Shown here piece after piece: positions 1 through 58,147 of a DNA stretch of 58,147 nucleotides. Numbering within the stretch: the stretch's first letter is position 1; each line of letters opens with the position of its first letter. The notes below the pieces were generated by a model. That model was not told the origin of the DNA, did not search any database, and saw only the letters and a list, made by a program, of their open reading frames with translations. The DNA comes from Haloplasma contractile (GTDB lineage: Bacteria > Bacillota_I > Bacilli_A > Haloplasmatales > Haloplasmataceae), in assembly GCA_016841945.1 (NCBI GenBank), contig JAENYC010000022.1, positions 1 through 58,147 of the forward strand, given 5' to 3'. Made by a program: the position numbers and the translations under genes.

Positions 1-495
1 ATCTTAACTATACTATTTATAGAGCTCTATGACAACTATCCTAACACATGGGGTTATCCTTACTATAGTAGTTATTATGATAATTGGATTTATGACTTAA
101 CTGCTGGGACTTACTATTTAGCGATTCATGGAAACGGTACAGGAAATCTAACCCTTGCCTTACAACCATATGTATTTATAGGTCCATCCGCTACACAAAT
201 AAACTTAGGAGATACGGTAAACATAGATTTAACGACTTTTACAAATATAAATACAATTTATTATTATTTTACTATTGATACAGAACAAGACATTGTTATA
301 AGTATGAGTTGTGATTATGAAAATGGAGATTATCTCTATTATTCACTTTATGACCATTATATGGAATATGTTTATGAATCTGATTATCTATCTGATGGCA
401 CTTCATTCTATTATGATTTACAACCAGGTACATATTATATTGAAATAGAAGGCTATGGTAATGGTATAGGAACTATAACCATAGATTTAACTTAA
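1..495 (+). CDS. C-terminal end of a lipoprotein paralogue (5' end outside window)
   Basis: The frame is open from base 1 to a TAA at 493-495, so the visible 164 residues are the tail of a longer gene. It holds two copies of a beta-rich repeat of about 75 residues, each ending in a motif like AGTYYLAIHGNGTG or PGTYYIEIEGYGNG. The same repeats end the protein at 698-3376, making this a third tandem paralogue. They resemble bacterial pre-peptidase C-terminal (PPC-like) beta-sandwich domains found at the ends of exported proteins; that match is by eye. An internal ATG at 304 is not a real start, because the repeat unit begins well upstream. Function unknown; probably cell-surface. Confidence 0.8.
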   Translation: MLTILFIELYDNYPNTWGYPYYSSYYDNWIYDLTAGTYYLAIHGNGTGNLTLALQPYVFIGPSATQINLGDTVNIDLTTFTNINTIYYYFTIDTEQDIVISMSCDYENGDYLYYSLYDHYMEYVYESDYLSDGTSFYYDLQPGTYYIEIEGYGNGIGTITIDLT

Positions 496-523
496 TTTGT
501 AAATTTATAAGATAAATACAAGT

Positions 524-570
524 ATAAGCACTACGATGAAAATTCATCATAGTGCTTATTATATTTATTT
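524..570 (+). terminator. Rho-independent terminator
   Basis: A 16-pair stem with one mismatch (arms 524-540 and 543-559) is followed by a T/A-rich tail. It lies 29 bases after the stop of the first lipoprotein gene. Confidence 0.8.
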
Positions 571-607
571 TAAATTTTCTTATATTTTTCGACAAAATTA
601 TACAAAA

Positions 608-631
608 TTGATGTCACTATCATAATATAAT
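608..631 (+). promoter_or_regulatory. Candidate promoter of lipoprotein gene 698-3376
   Basis: A perfect TATAAT lies at 626-631. The TTGATG at 608 is only 12 bases upstream, too close for a normal -35. The sequence ACAAAATTG followed by TATAAT recurs before the next paralogue (3453-3478), so the promoter block was duplicated with the gene. Confidence 0.45.
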
Positions 632-697
632 TTAGTAAATAGTTTTTTGGTCTTATGATAGATAAGAACCATAAAAATTTAAAAATGGAGGGAACTA

Positions 698-3376
698 ATG
701 AAAAAACTATTTATAATTTTTATCGCCACCTTTCTATTATTAATCACTTCCTGTGATTTGTTTAAAAAAGCACCAACTGATATTATTACAACCCTTGATG
801 ATGTAACCACAACAGAACAATCCACAACTGAGGAACAGACAACAACTACAGAAGAACAAACAACAACGACTACAGAAGATACACAACAATTAACTGATGA
901 TGATATAGAAAATGAAATACAAGACTTAATTGATGCCACAAGCTATGAAATTAATTATCAATTTAGAATGAAAACAGACGAAATAGAATTGAAATTAGAT
1001 CCATTATACAAAGTAAAAAAATATACCGATACTAATGACAAAGAAGTTTATCAAATCACTTACTACAATGATGTAATGGAAGCATTTGGATTAGAAGCAC
1101 TTAATTTCATTGTCGATGAAAGAGTCGAAACTGTATATATTTGTAACTCACAAACATGGTATAAAGGAACTTTCGATGAAGTTCATAACTTAATTGAAGA
1201 ACCAATCTTTGATTACATCTTTGACTTAGAGAACTCAGTAGACCCAGAGATGTTAATTCAAATTGAGAATTTACAATCAACACTTCTTAATGCGATTACG
1301 AGCTTTACTAATGCGACTTATATTGAAGACATAACAGATGATGATAGAACATTACTACACTATGAGTTAGAATACAATGTTAATAATGTCATAAGAAATT
1401 TATTCAACTACTATAATGCTCAAGATACTGAATCTCCTTATACTGATTTTGATGATTTCTTAACACAACTTGAACTAACTGATGTTTTTGATTTATTTAA
1501 AACATTTACAATTGATATTTATTTTGATCAAAGTAATAATGACATTGGTCGTATTGAACTAGATTTAGTAAATCTAATTGATAACGAGATATTCACAACA
1601 TTTATTGAATCCTATATCCCTATCGATGAAATAAATTTTGATGTTGAGACAATGATTGATTATGTTCAAGCCTTTGAATTTGGTGTGAATGTTCACGATA
1701 TTAATCAAGTAACTAACATTGTTGTTCCAACAGAAGCTCAAAATGGATTACCAATTGACCAAATTAGTGCACCATTTGAACCAGCACCAACTGTTAATAC
1801 CCTTAGTACAACTCTAAATACTATTAACCTCTCAACGACTTCACCATTAACTGACACAGAAATTTCACAAGCGATTGAGTCTTTAATTGATGCAAATAGT
1901 TTTGAAGCGAACTATCAATTTAAAGTTAAAACAGATGAGATGGAACTAAATATTAATCCAGCATTTAGCTTCCAAAAATATACAAACACCTCAGATGAAG
2001 AAGTCTATCAGATGCAATACTATAATGACATCATGGAGGGCGCAGGATTATTACCACTTCATTTAATTGTTGATGAAAGAATCGAAATGCTATACCTAAG
2101 TGATGCTAATTATTGGTATAAAGGAACATTTGATGAAGTAGAAGATTTGGCTGGAGAACCAATCTTTGGCTATCTATTTGATTTAGAAAACGCTGTTGAT
2201 CCAGCTGAATATACAAGTGTTACGTTTATTCAAAATACAATCTTAACAGAAATTAGAAATTATCAAAATCCTGTGTTTATCGAAACGATCGATGATAATG
2301 GACGTAGCCTACATCATTATGAAGTAGAACTAGATGTATATAACATGGCTAAACTCATCTTTGAACACTTTAATGATCAAGACACTGAATCACCATATAC
2401 TGATTTTGAAGATATGCTTCAACAGGAAGGTATCACTGATATAGCTAATCTATTTGAAACATTTACAGTTGATATCTATTTTGAGGACGATAGTAATCAA
2501 ATCGGTCGCATTGAACTTGATATCATGAACTTAATGAACAATACTGTGATTATCGATGAATTTGAACAAATCTTTACAGAATTAGGTATGACTGTTGACG
2601 TTCAAAAGTTAATGGATTATGTAGATGATATTGACTTTGCGATTAATCTATATAATGTGAATAACATACCTGAAATCACAATTCCAACAGACGCTGAAGA
2701 TGGATATCCAATTGCATATTTAGGTGCACCTTATGATTTTGATCCTGAACTATTAACTGAGATAGATTTTAACACTTCTTATCAAATTGGTTTAACTATT
2801 TTTGATGATGACATCGATGAGATTTTCTATACATTCACACTTGATCAAGAACGAGAATTTATTATTTCTGAATCATATAATACATTAGGAGATTGGATTG
2901 GTTATCAACTCTACAATGAAACATTTGATTATATTGATGTACAATATAATTCTTTTGAAGAAGAATATATCTATGTATTACCAGCAGGAACTTACTATCT
3001 TGAAGTATATGGAAATGGAAATGGTATATGTACATTCAGTTTAGAACCATTTGTTGCTTCAATTGAAGAAGTAGATATTGGTGATTCAATTACAATTGAC
3101 TTAAATATATTTGATAATAATTACATCGTATACTATTCTTTCACTCTTACTGATGAACTAGATATTTCAATAAAAACAATATTTGATGTTCAAAACTTTG
3201 ATAATATGTATTATGATTTGTACAGCCTTAATAATGGATATGTACTTCCATCAGATTATGATGTTGTAAATCAAAAAGATTTATATTATAATTTACAACC
3301 AGGTACCTATTATATAGCAGTTCAAGGAGAAGGTGACGGATTAGGTAATATTGAATTACAAAGTATCATTGAATAA
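698..3376 (+). CDS. Large two-module surface lipoprotein
   Basis: This 892-residue protein begins with a lipoprotein signal peptide: charged MKK, a hydrophobic core and the lipobox LITSC with Cys19. A Thr/Glu-rich linker follows (about 30-60). Two homologous modules of about 290 residues come next (about 62-350 and 385-685); both contain an NYQF-KTDE start, a WYKGTFDEV motif and a DTESPYTDF motif. Two C-terminal PPC-like beta repeats close it (about 705-892). The RBS GGAGGG lies just before the ATG. Its neighbours on both sides are paralogues, each separated by a terminator and its own promoter, so they are separate transcripts. The role is unknown; the modules look like soluble beta-rich ligand-binding or adhesive domains, but I recognise no family. 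Confidence 0.85.
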   Translation: MKKLFIIFIATFLLLITSCDLFKKAPTDIITTLDDVTTTEQSTTEEQTTTTEEQTTTTTEDTQQLTDDDIENEIQDLIDATSYEINYQFRMKTDEIELKLDPLYKVKKYTDTNDKEVYQITYYNDVMEAFGLEALNFIVDERVETVYICNSQTWYKGTFDEVHNLIEEPIFDYIFDLENSVDPEMLIQIENLQSTLLNAITSFTNATYIEDITDDDRTLLHYELEYNVNNVIRNLFNYYNAQDTESPYTDFDDFLTQLELTDVFDLFKTFTIDIYFDQSNNDIGRIELDLVNLIDNEIFTTFIESYIPIDEINFDVETMIDYVQAFEFGVNVHDINQVTNIVVPTEAQNGLPIDQISAPFEPAPTVNTLSTTLNTINLSTTSPLTDTEISQAIESLIDANSFEANYQFKVKTDEMELNINPAFSFQKYTNTSDEEVYQMQYYNDIMEGAGLLPLHLIVDERIEMLYLSDANYWYKGTFDEVEDLAGEPIFGYLFDLENAVDPAEYTSVTFIQNTILTEIRNYQNPVFIETIDDNGRSLHHYEVELDVYNMAKLIFEHFNDQDTESPYTDFEDMLQQEGITDIANLFETFTVDIYFEDDSNQIGRIELDIMNLMNNTVIIDEFEQIFTELGMTVDVQKLMDYVDDIDFAINLYNVNNIPEITIPTDAEDGYPIAYLGAPYDFDPELLTEIDFNTSYQIGLTIFDDDIDEIFYTFTLDQEREFIISESYNTLGDWIGYQLYNETFDYIDVQYNSFEEEYIYVLPAGTYYLEVYGNGNGICTFSLEPFVASIEEVDIGDSITIDLNIFDNNYIVYYSFTLTDELDISIKTIFDVQNFDNMYYDLYSLNNGYVLPSDYDVVNQKDLYYNLQPGTYYIAVQGEGDGLGNIELQSIIE
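1059..1895 (+). repeat. 837-bp tract identical to 3879-4715
   Basis: Every base of 1059-1895 matches 3879-4715 at a constant offset of 2820. The last mismatches outside are at 1058 and 1896. Flanking aligned coding sequence differs at many positions, including synonymous sites. This is the signature of recent gene conversion between tandem paralogues. Confidence 0.9.
2175..2448 (+). repeat. 274-bp tract identical to 4995-5268
   Basis: A second exact block shares the same 2820 offset. It is separated from the first by diverged sequence (about 1946-2174 carries many differences). It covers part of the second module. Confidence 0.9.
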
Positions 3377-3394
3377 ATATTAAAAATATACATA

Positions 3395-3437
3395 AGAGCA
3401 TTATGATAAATAAAATCATGGTGCTCTTTTTTATTTT
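3395..3437 (+). terminator. Rho-independent terminator
   Basis: A 13-pair stem with G-T wobbles (arms 3395-3407 and 3415-3427) is followed by a T run. It separates the two lipoprotein genes. Confidence 0.85.
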
Positions 3438-3452
3438 ATATCGAAATTATGT

Positions 3453-3478
3453 ACAAAATTGGCAAATAATGGTATAAT
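3453..3478 (+). promoter_or_regulatory. Candidate promoter with extended -10
   Basis: TGGTATAAT at 3470-3478 is an extended -10 box. Upstream ACAAAATTG is shared with the promoter of the preceding paralogue. There is no good -35 at normal spacing. Confidence 0.5.
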
Positions 3479-3529
3479 TTAGTTAATAGTATATGTATAA
3501 GCATTATCTAAAAAAAATGGAGGAAAAAC

Positions 3530-5878
3530 ATGAAGAAATTATTTTTGATTATTGTTGCGATTTTTTTACTAACCATCACATCCTGTGACTTATTAGAACA
3601 ATTACCAGATGATGTGATGTCAACTATTGATGAGTACCTAACAACTGAACAAACTACAACGAATGACGAAGAAGAGACCACAACAACCACTGAAAACCAA
3701 TCAGGTCCACTGTCTGATGATGTAATAACTGGTGAGATACAAAACTTACTCGAAGCAACGAGCTATGATATCAATTATCAATTTAGAATGAAAACAGACG
3801 AAATCGAGTTAAAATTGGATCCACTATACAGTTTGAAGAAATATACTGATAGTAATGACAAAGAAGTATTCCAAGTCTCTTACTACAATGATGTAATGGA
3901 AGCATTTGGATTAGAAGCACTTAATTTCATTGTCGATGAAAGAGTCGAAACTGTATATATTTGTAACTCACAAACATGGTATAAAGGAACTTTCGATGAA
4001 GTTCATAACTTAATTGAAGAACCAATCTTTGATTACATCTTTGACTTAGAGAACTCAGTAGACCCAGAGATGTTAATTCAAATTGAGAATTTACAATCAA
4101 CACTTCTTAATGCGATTACGAGCTTTACTAATGCGACTTATATTGAAGACATAACAGATGATGATAGAACATTACTACACTATGAGTTAGAATACAATGT
4201 TAATAATGTCATAAGAAATTTATTCAACTACTATAATGCTCAAGATACTGAATCTCCTTATACTGATTTTGATGATTTCTTAACACAACTTGAACTAACT
4301 GATGTTTTTGATTTATTTAAAACATTTACAATTGATATTTATTTTGATCAAAGTAATAATGACATTGGTCGTATTGAACTAGATTTAGTAAATCTAATTG
4401 ATAACGAGATATTCACAACATTTATTGAATCCTATATCCCTATCGATGAAATAAATTTTGATGTTGAGACAATGATTGATTATGTTCAAGCCTTTGAATT
4501 TGGTGTGAATGTTCACGATATTAATCAAGTAACTAACATTGTTGTTCCAACAGAAGCTCAAAATGGATTACCAATTGACCAAATTAGTGCACCATTTGAA
4601 CCAGCACCAACTGTTAATACCCTTAGTACAACTCTAAATACTATTAACCTCTCAACGACTTCACCATTAACTGACACAGAAATTTCACAAGCGATTGAGT
4701 CTTTAATTGATGCAAGTAGTTTTGAAGCGAACTATCAATTTAAAGTTAAAACAGATGAGATGGAATTAAAAATTGACCCAGCATTTAGTTTCCAAAAATA
4801 TACAAGTACGACAGATGAAGAAATTTATCAAATGCGATACTATAATGACATTATGGAGGGTGCAGGATTATTACCTCTTCAGCTCATTGTTGATGAAAGA
4901 GTCGACACATTATATCTATGTGATGCAAATAATTGGTATAAAGGGACATTTGACGAAGTAGAAGCTTTAGCTGAAGAACCAATATTTGATTACATATTTG
5001 ATTTAGAAAACGCTGTTGATCCAGCTGAATATACAAGTGTTACGTTTATTCAAAATACAATCTTAACAGAAATTAGAAATTATCAAAATCCTGTGTTTAT
5101 CGAAACGATCGATGATAATGGACGTAGCCTACATCATTATGAAGTAGAACTAGATGTATATAACATGGCTAAACTCATCTTTGAACACTTTAATGATCAA
5201 GACACTGAATCACCATATACTGATTTTGAAGATATGCTTCAACAGGAAGGTATCACTGATATAGCTAACCTGTTTGAAACATTTATAGTTGATGTATACT
5301 TTGATGACACTAGTAATCAAATTGGACGTATTGAACTTGATATCATGAACTTCATGAATAATAATGTCATCATAAATGAAATAGAACAAGCTATACTTGC
5401 AAATTCTGGAATGACTATTGATATTCAAAAATTAATGGATTATGTAGATGATATTGACTTTGCGATTAATCTATATGATGTGAATAGTTTACCTGAAATC
5501 ACTGTCCCAATAGAAGCTGAAAATGGAAATTCAATTGAATATATCGGTGCACCAGATGATTTTGACCCTGATAATGTACCTGAAATATACCTTAGTGTTC
5601 CATTCCAAGTTGATACGATTGAACTAGATTATAATTCTAAATACTATATATTTACAATTGATCAAGAAATGGATATTACAATGAGTAGTTCAAATGAACT
5701 TAATTCAATTAGTTTTGAAATATATGAAAATAATTTTGATTCTGTTGATTCATGGTATTACAATCAATTCGAAGATAAATATATTTATACTTTACCTGCA
5801 GGTACTTACTACCTTGAAGTGAATGGAAGTGGAACAGATATAATAACACTAACATTAGAACAATATATAATTGATTAA
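3530..5878 (+). CDS. Two-module surface lipoprotein, shorter paralogue
   Basis: This 782-residue lipoprotein has the same plan as its neighbour: signal peptide with lipobox TITSC (Cys19), a short Thr/Glu linker, two homologous modules of about 290 residues, and only one C-terminal PPC-like repeat instead of two. RBS GGAGGA precedes the ATG. Long blocks of its modules are base-for-base identical to the upstream gene, while the signal, linker and C-terminus have diverged. That mosaic pattern implies conversion of the modules with independent change of the ends. Function unknown; location predicted as the outer face of the cytoplasmic membrane. Confidence 0.85.
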   Translation: MKKLFLIIVAIFLLTITSCDLLEQLPDDVMSTIDEYLTTEQTTTNDEEETTTTTENQSGPLSDDVITGEIQNLLEATSYDINYQFRMKTDEIELKLDPLYSLKKYTDSNDKEVFQVSYYNDVMEAFGLEALNFIVDERVETVYICNSQTWYKGTFDEVHNLIEEPIFDYIFDLENSVDPEMLIQIENLQSTLLNAITSFTNATYIEDITDDDRTLLHYELEYNVNNVIRNLFNYYNAQDTESPYTDFDDFLTQLELTDVFDLFKTFTIDIYFDQSNNDIGRIELDLVNLIDNEIFTTFIESYIPIDEINFDVETMIDYVQAFEFGVNVHDINQVTNIVVPTEAQNGLPIDQISAPFEPAPTVNTLSTTLNTINLSTTSPLTDTEISQAIESLIDASSFEANYQFKVKTDEMELKIDPAFSFQKYTSTTDEEIYQMRYYNDIMEGAGLLPLQLIVDERVDTLYLCDANNWYKGTFDEVEALAEEPIFDYIFDLENAVDPAEYTSVTFIQNTILTEIRNYQNPVFIETIDDNGRSLHHYEVELDVYNMAKLIFEHFNDQDTESPYTDFEDMLQQEGITDIANLFETFIVDVYFDDTSNQIGRIELDIMNFMNNNVIINEIEQAILANSGMTIDIQKLMDYVDDIDFAINLYDVNSLPEITVPIEAENGNSIEYIGAPDDFDPDNVPEIYLSVPFQVDTIELDYNSKYYIFTIDQEMDITMSSSNELNSISFEIYENNFDSVDSWYYNQFEDKYIYTLPAGTYYLEVNGSGTDIITLTLEQYIID
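3879..4715 (+). repeat. 837-bp tract identical to 1059-1895
   Basis: Second copy of the exact tract shared with the upstream lipoprotein gene. Confidence 0.9.
4995..5268 (+). repeat. 274-bp tract identical to 2175-2448
   Basis: Second copy of the shorter exact tract. Confidence 0.9.
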
Positions 5879-5916
5879 TCTTTTTCTTAATATAAATACT
5901 CAATTAAAGAAAAAAC

Positions 5917-5948
5917 AAAAAGAGCGCAATTCATTTTGTGCTCTTTTT
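5917..5948. terminator. Bidirectional terminator
   Basis: The arms AAAGAGCGCAA and TTGTGCTCTTT pair with one G-T wobble and are flanked by an A run and a T run. It serves both the plus-strand lipoprotein gene and the minus-strand GNAT that converge here. Confidence 0.85.
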
Positions 5949-5955
5949 AATCATC

Positions 5956-6729
5956 TTATCTAAATGAAAAGAAATATTCATATTTCTCTCCAATTTTCCT
6001 GAAACCACATTTTTTATACATATCTTTAGCTGTATCATCATGGTCAGTTATTAGATAGATTTCATCTATTTGATGTTTATATGCTATTTCTAATAGAGAT
6101 TTTAATACAAAACTGCCAAAACCTTTTCGTCTATATGCCTTTAATATATCAAAATCTTCTATTTTAGCAATATTACGTTCTTTTACCATCATCATTTCAC
6201 ATGTACCTATCGCTTCATCACCTAAAAATAGGACATAAAATTTTATCTTACTATTTCTATCTTGATAAATATCTGCTTTACGTTTTATCCGTACCTTTGC
6301 AAAATCTCCCATTTCCTCTTGATTGGTTTTTTCATCAGCTATCATACCTTTTTCTAATACTTCTTTAGTACAAGCTTCTTTTAATTCACCTTGTTTGTTA
6401 CCATCTATTTTAAAGTGCTGATGAGTATCTATATTCATAAAATCATATATAGATATTTCTGGTTTAATTGATAATTGACTTAATATTGATGAATTAATTT
6501 CAAAATAAGTCTCAATCCTTAAAAATTCCTTCTTTTCTCTTTTTCTTATTCCTATTTCATTTCTAAGTATAGATAATAAATTTTCCTCTTTTTTTATAAG
6601 CGTAAAATTATGGGTATACATATCCTGAAGCTTATTATCAGAAAATCTAATAACTTGTTCATTTTCTTCACTAGTAGAAAAATTGTGAATATACATTTTT
6701 TCTACCTGAAAATACTTATCTAATTTCAT
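5956..6729 (-). CDS. GNAT-family N-acetyltransferase with extra N-terminal region
   Basis: The C-terminal half (about 140-257) is a GNAT domain. It shows the acetyl-CoA loop as RRKGFG, a preceding strand IEDFDILKAY, and a late MYKKCGFRKIGE motif. The first 140 residues do not match a family I know and may recognise the substrate. The frame extends to a GTG at 6741, but GTGAGG there is the ribosome binding site itself (GAGG, seven bases before ATG 6729), so ATG 6729 is the start. It is divergently transcribed from another GNAT gene and shares a compact promoter region with it. Substrate unknown. Confidence 0.75.
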   Translation of the reverse strand: MKLDKYFQVEKMYIHNFSTSEENEQVIRFSDNKLQDMYTHNFTLIKKEENLLSILRNEIGIRKREKKEFLRIETYFEINSSILSQLSIKPEISIYDFMNIDTHQHFKIDGNKQGELKEACTKEVLEKGMIADEKTNQEEMGDFAKVRIKRKADIYQDRNSKIKFYVLFLGDEAIGTCEMMMVKERNIAKIEDFDILKAYRRKGFGSFVLKSLLEIAYKHQIDEIYLITDHDDTAKDMYKKCGFRKIGEKYEYFFSFR

Positions 6730-6758
6730 ATAAAACCTCACTTATCATTTGACATATA

Positions 6759-6792
6759 TTTACATTATACCATATTTTAGATATAATGTAAG
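6759..6792. promoter_or_regulatory. Overlapping divergent promoters
   Basis: On the plus strand TTTACA (6759-6764), 17 bases and TATAAT (6782-6787) form a good promoter for the gene at 6874. On the minus strand CTTACA (6792-6787), 17 bases and TATAAT with a TGG extension (6769-6764) face the other way for the gene ending at 5956. The two overlap almost completely, so they should compete. Confidence 0.7.
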
Positions 6793-6805
6793 TAACAAAT
6801 AATTT

Positions 6806-6821
6806 GGAGGTTCTTATGTAA
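6806..6821 (+). other. Start-stop minimal ORF in 5' leader
   Basis: A strong Shine-Dalgarno GGAGG (6806-6810) is followed five bases later by ATG (6816-6818) and at once by TAA (6819-6821). It lies between the promoter and the GNAT gene at 6874. It could hold a ribosome on the leader, or be the scar of a lost gene start. Confidence 0.5.
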
Positions 6822-6873
6822 AACTAAAAATATATTTAAAACAATTAATAATAAATATGACAAGGAGTAAAAT

Positions 6874-7665
6874 ATGCTTTACCAATTAAATAACCAAGAA
6901 TATAGCAAAATAAATCATCTAGTAAAAGATATTGAACACAATCATGTTGTAATTAACGCGGTTGTTAATGGAATGACACCTGGAAAAATTATTGTTGATG
7001 ATAAAAATGAACCAAAATCTGCCTTAGTCTATCAACAAGATGGTTTTTATTATCTTATCTCGCCCAATTGTGACTTAGAATTTTTAAAATCTTTCCATAA
7101 CTTACTATTTGAAGAATGGAAAATTGACATTTTAGAACTATTCTTTTATCCAAACCAATTATTTGATGAAATTAAACATATATTAGGAAATAGAAAATTT
7201 ATCTCATTTAATCGACATGAATATCGATTAAATCAGCAACGATTTAAGCAAGTAAGTATTAAAAAATTAGATTCATCCTATCACTTAGTGAAAATGAATA
7301 AAGAGATAATTGAACAATTTGGTATCTCCTTAGATACATGGAAAAGCGTTGATGACTTTATAAAAAAAGGTTTAGGTTACTGTATCATTAATAATGATGA
7401 AGTTATTTCTAAATGTCTTAGTTACTTTCAGCATGATAATCAACTAGAGTTAGGTGTAGATACGAAAGAAGACTATCGGAAACAAGGACTTGCAAGTATT
7501 GTTTGTTCTACCTTAATAAAGGATGCATTACACTGTCATCAAGATGTAAGCTGGTCATGTTGGCAGTTTAATGAAGCTTCGAACATGTTAGCTAAGAAAC
7601 TTGGATTTGAATTGTCAAACTCTAAAAAAGTCATCATATGGGACCATTCTATTGATAAACAATAG
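6874..7665 (+). CDS. GNAT-family acetyltransferase (PF12746-like)
   Basis: A 263-residue protein with a diverged N-terminal half and a C-terminal GNAT fold. The acetyl-CoA loop region reads YRKQGLAS (about 207-214) after the strand LELGVDT, and the tail motif is NMLAKKLGFE. Length and layout fit the GNAT_acetyltran/zwittermicin-resistance-type family, which I infer from overall shape. RBS AAGGAG lies seven bases before the ATG. The gene has its own promoter upstream and ends at a bidirectional terminator. Substrate unknown; a role in detoxifying an amine-containing compound would be typical but is not shown. Confidence 0.75.
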   Translation: MLYQLNNQEYSKINHLVKDIEHNHVVINAVVNGMTPGKIIVDDKNEPKSALVYQQDGFYYLISPNCDLEFLKSFHNLLFEEWKIDILELFFYPNQLFDEIKHILGNRKFISFNRHEYRLNQQRFKQVSIKKLDSSYHLVKMNKEIIEQFGISLDTWKSVDDFIKKGLGYCIINNDEVISKCLSYFQHDNQLELGVDTKEDYRKQGLASIVCSTLIKDALHCHQDVSWSCWQFNEASNMLAKKLGFELSNSKKVIIWDHSIDKQ

Positions 7666-7667
7666 TT

Positions 7668-7695
7668 AAAAAAGCCTTAATTTTAAGGCTTTTTC
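7668..7695. terminator. Bidirectional terminator
   Basis: The arms AAAAAAGCCTTAA (7668-7680) and TTAAGGCTTTTTT (7683-7695) form a perfect stem between converging genes. It overlaps the stop codon of the 5'-nucleotidase gene. Confidence 0.9.
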
Positions 7696-8648
7696 TTTTG
7701 CTGTTTATCTTTATTTTCATCTTGATTTTCTTCAAACAAACTAATTTGTTCGGATAAATTTTTATACGGAACTCTAGCAGATGGAACCACATTAGCAGAA
7801 TATTTTAGATGAGAATCTTGATCATCAAAGAAGATATCTGCACCAAAGGCATTTAGTATCTCTGCTTTGCGTACTCCACCTAAGAAGAATACTTCATCAA
7901 TTTTAATATCCCACGCTTGAAGGGTTCTGATAACACGTTCATGAGCAGGTGACGACCGAGCTGTAACGAGTGCTGTTCTAATTGGCATCTCATCATACGA
8001 AAACTCTTTTTGTATTAATGAAATGGTTTTTAATAGTTTCGCAAATGGTCCTTCTGGTAAAGGTTTTAATGCATTCATTTTTTCATGTTTCGCAAATGCT
8101 TCTAAACCTTCTTTCTGATAAATTCGTTCTGATTCATCAGAGAATAATACTGCATCACCATCAAATGCGATTCTAATTTGATTATCATTTTCTTTATACT
8201 CATATCCATAGTTATAAATTAAACCCGCCGCAATATTACCATTAATCGCATCTTGGACATCTTGCACGTTTGTTGATAAAAACAAATTAACATTAAAGGC
8301 CTCTGCATAGGGTTTAATTGGCATACCGGATGTTAACGCTGCTCGTGTGATATCTAATCCATAGTGTTCTATAGAATTAAAAAATCTTAAGCTTGAATTT
8401 GCACTGTTTCTACTCATGATGATTACTTCAACTAGACGTTTCCCTGGTATTAATTCATTTAATCTTAGTAAATTCTTTACCAAGCGAAAACCTGGACCAG
8501 GTTTTAATATATCTTTTTCATGATCACTTTGATATTTTAAATATTCTTCTAATCCTTTCGTTTCGAAAATTTTATGTTCAGTTGATAAATCAAATAATGC
8601 ACTTGAAGATATACCAACAATTAAATAATGGGTTAACTCATAAGCCAT
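7683..8648 (-). CDS. Cytosolic 5'-nucleotidase (cN-I family)
   Basis: This 321-residue protein matches the cytosolic 5'-nucleotidase 1 family (PF06189). The HAD-type motif AFDGDAVLFSDE lies at about 162-173, preceded by SRNSANSSLRFF and followed by ALVTARSSPAHERV and FFDDQDSH. The family removes phosphate from AMP or IMP to give nucleosides. The C-terminus is a charged Glu/Lys/Gln tail. RBS AGGAGTGAT lies before ATG 8648. It stands apart from the purine island but could supply it with nucleosides released from nucleotides; that link is inference. An imperfect promoter with TATAAT at 8684-8679 lies upstream. Confidence 0.85.
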   Translation of the reverse strand: MAYELTHYLIVGISSSALFDLSTEHKIFETKGLEEYLKYQSDHEKDILKPGPGFRLVKNLLRLNELIPGKRLVEVIIMSRNSANSSLRFFNSIEHYGLDITRAALTSGMPIKPYAEAFNVNLFLSTNVQDVQDAINGNIAAGLIYNYGYEYKENDNQIRIAFDGDAVLFSDESERIYQKEGLEAFAKHEKMNALKPLPEGPFAKLLKTISLIQKEFSYDEMPIRTALVTARSSPAHERVIRTLQAWDIKIDEVFFLGGVRKAEILNAFGADIFFDDQDSHLKYSANVVPSARVPYKNLSEQISLFEENQDENKDKQQKKKP

Positions 8649-8710
8649 ATCATCACTCCTTTAAATAGGATTATTACTATTATACTATAAAATTATAAAA
8701 ATGAAAATTT

Positions 8711-9850
8711 TTATTGCTCATATGTTCCTTTTTGTCGTATATTTTTATCTATCATCATTATCTTTCCTAATGTGATGACAGTATCTAACTCATAATTAGT
8801 ATCTAATAGTATAATATCAGCATCTTTATTTTCTTGTATATAACCTTTGTCTTTTAAACTTAAAGCATGACTGACATGACTTGTTCCAAATCGAATACTA
8901 TTTTCAATTGATTCACCATTCTCAATTAGATATTTAATGCTACGTAAAATACCATCGCAACTTTGAACCCCAATTTTCATTAGTTTTCCTGTCTCATCAT
9001 ATTTAGACCAACTCCCATTTCCATCTGAACTAAAAGTGACATAAGGTATATATTTCTCTTCTATTTGAGATAAACTTGTTTTCATCTTTTCAAATGAAGT
9101 GCCAACCGTCATATCAATTATTCCACCTTGTTTTAAAAACTTCAAAGCATCTTTAAAAAGTGTCTCATTACGATTCACATGAGTAGGTCTAAAATGTTTG
9201 ATTGGTATAGAGGTTTCATTAAGTACATCAAAGATCATTTTAAATTCTTTAGGGTCATCTCCCATATGTAGTGTTATAAAACCAGTTTTTGAACTAATCA
9301 TACCTGCTACTCTAACAAGGGATACTAGTTTTTTAAGTTCATCTTTTGTTATCATTGGTTCTCTGTGATCAGATAATGCTAATTTAACACCGATAATCTC
9401 TTCAATATAAGCCATATCTTTATCAACAGAGTTCGTCAAAGTTGGAGAGGGATAACGATAAGCACCCGTTAAACAATAAGCAGTCATTCCTTCATGTTTT
9501 AAAGCTTTGGTTTTTGCGATTAATGATTCAATATTTTTTGTGAGGGAATCAGTTCCTAGTAATCCTACAACCGTCGTGACGCCACCTTTAATTAAATCAC
9601 TTAATTGTACCTCAGGAGTTCTCGTGTGAAATCCACCTTCTCCTCCGCCTCCTGTAATATGAATGTGTTGATCGATGATACCAGGCATTGCGATAAAACC
9701 TTTCTTATCAATGATATAAGCATCTTCATATTTTATTTCCGAAGCTATTTTAACGATTTTACTTCCACAAATTAATATATCTTGCTTACCTTTATATAGA
9801 GGGTCATATAATTCCACATTTTTAATCAATTTAAACATATTACCTTCCAT
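8711..9850 (-). CDS. iadA: Beta-aspartyl (isoaspartyl) dipeptidase
   Basis: An amidohydrolase-fold metallopeptidase that cleaves isoaspartyl dipeptides from damaged proteins. It carries the N-terminal metal motif DQHIHITGGGGEGG, a histidine-bearing FRPTHVNR segment and FSSDGNGS with the late catalytic Asp, all typical of IadA. Length (about 380 residues) fits the family. The frame reaches to 9898, but the RBS AAGGAGA lies inside that extension, so the start is ATG 9850 (or the adjacent ATG 9853). It is separated from the upstream AmmeMemoRadiSam genes by a terminator hairpin. Confidence 0.9.
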   Translation of the reverse strand: MEGNMFKLIKNVELYDPLYKGKQDILICGSKIVKIASEIKYEDAYIIDKKGFIAMPGIIDQHIHITGGGGEGGFHTRTPEVQLSDLIKGGVTTVVGLLGTDSLTKNIESLIAKTKALKHEGMTAYCLTGAYRYPSPTLTNSVDKDMAYIEEIIGVKLALSDHREPMITKDELKKLVSLVRVAGMISSKTGFITLHMGDDPKEFKMIFDVLNETSIPIKHFRPTHVNRNETLFKDALKFLKQGGIIDMTVGTSFEKMKTSLSQIEEKYIPYVTFSSDGNGSWSKYDETGKLMKIGVQSCDGILRSIKYLIENGESIENSIRFGTSHVSHALSLKDKGYIQENKDADIILLDTNYELDTVITLGKIMMIDKNIRQKGTYEQ

Positions 9851-9875
9851 CATATATCTCCTTCTTAAAGATTTA

Positions 9876-9912
9876 TAAAAAAGGCTAATATACATCATAA
9901 GATGATATTAGC
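9876..9912 (-). terminator. Terminator of the AmmeMemoRadiSam unit
   Basis: Read on the minus strand, a stem GCTAATA..CATC / GATG..TATTAGC is followed by CTTTTTTA. It sits 66 bases after the stop of the radical SAM gene and directly before the iadA RBS. Confidence 0.75.
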
Positions 9913-9977
9913 AGTTTTCTTTTTTAGTTTATAATTTTACTTTATCATATATGTATCTATCATCTACATATTAGGCT

Positions 9978-10961
9978 TTAAAAGACAATTGATATATCTT
10001 TTCCACAATGAATACATTTATTTTTATTTAATTTTACCTTTGTATGAAACTGCCTATCAATGATTTGTTTACCACATGATGGACAATATGTGTCAGTGTC
10101 TTCATTAGGAATATTCCCTAAATAGACATAATTTAGGTGTTGTTTTGCTTTTTCTTTTGCTAAAATCATTTTTTGAATATCCGTAGGAGGATTCTTCATT
10201 TTATAGTTTGGATAATATCTTGTTAAATGCAGTGGTATATCTCGATTTAAATTACTAAGAAATTGAGCTATTGATTCAATTTCATCTATTGAATCATTTT
10301 CATCCGTGATCATTAAAGTGGTCACTTCAACATGACATTCTTTTTGTGCAATCTCAATGGTTTTTAATACTGGTTTTAAATCAGCTTTACATATTTTATG
10401 GTAAAAAGATGGATTAAAAGCTTTTAAATCAATATTAAACCCATCAATATAAGAAATGATTTTCTTTAATGGTTCAGGATTGATATAACCATTTGTTACC
10501 ATCACAATGGATTGTTCCTTATTTTTTTCTTTTATTTTTGAACATATATCATAGATATATTCATACCACATAAAGGGTTCATTATAAGTAAATGCGATGC
10601 CTATATTATTTTCTACTGAATCAAGTATTTTAAGAAGTTCATTAATAGGTATGTATCTTGATTCAGCTTTGTTTTGAGAAATACTATGATTTTGACAAAA
10701 ACCACACTTCATATTGCAACCATAAGTACCAACAGATAAAATATTAGAACCTGGTTTATAATGATACAATGGTTTTTTTTCTATTGGGTCAAGTGCAATT
10801 GATGTTATTTCTCCATAATTAATCGCCATTAATTGTTGATTGACATTCTTTCTTGTTTGACACAATCCTAAATGCCCAACTTTTATTAAGCAAAACTGTG
10901 GACATAATTGACATCTTATTTTGTTCCCTTCAACCTCCCAATACATGGCTTTGTGGTTCAT
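9978..10961 (-). CDS. amrS: AmmeMemoRadiSam system radical SAM enzyme
   Basis: This 327-residue protein has the radical SAM cluster motif CNMKCGFC (about 82-89), followed by the family's QNHSIS. An N-terminal CQLCPQFC cysteine set and a C-terminal zinc-ribbon-like pair (CPSC and CIHC) flank the barrel. TYNEP and MVTNGY motifs match the pyruvate-formate-lyase-activating-like AmrS family. The gene starts two bases after the stop of the AmmA/Memo fusion gene, so the two are co-translated. Known family fact: this trio is conserved in bacteria and archaea. Its substrate is not established as far as I know. Confidence 0.9.
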   Translation of the reverse strand: MNHKAMYWEVEGNKIRCQLCPQFCLIKVGHLGLCQTRKNVNQQLMAINYGEITSIALDPIEKKPLYHYKPGSNILSVGTYGCNMKCGFCQNHSISQNKAESRYIPINELLKILDSVENNIGIAFTYNEPFMWYEYIYDICSKIKEKNKEQSIVMVTNGYINPEPLKKIISYIDGFNIDLKAFNPSFYHKICKADLKPVLKTIEIAQKECHVEVTTLMITDENDSIDEIESIAQFLSNLNRDIPLHLTRYYPNYKMKNPPTDIQKMILAKEKAKQHLNYVYLGNIPNEDTDTYCPSCGKQIIDRQFHTKVKLNKNKCIHCGKDISIVF

Positions 10962-10963
10962 TC

Positions 10964-12367
10964 TTATAATTCACCTTCTATATGTCGTTCAACTTTAAAT
11001 CTTTCGATATCAAAATGACTATTTGAGTTGATACCAGCTTTTTGACAAGCAACTTCTATTTGTTCACTTACGGTATTAATGCCTTCTAAATTTGGTAATA
11101 GTAAACCTCTTTTTTTACCTTGAGTGATAATGATACCATAGATAAATGGATCAAGGTCAACAACACTTGCTTTTTCAGGTTCACTTAAAATATCAACAGA
11201 AATATCAATATCTATTAACTCTTTTTCTTCAAGAGGACTGAATCGGGGATCTTCAAATCCTGCATCTATCGCATTACGTATGATCTCCTGTGCTAAAGTT
11301 GGAGTAGTGGGTAAGAAAGTCCCAATACATCCACGCAAATTACCATGTTTCTTTAATGATACAAATGCGCCTGCTCGTTTATTTATCAATTCCTCTGGCA
11401 AATTTTTGGGTACTTCCATCATTTTTCCATGTTTAAAATAGTATTTTAAGCTTTCTCTTGCCAATTTCACGTAAAAATCGGAATGTTTCAATTTCTTTTC
11501 CAATCTTTTTTTCTCGTTTTCTTTTAATTTTTTCATGATATTTAAGCTTCCAGTTTTTTCAAATCTCATCACACCATATCCAACACCAAAAGGACCCTCA
11601 TAAGACAAGCGAATACCATTAAATTTTCCCATTATTCCTAATAATATAAGGATTGAGCGATAGCCACATTCAGAAGCCTCGTCTATATCTTTTAAATCCA
11701 TATTAAATATGTCTAATACCTCTCCATTTTCTAAGTAAGATAGTACCTTTTCATCAAATACCTTACCTTTAGGAGAATAGGAATAAGGTCCTTCATTACT
11801 TAAACGATGTGATAAATCACCACTAGCAATCACTACTGTTTTACGATTTAATTGATTAATCGCATTTTTAATCAATTGTCCAAATTGATATAGTTCAGTA
11901 AACGAAAGCATTCCATATGTTATATGTACGATTTTATACTTTTTATAATACTGATTGACATAATATAAAGGCACTATACTACCATGGTCTAACTCATATT
12001 TCCGATTATATGGTTTCAACATTTGCTTCGTAATACCAACTGTTTGAATTTTCTCCTTATCAGATAATTCCATTATTTTGTCAGTTAATTCTAAATCAAT
12101 TTCTAAATCCATTAAAACATTTGGTGCTCGAAATTGTTGCAAACTACCTGATATAAACGCATCATGACTTAAAGCAATTGCATCACTAAAAACTGGTCCA
12201 TGTGGAGTAATTATTACAATGGTTTCAGGGGCTAAATTACTAATTTCCATACCAACTGCACGACAAGCATCAATTGTATTTTGTAAAGCTTTTTCATCTC
12301 CTTTTCCTATTTCTGGAATAATTATAGGTGGATGTGGCATTAAATAATATCCCAAATTATCATCCAT
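10964..12367 (-). CDS. Memo/LigB-like and AMMECR1 fusion (AmmeMemoRadiSam proteins B-A)
   Basis: A 467-residue two-domain protein. Residues 1 to about 275 are a Memo/LigB-type (class III extradiol dioxygenase fold) domain, with MPHPPIIIPEIG at the start, ITPHGPVFSD, and ASGDLSHRL. Residues about 290-467 are an AMMECR1 domain with the signature NLRGCIGTF and FEDPRFSPL. The two are separate proteins in many species; the fused form occurs in Firmicutes. RBS AGAGGTGAT precedes ATG 12367. The radical SAM partner follows immediately. The fusion supports a physical complex of all three activities. Reaction unknown. Confidence 0.9.
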   Translation of the reverse strand: MDDNLGYYLMPHPPIIIPEIGKGDEKALQNTIDACRAVGMEISNLAPETIVIITPHGPVFSDAIALSHDAFISGSLQQFRAPNVLMDLEIDLELTDKIMELSDKEKIQTVGITKQMLKPYNRKYELDHGSIVPLYYVNQYYKKYKIVHITYGMLSFTELYQFGQLIKNAINQLNRKTVVIASGDLSHRLSNEGPYSYSPKGKVFDEKVLSYLENGEVLDIFNMDLKDIDEASECGYRSILILLGIMGKFNGIRLSYEGPFGVGYGVMRFEKTGSLNIMKKLKENEKKRLEKKLKHSDFYVKLARESLKYYFKHGKMMEVPKNLPEELINKRAGAFVSLKKHGNLRGCIGTFLPTTPTLAQEIIRNAIDAGFEDPRFSPLEEKELIDIDISVDILSEPEKASVVDLDPFIYGIIITQGKKRGLLLPNLEGINTVSEQIEVACQKAGINSNSHFDIERFKVERHIEGEL

Positions 12368-12374
12368 AAAAAAA

Positions 12375-12838
12375 TCACCTCTTCATTTTATTATGTTTTA
12401 AATCTATTTGCATCATCAGTTCATTATTCTTTTTCTCTATTAATTCAAATCCAACTTTTTCATACAGACGAATAGCTGGCTTATTATTTTCATTGACAGT
12501 TAAGTAAACATAGTCTTTTTGATAATTAAATTCCTTTAATCCAAACAGAATGCCTTGTTTAACAAAATCACGACCTAATCCTTTTCCTACCATCTTAGGA
12601 TTTAAGGCGAGCCCTATTTCCATGACGCCATTTTTTAAATAATATTCAAATAGACCATATAATTGTTGATTTAATAATGCGACATAACTTAAACATCCAT
12701 TAAGACCTCTAATCGCTTCTTTTTTTTTATACAATCAAAGTATGGCTTACAGTATATGGACTTTACATGACCGTTATATGACCAAGTATTTATTTCTTTT
12801 AAATAAATTAAATTGATTGGTTCAAAAATATATTTCAT
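12375..12838 (-). pseudogene. GNAT acetyltransferase with frameshift in an A9 tract
   Basis: The in-frame part 12734-12375 encodes a GNAT core (ALNPKMVGKGLGRDF, NKPAIRLYEKVGFE) but would start at a TTG with no RBS. Upstream, ATG 12838 has RBS AGAGGT and an extended -10 (TGGTATAAT). It opens a frame beginning MKYIFEPINLIYLKEINTWS. That frame ends in TAA after 49 residues, because nine A residues (minus strand; T9 at 12720-12728) put it out of register. Ten A (or seven) would join the halves into about 154 residues, the normal GNAT length. So the gene is broken, phase-variable, rescued by slippage, or mis-sequenced. Confidence 0.75.
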
Positions 12839-12862
12839 ATTTTACCTCTTTTTTCTTTTTAT

Positions 12863-12871
12863 ATTATACCA
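12863..12871 (-). promoter_or_regulatory. Extended -10 box of the GNAT gene at 12838
   Basis: Minus-strand TGGTATAAT lies 25 bases before the ATG at 12838. This supports 12838, not 12734, as the original gene start. Confidence 0.5.
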
Positions 12872-12922
12872 CATTTACATACAATATTCTATTAAACTAG
12901 ACATGATTTATATACCTAGAAA

Positions 12923-12952
12923 AATGTAAAATAATCCTCGATTGTTCGAGGA
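12923..12952 (-). terminator. Terminator of the long purine operon
   Basis: On the minus strand TCCTCGA, loop ACAA and TCGAGGA (12952-12935) are followed by TTATTTTACATTTTT. It sits directly after the last hydroxylase gene. Confidence 0.8.
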
Positions 12953-13867
12953 CTATTTATTCTTGTTTTTGATTGCGAGTAGTATTCTATCACAAGTAGC
13001 AGGATATTCATAAATTCTAACACCAATTGCATCATATATCGCATTTATTATCGCTGGTGCCATTGGAAGCATTGCTGGTTCTCCTAGTCCTTTCGCACCA
13101 TATGGTCCTGTTTCTTCTACATCTTCTATAAAATAAGTATGATATTTAGGGATATCTTTACTCGTTGGAATGATATAGTCAGAAAAATTTTTATTTTGTA
13201 TATCACCTTGATTTAAGTTGACTTCTTCCATGATAGCATATCCAATTCCCATCGTACTACCACCAATTATCTGTCCTTGTGCGGTAATAGGATTGACAAT
13301 TTTTCCTGCATCAAATGCACTGGTTACCTCTATGATATCTACTTTACCTGTTTCATCATCAACTTCTACTGTTGCTTTTTGCACACCAAATGTGTATGGC
13401 CAATAAGGTGCTCCCTGCCCTGTTTCTAAATCGACTTCGGAAGTGGTGGCTTTAAAATAGCCTTCTGTTTTGGTATCTATATTACAATCCTTCATTTGTA
13501 CATATAAATTTTCAAGATTTTTATTTGTTTTCACCTTATTCATATTGTCTTTTAGTTTTCTACATGCATCAAGTACTGCATTTCCTGTATTATATGTTTG
13601 CCTACTTGCTGCTGCTGTTCCAGAATCACGCATTTTACTTGTATTATTGTATTGTAACTTAATGAGATCTTTTTTTATCTTAAGTGTCTCAACAGCGATT
13701 TGTTCCATCACACTTAATCCACCTTGCCCTACTTCAGAAACACCAACAGATATGATAATTTGACCTTCTTTTGTTAATTCTGCGGTGGCCCTTGATTCAT
13801 CTGGAAAACCATTTCCATAACCTGTTCCATAGAATATGGAAGCATAACCGATTCCTTTTCTTTTCAT
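12953..13867 (-). CDS. Molybdenum hydroxylase, C-terminal half of the Mo-binding subunit (NdhM-like)
   Basis: These 304 residues are the second molybdopterin-binding domain of the xanthine dehydrogenase family. They carry VSEVGQGGLSV, the pterin-contacting SRQTYNTG and, near the end, GAKGLGEPAMLPMAP, which holds the active-site glutamate. In most relatives this is joined to the first half; here the halves are separate genes. The gene has its own RBS (AGGAAGTGAT) overlapping the stop of the upstream half, so the split looks genuine. The FAD-FeS-L-M order matches nicotinate dehydrogenase (NdhFSLM) of Eubacterium barkeri. In this cluster a purine substrate is likelier, but nicotinate cannot be excluded. 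Confidence 0.85.
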   Translation of the reverse strand: MKRKGIGYASIFYGTGYGNGFPDESRATAELTKEGQIIISVGVSEVGQGGLSVMEQIAVETLKIKKDLIKLQYNNTSKMRDSGTAAASRQTYNTGNAVLDACRKLKDNMNKVKTNKNLENLYVQMKDCNIDTKTEGYFKATTSEVDLETGQGAPYWPYTFGVQKATVEVDDETGKVDIIEVTSAFDAGKIVNPITAQGQIIGGSTMGIGYAIMEEVNLNQGDIQNKNFSDYIIPTSKDIPKYHTYFIEDVEETGPYGAKGLGEPAMLPMAPAIINAIYDAIGVRIYEYPATCDRILLAIKNKNK

Positions 13868-13878
13868 TCAATCACTTC

Positions 13879-15132
13879 CTAAAGTTCCATTTGATTTACA
13901 TCAGCTATTTTTTCGATACATTTTTTAATACCTATGCTGCTTTTTAATTTTTGTCCAGTTGCTGTCTGACTTCCCACATCAAAAGCATTCATGTATCGAA
14001 ACTTTAATGGATGCATCGTTAATTTTTCAGCTAATATATCCATTTGGCTTTCATAAGCTAAGGGTACTTGTGCAGCACCAAATCCTCTCATCGCGCCACA
14101 ATATGGATTATTTGTATAAACTGCTTTTGCTTCAATATCCACATTTGGAATGACATATGGACCTGTTGCATGAATAGCAGCCTTTCTCAAAACATTCATT
14201 CCCCAAGAAGCATATGCACCAGTATCTCCATAAATCCTTACTTTAAGTGCACATAATTTCCCATCTTTTTTTACACCCGTCTTATAAAACATCTCCATTG
14301 GATGCCTTTTACTACGAGATATTGTTGATTCCTCGCGTGAATAGACAACTTTTACAGGTTTTTTGGTAATAAAGGTAGCAAGTGCAGCATGACATTGCGG
14401 ATTGATATCTTCTCTACCACCAAATGCTCCACCAATTGTTTCGTTGATGATTTTGACTTCATCCTCTTGTATATTGAGACAACGTGCAACTTCTTCGCGG
14501 TCATAATGCGGATACTGTGTTGCAACATGAACCGTTAAAACTCCTTCATCATCATAATGAGCAACTGCTGTTTCAGTTTGTAAAAAAGCATGATCTGTCA
14601 TTTGAGTATGATAACAATTCTCTGCGATATAATCTGCTTCCTTAAAACCAGCTTCAATATCACCCGTCTTCACTTTAATATCATATAAAATATTACTCTT
14701 ATCTCCTAGTATAGGGGCACCCTCTTTCAATGCATCTTCAATCGTAAAGACACCTTGATAAACATCATATTCAACTTCTACTTGATCTAATGCTTTTTTT
14801 AATGATACCTTATCCTTAGCAACTATAAGAAGAATACAATCTCCAACTCTCTTCACGATATCCTGTACTAATATTGGAATATCTTTTAAAATGACACCAT
14901 GGCATTTAGCGCCAGGAATCATGGTATAATCAATGACACATATAACCCCTTCCATCTGCCTTATTTCATCAATATTTGTCTTTAATACTCGTCCATAGGG
15001 TATGGTGCTTCTCTTCACACCAGCATAAAGCATTCCTTCCATTTCAATATCATCGGGATACTTTGCTTTTCCTTGAACCTTTTCATAAATATCAGGTCTA
15101 ATGAATCCTTCTCCTACAGCTTTCACATGCAT
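13879..15132 (-). CDS. Molybdenum hydroxylase, N-terminal half of the Mo-binding subunit (NdhL-like)
   Basis: A 417-residue protein covering the substrate-entry and first molybdopterin-binding domains. It starts with a KAVGEGFIRPDIYEKVQGKA segment, then has QTETAVAHYDDEG, NETIGGAFGGRED (cofactor glycine motif) and AMRGFGAAQVPLAYES. It stops exactly in the linker before the second Mo domain, 11 bases ahead of the gene for that domain. Together they make one complete subunit of about 720 residues. It is the second-last gene of the long operon starting at ygeY. The active-site metal would be inserted with help from the XdhC, MocA and YqeB products encoded at 28953-31135. Confidence 0.85.
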   Translation of the reverse strand: MHVKAVGEGFIRPDIYEKVQGKAKYPDDIEMEGMLYAGVKRSTIPYGRVLKTNIDEIRQMEGVICVIDYTMIPGAKCHGVILKDIPILVQDIVKRVGDCILLIVAKDKVSLKKALDQVEVEYDVYQGVFTIEDALKEGAPILGDKSNILYDIKVKTGDIEAGFKEADYIAENCYHTQMTDHAFLQTETAVAHYDDEGVLTVHVATQYPHYDREEVARCLNIQEDEVKIINETIGGAFGGREDINPQCHAALATFITKKPVKVVYSREESTISRSKRHPMEMFYKTGVKKDGKLCALKVRIYGDTGAYASWGMNVLRKAAIHATGPYVIPNVDIEAKAVYTNNPYCGAMRGFGAAQVPLAYESQMDILAEKLTMHPLKFRYMNAFDVGSQTATGQKLKSSIGIKKCIEKIADVNQMEL

Positions 15133-15136
15133 TCAC

Positions 15137-15604
15137 CTACCTTTTCTTAAGTTTATCCTGTGCTTTTTTTATACCTTCAATCATTATTTGATAACCCGTG
15201 CATCGACATAAATTTCCCGATATACTCTCTTTTATTTCTTCTTCTGTAGCATCAATATTTTTATCTAATAGTGCTTTGGTACTTAATATCATACCCGGTG
15301 TACAGTAACCACATTGAACAGCTCCGACTTCTATAAATGCTTCTTGAATCGGATGGAGTTTTCCCTGACTCACTCCTTCAATTGTCGTAATCTCTTTTCC
15401 ATTGACACTAGCAGCTAGAACAAGACAAGAATTTACAGCACGCCCATCAATAATGACTGTACAAGCGCCACATTCTCCTTCGCCGCACCCTTCTTTTGTT
15501 CCTTTTAGTTTAGCCTCATCTCGTATGAAATCAATTAAACGAAGTAAGGGGTCGATCTTTTTTGTATATGATTTGCCGTTTATTATCATCGTTACCTCTA
15601 TCAT
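15137..15604 (-). CDS. Molybdenum hydroxylase 2Fe-2S subunit
   Basis: A 155-residue two-cluster iron-sulfur protein. The N-terminal plant-ferredoxin-type cluster uses CGEGECGAC and a further Cys after GRAVNS. The C-terminal helical cluster uses QCGYCTPG and the GNLCRCTGY motif. It passes electrons from the molybdenum site to FAD. The ATG at 15604 overlaps the TGA of the FAD subunit gene, which shows translational coupling. It belongs with the FAD gene upstream and the split Mo subunit downstream as one four-gene enzyme. Confidence 0.93.
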   Translation of the reverse strand: MIEVTMIINGKSYTKKIDPLLRLIDFIRDEAKLKGTKEGCGEGECGACTVIIDGRAVNSCLVLAASVNGKEITTIEGVSQGKLHPIQEAFIEVGAVQCGYCTPGMILSTKALLDKNIDATEEEIKESISGNLCRCTGYQIMIEGIKKAQDKLKKR

Positions 15605-16434
15605 TTCATCACCCCACTACTCATCACAGCATTTTTATAAACACCTTTTATCGCTTCTTTTTTAAATGGCATTGAACTTCTTCCCTTTATACTTTTATAT
15701 ACCTGTTGTTCTAAAATTTCCAAAGGCTCTTCACTAAACAAGTAATCCACTGTTTTACCTATCGCTTTTTCTTCTAACTCTTTAACTCGGAATGGATATC
15801 TTCCAACTGCACCTAAACAGATGGACATATGTTTTATAATTTTATCTTCAATCATAAATGAAACTGCCACATTTATTCTAGCGATTGCGAGTGAATTTCT
15901 TTTCCCAAGTTTATTATATCCACTTAATACATTCTTTTTTGAAATAATAATTTTAGTTAAAATTTCATCCTTCCTAATCCAATCTTCATTTTGAAAATAA
16001 GTTTCCAAATTGATATATCTAATACTATCTTTAGATTCTAAAACTAATACAGCATTTAAACTTATTAAACAAGGTATGATATCAGCTGCTGATGCCTTAT
16101 TAATGATATTTCCCCCAATCGTTGCCATATTTCTTATTTGAGGAGATCCCATATGACTTGCAGATAATACTATTGAATGAAAGTATTGATTCATCAGTGA
16201 ATTGTCTTTTAATTGCGAAAAACACACCATACTTCCGATTGATATTTCATGATGATCTTCCCTGATATCTTTTAAAGCTTCAATTCGATTTATATCTATG
16301 ATGACTTCTGGATTTATCTTTCCCCTTTTTATATCCAACACTAAATCTGTACCCCCCGCTAAAAGTTTATTAAATTTTGATTGTACTAATAAATCTTTCA
16401 CTTCATTTATACAAAGTGGTTGATAAAAATCCAT
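15601..16434 (-). CDS. Molybdenum hydroxylase FAD-binding subunit
   Basis: A 277-residue CoxM/XdhB-type flavoprotein. It has LLAGGTDLVLDIKRG near the start, SPQIRNMATIGGNIINKASAAD as the FAD loop, and a CO-dehydrogenase flavoprotein C-terminal domain. A longer reading to 16458 begins with TTG and runs through the RBS. The good RBS AAGGAGG places the start at ATG 16434. The gene begins 11 bases after the adenine deaminase stop. It is the first of the four hydroxylase genes FAD, FeS, L and M, and likely hands electrons to NAD(P) or another acceptor. Confidence 0.9.
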   Translation of the reverse strand: MDFYQPLCINEVKDLLVQSKFNKLLAGGTDLVLDIKRGKINPEVIIDINRIEALKDIREDHHEISIGSMVCFSQLKDNSLMNQYFHSIVLSASHMGSPQIRNMATIGGNIINKASAADIIPCLISLNAVLVLESKDSIRYINLETYFQNEDWIRKDEILTKIIISKKNVLSGYNKLGKRNSLAIARINVAVSFMIEDKIIKHMSICLGAVGRYPFRVKELEEKAIGKTVDYLFSEEPLEILEQQVYKSIKGRSSMPFKKEAIKGVYKNAVMSSGVMK

Positions 16435-16445
16435 AACATCCCTCC

Positions 16446-18119
16446 TTACTCGGTCCACAACGATATAAAATCAAAAGATTGATAATCAAATAATCCTTGA
16501 GGTGTAATCTTTAAATCTGGAATAACCGGAAGTGCCATAAAGGATAATGTGATGAAAGGATCTATTCCCTTCTTAATCCCATCATTTTTAACACACTGAT
16601 TTAATCGTTTCATTTTTTCATACACCTTATTTGGATGTTCATCTGTCATAATACCACCAATTGGTAATGAAATCGCGTCTTTTATTTGACCCTCTGATAC
16701 TAAAACAATTCCCCCACCAATTTTTCTGAGATGATTAACAGCGATTGCCATATCTTTTTCACAATTTCCCACAACGATGATATTATGAGAATCATGGGAG
16801 ATACTTTGAGCAATTGTGATATTTTTTAACCCTAATCCTTCAATAAATCCGGTAAAATGTTTTCCTGTATTACGATGTCTTTCAACAACAGCTATTTTAT
16901 TTGTATCATTCATTTCGTCAATCGATTTTTTTATCTTATTTGTTTTTAAAGAACCCGGTTGTACCTTTATCACATTTGCATATTTTCCTTCTGTATTAAT
17001 ATGGAAATATTTTTCATTAACTGCATTCAAATGGATTGATTTCGTTTTCTTTACTTTTGAAAATTGATTGTTTTTTTTATAAACTTTTCCATCTTTAATG
17101 ACCTGTTTAATAGCGACATCCTCTAAATCTTGAAGGATTACTAAATCCGCCCTCATACCAGGTGCGATTGCACCTTTGTCCTCTAAACCATAACAATTCG
17201 CTGCATTTAATGAAGCAATGGTATAGGCTTTGATTGGGTCTAAACCATTTTTAATTGAAAGTCTAATACAATGGTCAATACTTCCTTCTTCAATTAAATC
17301 TTCTATATGTCTATCATCAGTACAAAAGAGAAAACGAGGATAATTCTTATCAGTAACGGCAGATAATAAATGGATTAAATCCCTCGCTTGAGAACCTTCT
17401 CTAAGCATGATCATCATTCCATGTTTGATTTTTTCTAAGGCTTCATCTTTATCTGTACATTCATGATCTGTTCTAATCCCTGAACATAAATAAGCATTTA
17501 ATTCTTTACTTCTAATTTTGGGGCAATGACCATCTATTTTTTTACTTAGCTTTTTTATAAAATCGATTTTTTTAAGCATATCATTATTACCTGTTGTCAC
17601 ACTATGTACATCCATTACTTCACCTAGACCTAAGATTTTAGGGTGATGTAATAATTTGGATAGTTTATTTGCATTTAACCTCGCCCCATTATTTTCAAAT
17701 TCAACAGCTGGTACACAAGAAGGTAACATAAAATAAGTATCCATCACCGCATTTTTACTATTATCTAGCATAAATTTTATTCCTTTATTACCACTGATAT
17801 TCGCTATTTCATGTGGGTCGCAAATAGCTGTTGTCACCCCTTTTTGAATCACTAAGTGAGAAAATATCTCTGGTGTTGTCATTGTTGATTCAATATGTAC
17901 ATGACTATCGATAAAACCAGGTGAAACAAACAGATGCGTACAATCTATCTCATCTATCCCATCATATTTCCCCACACCAACAATTGAATCATCCACGATT
18001 GCAATATCTCCTATATCAATCGTTTGTGTAAAGACATTTATAATAGATGCATTTTTTAATACAAGGTCTGCTTTTTTTTCTCCCATCGCCACTTGAATAT
18101 GTTTTTTTAATCGATTCAT
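16446..18119 (-). CDS. adeC: Adenine deaminase
   Basis: Converts adenine to hypoxanthine and ammonia. The amidohydrolase metal motif is GFIDSHVHIESTM (about 79-91), with ICDPHEIANISG, GLGEVMD and a DGHCPKI histidine. The C-terminal domain has the AdeC-specific RHRNTGKHFTGFI and ISHDSHNIIVVG segments. About 557 residues is normal for the family. GAGGAGG before ATG 18119 decides that start over an in-frame codon at 18149. It follows guanine deaminase in the same operon, so both aminopurines are funnelled into the hydroxylases encoded on either side. Confidence 0.93.
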   Translation of the reverse strand: MNRLKKHIQVAMGEKKADLVLKNASIINVFTQTIDIGDIAIVDDSIVGVGKYDGIDEIDCTHLFVSPGFIDSHVHIESTMTTPEIFSHLVIQKGVTTAICDPHEIANISGNKGIKFMLDNSKNAVMDTYFMLPSCVPAVEFENNGARLNANKLSKLLHHPKILGLGEVMDVHSVTTGNNDMLKKIDFIKKLSKKIDGHCPKIRSKELNAYLCSGIRTDHECTDKDEALEKIKHGMMIMLREGSQARDLIHLLSAVTDKNYPRFLFCTDDRHIEDLIEEGSIDHCIRLSIKNGLDPIKAYTIASLNAANCYGLEDKGAIAPGMRADLVILQDLEDVAIKQVIKDGKVYKKNNQFSKVKKTKSIHLNAVNEKYFHINTEGKYANVIKVQPGSLKTNKIKKSIDEMNDTNKIAVVERHRNTGKHFTGFIEGLGLKNITIAQSISHDSHNIIVVGNCEKDMAIAVNHLRKIGGGIVLVSEGQIKDAISLPIGGIMTDEHPNKVYEKMKRLNQCVKNDGIKKGIDPFITLSFMALPVIPDLKITPQGLFDYQSFDFISLWTE

Positions 18120-18167
18120 TTTTAAATCCTCCTCAAAAAAATATTTCAAACCCTGTAAAACACAATA

Positions 18168-19433
18168 TTATTTAGGCTCTTCTAATTTTTTACCTGCAAC
18201 ATAACGCGCAATAATATTTCTATCATCCCCTGTATAAATAAATTTCTGAAGTCGCTCTTCTAAGGATAAAGGTTTTAAATGATGGAGTGAATAATCATCA
18301 ATAACTAAGGCATCAAACTCATATCCTTCTTCAAAACTACCAACCTTTCCAAAGAATGATCCTCCCCCTTTAGTCGCTAAATAAAATAATTCAGCAGTAT
18401 TTAATGGTTTCAAGTTGTGATTGGTTTCAAGCCATTTCAAGTTTGAAACCTGAGCGGCATTAACCATCACATCTGTCATCGATAGACGATGACCTCCTGA
18501 AACATCACTTCCTAATCCAACAGGAATTCCCCGCGAAAGGAACTTTCTAATAGGTGCGATACCACTTGCTAAATTACAATTTGAACTTGGACTATGTGCC
18601 ACAAAAACCTTTTTTTTATCCATTAAATCAATTTCTTCATCTGTCACTAATACACAATGTGCCATAATTGTTTTTTCTTCACCAAATAAACCTGCCTTAT
18701 CATAAATACTGGCATAATTTTTAAAATTTGGATGAAGGGTTTTAACTATATTAATTTCACCGTAGTTTTCTGATAAATGTGATTGAACTGGTACATGATA
18801 CTTTTTAGCTAGTTTACCAAGTCTTTCTAATAAATCAAAACTACAAGTAGGGATAAAACGAGGTGTAATAATAGGCTTAACTAGTTCATATTGATTATCA
18901 TATTTCTCAATGATTTCTTTTGTATATTGAATAGAGTTCTCTGTTGATTCTATTAAATAATCAGGTGAGTTTCTATTCATATTCACTTTTCCAACATAGG
19001 CACCTAATCCAGATTGAGTAAGTAAATCCATTAATAAAACCGTGGCATCTTTATGAATGGTTCCAAATACACAAGCCCGTGTTGTTCCACATTTCCACAA
19101 TGCTTTTATAAACGCTTTATAGACCTTTTTAGCGTAGTCTAAATCCTTAAATTTCGCTTCTTCTGGAAATGTATAAGTTTTAAGCCATGGCATTAATTCC
19201 TTATCTAGTCCTAACCCCATATTGGCATATTGTGGTGCATGAACATGTAAATCCACAAAACTAGGTATAATGAGTGCATTCCCATAATCAATGATCTTAA
19301 TAGGTAAGTTCAACTCGTGATAAACACCTTTTACTTTATTAGATGAAACAACGACATAACCATTTGAAACAATTTCATATTGACCTAATGATTTTGAATA
19401 TATTATATTTCCCTTTAATGCAAAATCTTGCAT
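18168..19433 (-). CDS. guaD: Guanine deaminase
   Basis: A zinc amidohydrolase that turns guanine into xanthine. The DLHVHAPQYANMGLG motif is specific to guanine deaminases. Other metal-site motifs are SHLSEN, MAHCVLVTDEE and GLGSDVSGG. At about 421 residues it has normal length. The apparent start ATG 19448 lies upstream of the GGAG ribosome site, so ATG 19433 is chosen. It sits between XdhD and adenine deaminase. It is clearly different from the SsnA-type amidohydrolase at 32533, although both belong to the same superfamily. Confidence 0.92.
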   Translation of the reverse strand: MQDFALKGNIIYSKSLGQYEIVSNGYVVVSSNKVKGVYHELNLPIKIIDYGNALIIPSFVDLHVHAPQYANMGLGLDKELMPWLKTYTFPEEAKFKDLDYAKKVYKAFIKALWKCGTTRACVFGTIHKDATVLLMDLLTQSGLGAYVGKVNMNRNSPDYLIESTENSIQYTKEIIEKYDNQYELVKPIITPRFIPTCSFDLLERLGKLAKKYHVPVQSHLSENYGEINIVKTLHPNFKNYASIYDKAGLFGEEKTIMAHCVLVTDEEIDLMDKKKVFVAHSPSSNCNLASGIAPIRKFLSRGIPVGLGSDVSGGHRLSMTDVMVNAAQVSNLKWLETNHNLKPLNTAELFYLATKGGGSFFGKVGSFEEGYEFDALVIDDYSLHHLKPLSLEERLQKFIYTGDDRNIIARYVAGKKLEEPK

Positions 19434-19453
19434 ACCATCACTCCACATCTCAT

Positions 19454-22006
19454 TTATTTTTGATGTTTATAAAAAGTATTCTCTAAAGGTAATTTCGTTC
19501 TAAAAAGCCCATCTAGTTGATAATAAGCACCTTGGACTGCAGGTGCAGTTGGAATAGTTGTAATTTCACCAATCCCTTTAGCCCCAAATGCCAGGTCAGA
19601 ATTGTTTTTTTCTACAATAATCGGTTTGATTTCTGGGATATCTTTGGCCCTAAATAAACCTAATGTGCCAAACTTAGCAGTTGGTATTGATGCTTTTAAA
19701 GGATAATCCTCTGTCAAAGCATAACCTAATCCCATCACAACACCCCCTTCGATTTGACCTTCGATATTCAAAGGATTAATCGCTTTTCCTACATCATGAC
19801 AAGCCACCACTTTTTTTAATCTTCCCTCATCATCTAAAATGACCATTTGGGTTGCATATCCATAGTTCACATGACTAATAGGATTTTCCTTAATAGAATT
19901 AATAGGATCTGTTTTTCCCTCATATTCACCATAATAAGTCTTTGATTCTAACGCTTTCAAAGAATGATTTTGTAAATTCTCTTTTAACTGTAATGATGCA
20001 ATTTTAGCTGCTTCTCCTGTAAATACAGTTTGACGTGAGGCAGTTGACATTCCCGAATTAGGTGTTAAGAATGTATCAGGGTCTTCAATGACAATATCCT
20101 TAGGACTTAATTCCGTTGTTTCACATACTATTTGTAGTAAGATTGTTGCTAAACCTTGCCCTACTCTTGCTGCGCTTGTTTTGACATGAACTTTCCCCTC
20201 TTTTACCATGAGCCTACATCTTCCAAAATCCGGTACTCCTACACCTAAACCCGCATTCTTCATGGCACAGGCGATGCCTACATATTTATGTTTTTTATAT
20301 TCGTCTTTAACTGCAAGAAGTGTTTCTTTGATGGCAGTGCTATTATCAGCAATTTGACCGTTAGGTAACACTTGACCAGGTAAAATCGCATTTCTATAGC
20401 GTATTTCCCATGGAGAAATGCCCACTTTTTCTGCGAGAAGATTTAAATTACATTCAGAAGCAAATGCTGATTGAGTAACGCCAAATCCTCTAAAAGCACC
20501 ACCAGGAGGATTATTCGTATAGATGGCGGTTCCCTCAATTTCTATATTAGGACAACGATAAGGTCCGGCAGCATGTGTACAAGCCCTTTGTAATACAGGA
20601 CCACCTAAGGAAGCATAAGCACCTGTATCAGAAATAATGCTTGCCTTAAAAGCCATAATATTTCCATGTTCATCACAAGCAGTTGTCGCACTGATTTCCA
20701 TCGCATGTCGCTTTGGATGCACCATCATACTCTCTTTTCGCGTCAAAGTTACTTTAACAGGTTGTTTTGTATACCATGTGAGAAGCGCTGCATGATGTTG
20801 TACACTCATATCCTCTTTACCGCCAAAGGCACCACCAACATACTTACTGATGGTTCTTACTTTTTCCTTTGGTAAACCCAATAGTTCTGATATTTCTGTC
20901 TGTTCATCATAGACACCTTGAGAACCTGTATAAATTGTAATGCAGTCTTCTTCATAGATACCTAGAGCACTTTCTGGTTCTAAAAAGGCATGTTCTGTAA
21001 AAGGGGTTTGATACTGTTTAGTGACAACGTATTTTGCATTATCAATGGCTTCTTCTACATTTCCTCTTCTCACACGTTCAACCTTTAAAACATTCCCATC
21101 GGGATGAATTTTTGGCGCGCCTTCTTTTAAAGATTCTGAAGGATGGCTAAGTGGTTTTAATACTTCATATTCCACATCTATTAAATCTTTAATTTCATCT
21201 ATTGCCCTTTTGGTTTTCGCAGCGACTAATACAAGTGCATCACCAACATACCGAGTTTCTTCACCAACTTGTATTAGGGCAGGCCAATCTTTAACCAAAT
21301 GTCCAATAAATCGTTTTCCTGGTATATCTTCAGCTGTGATAATTGCCACACATTCTGGATGGTTTAATGCTTTTTCACTGTTTATTTTTTTCACCAACGC
21401 TCTTGGATATTTAGATCTTAAGGCTGACCCATAAATCATGCCAGGAACCTTCATATCATCAACATATTCTGCTTGACCGAATATTTTATCCCTGGCATCA
21501 ATTCTTGATACCCTATTACCAACTTTTATCGTTTCATTATTAAGTATTAATTCCCCTGTTTTGAAACAATGTGAAGCTATTTTAATTGCTTCAATAATCT
21601 TTACATAACCGGTACAACGACAAATATTTCCTCTAATGGCTTTTTTAATATCATCATCTGTTGGGTCAAGATTGGAATCTAATAAGGCTTTGGCACTCAT
21701 AATCATTCCCGGAATACAAAATCCACATTGAACAGCACCCGCATTAGAAAAAGAGGCATGATACACTTCTTTTTCATATTGAGTTAATCCTTCAATCGTC
21801 ATTATATCTTTCCCGTCTACCCTTTTAGTTGTCAAAACACAAGCTCTCATCGCCTTCTTATTGATAAGAATTGTACAAGCACCACATGTGCCTTCTTGAC
21901 AACCATTTTTGACAGAGGTCAAACGTTTATGTTCCCTTAAGTACTCTAGTAAACTGATTTCTTGATCAATTGTTTCTTTTTTCCCATTTAAAATAAACTC
22001 AAACAT
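19454..22006 (-). CDS. xdhD: Selenium-dependent xanthine dehydrogenase, FeS-Mo fusion (XdhD type)
   Basis: An 850-residue fusion. Residues 1-155 are a two-cluster 2Fe-2S domain (CQEGTCGAC, VQCGFCIPG, GNICRCTGY). Residues about 165-850 are the full molybdopterin subunit, with VGGAFGGKED, GAFRGFGVTQ, ARVGQGLATI and GAKGIGEITTIP bearing the active-site Glu. Lack of an FAD subunit in the polypeptide and the fused architecture match XdhD of E. coli and the 'selenium-dependent xanthine dehydrogenase' family. In that family a labile selenium ligand, not selenocysteine, completes the site. It starts immediately after the hydantoinase stop (TAA then ATG). YgfK or another flavoprotein probably re-oxidises it. 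Confidence 0.9.
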   Translation of the reverse strand: MFEFILNGKKETIDQEISLLEYLREHKRLTSVKNGCQEGTCGACTILINKKAMRACVLTTKRVDGKDIMTIEGLTQYEKEVYHASFSNAGAVQCGFCIPGMIMSAKALLDSNLDPTDDDIKKAIRGNICRCTGYVKIIEAIKIASHCFKTGELILNNETIKVGNRVSRIDARDKIFGQAEYVDDMKVPGMIYGSALRSKYPRALVKKINSEKALNHPECVAIITAEDIPGKRFIGHLVKDWPALIQVGEETRYVGDALVLVAAKTKRAIDEIKDLIDVEYEVLKPLSHPSESLKEGAPKIHPDGNVLKVERVRRGNVEEAIDNAKYVVTKQYQTPFTEHAFLEPESALGIYEEDCITIYTGSQGVYDEQTEISELLGLPKEKVRTISKYVGGAFGGKEDMSVQHHAALLTWYTKQPVKVTLTRKESMMVHPKRHAMEISATTACDEHGNIMAFKASIISDTGAYASLGGPVLQRACTHAAGPYRCPNIEIEGTAIYTNNPPGGAFRGFGVTQSAFASECNLNLLAEKVGISPWEIRYRNAILPGQVLPNGQIADNSTAIKETLLAVKDEYKKHKYVGIACAMKNAGLGVGVPDFGRCRLMVKEGKVHVKTSAARVGQGLATILLQIVCETTELSPKDIVIEDPDTFLTPNSGMSTASRQTVFTGEAAKIASLQLKENLQNHSLKALESKTYYGEYEGKTDPINSIKENPISHVNYGYATQMVILDDEGRLKKVVACHDVGKAINPLNIEGQIEGGVVMGLGYALTEDYPLKASIPTAKFGTLGLFRAKDIPEIKPIIVEKNNSDLAFGAKGIGEITTIPTAPAVQGAYYQLDGLFRTKLPLENTFYKHQK

Positions 22007-23379
22007 TTACATACCCCCAGAATATGGTTTTCTATGTAGGTATTTACCTAAAGGTTTATCATCGATCAAACGTTCGTTTTCTACAACTTTTCTTCCTCTA
22101 AGAAATACATAACGCATTAGGCCTTGTCTTTCAAAGTTTTCATATGGTGTATAATCTACATTTTGAGATTGCATACTTGCTTTTATTTTCGATTTATGTT
22201 GAGGGTCTAACACGACAAGGTCAGCATCACAATTTTCCATAATCGTTCCTTTTTGAGGATATAGACCAAAAATCTTGGCTGCATTTGTAGAAGTAAGTGC
22301 TACCATTTGATTAAAAGATAATTTACTGTCAAGTACTCCATATGTATATAATAAAGCCATCCGATGCTCGACACCTGGTGCTCCGTTTGGAATCATACTG
22401 AAGTTATCACCCATGTTTTTTTGCCCGATATAATTGAACGAACAATGGTCGGTTCCAATTGTTTCAATATCACCAATCTTTAAACCATTCCAAAGTGCCT
22501 CATTATCCTGTGCTTTTCTAAGTGGAGGTGACATCACATATTTTTCACCCTCATAATCATAACTCTGTTCATTTAATAATAAATATTGTGGACAAGTTTC
22601 AACATGGACTTTAATCCCTTGTTTCTTTGCATCAACTAACTTCAATAATCCTTCTCTTGTGCTAAGATGAACAACATAAACGCATGCATCTGTCATCTTA
22701 GCTAGATAAAGTAATCTTGTTATTGCTTCTTCTTCTAAAATATTAGGTCTAGTCAAGGCATGATAAATAGGTGCATTATGATTATTTTTTAATGCTTCTT
22801 TCACTAACACATCTATTACGTCGCCATTTTCACAATGAAATGCGATTAATCCCTTCACTTCTTTACTTCTTTTCAAGGCTTGATAAATGATGCCATCATT
22901 AACTTGTAGTTTATTTTTATAAGCCATATACAGTTTAAATGAGGTTACTCCTTTTTTAATCATCTCATTCATTTCTATAGATGTGATTTCATTCCAATCA
23001 GTCATTCCCATATGAAAACCATAGTCGCAAAAACAAACATCTTTTGATTTTTTGACTTGTTTTTCAAATGCTTTACATAAAGTTTCTCCTTTATTTTGAG
23101 TAGCATAATCTAAGATTGTCGTTGTACCACCAAGAATGGCAGCTCTAGTACCACTATAAAAATCATCCGCTGTTTTAGTTATCCCAATATCTAAATCAAA
23201 ATGAGTGTGGGGATCTATTCCACCTGGTAGCACATAACAACCATCTATATCGATGATTTCATCATCTTTTTGAGATACATTTTTACCAACGACTGTTATT
23301 TTTTCATCAACAATTCGGATATCACCATCAAAACTTCTAACATCCGTAATAATTCTCCCACCTTTTAAAACTATCCCAA
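22007..23379 (-). CDS. hyuA: Hydantoinase/dihydropyrimidinase; start codon out of frame by one base
   Basis: A cyclic-amidase of the D-hydantoinase family that opens five- or six-membered ureide rings. Metal motifs are GGIDPHTHFD, the carbamylated-Lys segment SFKLYMAY, FHCENGD, VVHLS and GTDHCSF. The unbroken frame extends upstream past 23233 and encodes the usual N-terminal strands (IVLKGGRIITD, then DGCYVLPGG). That frame has no ATG, GTG or TTG. The well-placed RBS AGGAGGTG (23393-23386) points to TTG 23379, but this reads TTG-GGA-TAG. One extra base in the GGG at 23377-23375 would give a normal M-G-I-V-L-K start. So there is an indel, a sequencing error, or an ATA start at 23374. Confidence 0.85.
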
Positions 23380-23397
23380 AAGCTTCACCTCCTATAC

Positions 23398-24873
23398 TTA
23401 AGCCAAACCTGTTCTTTTATTAAACTGTATGATTAATTCATCAAGTTTACTTCCCATTTGGTGTAGTTGATGCCAATAATTATCACTATCATACCATTGG
23501 GCATTTAATTCTTCTACATCATACATTTGTTGTTCGATCCATGTATAATATTTAAGATGATGAATACGCTTTTTCTCTTGATAAGTGAGTTCTAACATAT
23601 TGTCTGTTTTAAGACCTAATACACTACGATAAAAATCAATATTTGCATCTTGTATTTGATAATTACCATATGATTCATTCATTTCTCTTAGGCGAGACTC
23701 ATACATTTCACTCGAATCCGTTAAAACCGTTACTAAAACATCTTTTTCTGTTAATTCAAAATATTTCGCGAACTTAATACAAGAAATGATATTGGCAGCA
23801 CCTGAAATACCAACAAGTGGTAGTTTCTCAATTAGTTCTTCTTCTACTCCTTGTTTTCTAAAAAACTCATGTCCAGTTGGCTCGTTTAGTAGACGGAATA
23901 AATTAAGGCTATCAGCATCATCAATTGAGATGACCATGTCCGTGTTTTTCACATTATGAATCCAAGGGACATGTTTATCTCCAATCCCCTCTATACGATG
24001 GTCACCAAATCCATTATTTAATAACGTCGGACATTGTAACGCTTCACCAACAGCTAGTTTTGCATTAGGATACTTTTCTTTAATATAATCAGCACTTCCT
24101 AAAGTACCTGCAGAACCTGAAGTTAAACACACACCTGCCACTTTCTCATGAGGACGAATTTCATGTTTAATTACTTCATCCATCGCCTGACCAGTTACTT
24201 CATAGTGCCATAGGTGATTACCTAATTCGCCAAATTGATTAAAAATAACCACATTATCCCTTGTTCTTCTCAAATTCCATGTTTCATCATATATCTCTTT
24301 TACATTACTTTCACACCCCGGTGTTGATATCACTTCACCAGCAACTCTACTTAACCATTCAAAACGTTCTTTACTCATATTTTCTGGAAGTATCGCAATT
24401 GATTTACACCCTAATAAAGTTGAATTATAAGCACCACCACGACAATAATTCCCTGTTGAAGGCCAAACTGCTTCATGATATTTTGGATTAAATTGTCCCG
24501 TTACCAATCGAGGTGCTAAACAAGCAAAGCTTGCTCCCACTTTATGAGAGCCAATTGGAAAATACTTACCCGCAAGTGCTAATATTCTTGCTTTCACTCC
24601 TGAGATTTCAGGTGGTATTTCTATATAGTTTGGTAAAGGTTGATATAGTCCACCGCTTTCTATAGGTTCATTCTTCCATGTAATTCGAAATAAATTGATC
24701 GGGTCTATATCCCACAACCCGGTTATCTTTAATTTTTCTTTCACACGACTTGGTATTTTACTTGGATCTTTCATTTGTGTTAAGGTTGGTATCAATATGT
24801 TTCTTTTTTTTGCAATTTCAACCGTTTCCTTTAATTGAGCTTCATTGATTGTTAAATCAATTAAATGATTCAT
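23398..24873 (-). CDS. PLP-dependent fold-type II lyase of the purine cluster
   Basis: A 491-residue pyridoxal-phosphate enzyme of the tryptophan-synthase-beta/threonine-synthase fold. FPIGSHKVGASF (about 105-116) carries the probable PLP lysine, and TSGSAGTLGSA is the phosphate-binding glycine loop. It is longer than and unlike YgeX (diaminopropionate ammonia-lyase, about 400 residues), which fills this place in E. coli. A beta-elimination or ammonia-lyase role on a purine-derived amino acid is inferred from position. GAGGAG, eight bases before ATG 24873, decides that start over GTG 24882. It lies between the threonine-synthase-like gene and the hydantoinase. Confidence 0.75.
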   Translation of the reverse strand: MNHLIDLTINEAQLKETVEIAKKRNILIPTLTQMKDPSKIPSRVKEKLKITGLWDIDPINLFRITWKNEPIESGGLYQPLPNYIEIPPEISGVKARILALAGKYFPIGSHKVGASFACLAPRLVTGQFNPKYHEAVWPSTGNYCRGGAYNSTLLGCKSIAILPENMSKERFEWLSRVAGEVISTPGCESNVKEIYDETWNLRRTRDNVVIFNQFGELGNHLWHYEVTGQAMDEVIKHEIRPHEKVAGVCLTSGSAGTLGSADYIKEKYPNAKLAVGEALQCPTLLNNGFGDHRIEGIGDKHVPWIHNVKNTDMVISIDDADSLNLFRLLNEPTGHEFFRKQGVEEELIEKLPLVGISGAANIISCIKFAKYFELTEKDVLVTVLTDSSEMYESRLREMNESYGNYQIQDANIDFYRSVLGLKTDNMLELTYQEKKRIHHLKYYTWIEQQMYDVEELNAQWYDSDNYWHQLHQMGSKLDELIIQFNKRTGLA

Positions 24874-24890
24874 TTTAAACACTCCTCTTC

Positions 24891-26132
24891 CTATTCTTTT
24901 ACTTCATCTAGATATGAGATTAATCCCTCTAATTCTGGTTTTATCTTTTTTGGTCTAGATACGGCCATGGTAGCTGATTTCACATCTTTTAATCCACTAC
25001 CTGATACAATAAGTGCAACTGTCTCATCCTTTCGGATAGCCCCCTCTTTGACTAGTTTCAAAAGGCCTGCAAAACAAGTCACACCGGCTGGTTCTCCAAA
25101 TACACCTGTATGCCTAGCTAGTACAGTCATTGCCTGTAATATATCATCATCACTGACATCAATAGCCCTTCCCTTGCTTTCATTTAAAGTGTTCAATGCT
25201 TTATACCCATTTCGCGGTATACCAACGGAAATACTATCAGCAATGGTTTTAGGTGTAATATAATCAAATTCCCGGTTTTTATTTCGATAGGCTCTATTGA
25301 CGGGATTAGAACCTTCTGCTTGTACGGATACCATCACAGGTAATTGATCAATTAAACCTAGTTCATAAAATTCTTTAAATCCCTTCCAAGCACCGGATAT
25401 AGAACACCCATCACCAACTGACATAATCACTTTATCAGGTACTTTAAAATTAAGTTGTTCGATAATTTCAAAAGCAACTGTTTTCTTCCCATCCACTAGA
25501 TAGGGATTAATAGCACAGCTTCTGTTGTACCAACCAAAATGATTCACCGCTTCTATACAAAAATCAAAAGCTTGATCATAATCCCCATCGACTAATATCA
25601 CTTGACTTCCAAAAACAAGTAATTGAGCCAGTTTACCCTCAGGAATTGTATGGGGTACAAAGATATAATTTTTTAATCCCATACAAGCAGCAAAACCTGA
25701 TAAGGAAGAAGCAGCATTACCGGTTGATGCAGCGCAAATGATCTCTTTATCTAATTCAAGGGCTTTATGAACACCAATTGCTGAGGCTCTATCTTTTAAT
25801 GAAGCGGTTGGGTTTCTTCCTTCGTCTTTAATATATATATTATCAATATTTAATAATGATTCTAATCGACTGGCCTTATATAGTGGTGAATGACCAATTT
25901 GTATCGGAATTTCCTCTTTTATATCCTTTAAAGGTAGTAAAGGAAAATAACGCCATATATTAGGATTTTGATGACTTACTAAATACTCCTTTGTCAATTC
26001 TTTTTTAGCAAAAGTTAAATCAAAAACAACTTCTAACGTCCCTTTCGTCCCACAGATAGGACAGTGATACATTTGTTCCTCACCATATGTTTTTCCACAT
26101 TTTGAACATTTCAAATGTTTGATTTTATCCAT
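24891..26132 (-). CDS. Threonine-synthase-like PLP enzyme with N-terminal zinc ribbon
   Basis: Residues about 7-29 form a zinc ribbon (CSKCGKTYG and CPICG). The rest is a fold-type II PLP enzyme with GRNPTASLKDRAS (PLP lysine), STGNAASSLSG, and a late SGSGLKDVKSA. The family is threonine synthase, but no homoserine pathway genes are nearby. Its place between YgeY and the other PLP enzyme suggests a role in processing an amino-acid fragment from purine rings. Two start codons (26135, 26132) follow the RBS GAGGTGA; the second has better spacing. Threonine synthesis cannot be ruled out from sequence alone. Confidence 0.8.
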   Translation of the reverse strand: MDKIKHLKCSKCGKTYGEEQMYHCPICGTKGTLEVVFDLTFAKKELTKEYLVSHQNPNIWRYFPLLPLKDIKEEIPIQIGHSPLYKASRLESLLNIDNIYIKDEGRNPTASLKDRASAIGVHKALELDKEIICAASTGNAASSLSGFAACMGLKNYIFVPHTIPEGKLAQLLVFGSQVILVDGDYDQAFDFCIEAVNHFGWYNRSCAINPYLVDGKKTVAFEIIEQLNFKVPDKVIMSVGDGCSISGAWKGFKEFYELGLIDQLPVMVSVQAEGSNPVNRAYRNKNREFDYITPKTIADSISVGIPRNGYKALNTLNESKGRAIDVSDDDILQAMTVLARHTGVFGEPAGVTCFAGLLKLVKEGAIRKDETVALIVSGSGLKDVKSATMAVSRPKKIKPELEGLISYLDEVKE

Positions 26133-26136
26133 CATG

Positions 26137-27348
26137 TCACCTCTTTAAATTGACATAAGTCATTGGAATTAAGGCATACATCGCAGCACATTTGACTAAC
26201 TCATCCTTCCAAGTCACTTCATTTGGTGCATGCGCTTGATCCTCATGACCAGGACCAAAACCAATACACGGAATATGATAACGTCCCATAATAGAAACCG
26301 CATTGGTTGAGAAGGTCCATTTATCAACTTTTGGTTTTTGATTAAACAATCCTTCATAACAATTAACAAGGGTTTGACATGCAGGATGCTCCTCAGGTAA
26401 TACCCATGTAGGGAAGAAACATTTTGTTGGATATACAAGTCCTGTATAAGACAGTCGTTCATAGGTGTACATTTCAACCTCTGCCTTGGCATTTTTTACA
26501 GCTGGTAAGTTTTTAATTTCTTCTATCGCAGTTTCATAAGTCTCACCGTTTGTCAATCTTCTATCAACTGAAATCATACATTTATCAGCAACTGCACATC
26601 GTGATGGTGATGAAAAGAAAATTTCTGAAACAGTTAAGGTTCCTTTACCTAAGAAAGGGTCTACATGTAAGTTTTCATTTAATGCCTTTAGTTCATTGAG
26701 AATCGGTCCCATTTTATATATCGCATTATCACCTCTTTCAGGAGCAGAACCATGACAACTCACGCCATGGGTTGTCACTTTAATTTCCATTCTACCACGA
26801 TGTCCACGATATATATTTAAAGCGGTGGGTTCAGTTATCACCACAAACTCTGGCTTTATTTTATCTTCATTAATAATATATTGCCAACACAGACCATCGC
26901 AATCTTCTTCCTGAACAGTACCTGTTACAATTAAGGTATAGTCATCAAGAAGATCTAAATCTTTTATTATTTTTCCTGCATAAACCATTGAAGCCATTCC
27001 ACCTTCTTGATCAGAACCACCTCTTCCATAAATAATGTCATCATCTTCATATCCTTCGTAAGGATCTTTATCCCATAAGTTTCTATCACCAATCCCGACA
27101 GTATCGATATGAGCATCCATGGCAATCACGTGTTTTCCATTTCCAATTGTCCCTAGAATATTTCCCATTGGATCAATTTCTACTTTATCAAATCCTACCC
27201 TTTCCATTTCTTCTTTAATTCTAAGTACCACTTCTTTTTCTTGACAACTTTCACTAGGAATCCTAATCATATCACGTAAAAACTCAGACATTTCTTTTTT
27301 ATAGCGTTTTGCTAGTGACAAGATTGCTTCTTTGTTAATGTTTTTCAT
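26137..27348 (-). CDS. ygeY: YgeY-family selenium metabolism-linked M20 hydrolase
   Basis: A 403-residue metallo-amidohydrolase of peptidase family M20. Zinc ligands and neighbours are visible as [29 protein letters not shown] and the late [14 protein letters not shown]. The [10 protein letters not shown] segment opens the dimerisation domain. YgeY co-occurs with selenium-dependent molybdenum hydroxylases and is expected to hydrolyse an amide in a late purine-degradation intermediate. It is the first gene of the roughly 14-kb operon running to 12953. RBS GGAGGG precedes ATG 27348. The promoter upstream contains the shared operator motif between its -35 and -10 regions. Confidence 0.92.
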
Positions 27349-27366
27349 TCATTTATCCCTCCATTA

Positions 27367-27388
27367 ATTATATTGATTAGTTAATCAA
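27367..27388 (-). promoter_or_regulatory. Operator A and -10 box of the ygeY operon
   Basis: TATAAT on the minus strand (27372-27367) directly follows the 16-bp perfect palindrome TTGATTA-GT-TAATCAA (27373-27388). The palindrome would lie between -35 and -10. On the minus strand it reads GATTAACTAATCAAT, matching 15 bases of the motif at the other two purine promoters. Confidence 0.75.
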
Positions 27389-27402
27389 ATTAATTCATTT
27401 TT

Positions 27403-27430
27403 TTATCAAAATGAAACTTCATTTTGATAA
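27403..27430. repeat. Perfect 13-bp inverted repeat upstream of ygeY
   Basis: The arms TTATCAAAATGAA (27403-27415) and TTCATTTTGATAA (27418-27430) are separated by two bases. It begins right after the stop of the MoeA-like gene. On the minus strand it is followed by A residues, not T, so it is not a standard terminator for that strand. It may end transcription poorly, stabilise the mRNA 3' end or act as a second regulator site. Confidence 0.75.
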
Positions 27431-27431
27431 C

Positions 27432-28448
27432 TTAAGCTTTTCCAAATCCACATTTAGGATAAGTACATGTATCACAATTTAAACAATATCCTCCATGACC
27501 ATATGAAGCGATATCATAAAATGTCATTTTATCATTTGCGAGGAGTCTTGGTAAAATGAGATCAAAAACAGAACGTTTTGTAAAAATAAATCCAGCAGGT
27601 ATCCCTACAATAGGAACTTGATTGGTATAACCTAAACCAAGCATCGCCCCTGGTAATACAGGACTACCATAAGTAATTAATTCAGCGGATTGATTTTTTA
27701 TCGCAACCTTCGTGACATCATCAGCATCAACTGACATCCCACCTGTACATAAAATTATTTCCGCGCCTTTTACTAACTCCTCCTTAATCGCTTTTTCAAT
27801 TTGAACTAAGTCATCTGGTAAAATAATATGTTTTACAATATCACAATCGTATTCATCTAACTTTTGTTTTAAAATATCGTAACTCACATCTTTAATTCTA
27901 CCACTAAACACTTCATTCCCTGTTGTAATAATCACCACTTTTTTCTTATTAAATGGAATGACATTTATCACTTTATTTTGAATTAGCTCTTTTATTTTAA
28001 TCATTTTGTCTTCTTCTATCATTAAAGGAATAATTCTTGTTGCTCCTACTTTATCCCCCTTTTTAACGACTGTATGGTTATGAACTGTAGATAAAATCAT
28101 TTCCCCATAAGAGTTTAATTGAAACAAAGCATCAACATCAATCTTTAATAATCCCTCAATTTTAGAGTAGATTGTGATTTTTCCTTCTTTTGGTTCGCTG
28201 TAAAATAAACCTTCACCACAAGCGATATCTTTAAGGAAATAGGCTGCTTCATTCTCATGAAGATATCCTTCTTCATCTTCTAATACATAAACATGCTCTT
28301 TTCCAAGTGATAAAAACTCAGGTATATCTTCCTCTTTAATGACATGTCCTTTTCTAAAAGCAACCCCCTTGAACTCTCCAGGTACAATTTTTGTAATATC
28401 ATGACACAATACCTTCCCAATCGCATCTCTTACATTTATCACTTTCAT
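27432..28448 (-). CDS. MoeA-like molybdopterin-binding protein with C-terminal Cys cluster
   Basis: A 338-residue protein whose central part (about 165-315) is a MoCF-biosynthesis (MoeA/MogA-type) domain. It shows VVIITTGNEVFSGR, ILCTGGMSVDADDVT and PVLPGAMLGLGY. The N-terminal 160 residues resemble a degenerate MoeA scaffold. The extreme C-terminus has CLNCDTCTYPKCGFGK, a four-cysteine metal or cluster site seen in this subfamily. It is the last gene of the ygeW operon and follows a MogA homologue. It is expected to handle molybdopterin or insert molybdate for the selenium-linked hydroxylases. RBS AGGGAG before the ATG. Confidence 0.85.
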   Translation of the reverse strand: MKVINVRDAIGKVLCHDITKIVPGEFKGVAFRKGHVIKEEDIPEFLSLGKEHVYVLEDEEGYLHENEAAYFLKDIACGEGLFYSEPKEGKITIYSKIEGLLKIDVDALFQLNSYGEMILSTVHNHTVVKKGDKVGATRIIPLMIEEDKMIKIKELIQNKVINVIPFNKKKVVIITTGNEVFSGRIKDVSYDILKQKLDEYDCDIVKHIILPDDLVQIEKAIKEELVKGAEIILCTGGMSVDADDVTKVAIKNQSAELITYGSPVLPGAMLGLGYTNQVPIVGIPAGFIFTKRSVFDLILPRLLANDKMTFYDIASYGHGGYCLNCDTCTYPKCGFGKA

Positions 28449-28459
28449 TTTTACTCCCT

Positions 28460-28951
28460 CTACTTTCTAGCACAATCTGATGTTTTATCAAGTAATACCT
28501 CTAAGCCATGAGAAATGGAATCTAATATAAAATCCAATGACTCTTTCACTGCTTTAGGACTCCCAGGCAGATTAATAATTAAGGTCTTCCCGCGAATTCC
28601 AGAAATCGCTCTTGAAAGCATGGCTCTTTTTGTGATTTGAAGACTATAATACCTAATTGCTTCAGTTATTCCATAAGCTTGTTTCTCTATCACATTCTGT
28701 GTTGCCTCTGGTGTATTATCCCGAGGGCTAAATCCTGTACCACCCGTTGTAAAAATTAAATTAACATTGAGTTCATCTGCCATATGAATCATTTCTTTTT
28801 CCAATAATCGACGACAATCAGGCAACACAACATAGCGTTTCACATGATAATTTTGTGATTCTACATATTCTTTAATTAAAACACCACTTTTATCCTCACG
28901 TTCACCCTTATAACCTTTGTCACTAGCAGTAATAATACCAACTGTAAACAT
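28460..28951 (-). CDS. mogA: MogA/MoaB-type molybdopterin adenylyltransferase
   Basis: A 163-residue protein of the MogA/MoaB family, which adenylates molybdopterin before molybdate insertion. Motifs are VGIITASDKGYKGEREDKSG at the N-terminus, FTTGGTGFSPRDNTPEAT as the binding loop and INLPGSPKAVKE. Length is normal. It starts one base after the XdhC stop (TAA then T-ATG), so it is tightly coupled to the maturation genes. It provides the core cofactor step. Its presence beside MocA suggests the island prepares both adenylated and cytidylated cofactor forms. Confidence 0.9.
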   Translation of the reverse strand: MFTVGIITASDKGYKGEREDKSGVLIKEYVESQNYHVKRYVVLPDCRRLLEKEMIHMADELNVNLIFTTGGTGFSPRDNTPEATQNVIEKQAYGITEAIRYYSLQITKRAMLSRAISGIRGKTLIINLPGSPKAVKESLDFILDSISHGLEVLLDKTSDCARK

Positions 28952-28952
28952 A

Positions 28953-29753
28953 TTAGTCCCACACTTTCTTGATTGTTTTTCTATGATTTAATGACCCTCT
29001 ATTTTTTATTAATAGTATTTCGCTTAAAATACCAAGGGCAATCTCTTCAGGTAAATTATTAGTTATGTCTAGACCAATTGGCGCATAAACGTCTTTTAAT
29101 TGATCAATAGATATCCCTTCATTTATCAAATCATTCATGATGAATCTAATCTTTTTAACACTACCAATCATACCAATATAAGCATATTTTTTATTTATTA
29201 CAGCTTTTAATGCTTCTTTATCACTTTTATGATCTCTTGTCACGATGACGATAAAATCTTCTTCAGTCGTTGTATAATTGCTTAAAGCTTCATTTATATT
29301 TAATGCGATGACTTCGTAGGCATCAGGAAACTTCATATGATTAGCATAATCTTCCCTATCATCAATGATGACAATATCAAAATTCAATACATTTGCGAGT
29401 TGATACAATTTTTCTGCGACATGACCAGCACCAGCAATGATTAATTTGGGTTTAGGATTAAACAGTTTTATATATCCGCTAACTTCACCACCACATTCCA
29501 TAGATAATTCTTTTAACTTGTAATGAAATCCTTGATCTTTATTATTTCTAAGGCATTCTAATGCTTTCTTAATGATGGTATACTCGACATTCCCACCTCC
29601 AACTGTCCCAAAAGTGCTTCCATCTTCCCATACAGCCATGATAGAACCCCTTTTTCTTGGACTAGAACCTATCTCATCGGTGATGACAACCATCGCTACT
29701 TTTTTACCCTGATTTAAACTTTGATATATTTTAAATATTATTTTATCATCCAT
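28953..29753 (-). CDS. xdhC: XdhC/CoxI-family molybdenum-cofactor chaperone
   Basis: Family members bind molybdenum cofactor and sulfurate it before insertion into xanthine dehydrogenases. The N-terminal XdhC/CoxI domain shows ITDEIGSSPRKRGS, FGTVGGGNVE and the conserved MECGGEVSGYI. A Rossmann-like C-terminal domain follows, with IIAGAGHVAEKL and the closing RDHKSDKEAL and IGMIGSVKK segments. The frame begins at GTG 29765, but ATG 29753 is more likely. It overlaps the yqeB 3' end. It is shared by the three hydroxylases encoded around it. Confidence 0.9.
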   Translation of the reverse strand: MDDKIIFKIYQSLNQGKKVAMVVITDEIGSSPRKRGSIMAVWEDGSTFGTVGGGNVEYTIIKKALECLRNNKDQGFHYKLKELSMECGGEVSGYIKLFNPKPKLIIAGAGHVAEKLYQLANVLNFDIVIIDDREDYANHMKFPDAYEVIALNINEALSNYTTTEEDFIVIVTRDHKSDKEALKAVINKKYAYIGMIGSVKKIRFIMNDLINEGISIDQLKDVYAPIGLDITNNLPEEIALGILSEILLIKNRGSLNHRKTIKKVWD

Positions 29754-30558
29754 TTTGATTCCCACTTTGTTTTAACTTATTTTCCATATATAAAATCGCT
29801 TCTAAAACTGCACCTCCAATATTTCTTGCTTTATCAGAAATGGTGTAACAGTTTTCTTTTTCTTCTATGCGAGGGTCTATATCAGCAATCTTCATTTTAT
29901 GTTTAACATAGGTATTATCTCGAATAACCCCTCTTAAAACACCTGAAATTGTCGCTTTCACTAAAACATCATTAACAGTTGCAACGACATCGCCCTCATA
30001 CACTTTATCTCCAATCCCTTTTACAAGGTGTATGATTCCATCTTGGGGACTATGAATCACACGTTTTTTACCATGACCACTAATAAGACCTGGAACACCT
30101 GTGTTTTCTATCGCTGAACCAATAAAAATCAACCGTCCTAGATTGTGTCCTCTCATCGTTTCAATCACAATATGAACATCGTATCCTGCCTTAAAACCAG
30201 GTCCTAAACCAATTGTAATCGGTGCCATGTGCTTGTAAGTGCCCAAGTTTTTCTTAGCCAATATGGCATCAACAATCACTTTAGGTTTTAGTGAAGATAT
30301 AACTTTTCCTTCTTCATCAACCATGATGGGAACAAAACCACTATGCCATATCTTATCTAATTCATCATGATGTCTAACTAAGACTGCCGTGATATCCTCA
30401 ACCACTTTTTTTTCATCATATACCGCTTCACAAAGTGCAACCTCTCTTCTTATTGCACTTGGTTTCTCTGTTTCTAAAACCAAGACTTTATATCCAGACC
30501 GATGTAGTTTTTGAATCACACCGGTTGCGATATCGCCACCACCTCTAACAATAATCAT
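29746..30558 (-). CDS. yqeB: YqeB, selenium-dependent molybdenum hydroxylase maturation protein
   Basis: This protein matches the EF2563/YqeB family, found only with selenium-dependent molybdenum hydroxylases. It starts IIVRGGGDIATGVIQKL, a Rossmann-like glycine motif, and continues with EKPSAIRREVAL, TIGLGPGF and HSPQDGIIHL. The C-terminal half resembles a short lipoyl/biotinyl-type beta barrel. ATG 30558 is preferred to GTG 30567 because the latter lies in the GGGTG ribosome site. It overlaps both neighbours. The family's presence is the strongest genetic sign that the hydroxylases here carry selenium. Confidence 0.92.
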   Translation of the reverse strand: MIIVRGGGDIATGVIQKLHRSGYKVLVLETEKPSAIRREVALCEAVYDEKKVVEDITAVLVRHHDELDKIWHSGFVPIMVDEEGKVISSLKPKVIVDAILAKKNLGTYKHMAPITIGLGPGFKAGYDVHIVIETMRGHNLGRLIFIGSAIENTGVPGLISGHGKKRVIHSPQDGIIHLVKGIGDKVYEGDVVATVNDVLVKATISGVLRGVIRDNTYVKHKMKIADIDPRIEEKENCYTISDKARNIGGAVLEAILYMENKLKQSGNQNG

Positions 30559-31135
30559 TTTTATCACCCATTATTAATCGATTATAATCTTCTATGGTAT
30601 CAATATCCCAAAGAAATAATTCTTGGTCTATCTCAATCCATTTAACACGTTTTTGATTACTTTTAATTATCCTTCTACCTCCAACATCTCCCTGTAATGT
30701 TAGAAGTTCTTTTTTATATTTTTCAGGAAATATAACAGGATTCCCTCTTTTTCCTTTATAAGTTGGACCGATGATAAACTCAGGATAAGTATAAAAACAA
30801 TCCACTAAATATTTAATCGTATTAACATCCATCAACGGTTGATCACCTGTAAAAAAGGCATACCCTAATGGTTCTTTTGAATATTTTATTCCTAATTTAA
30901 TGGATTCACTTTGTCCTTTTTCAGGATGATGATTGAATATCACTTTAAATCCCTTATCTTGACCCAACTTTATCATTTCTTCATTATTTGTGACTAATAT
31001 ATATTCATGAAATGAACAAGTTTTAACTTTATCCAATGTATGTTCAATAATATATTTATTTTTATATGGCATTAATAATTTATTTTGACCCATCCGAGTA
31101 CTAAATCCAGAAGCCATGATGATGGCGTTAATCAT
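30545..31135 (-). CDS. mocA: MocA-type molybdenum cofactor cytidylyltransferase
   Basis: A 196-residue nucleotidyltransferase that converts molybdopterin to the cytidine dinucleotide form used by xanthine-dehydrogenase-type enzymes. It starts INAIIMASGFSTRMGQNKLL, the family signature loop, and has FFTGDQPLMD (metal-binding Asp) and GKRGNPVIF. It belongs to the YgfJ/MocA group linked to selenium hydroxylases. RBS GGAG lies upstream of ATG 31135; the in-frame GTG 31144 overlaps that site. It overlaps the yqeC stop. Confidence 0.93.
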   Translation of the reverse strand: MINAIIMASGFSTRMGQNKLLMPYKNKYIIEHTLDKVKTCSFHEYILVTNNEEMIKLGQDKGFKVIFNHHPEKGQSESIKLGIKYSKEPLGYAFFTGDQPLMDVNTIKYLVDCFYTYPEFIIGPTYKGKRGNPVIFPEKYKKELLTLQGDVGGRRIIKSNQKRVKWIEIDQELFLWDIDTIEDYNRLIMGDKNDYC

Positions 31136-31877
31136 TATCCTCACTCCATCTATGATACTCTTTATTTTTCAAACTAGTTATAATTGTTTTATCAATGAGG
31201 TTATGAAATTTCTTTTCCTGCTTTAATAAACCCATCAATATTCTTGCCATTTCCATTTGTTTTTCATCATCTACTTGATTAATCACAAGGACTTTCTTTC
31301 CTACTGAATCTTTAAACAATCCCTTATCATGCAAAATGACAGACACTAAATCAGAGGACTTTATAGCTTCATTTTCTTTCTTCGTTGTTATTTTCAAAAA
31401 CTGATTTAATCGATGTACATTTTGTGCGTTTATCATTAATCCTATCGCTTGTATATTGCACACACCAATTGTCATAGAGGAGGTTTTTAACACAACGGGT
31501 TCATAAGTTTCGAATCCTTTAATCGGTTTTTCTTTTGCACCATCCGCCTCAATTAATATAAAATCAAAATTTACTAAATATTGATCTATATTAACATCAA
31601 TACCAAGTAATTTTTGTTCCTCATTTAAATGACTTCCATACACATAAATGCCATTTGACTTTATATCCTTTATTTCATCAAATTCTTTAATGCCTATCGC
31701 AAGATAATCGTATTGCTTTTCTTTAGGTAAGTAAATCTTTGTTGATGTAGTTACTAACACTTTATAATCTTTTTTTAGTTCATCTGCTAGTTCAAATAAT
31801 AAGGTTGTTTTCCCACCTGCACCAACAATTGAGACAATATTTCCTTTTTTTAACTCTAAATGATGAATGAGTTTCAT
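31128..31877 (-). CDS. yqeC: YqeC, selenium-dependent hydroxylase accessory P-loop protein
   Basis: A 249-residue P-loop protein. The Walker A motif is VGAGGKTTLL (about 18-27), followed by VTTSTKIY and a Walker-B-like FILIEADGAKEKP. This is the YqeC family found with selenium-dependent molybdenum hydroxylases. Its NTPase role is thought to support selenium or cofactor insertion but is not well defined. It starts one base after the TetR gene stop and overlaps the mocA start, so regulator and maturation genes are one transcript. Confidence 0.9.
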   Translation of the reverse strand: MKLIHHLELKKGNIVSIVGAGGKTTLLFELADELKKDYKVLVTTSTKIYLPKEKQYDYLAIGIKEFDEIKDIKSNGIYVYGSHLNEEQKLLGIDVNIDQYLVNFDFILIEADGAKEKPIKGFETYEPVVLKTSSMTIGVCNIQAIGLMINAQNVHRLNQFLKITTKKENEAIKSSDLVSVILHDKGLFKDSVGKKVLVINQVDDEKQMEMARILMGLLKQEKKFHNLIDKTIITSLKNKEYHRWSEDND

Positions 31878-31878
31878 A

Positions 31879-32460
31879 TTAATCCTTCAAAAGACTTAGC
31901 ATTACTTTTTCTGCAACTTCAAAATATGTTTTTAAATCAAATTGATTTTCATCAATTAAATACTGCATTGAAGCACCCATCATCAAAGATACCATGATAT
32001 AGGGTAACATCTCTTGTATATTTCTATCTTCATTTTGATAGTTTTTACTCCCCTTTAATACTTGTTGAATATTATGACGCCATTCATTAAAACTACTTTG
32101 AAACTTCTCTTTGATTTCTTTATTAACAGTACCTTGTACCCAAAAATCAAATTGCGCATAATCCACTTTTCTATGATTTAATATATCATCTTTTTTTTCT
32201 TTAAATAATCCATGTATATTTTCATCCACAGATTTATTATCTAAATCAACAGATTCTATCCTTTTTTCTGAAAATCTTTTTTGAAGTTGATCCATTAAAG
32301 ACATTAATAACTCATTCTTTGTTGGATAATAATAATGTAAGTTTGATTGACTCATCTTTGCTTCTTTTGCGATGAGATGCATTCTCGTGCCACTAATCTT
32401 TTCTCTGGCTACGACTTCTAAGGTTGCGTCCAATATTTTTCCAATCATGTCTTTTGTCAT
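31879..32460 (-). CDS. TetR-family transcriptional regulator of the purine island
   Basis: A 193-residue TetR/AcrR protein. The N-terminal helix-turn-helix is visible in SGTRMHLIAKEAKMSQSNLH followed by YYYPTKNELL (about 22-52). The rest is a helical ligand-binding domain with no recognisable ligand signature. It sits inside the ygeW operon between ssnA and yqeC, so it would regulate its own transcript. Three promoters of the island share a dyad motif at positions suited to repression. I infer this protein binds them and that a purine or a breakdown product is the inducer. RBS GAGGAA before ATG 32460. Confidence 0.9.
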   Translation of the reverse strand: MTKDMIGKILDATLEVVAREKISGTRMHLIAKEAKMSQSNLHYYYPTKNELLMSLMDQLQKRFSEKRIESVDLDNKSVDENIHGLFKEKKDDILNHRKVDYAQFDFWVQGTVNKEIKEKFQSSFNEWRHNIQQVLKGSKNYQNEDRNIQEMLPYIMVSLMMGASMQYLIDENQFDLKTYFEVAEKVMLSLLKD

Positions 32461-32483
32461 TGTATTCCTCTTTTCATTCCTAT

Positions 32484-32516
32484 TTTTTCCTTATTAACTC
32501 AATAATACAGGAAAAA
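32484..32516. repeat. Inverted repeat between ssnA and the TetR gene
   Basis: TTTTTCCT (32484-32491) and AGGAAAAA (32509-32516) flank a loop that can extend the pairing with TATT/AATA. It lies in the 72-base gap before the TetR gene and may be an mRNA hairpin or a regulator site. On the minus strand the T run precedes the stem, so it is not a usual terminator. Confidence 0.5.
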
Positions 32517-32532
32517 TAAAAGTTCGTCAATT

Positions 32533-33861
32533 CTAGAATCGCATCCAAAGTTTACTTGCTAATTCACGACTTCTAGCCATCATTCTTTCTTCATCGATAT
32601 TAACGAATTCTCTATTTTCCATAATGACTTTTCCATTGATAATCGTCGTATCAACAAAGCGTCCATTGACCCCAAATAATAAATGTGCATTGACATTATT
32701 TTTACGAATTGGGGTAGGTGCTTTATAGTCAACAATAATAATATCCGCCAGTGCATCTTCTTTTAATATTCCCACTTGATTTTCGATAAACCTTTCGGTA
32801 ATCAATCGATTATTTTTAAAAAGCATTTGTGGGGCTTCTTCCCAAGCTACAGTTGAATCTTGATTTGTATGTTTATGAATAAGATTCGCTACTTTATAGG
32901 ATTCCATCATATCTGTTGTGTAACCATCGGTACCTAGTCCAACTAATATATCTCTTTCCATCATCTTAAGAATAGCAGCAACACCAACAGCATTTCCCAT
33001 ATTTGATTCAGGATTATGCACAACGATTGTATCTTTTTCTTTAAGCATATCCATCTCTTTGTCGTTGATATGAATGCAGTGAACCGCGATGGTTTTATCA
33101 TTTAAGACTTTCTTATCATAAAACCTTTCAACCACTCCTTTACCGTACTTTAATTTTGCATCATTGACATCCTCTATTCCTTCTGCGGTATGAACATGAA
33201 ACCCAGTATTAAACGATGCTATTTTATCGACACACTTATCTAATGTTTCTTCTGATAAGGTCATTGATGCATGTAAACCAAACATAGCTTTTATCATATC
33301 ATCATTTTTATCATGACAATATTTAATAAAATCAATATTTTCTAAAATGCCTTCTTCAATGGTTCTTTTACCATCTCGGTCCGATGTTTCATAACAAAGA
33401 TTACTTCTTATTCCGATTAATTCTGCTGCTTCAGCGATTTTAAATAAACTATTCTTAATCGCATAAGGACTAGCATGATGATCAAATACCGTTGTGACAC
33501 CGTTTTTGACTTGATCTATCATTTGAACAAGCGCACTATAATAGACATCTTCTAAAGTCAATACTTTATCTAGTCTCCACCACAATCCCTTTAAGATATC
33601 AGGAAAGTTTTTCGCAGGAGGGCTATCATTCTCAATCCCTCTAGCAAAAGTACTGTAGTAGTGCATGTGTGTATTTATGAATCCTGGCATAATAAGCTTT
33701 CCTTTTGCATCGATGAACCGATACTCATGATACTTATTCTTCAGTTCATCTGTTTTTCCTATATTTATAATTTTCTTCCCCCGTACTGCTAAACATCCAT
33801 CTTCAACTAGAGGTCTACTTTCATCTCGAGTGATTAACTTCCCATTTCCAATCAGTAACAT
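32533..33861 (-). CDS. ssnA: SsnA-type aminohydrolase
   Basis: A 442-residue amidohydrolase of the SsnA family, which is genetically linked to selenium-dependent molybdenum hydroxylases. Metal motifs are GFINTHMHYYSTFARG, HVHTAEG, AVHCIHINDKE and GLGTDGYTTDM. The family resembles chlorohydrolase/guanine-deaminase-like enzymes that remove or hydrolyse ring nitrogens. The exact substrate in this pathway is unsettled. The gene sits 11 bases after ygfK, as in E. coli (ygfK-ssnA). Because a true guanine deaminase is present at 18168, a duplicate guanine deaminase role is unlikely. Confidence 0.92.
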   Translation of the reverse strand: MLLIGNGKLITRDESRPLVEDGCLAVRGKKIINIGKTDELKNKYHEYRFIDAKGKLIMPGFINTHMHYYSTFARGIENDSPPAKNFPDILKGLWWRLDKVLTLEDVYYSALVQMIDQVKNGVTTVFDHHASPYAIKNSLFKIAEAAELIGIRSNLCYETSDRDGKRTIEEGILENIDFIKYCHDKNDDMIKAMFGLHASMTLSEETLDKCVDKIASFNTGFHVHTAEGIEDVNDAKLKYGKGVVERFYDKKVLNDKTIAVHCIHINDKEMDMLKEKDTIVVHNPESNMGNAVGVAAILKMMERDILVGLGTDGYTTDMMESYKVANLIHKHTNQDSTVAWEEAPQMLFKNNRLITERFIENQVGILKEDALADIIIVDYKAPTPIRKNNVNAHLLFGVNGRFVDTTIINGKVIMENREFVNIDEERMMARSRELASKLWMRF

Positions 33862-33872
33862 TCTATCACTTC

Positions 33873-36845
33873 CTATATAATAGTTGGGTATTTTTTAATA
33901 CAGGTTTTTATCATATTTTCCAATTCCTTAGATAATTTGTTTTCCATATTATTTAGTTTAATACACTTGACATCTTTATCTTCAGTGCGGACTAAACATT
34001 GCTTATTTTTCTTATTCAAATAAAATCCAATATTTTCACTATTGTAAAAATCTTCTTCATCCCAATAAATGGTGACCTTATCTAAATATGGATTTCCGAT
34101 ATGTGGACAAAATACAGCGCAATTACCACATTCATTACACATTCCATCAATATGAATGATTTGATGTTTTCCTAAAACTTCAATTATTTGATTCGCTCGA
34201 TTCGGACAAACATCAACGCAGAGCTCACATAGATGCTCACATGATAAGCATCGATTTGCTTCATCGATATTGTTCATTCTTTCACTTAAAATACCCTTTT
34301 TCTCATAAAGCAAATCTTTATCAAATGCTTGTTTCACCTGAACAAAATCAGGTGCTAATTCTTCTTTTGTCAAGATATCTTTAGTGATGGTTTTACTGTG
34401 TGCCATGGCTGAGACAATAGTTGCTGGTCCATTCTTCATATCTCCCGCTATATAAACGTTTTTAAGATTGGTTTCATTGTTTTCATTTAAAGCTGGATAA
34501 CCTTTATCATTTAGATTGATATCATTATTTGTTAGAACATCGGTATCTATTTGTTCACCGATTGCAACAACCACAGAATCGGCATCTAATACTTTGATTT
34601 CATCTGTAGAAATAGGATTTCTTCTACCCGATTCATCTCGTTTCCCAAGTTTCATTACACGACAGATTAGTTGATGCTTTTTATATCTAATTGGAGATAG
34701 TAATTCTTTTAATTGTATCCCCTCTGATAAAGCTAAATCTATTTCTTCATAACTAGCTGGCATATAGTTCTTGGTTCTTCTATAAACAATGGATACCTCC
34801 TTCACACCTGATACGCGCTTTGCACAACGGGCAGCATCCATCGCAACATCTCCACCACCAATCACACACACTTTTTCACCTAAACAAAGGGAATCTTTTG
34901 ATATTTTAAATTGTTTTAAAAATGAAATCGCATTTAAAGTCTTATTTTCTCCTTCTTCTAATGAAAGAATAGATGCTTTCCAAGCGCCCATCGCAAGGAT
35001 AATATAATCATAATCTTTTTTTAATTTTTCAATATTAACTTCTTCATCAACACCAAATATAAAGTTAACCCCATGACGCTTAACCAGTTCAACATCATAA
35101 TTAATCATATCCTGATTGATTCTAAAATCAGGAATGACATATTGTACCATTCCATAGGGTTTGTCTCTTTTTTCTAGAACCGTGACATCTAAACCATTTC
35201 TTCTCAAATAAAGTGCTGCTGATAAACCAGCAGGCCCTGCCCCAATGATTACCACTTTTTTGTCACTTATTATCTCACTTGGTTTTAATTCCTCTAGATA
35301 TTGTTTAAAACCATTTAAGGCAGCCACTTTCTTTAAATCTCTAATAGACACCGATTCATCATAGTCAAGTCGACTACATTTGTTTTGACAATGATGTGTA
35401 CAAATCGAACCTGTGACATGTGGCAGGGCGTTGTCATTGACAATAACAGAAAATGCTTCTTTATATTTTTCTTCACCTACTAATGCGATGTATTCTGGAA
35501 TCTGTTGATTAATTGGACATCCTTTTGTACAAGGGGCAACTTGACAATCATAGGTTGATAGTTTTGAATTTAATTTTCTTGTTTTTACACGTCTCAAATC
35601 TTTTAAATGGTTTTTATCAATAAGTGCTGCTTTTGCCAGTTTTTCTAATTTTCCTACATCAATTAACTGTCTAAGATTGATATTCTCGATTTTTTTTGCC
35701 AACTGGTGAATTCTTGCATAACCACCGGGTTTTAATAAGGTGGTCGCAAAAGTAATGGGTTTAATGCCAGTTTCTAAAATTTTATCAATATTAAAATAGT
35801 CTACACCACCTGAAAAGGATATTTTTATATCGCCATTAAAAGTTTGGGCCAATTGATAAGCCAATGAAATGGTGAGTGGATATAAACTACGACCTGACAT
35901 ATACATTTCATTACCTGGTAATTCATCCTGTGTTATTTTCACGGGTAAAGTATTGCTTAGTTTAACGCCGACATCTAAATTTAACTTCTCTCCAAGTTTT
36001 TTTAACCGTTTTAACATTAAAATGCCATCTTCATATTGAAGATCATTTTTAAAATGATGAGGATTTAAAACAATATAGTCATAACCCATCCTATCTAATG
36101 TTTCACGGACAAAAATCTCACCTAGTAGGGTTGGATTTAACTTGATAAAAGTATTTAACCTTTTTTCTTTTATTAAATAGTTGACAATCATCTCTATTTC
36201 TTCTGGTGGACAACCATGTAAAGTCGATAAAGTAACAGAAGGTGATAAGTTTGATGAAACTTGTTTTAAATCAGATAGATTAAAAAATGTAAAATCCTCT
36301 ATATGTGAAGAAAGATAGTGAAAACATTCCTTCCAAATCAATGTATTAGAAGCATCTTTCATCCCTTCTATAAAAGTATTAATTTTTTGTGATTTAATCC
36401 CTTCTAAATCATAGCCAATGCTCATATTAAAAGTAAAATCTCGATTATGACTGATTTGTAGTTCTTTCATTAACACATGAAGCATAAACCAAGCCTTAAC
36501 ATATTCATCAAATGCTTCTTCTACTTTTAATTCAGTTGACCACTCTACATTATATCCTTCATCTTTTGCCAATATACAAGGTTTAGATACAGGTAAATCC
36601 TCTCCATCAAGGGTTTGGACGGTTTTTAACTCTATAAATCGTGCACCCGTTAGATATGATGATATAATATTTTGTGCAAGTTGCGTATGGGGCCCTGCTG
36701 CAGGTCCAATGACAGCTTCTTTTATCTTATCATTCCGATAAATTTTACTCTTAGAAATTCCAAAAATCGTTTGCTTTGTTTGCATTTCTTCTTTTATCCA
36801 ATTGATCATCTTTTCAAATTTAATTGGCCGCATCTTATCACTCAT
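33873..36845 (-). CDS. ygfK: YgfK, Fe-S flavoprotein oxidoreductase (annotated as putative selenate reductase subunit)
   Basis: A 990-residue protein built like dihydropyrimidine dehydrogenase and glutamate synthase small chains. An N-terminal TIM-barrel-like half (1 to about 420) precedes Cys clusters CQVAPCTKGCPINQQIP and ICTHHCQNKCSR. Next are an FAD motif VVIIGAGPAGLSAALYLRR and an NAD(P) motif VIGGGDVAMDAAR. The C-terminus carries two 4Fe-4S ferredoxin sets, CLSCEHLCELCVDVCP and CNECGNCAVFCP. The historical 'selenate reductase' name is weakly founded. In this context a reductive step on a purine intermediate, or electron shuttling for XdhD, is more plausible. RBS AGGAGG before ATG 36845. 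Confidence 0.92.
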   Translation of the reverse strand: MSDKMRPIKFEKMINWIKEEMQTKQTIFGISKSKIYRNDKIKEAVIGPAAGPHTQLAQNIISSYLTGARFIELKTVQTLDGEDLPVSKPCILAKDEGYNVEWSTELKVEEAFDEYVKAWFMLHVLMKELQISHNRDFTFNMSIGYDLEGIKSQKINTFIEGMKDASNTLIWKECFHYLSSHIEDFTFFNLSDLKQVSSNLSPSVTLSTLHGCPPEEIEMIVNYLIKEKRLNTFIKLNPTLLGEIFVRETLDRMGYDYIVLNPHHFKNDLQYEDGILMLKRLKKLGEKLNLDVGVKLSNTLPVKITQDELPGNEMYMSGRSLYPLTISLAYQLAQTFNGDIKISFSGGVDYFNIDKILETGIKPITFATTLLKPGGYARIHQLAKKIENINLRQLIDVGKLEKLAKAALIDKNHLKDLRRVKTRKLNSKLSTYDCQVAPCTKGCPINQQIPEYIALVGEEKYKEAFSVIVNDNALPHVTGSICTHHCQNKCSRLDYDESVSIRDLKKVAALNGFKQYLEELKPSEIISDKKVVIIGAGPAGLSAALYLRRNGLDVTVLEKRDKPYGMVQYVIPDFRINQDMINYDVELVKRHGVNFIFGVDEEVNIEKLKKDYDYIILAMGAWKASILSLEEGENKTLNAISFLKQFKISKDSLCLGEKVCVIGGGDVAMDAARCAKRVSGVKEVSIVYRRTKNYMPASYEEIDLALSEGIQLKELLSPIRYKKHQLICRVMKLGKRDESGRRNPISTDEIKVLDADSVVVAIGEQIDTDVLTNNDINLNDKGYPALNENNETNLKNVYIAGDMKNGPATIVSAMAHSKTITKDILTKEELAPDFVQVKQAFDKDLLYEKKGILSERMNNIDEANRCLSCEHLCELCVDVCPNRANQIIEVLGKHQIIHIDGMCNECGNCAVFCPHIGNPYLDKVTIYWDEEDFYNSENIGFYLNKKNKQCLVRTEDKDVKCIKLNNMENKLSKELENMIKTCIKKYPTII

Positions 36846-36854
36846 ATACTTCCT

Positions 36855-36894
36855 CCTAAAAAATTAAATGTAATAAGATTAACCTATTACATTT
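36855..36894 (-). terminator. Attenuator-like hairpin between ygeW and ygfK
   Basis: AAATGTAATA (36866-36875) and TATTACATTT (36885-36894) form a perfect 10-bp stem. On the minus strand it is followed by AATTTTTT, then at once by the ygfK RBS. It probably lets only part of the ygeW transcription pass into ygfK and the maturation genes. Confidence 0.7.
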
Positions 36895-36909
36895 ATATTT
36901 GTTTTTTTA

Positions 36910-38106
36910 TTATCTTAAGCATCTTTCATGCTTTTTGTTTAATAATAGATTCATCATCTGCACTGGATTTTTAACTTTACTTAAAAAAATCATTGATGCG
37001 ATGATATAAGGTTTATATCCAGCTTGTTTATAAAGAGGTACGCGATAACGATCAAATACAGAAGCTGATACCTCACCTTCTTTACAACTTACGCCAGTGA
37101 TATCTGCTGGTAAACAATGTAGATATAATGCCTTACCATCTTTAGTAAGATTCATCATGTCTTCACTACATTCCCAATCTTTATGAAATGCATTTTGTAA
37201 GAGTAGTTCTTTTTCTAATTCTTTTATTTCATCAAACTTACCTTCACCATAAAGATTAGTTCTTTTTTCCATTGCATGAAATGGTGCCCAACTTTTTGGG
37301 TACACGATATCAGCATCTTGAAATGCTTCTTTCATCGAACTTGTCTTCACAAATTTACCGCCACTTACTAAAGCATTTTGTCTTGCAATGTCTTCTACCT
37401 CAGGCATTAAATCATATCCTTCAGGATGGGCTAAACTGACTTCCATCCCCATTCTAGTCATGAGTCCTATAACACCTTGAGGGACTGATAATGGTTTCCC
37501 ATATGATGGTGAATATGCCCAAGTCATCGCAATTTTTTTACCTTTTAAATGCTCTATGCCTCCATAATAATTAATTAAATGTGCCATATCAGCCATTGTT
37601 TGCGTAGGGTGGTCAATATCACATTGTAAATTAACAAGTGTCGGGCGTTGTTCTAAAACACCTTGTTCATATCCATCTCTAACAGCTTCTGATACTTGAC
37701 GCATATAGGCGTTTCCTTTTCCTATAAACATGTCATCTCTTATTCCTATGACATCAGCCATAAACGAAATCATATTAGCCGTTTCACGAACTGTTTCACC
37801 ATGTGCAATCTGTGATTTGCCTTCTTCAAGGTCTTGTACTTCTAAACCTAATAAATTACATGCACTAGAAAAACTAAATCGAGTTCTTGTAGAATTATCT
37901 CTAAACAATGAAATTCCAAGGCCACTATCAAATATTTTTGGAGAAATATTATTTTCCCTCATATTTCTTAATATTTCAGCTACTTTAAATACAGATTGAA
38001 TCTCATCATCTGTTTTTTCCCATGTCAATAAAAAGTCATCATTATACATATTTTGATGATTTAACTTACTTAACTCACGAACTAATTTTTTTAATTCATC
38101 CATCAT
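36910..38106 (-). CDS. ygeW: YgeW-family knotted carbamoyltransferase
   Basis: A 398-residue relative of ornithine/aspartate carbamoyltransferases. The carbamoyl-phosphate loop is FRDNSTRTRFSF, and the second-domain signatures are LQCDIDHPTQTMADMAHL and YLHCLPADI. YgeW proteins lack the ornithine and aspartate recognition motifs and occur in selenium-linked purine clusters. There they probably transfer a carbamoyl group from a ring fragment to phosphate, saving energy as carbamoyl phosphate. No carbamate kinase gene is visible in this window. ATG 38106 and 38103 both follow RBS GAGGTGA. It is the first gene of its operon. Confidence 0.93.
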   Translation of the reverse strand: MMDELKKLVRELSKLNHQNMYNDDFLLTWEKTDDEIQSVFKVAEILRNMRENNISPKIFDSGLGISLFRDNSTRTRFSFSSACNLLGLEVQDLEEGKSQIAHGETVRETANMISFMADVIGIRDDMFIGKGNAYMRQVSEAVRDGYEQGVLEQRPTLVNLQCDIDHPTQTMADMAHLINYYGGIEHLKGKKIAMTWAYSPSYGKPLSVPQGVIGLMTRMGMEVSLAHPEGYDLMPEVEDIARQNALVSGGKFVKTSSMKEAFQDADIVYPKSWAPFHAMEKRTNLYGEGKFDEIKELEKELLLQNAFHKDWECSEDMMNLTKDGKALYLHCLPADITGVSCKEGEVSASVFDRYRVPLYKQAGYKPYIIASMIFLSKVKNPVQMMNLLLNKKHERCLR

Positions 38107-38140
38107 TTCACCTCATATTTTATTCAACATTTCACATAAT

Positions 38141-38171
38141 TTGACTGATTAGTCAATCTAGTTATATTATA
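38141..38171 (-). promoter_or_regulatory. ygeW promoter -10 box and operator B
   Basis: Minus-strand TATAAT (38171-38166), seven bases, then GATTGACTAATCAGTCAA (38158-38141), an imperfect dyad. The motif and its spacing from the -10 box are the same as at the xdh operon (42084-42054). It would cover the transcription start, the usual place for repression. A further inverted repeat (ATTATGAT...ATCAT) overlaps the region just upstream. Confidence 0.75.
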
Positions 38172-38354
38172 CATGATAGAACATCATAATACTAGTTCAT
38201 CATATAATTTTTTATAAAATGAGGCGATAGAAGTTTGAACTCATGTTATATGCGTCTTCTATAAGTTTTCATCATGATAAAATACCTAAACTTGTATAAC
38301 CACTTCCCTTTCTGTGTTTAATCTTTCATATATACCTGTTAATTAAGAATGTAG
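38172..38354. other. Intergenic region between ygeW promoter and xdh terminator
   Basis: No ORF with an RBS is visible. ATAGAAG (38227-38233) and CTTCTAT (38256-38262) form an inverted repeat, overlapped by a competing pair ATGAG/CTCAT. I compared it by eye with the purine riboswitch core and found no match. It lies upstream of the proposed ygeW start point. Confidence 0.4.
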
Positions 38355-38387
38355 ACAAAAAAGAGAGAAGACAATTGCTCTTCTCTC
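38355..38387 (-). terminator. Terminator of the xdhABC operon
   Basis: GAGAGAAGA and TCTTCTCTC (38387-38379 with 38371-38363) form a perfect 9-bp stem followed on the minus strand by TTTTTTGT. It directly follows the FeS subunit gene and isolates this operon from ygeW. Confidence 0.92.
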
Positions 38388-38396
38388 ACTTTATTA

Positions 38397-38858
38397 TTAT
38401 TCATCTAAAGATTTTTTTACCGCATTAAATATCTTTTGATAACCTGTACAACGACAAAAATGACCAGATATTTCTCTCTTAATTTCTTCATCACTATATT
38501 TCTTTCCACTTTCAACAAGGGCAGTTGTTGTCATCACAAGTCCCGGTGTACAGTATCCACATTGTATAGCCCCCTCATCTACAAACGCTTGTTGAACTTT
38601 GGATAATTGACCATCTTTCTCAATACCTTCAATGGTTGTAATTTTTTTACCATCAGCCCACATAGCTAGATATATACATGAATTATAAGGCGTACCGTCA
38701 ATTAAAACTGTACAAGCACCACATTCACCGACTGAACAACCTTGTTTAACGCCTGTAAGATGAAGTCTATCCCTTAATACATCTAATAATGATTCTTTTA
38801 TATCAACTTCTATAGCATAGTGTTTATCATTCACATTTAAATTAATTTTTTTCATCAT
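38397..38858 (-). CDS. xdhC2: Xanthine dehydrogenase 2Fe-2S subunit
   Basis: A 153-residue iron-sulfur subunit, paralogous to the one at 15137. The plant-type cluster uses CSVGECGAC plus the Cys in TPYNSC. The helical cluster uses QCGYCTPG and HFCRCTGY. The reading frame extends to 38897, but GGCGGTGGT before ATG 38858 (or 38855) marks the start, overlapping the 3' end of the FAD gene. It carries electrons from the molybdenum site of XdhA to FAD on XdhB. The symbol marks the E. coli xdhC-type FeS subunit and should not be confused with the XdhC/CoxI chaperone at 28953. Confidence 0.9.
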   Translation of the reverse strand: MMKKINLNVNDKHYAIEVDIKESLLDVLRDRLHLTGVKQGCSVGECGACTVLIDGTPYNSCIYLAMWADGKKITTIEGIEKDGQLSKVQQAFVDEGAIQCGYCTPGLVMTTTALVESGKKYSDEEIKREISGHFCRCTGYQKIFNAVKKSLDE

Positions 38859-39729
38859 CTTTACCACCGCCTTTAAAAACAATTTCCTTAATTGCACGTT
38901 GTGTTAAAACATTAATAAGGTGTTGTCTATATGGTTTAGAACCTCGCCAGGAATTTCTTGGTCTTGCATTTGATAGGGCTAATTCACCTATTTTCTTTAT
39001 TGTTTCTTCTGAACATTCTTTTCCAACTGCATAATCTTCTGCCTTACTACATCTTACAGGTACTGGTGCACTAACACCTAATGCGATTCTTAAATCTTTA
39101 AATACTTCATCTTCTACCTGCCCTGTTACGGCAACGCTTAACATGGCAATATCCATGGCTTTTCGGTTACTAAATTTTATATATTTCCCTTTCATTTCGT
39201 GATAATTATCTTCTGTTATTAATATGTGGGTTAATATTTCACCTTGTAGTAACTTGACTTTCCCAGGACCTTCATAGAAATCTTGAATGGGTATCATTCT
39301 AACACCTTTTTTACTTTCTAATCGTAATATCGCATTTAATGTAAAAAGTGATGGTGCACTATCAGCTGAAACCGCTCCATTACAAATATTTCCACCAATA
39401 GTGGCAATATTTCTTATCTGTGGTCCTCCCATTGAGACACTGGCTTCTGCCAAGATAGAAATATATTGATTAATAATTTTATCTCTAAATAAAGTAGAAA
39501 AAGTTGTCATTGCACCAATTACAATGGTCCCATCTTCTTGTAATTTAACTTCATCTAAGTGATTAATCTTTCGAAGACTTAGTAGTTCCACATCTTCTAA
39601 TTTACCGTGATGAAGATGTATTAATACATCGGTTCCACCGGCAATCACTTTTAATTTAGGATTTTCATCATAATAAAGAATGGCTTCTTTTAATGTTTTT
39701 GGTTCTAATATATGATTTATACTGAACAA
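38842..39729 (-). CDS. xdhB: Xanthine dehydrogenase FAD subunit
   Basis: A 295-residue flavoprotein subunit. KVIAGGTDVLIHLHHGK and GGPQIRNIATIGGNICNGAVS are the FAD-binding loops, followed by a CO-dehydrogenase flavoprotein C-terminal domain. Translation starts at TTG 39729, seven bases after the strong RBS AGGGGGG, which overlaps the XdhA stop codon. Order A-B-C and tight spacing match bacterial xanthine dehydrogenase operons. It passes electrons to NAD+ or a ferredoxin. The YumC-type reductase at 52932 is one possible partner, but only as speculation. Confidence 0.92.
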   Translation of the reverse strand: MFSINHILEPKTLKEAILYYDENPKLKVIAGGTDVLIHLHHGKLEDVELLSLRKINHLDEVKLQEDGTIVIGAMTTFSTLFRDKIINQYISILAEASVSMGGPQIRNIATIGGNICNGAVSADSAPSLFTLNAILRLESKKGVRMIPIQDFYEGPGKVKLLQGEILTHILITEDNYHEMKGKYIKFSNRKAMDIAMLSVAVTGQVEDEVFKDLRIALGVSAPVPVRCSKAEDYAVGKECSEETIKKIGELALSNARPRNSWRGSKPYRQHLINVLTQRAIKEIVFKGGGKDDEKN

Positions 39730-39740
39730 GTTTATCCCCC

Positions 39741-42032
39741 CTAAAGTAATCCTTCATCTTTAAATTTTTCAAAGACAGCTTGTGGATTCATTGGTAGTTT
39801 ATTAAATTGAACACCCGTTGCATCTAACACCGCATTTCTAATCGCTGGTGCTGGAGATATAGCCGGATTTTCGCCAATTGATTTTTGACCGAAGGAACCT
39901 GTTGGTTCATATGTCTCTACAAATCCAACACCAATCTTTGGTGTATCTAAAATGGTTTGTAGCTTGTAGTCAAGTAAATTATGATTCAGTGGTCTTCCTG
40001 TTTTTTCATCAAACATTAATTTTTCTGATAAAGCATAACCAAGTGCCATGCTCACGCCACCATGTACTTGCCCTTCTGCTAGGCTAGGATTGATAATGGT
40101 TCCGGAATCATGAACATTATATATTTCAAGTACTTCAATCTTACCTGTGACCATATCCACTAAAACCTCAGCAAATGTCACACCATAAGCAACTGCATTG
40201 GTTCTAATATTTTCTGAAGTATCACTTTTAATAGGTTCTGCATGTATTCTATCATAATAGGATAACATCGCAATTTCTTCTAATGAACAAAGGGGTGTTC
40301 CTAAATCTTTTTCAACTATTTGTTTATCAACAATATCTAAGTCTTCCACCTTAAGTCCCGTTTTACGACTGGCTATTTTTAAGACTTTATCTTTTACTTC
40401 TAATGCCGCTTTTTTTACAGCGGCACCTGAAACATAAGTTTGTCTTGAAGCATATGCACCTGTATCAAAAGGGGCAATATCCGTATCTTGAGTCGATATA
40501 ACTCGTACCATATCCATAGAAATACCGAGTACTTCTGCAGCCATTTGTGCAAAAGCGGTATCACTTCCTTGACCTATTTCAGTGGCTCCCACTTGTAATT
40601 GAATTGAACCATCTTGGTTCATCACAATTCTAGCGCCAGCGAGTTCTAATCCAACGGGGTGGGTACCAGAAAAATAACTGAAACAAGCCATCCCAAGTCC
40701 TCTTCTTTTCTCACCTGTTTGATTTTCATAACTTTTCTTCTTTTCATCCCACTTAATCAGTTCTTTTCCTTTTTGAATACATTCTGGGATACCAAAAGAC
40801 CGTACCTTTATTTTAGATAATGGGTCAACATGTCCTAAACTAATTAAATTACGTTTCCTAAATTCAATAGGGTTTAGCTTTAACTTCTTACATATATCAT
40901 CTAAATGACTTTCTAAAGCAAAACAAATCTGTGGCACACCATAAGCACGCATTGCGCCGGCTGTTGGTAAGTTCGTATAAACTGTCTTAGGCTCAACCTT
41001 CACAGAATTAAAATGATATAGCGGTCTAAACTTACTGCTGGCACTCATAATAATTGAATGTCCATGAGAAGCATACGCACCATTATTAGAAAAAGCTTTT
41101 ATATGAATGGCTTTTAGACGATTATCTTTTGAGAGCGCTGTTTTCATATAAAACTTAATCGCATGACGAGTTCTTGTCCCAATAAAACATTCTTCTCTAG
41201 ATAGTTGATAACGAACTGGTTTCCCATTGACTGAAAGTGTCATGGCAGCCGTTAAAGGTTCAATCACAACATCTTGTTTATTACCAAAACCTCCACCAAT
41301 ATAGGGTTTAATCACTCTGACCTTTCCCCATGATAGTCCTAGGGCTTGGCTCACCACGCGTCTTACAATATGAGGAATTTGTGTTGAAGTCACAATGACA
41401 ATCCGGCCATCTGTATCCTTATATGCATAAGCCGTGTGATTTTCAAGATGACAATGCTGTACAATACTTGTTTCATAAACACCTTCCATGATATAGTCAG
41501 CTTGTTGAAAATCCTGCTCAATATCTCCAAAAGCCTGTCCAAAAGAACTAATAATATTATCTTTTTTTTCATCATGAATTGTAGGTGCATCAGGCTTTAT
41601 TGCTTCCTCAGCATCCAATACATGGGGTAAGACCTCATATTCTACCTCAATGAGCTTTATTGCTTTCTCTGCAGTTAAATGATCTGTTGCTACAACCGCA
41701 GCGATACTATCCCCTACATAACGTGCTTTATCCGTTAATATTAATCTATCGGCAACATCACGATGATTTGGATCTAATGACCAGGGATGCCCTGCAGTTG
41801 CAAACTTAATCTTTGGTAAATCTTCATGCGTTATCACAGCTTCTACCCCTTCTAATGACTTTGCTTTGCTCACATCTATGTGTTTGATTAAGGCATGTGC
41901 ATGTGGACTTCTTAATACTTTCCCAACTAACATCTCTCTTTCAAAAAAATCATCAGTATATTTTGCTTTACCTGTCACCTTACTGACAGCATCGAGTCTA
42001 CTCGCCCGATTACCGATTACTTTCTCCTTCAT
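39741..42032 (-). CDS. xdhA: Xanthine dehydrogenase molybdenum subunit
   Basis: A 763-residue complete Mo-binding subunit, giving the cluster its third hydroxylase. Motifs are IGGGFGNKQD, AMRAYGVPQI, ATEIGQGSDTAF, YASRQTYVSG and the closing FGQKSIGENPAISPAPAI with the presumed active-site Glu. Residues 1 to about 150 are the N-terminal alpha/beta hammerhead domain (KVTGKAKYTDD, KARYVGDSIAAVVA). RBS GGGGAGG precedes ATG 42032. It is the first gene of a three-gene operon under the shared operator. Xanthine or hypoxanthine is the likely substrate, and YqeB/YqeC linkage suggests it may also use selenium. Confidence 0.92.
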   Translation of the reverse strand: MKEKVIGNRASRLDAVSKVTGKAKYTDDFFEREMLVGKVLRSPHAHALIKHIDVSKAKSLEGVEAVITHEDLPKIKFATAGHPWSLDPNHRDVADRLILTDKARYVGDSIAAVVATDHLTAEKAIKLIEVEYEVLPHVLDAEEAIKPDAPTIHDEKKDNIISSFGQAFGDIEQDFQQADYIMEGVYETSIVQHCHLENHTAYAYKDTDGRIVIVTSTQIPHIVRRVVSQALGLSWGKVRVIKPYIGGGFGNKQDVVIEPLTAAMTLSVNGKPVRYQLSREECFIGTRTRHAIKFYMKTALSKDNRLKAIHIKAFSNNGAYASHGHSIIMSASSKFRPLYHFNSVKVEPKTVYTNLPTAGAMRAYGVPQICFALESHLDDICKKLKLNPIEFRKRNLISLGHVDPLSKIKVRSFGIPECIQKGKELIKWDEKKKSYENQTGEKRRGLGMACFSYFSGTHPVGLELAGARIVMNQDGSIQLQVGATEIGQGSDTAFAQMAAEVLGISMDMVRVISTQDTDIAPFDTGAYASRQTYVSGAAVKKAALEVKDKVLKIASRKTGLKVEDLDIVDKQIVEKDLGTPLCSLEEIAMLSYYDRIHAEPIKSDTSENIRTNAVAYGVTFAEVLVDMVTGKIEVLEIYNVHDSGTIINPSLAEGQVHGGVSMALGYALSEKLMFDEKTGRPLNHNLLDYKLQTILDTPKIGVGFVETYEPTGSFGQKSIGENPAISPAPAIRNAVLDATGVQFNKLPMNPQAVFEKFKDEGLL

Positions 42033-42053
42033 GTTATCCTCCCCATTTAATTT

Positions 42054-42084
42054 TTGATTGATTAATTAATCTATAACCATTATA
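42054..42084 (-). promoter_or_regulatory. xdhABC promoter -10 box and operator C
   Basis: Minus-strand extended -10 TGTTATAAT (hexamer 42084-42079), seven bases, then GATTAATTAATCAATCAA (42071-42054), which contains the perfect palindrome GATTAATTAATC. Same motif and same spacing as operator B. The upstream P-loop gene ends at 42094 with no clear terminator, so some read-through is possible. Confidence 0.75.
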
Positions 42085-42093
42085 ACAGTTATT

Positions 42094-42954
42094 TTAGGAT
42101 AATTTCAATCCAATCTCTAATTCATCCTTTATCTTTTTAAGTACTTCATCCCAATCTTGATTTTTATTTTCTATGATAGATGTGTCAATCGGTAGATATT
42201 TCATGACCTTTAATTCGATTTTTTTTCTTGCTTCAAAAAAAGCTATAACCCCATCAAAACCTTTTAATTGATGTTTTTTCCCATATAATGATTTCTCCAC
42301 ATATTCTATCACAAAATCAATCCAATCTTTATATTCCTTATTTTTAGAAACTCTTTCTTTTGCCACTTTAGAAATTGTTTCATATACATCTGGTTGAGAT
42401 AAATAAAATAATTTGGGGTTAAGATTTAATACACTTTCTATTAATTCATTCATATATTGAATCATTTCATCTATATGAACGTCTTTTAACGACATGAATT
42501 CATTAATGTGATTTTGTAAGAAACTGCACTCAAATATAGCAACAGCATCTTCCTCTAGTTCTTCACTAAATCTTTTCCATTGTTTTTGATGTAGGGATTT
42601 AAATACATGAAATGGAACACGTCCATCATATACTTCGTGGTTTTCTAAATAACTCATAAGTTCTTTGTTGTCTTTACCTAATCCCAATTTTAAATAGGGG
42701 ACTAATACGTAATCCTCTTTAATCCTTGATACTTTCCTTAAATCTTTTTCATATTGTGGATATTTTTTTATCATTTTTTCAAATTCATCCGGTGTCAGAT
42801 AAGCTTGCCAACATAAATCAGCTGGATGTAGGTCCCCTTCTAAATATAATTTTGCATGAATTCCATTACCATCTAAATATTCTTTTATTTTTATTGCGGT
42901 GGTTGTCTTCCCTGTACCTGGTATCCCTTCTACTAGTATTAAACGATTTTTCAT
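42094..42954 (-). CDS. P-loop NTPase, kinase-like
   Basis: A 286-residue protein that starts MKNRLILVEGIPGTGKTTTA, a Walker A motif right at the N-terminus. YLEGDLHPADLCW and an AIFECSFLQN segment resemble nucleotide or small-molecule kinases and deoxynucleoside-kinase-like proteins. It is rich in charged helices after residue 90. The frame reaches 43035, but GGAGGAAGAGAT before ATG 42954 fixes the start. It is transcribed away from the MarR gene. Substrate unknown; I would not go beyond 'kinase-like P-loop protein'. Confidence 0.7.
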   Translation of the reverse strand: MKNRLILVEGIPGTGKTTTAIKIKEYLDGNGIHAKLYLEGDLHPADLCWQAYLTPDEFEKMIKKYPQYEKDLRKVSRIKEDYVLVPYLKLGLGKDNKELMSYLENHEVYDGRVPFHVFKSLHQKQWKRFSEELEEDAVAIFECSFLQNHINEFMSLKDVHIDEMIQYMNELIESVLNLNPKLFYLSQPDVYETISKVAKERVSKNKEYKDWIDFVIEYVEKSLYGKKHQLKGFDGVIAFFEARKKIELKVMKYLPIDTSIIENKNQDWDEVLKKIKDELEIGLKLS

Positions 42955-43028
42955 ATCTCTTCCTCCATTTTTTGTTAGTTTTATCATATCACAATTAAAT
43001 GAAAAACTGTAATTTTTTTGTAAATGAT

Positions 43029-43074
43029 TTGACATAATGATTAAAATGTTATAATATTTAGTTAGTCTAACTAA
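43029..43074 (+). promoter_or_regulatory. marR promoter and palindromic operator
   Basis: TTGACA (43029-43034) and an extended -10 TGTTATAAT (hexamer 43050-43055) are 15 bases apart. The perfect palindrome TTAGTTAG-T-CTAACTAA (43058-43074) begins three bases after the -10 and covers the start point. This is the usual layout for self-repression by a MarR protein. Confidence 0.8.
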
Positions 43075-43092
43075 CTATAAAGGTGTGATAAA

Positions 43093-43518
43093 ATGATTAA
43101 ACAACTATCTGAAGCGATGACGAACTTTTGTAGAGCTAATTTTAACCACAAACCAAATTTACCTATTCGTTCAAGTGAAATGGGCGTTTTAATATTAATT
43201 AAAGAAAAAGCAAAAGATACCGGGGTACGTTTGGTAGAAATCAGTGATTATTTTGATATTCAAAAATCATCTGTCAGTACCATTATAAAATCTCTAGATA
43301 AAAAAGGTTATATCTATAAAACTACTTTATCTACTGATAAAAGAAGTGCACCACTATTCCCAACTGAAAAAGGCATCGCACTCGTTAATGAAACCATTCA
43401 AGAATATCAAAAAATAGCACGTCTACTTGTTGATGAGTTTGGAGAAAACAAATGTTGTGAGTTCATAGAAATGCTTGAAAAAACAACAAAAATAATTCAT
43501 ATGGAAGGTGAAAAATAA
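43093..43518 (+). CDS. MarR-family transcriptional regulator
   Basis: A 141-residue winged-helix regulator. The recognition helix region reads VEISDYFDIQKSSVSTIIKS, followed by LDKKGYIYKT and the wing TLSTDKRSAPLFPTEKG, all MarR-like. RBS AAGGTG lies before the ATG. Its promoter contains a palindrome suited to its own binding. The downstream NAD(P)-binding gene overlaps by one base, so the two form an operon and the dehydrogenase-like protein is probably the regulated function. The inducer is unknown. Confidence 0.9.
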   Translation: MIKQLSEAMTNFCRANFNHKPNLPIRSSEMGVLILIKEKAKDTGVRLVEISDYFDIQKSSVSTIIKSLDKKGYIYKTTLSTDKRSAPLFPTEKGIALVNETIQEYQKIARLLVDEFGENKCCEFIEMLEKTTKIIHMEGEK

Positions 43519-44381
43519 TGAAGATAATGGTAACCGGCGCTCTTGGAAATGTAGGGCGCTATGTATTAGAAAGTTTAATCAAAAAAGAAGAAGAGGTTGT
43601 AGCAGCTGATATCGATTTAGAAAAATTAGAAGCTAATTTTAACCATCATGAACATGTTAAAACTGTCTATTTTGATTTTACAAATCATAAAACCTTTGAT
43701 AATGCTTTAGAAGATGTTGACCGCATATTTTTAATGCGACCTCCCCATCTTGGAAAACCTAAAGACCTTGAGCCCTTCATTGAAGCTTTATCTAAAAGAA
43801 AAATTAAACTGGTATCTTTCCTATCTTTAATGGGAGTAGAGAAAAATCCTGTACCACCCCATCACAAGATAGAAAAAATGATTGAACAATATCAACTACC
43901 TTATGCACATGTTAGACCAGGTTTCTTTATGCAAAACATCTCAGGTGTTCATGCCTATGAAATTAAAAAAAGGAATGAAATTTTTATTCCTGCAGGAAGA
44001 AGCAGAACGAGCTTCATTGATGCAAAAGATATTGGTTTAGCAATCGCGACTGTATTACATGAACCTGAAAAATATAAAAATACAGCTCACACCATTACAG
44101 GACCTGAATCTCTTAATTATGATGAAATTGCTGAAATTTTAACCGATGTTCTAGATAGAAAGATCACTTATAGAAAACCTTCGTTTCTAAAATACCGTAA
44201 GGAATATATTAAAAATAGAGGATTGGATAAAGGATATGTCAACATCACTGTGATGTTATACTTCATGACACGAATGGGCACAGCAAAGAAAGTAACCGAT
44301 GAATTTTATCAATTAACTGGAAAAAAACCACGAACATTTAGACAATTTGCGTTAAATCATAAAAAAGCTTTTAATATGTAA
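43518..44381 (+). CDS. NmrA-like NAD(P)-binding protein
   Basis: A 287-residue atypical short-chain dehydrogenase/NmrA-type Rossmann protein. It starts IMVTGALGNVGRYVLES with the dinucleotide glycine motif and has VSFLSLMGVEKNP and YAHVRPGFFMQNISG where SDR proteins place the active site. There is no classical YxxxK pair, as is usual for NmrA-like sensors and quinone/azo-reductase relatives (e.g. the YtfG type). It is translationally coupled to the MarR gene. A role in reducing or sensing an electrophile is plausible but inferred. Confidence 0.82.
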   Translation: MKIMVTGALGNVGRYVLESLIKKEEEVVAADIDLEKLEANFNHHEHVKTVYFDFTNHKTFDNALEDVDRIFLMRPPHLGKPKDLEPFIEALSKRKIKLVSFLSLMGVEKNPVPPHHKIEKMIEQYQLPYAHVRPGFFMQNISGVHAYEIKKRNEIFIPAGRSRTSFIDAKDIGLAIATVLHEPEKYKNTAHTITGPESLNYDEIAEILTDVLDRKITYRKPSFLKYRKEYIKNRGLDKGYVNITVMLYFMTRMGTAKKVTDEFYQLTGKKPRTFRQFALNHKKAFNM

Positions 44382-44462
44382 ATTATAATTGCCCTTATCT
44401 TATTTTGGTGGTAATATTATAATAACAAATCTTATATACTAGAATGGATAGAGGGTAAAAAA

Positions 44463-44768
44463 ATGGTAAATACAAGCATTTCAACAAATAATCATTTAGA
44501 GATGTTTGAATATAAAAAAAAGCCTGTTAGAATTAGGCATATGTTTGCATCCCCAATGATGAGAATTGGTTCAAGATTAATAGATATTTTAATCATATTT
44601 GGATTTAGGTTCATGATTATTCTTTGGCAAATGATGGTTAATGTATATGTAAAAGACAAAACAATCACAAAATATTTTCAATCGTTTCATGATAAATATA
44701 GTCATTGTTGTGTTGTTTACAATGATTCTTACTTCGAACGTCACCGTCATCTTTTAAAAGACTATTAA
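44463..44768 (+). CDS. Small hypothetical protein with one hydrophobic segment
   Basis: A 101-residue protein of unknown family. RBS AGAGGG lies eight bases before the ATG, and the gene ends in front of a strong terminator, so it is probably real. Residues about 38-61 (RLIDILIIFGFRFMIILWQM) are hydrophobic and could form one membrane helix. The C-terminal part is rich in His, Tyr and Cys (HDKYSHCCVVYN, FERHRHLL). The upstream NmrA-like gene stops 81 bases earlier; an ATATTATAAT box at about 44413 may be its own promoter. Confidence 0.6.
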   Translation: MVNTSISTNNHLEMFEYKKKPVRIRHMFASPMMRIGSRLIDILIIFGFRFMIILWQMMVNVYVKDKTITKYFQSFHDKYSHCCVVYNDSYFERHRHLLKDY

Positions 44769-44780
44769 TGAAATATATAT

Positions 44781-44823
44781 AAAAGTACTCTATTGATATT
44801 ATACCTATAGAGTACTTTTTTTT
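44781..44823. terminator. Bidirectional terminator
   Basis: AAAAGTACTCTAT and ATAGAGTACTTTT pair perfectly, followed by a T run on the plus strand and flanked by A residues. It serves the small plus-strand gene and TsaD on the minus strand. Confidence 0.9.
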
Positions 44824-45829
44824 ATATATCTATACTTGCTTTTCCATTTAAACTTAAATCATCTCTTTGTCCCTTTAGATAAGCAAATGTACCCGCTACA
44901 CCAATCATAGCGGCATTATCGGTACAAAATTTTAATGGTGGTATGATTAATTTTATACCAGGATAAGCTTCCATTTCTTCTTTTAGACGTTGTCTTAATC
45001 CACTATTTGCGGCAACACCACCTGCTAGAAGCAATTGTTTTATTGGATACTCTTTTATGGCTTTCAATGTTTTACCAACTAAAATATCTACAACACTTTC
45101 TTGAAAACTTCTAGCTAAATTTTCTATGTGAATGGTTTCATTTCGTTGTTTTGTATTGTGGACTAAATTTATCACAGATGATTTTAAACCTGAAAAACTA
45201 AAATCATAATTATCTTGGTCTAACATCACCCGTGGTAGCTGATATACATCTTTTCCATTCTTTGCACGCTTATCTATTTCTGGGCCACCAGGATAAGATA
45301 AATGGCAAACTCGTGCTACTTTATCATAAGCCTCACCAACAGCATCATCCCTCGTCTGTCCAATGGTTTCAAATTGAAAATGGTCGTTCATATAGAGAAG
45401 TTCTGTATGTCCACCTGAGACAACGAGTGCAAGTAAAGGAAATTCTAAATCAGAAACCAAATGATTGGCATAGATATGTCCTGCGATATGATGAACACCA
45501 ATAATTGGTAAATGATTGGCATAGGCAAAAGCTTTTGCCGCATTGATTCCAATAAGCAAAGACCCGATTAAACCCGGTCCTTTTGTCACTGCAATACAAG
45601 TTAATTCTTTTATCTGTATATTGGCTTCTTTTATTGCTTCATCCAGTACAAAGGTAATATTTTCAACATGATGTCTACTGGCAACCTCTGGTACGACGCC
45701 ACCAAATCGTTTGTGAATATCGATTTGAGATGAAACAATATTGGATAACACTTCTTTTCCATTTTTTATGATGGCAACACTTGTTTCATCACAACTTGAT
45801 TCAACAGCTAATACAATGATTTTTTTCAT
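44822..45829 (-). CDS. tsaD: tRNA N6-adenosine threonylcarbamoyltransferase
   Basis: TsaD transfers threonylcarbamoyl to A37 of ANN-decoding tRNAs. It has the ASKHA-fold start [12 protein letters not shown], the metal site [22 protein letters not shown] and [12 protein letters not shown] near the end. Its 335 residues are standard. Its partners TsaB and TsaE are at 48473 and 49071, only a few kb away but in a different transcription unit. It starts one base after the stop of the pullulanase-like gene, so the two are co-transcribed. Confidence 0.95.
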
Positions 45830-45830
45830 C

Positions 45831-47906
45831 TTATTTTCTTCTTTTTCTTCGTTTTAATAGCCAGTATAACCCTAATGCACCTAAGGCATATCCTGCATAT
45901 TTTTTATAATCAGGTTTAGCTTTTTCTATAACCGTCACTTCATTGGCAAATTTTTCATTCGAATATAGTATCATTGAAGTTAATTCAGGAACCACAATTT
46001 CATTACCTGTCATTTTACTTATAATAGATGTCCCAGCTTTTTCTTGGTCCACAATGATATTCCAAACACCAAAGTGAGGAAGCTTAAATTTCACTTCGCT
46101 ACTATTGGCATTGAATAAAACGACGATATCAGCATAACTATCCCCATTGGCTGAATCCGTAATATTATAAGCAATGGTGTTTGTGATTGGTGCATCTAAA
46201 AACTTAAGATGTTTTTGAATCATTTCAGTGCTCGTCATTCTAAAGGCTGGATGTTTCTTTCTTAACTCAATTAACCCTCGATAGTATTCAAATAATTCTA
46301 TATGGTCATATTTACTATGCCATACAATTTGATTTATCATATCTGGTGATTTATAACTGTTTTCATCACCATTTTTTGTTCTTAACATTTCCTCTCCAGC
46401 AAATAAGAAAGGAATCCCTTGACTGGTCAGTACGATGGTATTAGCCATCTTAGCCATTTTTATTCGAGTTGTCATATCTAAGCCTTCTGTTGTTTCAACA
46501 ATTTTATCATATAAACATAAATGATTATGACACGATACAAAATTAACACTTTGATTGGGTTGAGTTGCCCATGGTATTTTAGAAAAAATGACTTTTTCAT
46601 AATTGATTTGTGGATGATCGATTGCGCCAACAATAGAAAATTTAACCGTTTCTTCTAAACCAATTCCACCATTAACAAACCCGGGTTGTTTCCTATATAA
46701 TACCTGTCCTCTAACGCCATCGCGACAATCATCGTTAAACGTGGCGATTCTAGACATCCTAGTCATATTCTTTTTAAGGGCGCGTTTTTGTATTGGAAGT
46801 GGTGATTCATCAGCTGTAAACCCTTCTCCATATATAATAATAGTTGGGTCAATTTTATCAAGTGCTAGACGAATCTCATTCATCGTTTCGATATCATGAA
46901 GTCCCATTAAGTTAAAACAAAATCCATCAATATGATATTCTTTCGCTAAATAAGTTACTGAATCAATGATATATTTTCTTACCATTTTTCGCTCTGATGC
47001 AATTTCATTTCCACTAAGTGAACCGTTAGCAAATGTCTCCTCATCTTCATTCTGCCGATAAAAATAATGAGGAAATGTTTTATATAATGAAGATTCTTTA
47101 TTTAAAGCCGTATGATTATAACACACATCCATAATCACTCGAATCTGACTTCGATGCATGGCTTGAACTAGGGTTTTAAATTCTTTCATTCTAATCACAC
47201 CATCAATTGGATTAGTCGAATAAGAACCTTCTATACAGTTAAAATTCAAAGGATTGTATCCCCAATTGTATTGTGGTTTATCTAGTTTAGATTCATCAAT
47301 CGCTTGAAAATCAAAAACAGGTTGCAAGTGAACATGTGTAACACCTAGTTCAATCAAATGGTCTAATCCAGTTGTTAACCCTTCAGGACTTCTTGTATTA
47401 TGTTGGGCAAGTCCTAAAAATTTTCCTGGATGCTGAACATTTGCGGTTTTATGAATGGTTAAATCCCTAATGTGTGCCTCATATATAATCGAATCAGTTG
47501 AACTGTTTAAATGAGGTTTTACATCCTCTAAAAACCCTTTAGGATTTGTTTCTTCTAAATCAACAACCATTCCTCTTTCACCATTTACACCACATGCTTT
47601 TGCATAAATATCAACGGTTTCATACTTTTCATTTTGAAATTCAATTTCATAAGTATAAAAAACACCATGTAAATCTTCTTCAATTTCAATATACCATGTC
47701 CCTTTAACATCTTTCCCCATTTTTATCTTATCATATGGTTTACTTTTATAACCTTTATCATATAAAAATAACGTGACTTTCTTCGCAAATGGACTCCATA
47801 CTCTAAAAGACGTTTTTTCTTTAGAATATACAGCTCCTAAATCACTACCATCATAATAATATTGTTCATTAAACGCCTCTGTTTCAAAACTTTTTATATC
47901 AACCAT
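45831..47906 (-). CDS. Pullulanase-like GH13 protein lacking catalytic Asp residues, C-terminal membrane anchor
   Basis: A 691-residue protein with the type I pullulanase layout: an N-terminal CBM48-like sandwich (about 20-125), YNWGYNP and a GH13 barrel. Region I is intact (DVCYNHT). Region II, normally GFRFDLMG, reads [11 protein letters not shown]: the arginine is Cys330 and the nucleophile position is Asn332. Region III keeps Glu361 (YGEGF). Region IV, normally HDN, reads CHNHLCL with Asn461. Two of three catalytic acids are therefore absent and hydrolysis is unlikely. No signal peptide is seen. The last 25 residues form a hydrophobic helix ([12 protein letters not shown]) plus KRRKRRK, so it should be anchored by its tail. 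Possibly a glycogen-binding pseudoenzyme. Confidence 0.85.
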
Positions 47907-48023
47907 TTTTTCACCTACTTAATATATTCATCGCATAATACTCTATATTAATAATATTACACAAAAAAATCTTTTTTTTCAATTTAAAAGTAAATTTTTT
48001 AATAAATACTAATAAAAATTTGT

Positions 48024-48476
48024 TTAAATGATATCTAACTTCATTAAATATGCATCTTCCCCGTCTTGATAATATCTTTTTCTCTTACAAACGATTATAA
48101 ATCCATGTTTTTTATAAAACTCTATCGCAACTCTATTTGAGACCCGTACTTCTAATGTAATATTTATACATCTTTTTTCATTGACATATTGAATAATAAA
48201 ATTCATGAGTAAATCTCCATATCCTAATCCCTGATATGCATCACTTACCGCAATGGTTGTTATTTGTACCTTTTCATCTATCACCCATAAACCAACATAT
48301 CCGATAATCGCTTGATTTAATACCAGTTTAAAATACTGACTATAAGGATGATGTAAATAATCAGAAAGGTATACATCAAGTGTATAAGGATTTTGAAACA
48401 CCTTGTTTTCAATTTCCATAATTTCATAAAAATCATTCAAATCTTCTATTCTTCTCACAACAGGTAAGTTTTTCAT
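48024..48476 (-). CDS. rimI: Ribosomal-protein-alanine N-acetyltransferase RimI
   Basis: A 150-residue GNAT protein. The acetyl-CoA site is ITTIAVSDAYQGLGYGDLLM, followed by LEVRVSNRVAIEFYKKHGF, the RimI signature. Gene order tsaE-tsaB-rimI is very widely conserved, which supports the name. The ATG overlaps the tsaB TGA. It acetylates the N-terminus of ribosomal protein S18 in E. coli; other targets are possible. Confidence 0.92.
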   Translation of the reverse strand: MKNLPVVRRIEDLNDFYEIMEIENKVFQNPYTLDVYLSDYLHHPYSQYFKLVLNQAIIGYVGLWVIDEKVQITTIAVSDAYQGLGYGDLLMNFIIQYVNEKRCINITLEVRVSNRVAIEFYKKHGFIIVCKRKRYYQDGEDAYLMKLDII

Positions 48477-49090
48477 CTTAGTTTCAGTTCTGCCTCCGGT
48501 AATCGTTTATAACTTGGTACGAAGGTATGGATATTTGAAACATTTTCAAAATCGAGGTTCATAATAAATTGAGGGTTATAATCAATTTTTTCAAAATCCA
48601 TTCCCACAAAACATATATCATCCTTCACTTTTTCTTTAATCTGTTTCACATAATCATCAAAGTGATAAAGTTTTTCATCAAAAACAGGCTTAAGTTTATG
48701 ATGCTTTACTTCATAAAGCGCAGAAAAAACATTACCACGTCTTGCATCAATTAATGGGACAATGTATTTAGCCTTATTCATAAATGAGGCACTCATTAGC
48801 TTTAAAGATGATATTTTTTTCAAAGGAATATTCAACGCATAACATAAGGTTTTAGCTACTGTAACCCCAATTCTTACGCCAGTATAACTACCTGGCCCTT
48901 CTGATACAATGATTTGTTTAATATTTACTATATCGACATCATTCCTTTTTAATAATTGATCAATATTAGGCATCAATTGAGAAGAATGATTACGCTTTAC
49001 GATTTTAAAAGTATGATCAACTACCTCTATTCCTTCTGATAAGATAATGACTAAACATTCTGTTGAAGTATCAATCAACAAGTTTTTCAT
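48473..49090 (-). CDS. tsaB: tRNA threonylcarbamoyladenosine biosynthesis protein TsaB
   Basis: A 205-residue ASKHA-fold partner of TsaD. It starts LLIDTSTECLVIILSEG and has the typical VSEGPGSYTGVRIGVTVAK motif and YIVPLIDARRGNVFSALYE. It lacks the TsaD metal site, as expected for the non-catalytic partner. It overlaps the tsaE 3' end by 20 bases and the rimI start by four. RBS GAGGTG lies inside tsaE. Confidence 0.93.
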   Translation of the reverse strand: MKNLLIDTSTECLVIILSEGIEVVDHTFKIVKRNHSSQLMPNIDQLLKRNDVDIVNIKQIIVSEGPGSYTGVRIGVTVAKTLCYALNIPLKKISSLKLMSASFMNKAKYIVPLIDARRGNVFSALYEVKHHKLKPVFDEKLYHFDDYVKQIKEKVKDDICFVGMDFEKIDYNPQFIMNLDFENVSNIHTFVPSYKRLPEAELKLR

Positions 49091-49553
49091 CTTTTAACAC
49101 CTCACATAATTGAATATATGGTTTACCAATTGGATAGAACTCAAATAATCGCTTTGTCTCACCTAATATCGTAATATCAATTTCAAGCCGTTCATTTGGC
49201 AATTGTGATTTAATGTGGGATGCCCACTCAATAATTGATACCCCATTTGAATAAAAATATTCATCGAATCCTAAATCTTCTAAATCATCTTCAATTCGAT
49301 AAACATCCATATGATAAAGAGGGTAAATCCCCTCATATTCTTTAATAATCGTAAATGTGGGACTATTAACTGTTTTTTTTATTTCTAAGGCTTCTGCGAT
49401 TCCTTTAGTAAAGGTTGTTTTTCCCGCACCTAAATCACCTTCAAGTGTTATCACTGCGCCTTTAAATAAATGCTTTCCTATTTTATTTGCTAGGACATTG
49501 GTTTGTTTTAATGTATTAACTTCTACTTGATATTTTTTCATATCATCATCCAT
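49071..49553 (-). CDS. tsaE: tRNA threonylcarbamoyladenosine biosynthesis ATPase TsaE
   Basis: A 160-residue P-loop ATPase of the t6A complex. The Walker A motif is LEGDLGAGKTTFTKG, followed by VNSPTFTIIKEY and YHMDVYRIED, all family signatures. Its late IEWASHI motif is also typical. Start 49553 or the in-frame ATG at 49541 are both possible; neither has a strong RBS. First gene of the tsaE-tsaB-rimI operon. Confidence 0.93.
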   Translation of the reverse strand: MDDDMKKYQVEVNTLKQTNVLANKIGKHLFKGAVITLEGDLGAGKTTFTKGIAEALEIKKTVNSPTFTIIKEYEGIYPLYHMDVYRIEDDLEDLGFDEYFYSNGVSIIEWASHIKSQLPNERLEIDITILGETKRLFEFYPIGKPYIQLCEVLKDEKLVD

Positions 49554-49600
49554 TCTTTAAGACTTCTTTTATTATATCTCGAATAAGTTGAATATATCAA

Positions 49601-50227
49601 CTAATTTATAAAATCTTTTAGAATACGATGGGGACATTTCTTATATCCCTCTTCTATTATTGTCATCTCCTTTTTATTATCTTTATTTGAGATGAAAAGA
49701 AGTGGTGTACAGATAAATATCGTATATACAAATGTTAACATCACCAATAATTTATGATAATAATAATAAGATGAAAGAAAATATAAGAACATAAATACAA
49801 TTATCCCGCTTAAAAACACATTGAAACTTGGCAATCTTTTTAAAAAGCAGATAAAAAACACGATGATAAAGGATTCTATACAGTATACAAAATTATAATG
49901 AGATACTGATAAAACAATTATATGATATCCAATTAAAAATAATAAACAATATTCATTGACTAATACATAATGATAAGGTTTATATCCTTCGTTTAGGAGA
50001 ATTAATCCATATATCGACTTCAATACAAGATAAATCAAAGGTCCTAATATTAAGCATGTGATAATGATGTTATAAGTATTGATAAAAGGATTTTGAAACT
50101 TTTTAAAAAAAGAAATCGTCATTATTGTAAATCCTATTAATATGATGTTGTAAATAAAAAACTGATGATATAAATAAGTATACACTTCTTTAAAACTTTT
50201 TTCTTGATAATTTTTAATAATACCCAT
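49601..50227 (-). CDS. Hypothetical multi-pass membrane protein
   Basis: About 208 residues with five or six strongly hydrophobic segments (for example IILIGFTIMTISFF, IIITCLILGPLIYLVL and IVFFICFL). The short C-terminal tail is cytosolic-looking and charged (NKDNKKEMTIIEEGYKKCPH). No family was recognised. The frame extends to GTG 50236, but GGGTG there serves as RBS for ATG 50227. It sits between the amidase and tsaE genes. Confidence 0.65.
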   Translation of the reverse strand: MGIIKNYQEKSFKEVYTYLYHQFFIYNIILIGFTIMTISFFKKFQNPFINTYNIIITCLILGPLIYLVLKSIYGLILLNEGYKPYHYVLVNEYCLLFLIGYHIIVLSVSHYNFVYCIESFIIVFFICFLKRLPSFNVFLSGIIVFMFLYFLSSYYYYHKLLVMLTFVYTIFICTPLLFISNKDNKKEMTIIEEGYKKCPHRILKDFIN

Positions 50228-50290
50228 GACAATCACCCAATTTTCTAAACTAATATATAATAAGAATGAACTATAAAATGGTGATTAAAA

Positions 50291-50322
50291 ATTGAAAAAA
50301 AGCCTAAAAAATAGACTTTTTT
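50291..50322 (-). terminator. Terminator of the amidase gene
   Basis: On the minus strand AAAAAAGTCT and AGGCTTTTTT pair with one wobble, ending in a T run. It overlaps the stop of the gene at 50321. Confidence 0.75.
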
Positions 50323-51010
50323 AATAATTAAGAAGATTATCTTCTTGATTTAAATACTTTAAAATACCACCATAAATCGCAAAAGCGACTTTGTCTTGAT
50401 ATTGAACCTGCTTTAATAAATTAGCTTCATAAGGATTTGAAAGGAATCCCGCTTCAATTAAAGCCCCTGGTTTTTTAACCTTTTTAAATAAATACAATGT
50501 CTTTACTGTTTTGGGTCTTCTATCGGTATTCTGTAAGACTTCTATTAAACTATTTTGAATACATTCAGCTAATAACTTATTTTCTGCATATTCTTCATAA
50601 TAAAAAGTTTGCGCACCATGCCATCTTGGATTTCTAAGCGAGTTCATGTGAATAGAAATAAAAAAGTCACAATCTGATTGATTAATCATTTCAATTCGCT
50701 TATCTAAATCACGTTTTTTCTTTGTCCCTTTTCCTGGAGATACAAAATCCGTATCTTTATCTCTCGTAAGGTATACCCTTATTCCAGCTTGTTCTAAATA
50801 ATTTCTTAAGTGAATAGAAATTAATAGGTTCAAATCTTTCTCTACGATGCCATTACCACCTTTTGCTCCACCATCATATCCTCCATGACCTGGGTCTATA
50901 AAAATTATATATTCATCATATGATTTTTTTGCTTGAGGATTTTGTTCAATCGTAAAAAAAAAGAAAAACATTAACCATATAATAGAAAATGAAATCATTT
51001 TATTCATCAT
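50321..51010 (-). CDS. cwlD: N-acetylmuramoyl-L-alanine amidase (CwlD-like)
   Basis: A zinc amidase (Amidase_3) that cleaves peptide from peptidoglycan glycan chains. A hydrophobic N-terminal signal or anchor (ISFSIIWLMFFFFFT) is followed by IFIDPGHGGYDGGA (zinc His), a GIVEKDLNL Glu, FISIHMNS (second His) and GALIEAGFLSNPYEA with the catalytic Glu. At about 230 residues with a single domain it resembles CwlD of spore-formers. Its presence implies peptidoglycan, at least at some stage or in the ancestor. ATG 51010 follows GGTGAT; the frame extends to GTG 51019. Confidence 0.88.
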   Translation of the reverse strand: MMNKMISFSIIWLMFFFFFTIEQNPQAKKSYDEYIIFIDPGHGGYDGGAKGGNGIVEKDLNLLISIHLRNYLEQAGIRVYLTRDKDTDFVSPGKGTKKKRDLDKRIEMINQSDCDFFISIHMNSLRNPRWHGAQTFYYEEYAENKLLAECIQNSLIEVLQNTDRRPKTVKTLYLFKKVKKPGALIEAGFLSNPYEANLLKQVQYQDKVAFAIYGGILKYLNQEDNLLNY

Positions 51011-51065
51011 TATCACCACTACTATTATGTGTTAATGTTTAACTAATCTTACTTAAAACAACCTG

Positions 51066-52418
51066 TTATTTTTTTCTATTAGATGTTATTCTTTCATTTA
51101 ACTCTCGTGATAAATCTTCATATCCTGGTTTACCTAATAATGCAAACATATTCTTTTTATAAGCTTCAACACCAGGTTGATCAAATGGATTAACACCTAG
51201 TAAATATCCAGAAATTGCACAGGCTTTTTCAAAGAAATAAACCAAATATCCAAATCCATAGGCATCTAGTTGTTTAATGTTAATGATGAGATTTGGTACA
51301 CCACCATCAACATGTGCTAATAAAGTTCCTTTATAAGCGTTTTTATTCACCTCATCAATGGTATGACCAGCAAGATAGTTTAATCCATCTAAGTTATCTT
51401 TATTTTCTTCAATTGTGATTTCATGTCTTGGTTCTAAAACATTGATGATGGTTTCAAATAGATGTCTACGTCCCGCTTGAATATACTGTCCTAATGAATG
51501 TAAATCAGTTGAAAAATTGGCTGTTGTTGGAAATATCCCTTTATTATCTTTTCCTTCTGATTCACCAAACAATTGCTTCCACCATTCACCTAGATATTGT
51601 AGGGCAGGTTCATAGTTTACTAATATTTCAGTAATTTTACCTTTTTTATAAAGGCAATTTCTTAAAACAGCATATAGATAACAATCATTCGATTCTAAAT
51701 CGTGGTTGTTATAATCCATCATGGCTTGATAAGCACCATCCATGATTTTATTGATATCAGCGCCACTAACAGCGATTGGTAATAAACCGACAGCTGTTAA
51801 AACAGAGTAACGTCCACCAACATCATCTGGTACCACAAAGGTCTGATAGTTATTTTCTGTTGCTAATTTTTTCAAGGCACCGCGCGCTCTATCAGTCGTA
51901 ACAAATATTCTTTCTCGACTTCCTTCTGTTCCATATTTTTCTTCTAATAGTTTTTTTATTATACGAAATGCTATGGCTGGTTCTGTTGTTGTCCCTGATT
52001 TTGAAATAACATTAACTGAGAAATCTGTTTCTTTTAATACTTCAATTAAATCATGTAAATAACTTGATGAAAGGTGATGTCCTGCAAATATAACTTTTAC
52101 CTCATTTTTTAATAGATAAAAATGATGGTTTAATAATTCAATCGCAGCTTTAGCGCCTAAATAGGACCCACCAATACCAACAACAACTAATACTTTAGAA
52201 TGACTTCTAATTTTTTTAGCTGCTTCTAAAATACGATTAAATTCTTCTTTATCATAATTTTCAGGTAAATCTAACCAACCTAAAAAACCACTACCAGGAC
52301 CATTCTTATCATGTAGCAATTGATGACTTACCTCTACATAAGGTTTTAAATATTCAACTTCATCTTTAGATAAAAATTTCTTGCTATTTGAATAATCAAA
52401 GTTTAAAAACTTATCCAC
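51066..52418 (-). CDS. pgi: Glucose-6-phosphate isomerase
   Basis: A 450-residue isomerase linking glucose-6-phosphate and fructose-6-phosphate. [32 protein letters not shown] (phosphate site), [10 protein letters not shown] and [13 protein letters not shown] are the signature segments. The length is that of the Gram-positive short form. Translation starts at GTG 52418, five bases after AGGAGG. It follows the S1-domain gene by nine bases, so they share a transcript. Confidence 0.95.
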
Positions 52419-52427
52419 AACATCCTC

Positions 52428-52778
52428 CTATTTTTTATATTTAGTTATTTTTTCAAGCATGGTTTTTAAATTAAGAAAGCCGCTTGGTGTTTCTTTAATC
52501 GCTTTATTTTTTCTTTGTCTTTTTTCTTTAAAGCGTGTGTAATAATTATATGCCTGTTTTAGACTTAATTTCGCATTATTATTTTCATCTATTTCCAAAA
52601 CTTTAACGCGTATTACTTCACCTACTTTGACAAAATCATGTATATCTTTTACAAAATCATCCGTTAATTCTGATATATGAATAAGACCATTCATGCTACG
52701 ATTCAATTTAACAAAAACACCATATGGTTGTATACCAGTTACTCTACCTCGAACGACACTCCCTTCTTTTATTGCCAT
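52428..52778 (-). CDS. S1-domain RNA-binding protein (YugI/GSP13-like)
   Basis: A 116-residue protein. Residues 5-75 are one S1 OB-fold: GSVVRGRVTGIQPYGVFVKL, GLIHISELT and ALEID-like VKVLEIDENN. The C-terminal 40 residues are basic (RFKEKRQRKNKAIKE). Relatives such as general stress protein 13 and CvfD bind ribosomes and tune translation. RBS AGAGGTG before the ATG. It is the first gene of a pair with pgi. Confidence 0.88.
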   Translation of the reverse strand: MAIKEGSVVRGRVTGIQPYGVFVKLNRSMNGLIHISELTDDFVKDIHDFVKVGEVIRVKVLEIDENNNAKLSLKQAYNYYTRFKEKRQRKNKAIKETPSGFLNLKTMLEKITKYKK

Positions 52779-52931
52779 ATTTATACACCTCTATTCTATA
52801 AATCATTCCCTATTATAACATAAAGCAATTTAAATATAAAATGATAAATGATATTTTTTGAAATGATTTATATACACTCACTTTATTATACGATAAAAGA
52901 TAAATCCTATTAAAAAGACATCCTTTTTAAA

Positions 52932-53903
52932 TTATCTTCTAACTGTGCTTTTCCTTGGGTATAAATATTTATGAATACTATTGATGGCAATAGTTACCTC
53001 ACCAAATCCACAGGTAATCATTTTCACTTTCCCTGGATATATACAAGCATCACCTGCAGCATAAACACCTAAAATATTGGTTTGTTTATTAGAATCAACG
53101 AGTAAAGAACGATTCTCTAACTCTAAATCCCAAGTTTCTATAGGACCTAGTGAACTTAAAAAACCATATAATACAATCACATCATCCACATCAATTGTTT
53201 TTATTTCTTCACTGTTTCTTTTCTTAATCAAAACGCGTCTCACAACGCCACTATCTCCTTCTAAGGCTTCTACAACATAAGGAGTTAAAACTTTAACATC
53301 AGAGTGATTCATTTGACTCACACTGTGGGCATGCGCTCTAAATTCCTCTCTTCTATGTACAATCGTCACTTCTTTAGCGATATCATTTAACATGTTTGCC
53401 CAATCTACCGCAGAATCTCCACCACCAAATAGTATGACTTTCTTATTCTTAAATTGCTTCATATCATTAATAAAATAATGAATATTAAAAAAGTGTTTTT
53501 CATTTGGTAAACCCAATGTTCGCGGTTGAAATGCACCTTTTCCTGCAGTTATCAATACCGTCTTGGTATAATGACAGGCATTATCCGTACAAATTTCTAA
53601 AATGTTATCATCATCACGTCTTCTTAAATATTCAACCTCTTCATTTAAAACAATATCAATATTCTCTTTTACCGAGTTCATTTGTTCCTTTAAGTTTAAA
53701 ACTACCTCTTCTGCCTTGATCTTACTAAAACCAGGAATATCATAAATATATTTTTCAGGATAAATTGCTTCTAATTGACCTCCTAATTCAGGTAGCGCAT
53801 CGATGATTTTAACCTTTAATTTTTGAAGCGATGCATAAAAAGCAGCATACATTCCAACAGGTCCACCACCAATTATTGTCACATCATATGCATTATCAAT
53901 CAT
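52932..53903 (-). CDS. Ferredoxin--NADP+ reductase (YumC type)
   Basis: A 323-residue thioredoxin-reductase-like flavoprotein without the redox CxxC. FAD motif VTIIGGGPVGMYAAFYAS starts at residue 8; NADPH motif ILFGGGDSAVDWANML at about 155. GVYAAGDACIYPGK binds flavin near the end, then GFGEVTIAIN. This layout marks the TrxR-type ferredoxin-NADP reductases of Firmicutes. It moves electrons between ferredoxin and NADPH, which would suit an organism with many Fe-S redox enzymes such as YgfK. It is a single gene with RBS AAGGTGA. Confidence 0.92.
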   Translation of the reverse strand: MIDNAYDVTIIGGGPVGMYAAFYASLQKLKVKIIDALPELGGQLEAIYPEKYIYDIPGFSKIKAEEVVLNLKEQMNSVKENIDIVLNEEVEYLRRRDDDNILEICTDNACHYTKTVLITAGKGAFQPRTLGLPNEKHFFNIHYFINDMKQFKNKKVILFGGGDSAVDWANMLNDIAKEVTIVHRREEFRAHAHSVSQMNHSDVKVLTPYVVEALEGDSGVVRRVLIKKRNSEEIKTIDVDDVIVLYGFLSSLGPIETWDLELENRSLLVDSNKQTNILGVYAAGDACIYPGKVKMITCGFGEVTIAINSIHKYLYPRKSTVRR

Positions 53904-53991
53904 TTCATTTTCACCTTCCTTTTTAATCTAATAAATAGTGTGCCAAAATTAAGAATATTTAATAACTGTATAATTGATTAAAGATTACAGA

Positions 53992-54022
53992 TAAAAAAAA
54001 GGAAGTCATTTTTTTAACTTCC
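53992..54022 (-). terminator. Minus-strand terminator
   Basis: GGAAGT and ACTTCC form a short stem, followed on the minus strand by TTTTTTTTAT. It lies about 165 bases downstream of the decayed membrane gene. 54023-54186 is AT-rich with nothing else recognised. Confidence 0.65.
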
Positions 54023-54186
54023 ATTTTCAAAAGTTTAAATTAATATACTGAGTTTGTCAAGATTATTGCCCAATAAATGTTTTATAATTTTCCCTCCATT
54101 ATCAATCTTAAATCAACGTTCATTTTAGTAAAATATACGCTTTATATTTAGATAATTAATTATATAGTTAATAATATGAAGAAGCA

Positions 54187-54491
54187 TTAATGAAACATTA
54201 AAATAGAAAATAAATGATAAAATACTCTATGAAACTTAAAACTTTTAATCAAATCTTTACCTATTATCCCACTTATATGCAAATTATATATGATGATAAA
54301 AGAATAAATGACATCAAGTTCAAATTTTAATATTGTATATATATACATAAATATAGCAGGAACTAATATCGTTATATAAATTAGATTTTTAGTTTTTTTT
54401 TTACTCTATGATGTTTATCTTCATAACATGTAACATATGTAATTAATGTAATCAAGAAAGTTAAGTAAAAAAAGATAATTTTAACACCCAC
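54187..54491 (-). pseudogene. Decayed or frameshifted small membrane-protein gene
   Basis: From GTG 54491 (RBS GAGGT eight bases upstream) the frame encodes MGVKIIFFYLTFLITLITYV, then DKHHRVKKK, then meets a run of ten A on the minus strand. After it the next frame continues as KNLIYITILVPAIFMYIYTI and ends in TAA at 54187. With eleven A the two parts join into about 101 residues with two to three membrane segments. As read, the product stops after about 36 residues. No family recognised. The break is at a homopolymer, so a read error is possible. Confidence 0.55.
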
Positions 54492-54716
54492 ATATTTCTA
54501 CCTCATTTAACATAAATTATGAGATATTAAGTTATACCCAAATAAAGCAAAACCTACTCTTCCCATTCACATGCCTATAGTAAATACTTATATAAACCAT
54601 ACTACCTTTTTAATCATTATAACATCACCTTTCAATTTTCTACATCATATCAAAAAATAAGGAAAAAGAATGTCATATTTTGTTAAAATTAATTATCTTA
54701 TATAAATTTCCAGATA
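54492..54716. other. AT-rich intergenic stretch
   Basis: Upstream of the decayed membrane gene and of the divergent MBL-fold gene. I see no ORF with an RBS and no strong hairpin. Confidence 0.4.
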
Positions 54717-54745
54717 TTGTATCTATCGATGGATTATGATAAAAT
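54717..54745 (+). promoter_or_regulatory. Promoter of the MBL-fold hydrolase gene
   Basis: TTGTAT (54717-54722), 17 bases, then TAAAAT (54740-54745) with a TG extension. Confidence 0.6.
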
Positions 54746-54783
54746 AATCTTGTAATAACTAAAAAATGAAAGGTTTTAGAGAA

Positions 54784-55428
54784 ATGGAAATTAAATGGTA
54801 TGGTCAAGCATGTTTTCTTATTACAACAAGCAATAATACTAAACTTCTGACAGATCCTTTTGATAAATTACCATATAATCTACCAGATATACCAGTTGAT
54901 ATTGTCACAGTGAGTCACAATCACTTTGATCACAATCATCATAAAGCGGTAAAAGGACAATTTAAACTATATACAAAGTCAGGTCATTACACTGAAAAAG
55001 ATATAGTCATTGATGGGATTGATACATTTCATGATGATGCTAATGGTGCTAAAAGAGGTTCAAATATTGTGTTTAAATATACCATAGATCAATTAGAGGT
55101 TTGTCATCTAGGAGATTTGGGACATATGTTATCAGAAGAACAAGTTAAAAAACTAGGTCATATTGATATTTTACTGATTCCTGTAGGTGGTATTTATACC
55201 ATCGATGCTAAAAAAGCAGTTAAAGTCATTAAACAATTAAATCCTAGTATTATTATTCCGATGCATTATGGTACAAAAGCGCTTGAAAATACAAATCTAG
55301 AACTAGACAGACTTGATAAGTTTTTAAAACACGCGAAAATGAAGATAAAAGAAGTAGACACACTCAATATTACAAAAGATAATATAGATGAATATGCTGG
55401 TATTGTTGTTGTCGATTACGAATTGTAA
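54784..55428 (+). CDS. MBL-fold metal-dependent hydrolase
   Basis: About 214 residues of the metallo-beta-lactamase fold, in the UlaG-like/UPF0173 group. The start is EIKWYGQACFLITT, then the metal motif SHNHFDHNHH, CHLGDLGH with the bridging residues, and IIPMHYGT. Reaction unknown. The frame opens at ATG 54766, but that has no RBS; AAAGG lies ten bases before ATG 54784. A single-gene unit with its own promoter and terminator. Confidence 0.85.
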   Translation: MEIKWYGQACFLITTSNNTKLLTDPFDKLPYNLPDIPVDIVTVSHNHFDHNHHKAVKGQFKLYTKSGHYTEKDIVIDGIDTFHDDANGAKRGSNIVFKYTIDQLEVCHLGDLGHMLSEEQVKKLGHIDILLIPVGGIYTIDAKKAVKVIKQLNPSIIIPMHYGTKALENTNLELDRLDKFLKHAKMKIKEVDTLNITKDNIDEYAGIVVVDYEL

Positions 55429-55451
55429 AATGAGCCTTTGGCTCATTTTTC
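55427..55451 (+). terminator. Rho-independent terminator
   Basis: AAAATGAGCC and GGCTCATTTT with a three-base loop and T tail, overlapping the stop codon of the MBL-fold gene. Confidence 0.9.
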
Positions 55452-55460
55452 AATTTATTT

Positions 55461-55496
55461 AAATAAAAAAGGATTGTTATCCTATAACAACAACCC
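55461..55496 (-). terminator. Terminator of the pgpA-yuiD unit
   Basis: On the minus strand GGGTTGTT and AACAATCC pair with one wobble, followed by TTTTTTATTT. The stem overlaps the 3' end of the gene at 55482. Confidence 0.8.
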
Positions 55497-55973
55497 ATGT
55501 TTTAAAATGAAACAAACAACACTGACAATAATTCCTAATAGAATTCCAAAAATGGCCTCACTTGGTTCATGTCCTAATAATTCTTTAAATTTTTCATCAT
55601 ACTTTGGTTTTTCCTTATCATTTTTTATTGAACTAATAATATATTGAATATCTTCTCCCATTGTGTTAAGAACCGTGGCATGTTTTCCTGCTTCTCTTCG
55701 TATTCCCATCGCATCATGTATCACTACAATCGCTATGACAAATGCAATCGCAAAATCAGTCGTTTTTAATCCTTGTTCCATCGCGATTGAAATCAATAGT
55801 GCTGTGACAAATGCAGAATGTGAACTAGGCATTCCGCCTGTACTAAGTAAAATAGACGGTCTATATTCTTTATGAAGTAAATAATGTATTGGAAATTTAA
55901 TGAGTTGGCCAATTACAATGGCAATCACTGATGTGATGAATGGAAAATTAAAATATAAAATTTCTTTTATCAT
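55482..55973 (-). CDS. Divergent PAP2-family (YuiD/DUF212) membrane protein
   Basis: A 163-residue membrane protein with four hydrophobic segments and the phosphatase-like loop STGGMPSSHSAFVTAL, then HDAMGIRREAGKHA. This is the DUF212/YuiD family, related to acid phosphatase/vanadium haloperoxidase membrane proteins. It overlaps the PgpA gene by four bases. Pairing with a phosphatidylglycerophosphatase suggests a role in lipid phosphate metabolism. The substrate is not known. Confidence 0.88.
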   Translation of the reverse strand: MIKEILYFNFPFITSVIAIVIGQLIKFPIHYLLHKEYRPSILLSTGGMPSSHSAFVTALLISIAMEQGLKTTDFAIAFVIAIVVIHDAMGIRREAGKHATVLNTMGEDIQYIISSIKNDKEKPKYDEKFKELLGHEPSEAIFGILLGIIVSVVCFILKHGLLL

Positions 55974-56458
55974 CTTGTATGAGCAATACGACTAGCACTG
56001 CTAGCTGCAATAGCACCTACGATATCATCTAAAAACGTATTACATTTATCATCTCGTTTTCCAACTCTGTCAATTTCACCAATAATCCCCACTTTCAGTT
56101 TATCTATATAACCAAAATTGGTTAATCCTATAGACCCATATACATTAACAATTGAATAAGCTAAGACTTCATCAATACCGTATAATGAATAGTCATTCAT
56201 TAGTATACTTCTTAACGGTTCTTCTACATGTCCTTTTTCAGCTAAAATATCAAGGGTTATACCGGTTACAACGGCATTAATCACTTCTCTTTTCATTAAT
56301 ACATTATTAACATGTTCTAAACAAACTTCTAATGTTAAATCATCGTAATAAGTTTTTTGAATTTCATATGTTATGTTTGCGATATCTGTTAATGTAACAC
56401 CTCGTGCTTCAAGCATTTCAATGGCTTGTTTTCTTAATGCTTCATAATCTACTTTCAT
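55970..56458 (-). CDS. Phosphatidylglycerophosphatase A-like protein (YutG type)
   Basis: About 162 residues. The PgpA-family signature GEIDRVGKRDDKCNTFLDDI near the C-terminus holds the acidic metal site, and AYSIVNVYGSIGLTNFGY precedes it. The N-terminal half (VDYEALRKQAIEML) is the YutG-type extension. It likely dephosphorylates phosphatidylglycerol phosphate. The frame reaches TTG 56479 but that overlaps the RBS AAGGTGG; ATG 56458 is the start. Confidence 0.85.
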   Translation of the reverse strand: MKVDYEALRKQAIEMLEARGVTLTDIANITYEIQKTYYDDLTLEVCLEHVNNVLMKREVINAVVTGITLDILAEKGHVEEPLRSILMNDYSLYGIDEVLAYSIVNVYGSIGLTNFGYIDKLKVGIIGEIDRVGKRDDKCNTFLDDIVGAIAASSASRIAHTR

Positions 56459-56522
56459 CTTTATGAAACCACCTTTCAAATTTTTATAATTCTTGCATAT
56501 ACTTTATTGAAGGGATGATAAT

Positions 56523-56963
56523 ATGGAAATTGGTAAAGGTAAATTAATCGAATATTTTAATTACGATTTAGAAAAACTCTTAAATGAATTCAACAACTAT
56601 TATGTCTTAAAATCTCCAAAAATTCCATTACATATACAATCTTTGTATTTATATTTTTCTCATCTTGCTGAAAATAGCCTTCATTTATTAATTGATTTAA
56701 ATTATAACTATCAACATGCGCTTGATATCATCAATATTCCTAATATCTATATTAAACCATATAAAGAAGAGGAAATAAACAAATTTCTACATAATTATCG
56801 CTCAAATACAAAGATTTTTTATGGTTTAGCTGGTTTTTCACTATATTTTTTCGAAGCATTTCTTGCATATGTTAAATACACTCAAGAGAAAAATATCTAT
56901 TTAATATTTAAAAACATACCTATTATTGAAGAAAATTTAAACAAAATCCGAAAACAATTATGA
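56523..56963 (+). CDS. Hypothetical protein
   Basis: A 146-residue, mostly helical protein rich in Tyr, Asn and Ile, with no recognised family. One mildly hydrophobic stretch (about 100-118, FYGLAGFSLYFFEAFLAYV) might be a membrane or core helix. RBS AGGGATGAT is six to eight bases before the ATG. It is divergent from the PgpA-like gene and ends at a bidirectional terminator, so it stands alone. Confidence 0.6.
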   Translation: MEIGKGKLIEYFNYDLEKLLNEFNNYYVLKSPKIPLHIQSLYLYFSHLAENSLHLLIDLNYNYQHALDIINIPNIYIKPYKEEEINKFLHNYRSNTKIFYGLAGFSLYFFEAFLAYVKYTQEKNIYLIFKNIPIIEENLNKIRKQL

Positions 56964-56993
56964 AAAAGTGTTCCCGCCATTGGAAACACTTTT
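56962..56993. terminator. Bidirectional terminator
   Basis: AAAAGTGTT and AACACTTTT pair around an inner CC/GG pair. It lies between two converging genes and touches both stop codons. Confidence 0.85.
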
Positions 56994-57222
56994 ATAACAC
57001 TTGTTCTACAGCGATTACCCCAGGTACTTCTTCCACTAAAATTTGTTCAATCACATCGTTAATAGTAGAATCAGCTGCTGAACAGCCTACACATGCACCT
57101 AATAATTTCACATATACAATGCCGTCTTCAAATTTTATAAATTCTACATCTCCTCCATCTCTTTGAATATATGGTCGGATTTTTCCTAGAATTTCTATAA
57201 TTTGTTTTTCTATTTCGTTCAT
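56992..57222 (-). CDS. nfu: NifU C-terminal (Nfu) iron-sulfur carrier
   Basis: A 76-residue protein that is just the Nfu domain. PYIQRDGGDVEFIKFEDG precedes the cluster motif CVGCSAADSTI. It carries an assembled Fe-S cluster to client proteins, and this organism has many (hydroxylases, YgfK, AmrS). RBS GGAGTGG before ATG 57222. It is a single gene. Confidence 0.93.
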   Translation of the reverse strand: MNEIEKQIIEILGKIRPYIQRDGGDVEFIKFEDGIVYVKLLGACVGCSAADSTINDVIEQILVEEVPGVIAVEQVL

Positions 57223-57311
57223 TTAAGCCACTCCTTTTTTACACCTCTTTTATTATATAGTCTTTATGTTTAATTGTCTACTAAAAAACTTTTTATATAG
57301 GAGTTGATAAT

Positions 57312-58094
57312 TTGGAAATACCTTTTTATAAGCTAGAAGCTAATGGTAACGATTATCTTTTAATATTAGAAGAATGTGTTAATAAAAATATTCATGTTGG
57401 TCATTTGATTTCAAAGATGTCCGATAAAAATTATGGGATTGGCTCTGATGGCGCTATAATCTTAAGTAGTCATTACCGTCCTATTCCATATATGGAGATA
57501 TACAATAATGACGGAAATAAAGTAGCATTATCAATCAATGGATTAAGTATCGTAAGTAAATATCTATTTGATACAAAATACAAAGACAAAGAGTTCATTA
57601 AAATAAAAACAGATACTGGTATTTATGAAGCAATGAATACTCTAAATAATATTATTATCAAAGTTAAAATAACAAATACATTAAAAGAAGAAAAATATGT
57701 ATTAAATCAAAAACAATATCAATTATATTTTAATCATATTGGCAATAAACAAATATATCTTATCAATAAAGGGCATATTAATCCCTACTATTTCAGACGT
57801 ACGTTGGGGAAACAACTCTCTCAGCATTATGATTGTCATGTGGGATTAATGACCCCTCATAACCCTTATTCTTTTTCTATCATGACATATGAAAGAGGAG
57901 GGAAAATAACACAATCTTGTGGTAGTAATATTTGTGGTGGGGCTATGTTGTTAAAAGAAAAAGAATTGATTAAAGAAAACGAAGACATTGAAGTTGATAC
58001 ATTAGGAGGAAACTTAATGATTAAAATTAACAATCAAGAAGTATTATATTGTCCTACTACATCACTAATCTGTAAAGGAACATATTATATATAA
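57312..58094 (+). CDS. Diaminopimelate-epimerase-like protein with one catalytic Cys replaced
   Basis: A 260-residue DapF-family protein. It starts PFYKLEANGNDYLLI and has DKNYGIGSDG, both DapF signatures. The first catalytic loop, normally MCGNG after NADGS, reads NNDGNKVALSINGLS: the cysteine position is Ser74. The second loop, YERGGKITQSCGSN, keeps Cys203. True DapF uses both cysteines as acid and base, so normal epimerisation is doubtful. It may be a decaying DapF or a relative with a different reaction. It starts at TTG 57312, eight bases after AGGAG. Confidence 0.8.
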   Translation: MEIPFYKLEANGNDYLLILEECVNKNIHVGHLISKMSDKNYGIGSDGAIILSSHYRPIPYMEIYNNDGNKVALSINGLSIVSKYLFDTKYKDKEFIKIKTDTGIYEAMNTLNNIIIKVKITNTLKEEKYVLNQKQYQLYFNHIGNKQIYLINKGHINPYYFRRTLGKQLSQHYDCHVGLMTPHNPYSFSIMTYERGGKITQSCGSNICGGAMLLKEKELIKENEDIEVDTLGGNLMIKINNQEVLYCPTTSLICKGTYYI

Positions 58095-58095
58095 A

Positions 58096-58147
58096 AAAGG
58101 GGCTGTCGGTTAATTAAAAATTGACTAACCCCCGAATAAACAAAAAA
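58096..58147 (+). terminator. Possible terminator at window edge
   Basis: GGGG...GTTAATT / AATTGAC...CCCC can form a bulged stem just after the DapF-like gene, with only a weak T tail. The window ends here. Confidence 0.35.

Follow-up and report, generated by a model that had tools for sequence, protein, structure and literature searches.

A homologue of type I pullulanase, here called pulX, has very probably undergone a real and repeated conversion into a selected, non-catalytic protein within the Haloplasmataceae. The window (the whole stretch of DNA analysed, 58,147 nucleotides from Haloplasma contractile) carries one of the inactive copies. Because catalysis has been lost differently in each lineage, yet the sequence is strictly preserved, pulX probably has a job that does not involve cutting. 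For the specific role favoured here, that of a cytoplasmic, membrane-associated, non-catalytic adaptor for α-glucan or protein, we see about an even chance.

Active-site residues of pulX and its orthologues

The window protein matches TIGR02104 (type I pullulanase) over its full length with 761 bits, against a cut-off of 504.5, and its best match among solved structures is 6jeq (E=3e-178). Its domains follow the order CBM48, GH13 barrel and C-terminal all-beta domain (Table 1). The start codon is ATG, with AGGTGA 4 nt upstream, both read from the sequence. An earlier note on this DNA, made from the letters alone, had described an intact frame of 691 residues with a pullulanase fold in which region I and Glu361 persist. 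These statements hold, the fold by family match: besides Glu361, the protein keeps D260, N264 and H265 of region I as well as H460, and it has the YNWGYDP-type motif as YNWGYNP. An AlphaFold model built from a five-sequence alignment was unusable (pLDDT 34.8).

The GH13 catalytic triad consists of an Asp nucleophile, a Glu acid/base and an Asp stabiliser (PMC11046441). Region II of the window protein reads GFCFNLMG and region IV reads CHNHLCL, and with C330, N332, E361 and N461 the protein lacks the full set, triad and region II Arg, of an active GH13 retaining hydrolase. The replacement of Arg, Asp and Asp by Cys330, Asn332 and Asn461, the core of the earlier note, is confirmed, the expected residues being kept in 158 of 158 outside homologues; the first two indeed need only single-base changes (TGT from CGT, AAC from GAC). 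As a full list, the three real changes fall short, since W363F and N462H, at positions near-invariant in other homologues, had been overlooked. The window protein belongs by family match to the type I pullulanases and lacks the residues that define an active GH13 hydrolase. Sequencing error was rejected as the source of such changes, given that several positions are altered together and that the independent assemblies G002 and G007 share their set. TIGR02104, an equivalog model, places this inactive protein 257 bits over its cut-off, so that an annotation pipeline would label it as an active enzyme of that family.

Table 1. Positions of pulX, its parts and its neighbours in the window
Feature	Coordinates	Strand	Basis or remark
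pulX, 691-aa type I pullulanase homologue, catalytically inactive by sequence	45831..47906	-	TIGR02104, CBM48, pulA all-beta, 6jeq
Shine-Dalgarno-like AGGTGA upstream of pulX ATG	47911..47916	-	read directly
CBM48, residues 23-102, unusually conserved in pulX clade	47601..47840	-	domain match
GH13 barrel, residues 175-530 (approximate)	46317..47384	-	domain matches; alignment with active homologues
Pullulanase C-terminal all-beta domain, Pfam 563-623, unusually conserved	46038..46220	-	domain match
Codon 330 TGT (Cys), Arg outside pulX clade	46917..46919	-	R in 158/158 outside homologues
Codon 332 AAC (Asn), Asp nucleophile outside pulX clade	46911..46913	-	D in 158/158 outside homologues
Codon 361, Glu acid/base, kept in window pulX; His in G002/G007	46824..46826	-	orthologue alignment
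Codon 363 Phe, Trp outside pulX clade	46818..46820	-	homologue alignment
Codons 461-462 Asn-His, Asp-Asn expected; transition-state stabiliser lost	46521..46526	-	read and alignment
C-terminal hydrophobic helix (15 aa) and KRRKRRK tail	45834..45899	-	helix of 12-15 aa and basic tail in 7/7 full-length orthologues
tsaD (t6A synthesis), starts 1 nt past pulX stop	44822..45829	-	TIGR03723
rimI, directly upstream of pulX in 8/8 genomes	48024..48476	-	TIGR01575
tsaB, same gene run as pulX	48473..49090	-	TIGR03725
tsaE, same gene run as pulX	49071..49553	-	TIGR00150

Eight Haloplasmataceae genomes were compared, among them the window genome (G000, 3.43 Mb) and one of the same genus (G001); pulX orthologues occur in named records of Inordinaticella fortuita and in MAGs. 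Seven full-length pulX sequences, two of them close relatives, were available. The copy in G004 (L021 / L054:10065-10982(+)) is partial, the contig ending within pulX, and about ten residues are missing before E-x-ASER (the FxNGSGxGN loop). In the tree, pulX forms one clade (support 100/99) whose inner branches are only partly resolved. Five of the seven full-length proteins, that is, the window copy and four of the other six, are inactive by sequence, compared with none of the 158 other homologues of the class. The latter are distinct pullulanase homologues, 91 at first and more in an enlarged set, all drawn from within the class, and every one keeps R330, D332, E361, W363, H460 and D461. Set against the first 91, loss of the catalytic set in the pulX clade gives a Fisher p of 3e-7, with kinship ignored.

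The three changes singled out by the earlier note are not conserved among the orthologues; each lineage has its own set. The window copy carries R330C, D332N, W363F and D461N, that of G003 W363S and D461N, that of G005 D332H and W363S, and those of G002 and G007 R330C, E361H, W363I and D461E, whereas the active site is intact in G001 (79% identical to window pulX) and in G006 (64%). With an intact copy in G001 and a basal position for G006, the simplest account would be that catalysis was lost separately at least four times, by different substitutions. The R330C shared by the window copy and G002/G007 could be of common origin or convergent.

Selection and the shift of constraint

G002 and G007 share their inactive state, so nearly all divergence between their pulX genes postdates the loss. 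Between them pulX has a dN/dS of 0.041, lower than any of the other five genes compared at the locus (0.058-0.138 for rimI, tsaB, tsaE, pgi and the adjoining amidase gene). Moreover, constraint has been redistributed within the protein. In ordinary pullulanases (25 disjoint control pairs) conservation is higher in the barrel than in CBM48 and the C-terminal domain, with barrel/non-barrel log odds averaging -0.71 and reaching at most +0.13. In the pulX clade this is reversed, CBM48 and the C-terminal beta domain being more conserved than the barrel, and the three independent pairs have log odds of +0.50, +0.29 and +0.13 (p=0.0006 against the controls). Between G000 and G001, barrel divergence is alike in the active cytoplasmic paralogue (20%) and in pulX (22%), whereas non-barrel sites differ at 36% in the paralogue and at 17% in pulX. 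Among 62 near-invariant columns, nine are altered in the window copy, eight of those in catalytic motifs. Across the pulX copies, changes at these columns are concentrated in regions I-IV, and 42 of the 62, including N214, W215, D260, H265 and H460, are kept in every copy. Codon-model omega (0.029 for pulX, 0.035 for its barrel and 0.014 for CBM48 with the C-terminal beta domain; 0.028 for tsaE, 0.032 for rimI and 0.064 for tsaB) points the same way, but synonymous sites are saturated, so no conclusion rests on it. Since the reversal also appears in most comparisons with the intact G001 copy, the alignments suggest that the shift in function preceded the individual losses.

The earlier reading of pulX as a pseudoenzyme by sequence that is kept by selection is thus borne out by the low dN/dS, by synteny in all eight genomes and by the movement of constraint to the non-catalytic domains. 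The same note had held that orthologues with intact residues would speak for strain-specific decay. An intact orthologue does exist in the same genus, but strain-specific decay is rejected, given the independent losses elsewhere and the purifying selection.

Location, neighbourhood and possible role

A hydrophobic C-terminus with a basic end had been described as a gain and used as an argument for a non-catalytic role. It is indeed conserved, all seven full-length proteins ending in 12-15 uncharged residues followed by a net charge of +5 to +8, but it is common to intact and inactive orthologues and so lends such a role no support. As intact copies carry the tail and a C-terminal TM anchor is found in the sister clade too, it is probably an inherited, shortened anchor and not a gain tied to catalytic loss. 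No second copy of the tail was found in the window genome. A signal peptide is absent from all seven full-length proteins, so the body of pulX should be cytoplasmic. As the very basic end should stay inside, monotopic or peripheral contact with the membrane appears more likely than a classical span; with so short a helix and a tail unlikely to cross, any part that pulX plays at the membrane may be peripheral, or there may be none.

By NCBIfam names, the gene run in the window is tsaE-tsaB-rimI-pulX-tsaD. The slot directly after rimI is held by pulX in each of the eight genomes, with tsaD next to it in five, and in most genomes its neighbours are t6A genes, not glucan genes. In G002 and G007, tsaD has been displaced from the position downstream of pulX (L050, L051), where genes for an alpha-glucosidase-like protein, an unclassified GH13-like protein and a glycogen/maltodextrin phosphorylase lie instead. 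The core common to all eight genomes comprises pulX, a phosphorylase and a GH13-like protein of 690-720 residues. The last has a partial PF00128 match only and no NCBIfam match, and lies beside the phosphorylase in most genomes (L050:4019-6097(-), L058:428-2572(+), L063:14499-16580(-), L064:1603-3711(-)). Canonical-type glgA and glgB were found only in G000, G001 and G006 among the eight. A second GH13 pseudoenzyme, GlgB-like, occurs in G002 (L126:1178-2914(-)), G007 (L128:1420-3144(-)) and G004 (L127:1642-3249(-)), genomes without canonical glgA. Its region II reads HIDGI(R/K)LNN or HVDGIRLNN (Asp to Asn), the region I and IV motifs are lost, the genes adjoin a hemZ-like gene, and dN/dS between G002 and G007 is 0.107. 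Elsewhere in the window (36910-42032), genes for xanthine dehydrogenase-like subunits (2Fe-2S, FAD, MoCo) lie beside one for a YgeW-like carbamoyltransferase (OTCace domains), an arrangement that resembles a purine-catabolism cluster.

In the model that we favour, pulX would be a paralogue of type I pullulanase peculiar to this clade, with a fixed place in the tsaE-tsaB-rimI-pulX-(tsaD) run of the Haloplasmataceae and an ancestry shared with secreted, C-terminally TM-anchored pullulanases. Without a signal peptide, and with its short helix and basic tail, the protein would probably lie in the cytoplasm, attached to the membrane from within. The function under selection would have shifted to surfaces away from the active site, those of CBM48 and the C-terminal beta domain, before catalysis went or while it did, whereupon hydrolysis became dispensable and could be lost at least four times through different substitutions. 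As an adaptor, pulX would hold α-glucan or maltodextrin, a partner protein, or both at the membrane in the service of the maltodextrin machinery (phosphorylase and GH13 enzymes); location, ligand and partner are what we infer. The eroding active-site pocket argues against glucan recognition at subsite -1. More broadly, and tentatively, the Haloplasmataceae may have recruited α-glucan enzymes as non-catalytic components: pulX at the membrane, a new kind of adaptor in which new function came first and repeated catalytic loss followed, joined in three genomes by the inactive GlgB, each kept by purifying selection and each present where no canonical glycogen synthase was found.

Other explanations have to be weighed against the adaptor. 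It could be argued that pulX is a dispensable gene in recent decay, its frame kept open by nothing more than its position ahead of the essential tsaD: tsaD follows the pulX stop so closely that nonsense mutations in pulX could be polar, and the G001 orthologue is intact. Polarity, however, preserves a frame and not amino acids, and dN/dS between inactive copies is 0.04; in G002 and G007, where tsaD does not follow, pulX is still the most constrained gene of the set, and constraint on the non-catalytic domains has increased rather than relaxed. We regard decay as very improbable. An altered enzyme with a rearranged or substrate-assisted mechanism is scarcely easier to accept, despite the retention in the window copy of Glu361, D260, H265, H460 and the YNWGY loop. 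Comparison of inactive copies shows no special conservation of the active-site region, and since the lineages lose different members of the triad, including the acid/base in G002 and G007, a common alternative mechanism is very unlikely.

Two further possibilities grant pulX a non-catalytic role but of another kind, and both seem unlikely rather than far-fetched. If an active debranching enzyme could not do without pulX as its allosteric or scaffold partner, pulX would have a precedent in plant ISA2, which serves ISA1 (PMC12510319), and a candidate partner in the intact cytoplasmic pullulanase of the window genome (C30, L055). G002, G007 (and G004), however, keep pulX with no other type I pullulanase above the TIGR02104 cut-off, which speaks against an obligate partnership of this type, and the active pulX of G001 and G006 would have to partner itself. 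The chance that pulX is instead an ancillary subunit of a transporter or other membrane protein, its GH13 fold acting as a partner in folding or trafficking, is a shade smaller. Membrane-attached inactive GH13 proteins with such a role are known from animals (4F2hc and rBAT; PMC8537225), and pulX has many clade-specific invariant residues outside the active site (Y53, S55, K56, D59, K60, K62, H611, F612 and S649-K652 are clade-specific invariants), but no transporter gene is evident beside it in the compared loci and its domain is apparently cytosolic, not extracellular.

Significance and comparison with known systems

As a rule, pseudoenzymes come into view after a single ancient loss, whereas at the pulX locus intact orthologues stand beside several that were inactivated in different ways. 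Because these occupy the same place with the same architecture, the order of events (new role, then loss) is directly testable, and if the new role did come first, pulX would be a natural replicate series for the origin of pseudoenzymes. The case also illustrates that family models annotate such inactive proteins as active pullulanases with high confidence. No described inactive bacterial pullulanase turned up in a search of the literature; this is weak evidence, as most subscription papers lay outside the search's coverage.

The type I pullulanases (TIGR02104; GH13_14) share with the window protein the order of CBM48, barrel and all-beta domain over the full length (6jeq; 2e8y, AmyX) as well as YNWGY, D260, N264, H265, Glu361 and H460. 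Unlike them, the window protein lacks the Arg, the nucleophile Asp, Trp363 and the stabiliser Asp, and pulX has a C-terminal hydrophobic helix and basic tail. Its nearest relatives outside the clade, at 46-52% identity, are secreted, TM-anchored pullulanases from this family and neighbouring ones (L016, L017, L039, L040), which likewise end in a hydrophobic helix followed by basic residues. These differ in having a signal peptide, extra N-terminal domains, an intact active site and, mostly, a C-terminal span of 21-23 residues in place of 12-15. Plant ISA2 (isoamylase, GH13_11) is, like pulX, a debranching-enzyme homologue that selection has preserved despite the loss of catalysis (PMC12510319); however, ISA2 reflects one ancient loss and has ISA1 as partner, whereas pulX lost catalysis several times in different ways, carries a tail and lacks an obligate partner enzyme. 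The animal proteins 4F2hc and rBAT (SLC3) are membrane-attached, with a GH13 fold and a non-enzymatic role (PMC8537225), but they belong to another GH13 branch and, unlike pulX, combine one TM domain with an ectodomain and a transporter partner. Thus, pulX resembles ISA2 and 4F2hc/rBAT as an inactive GH13 protein that has been kept, and belongs to neither.
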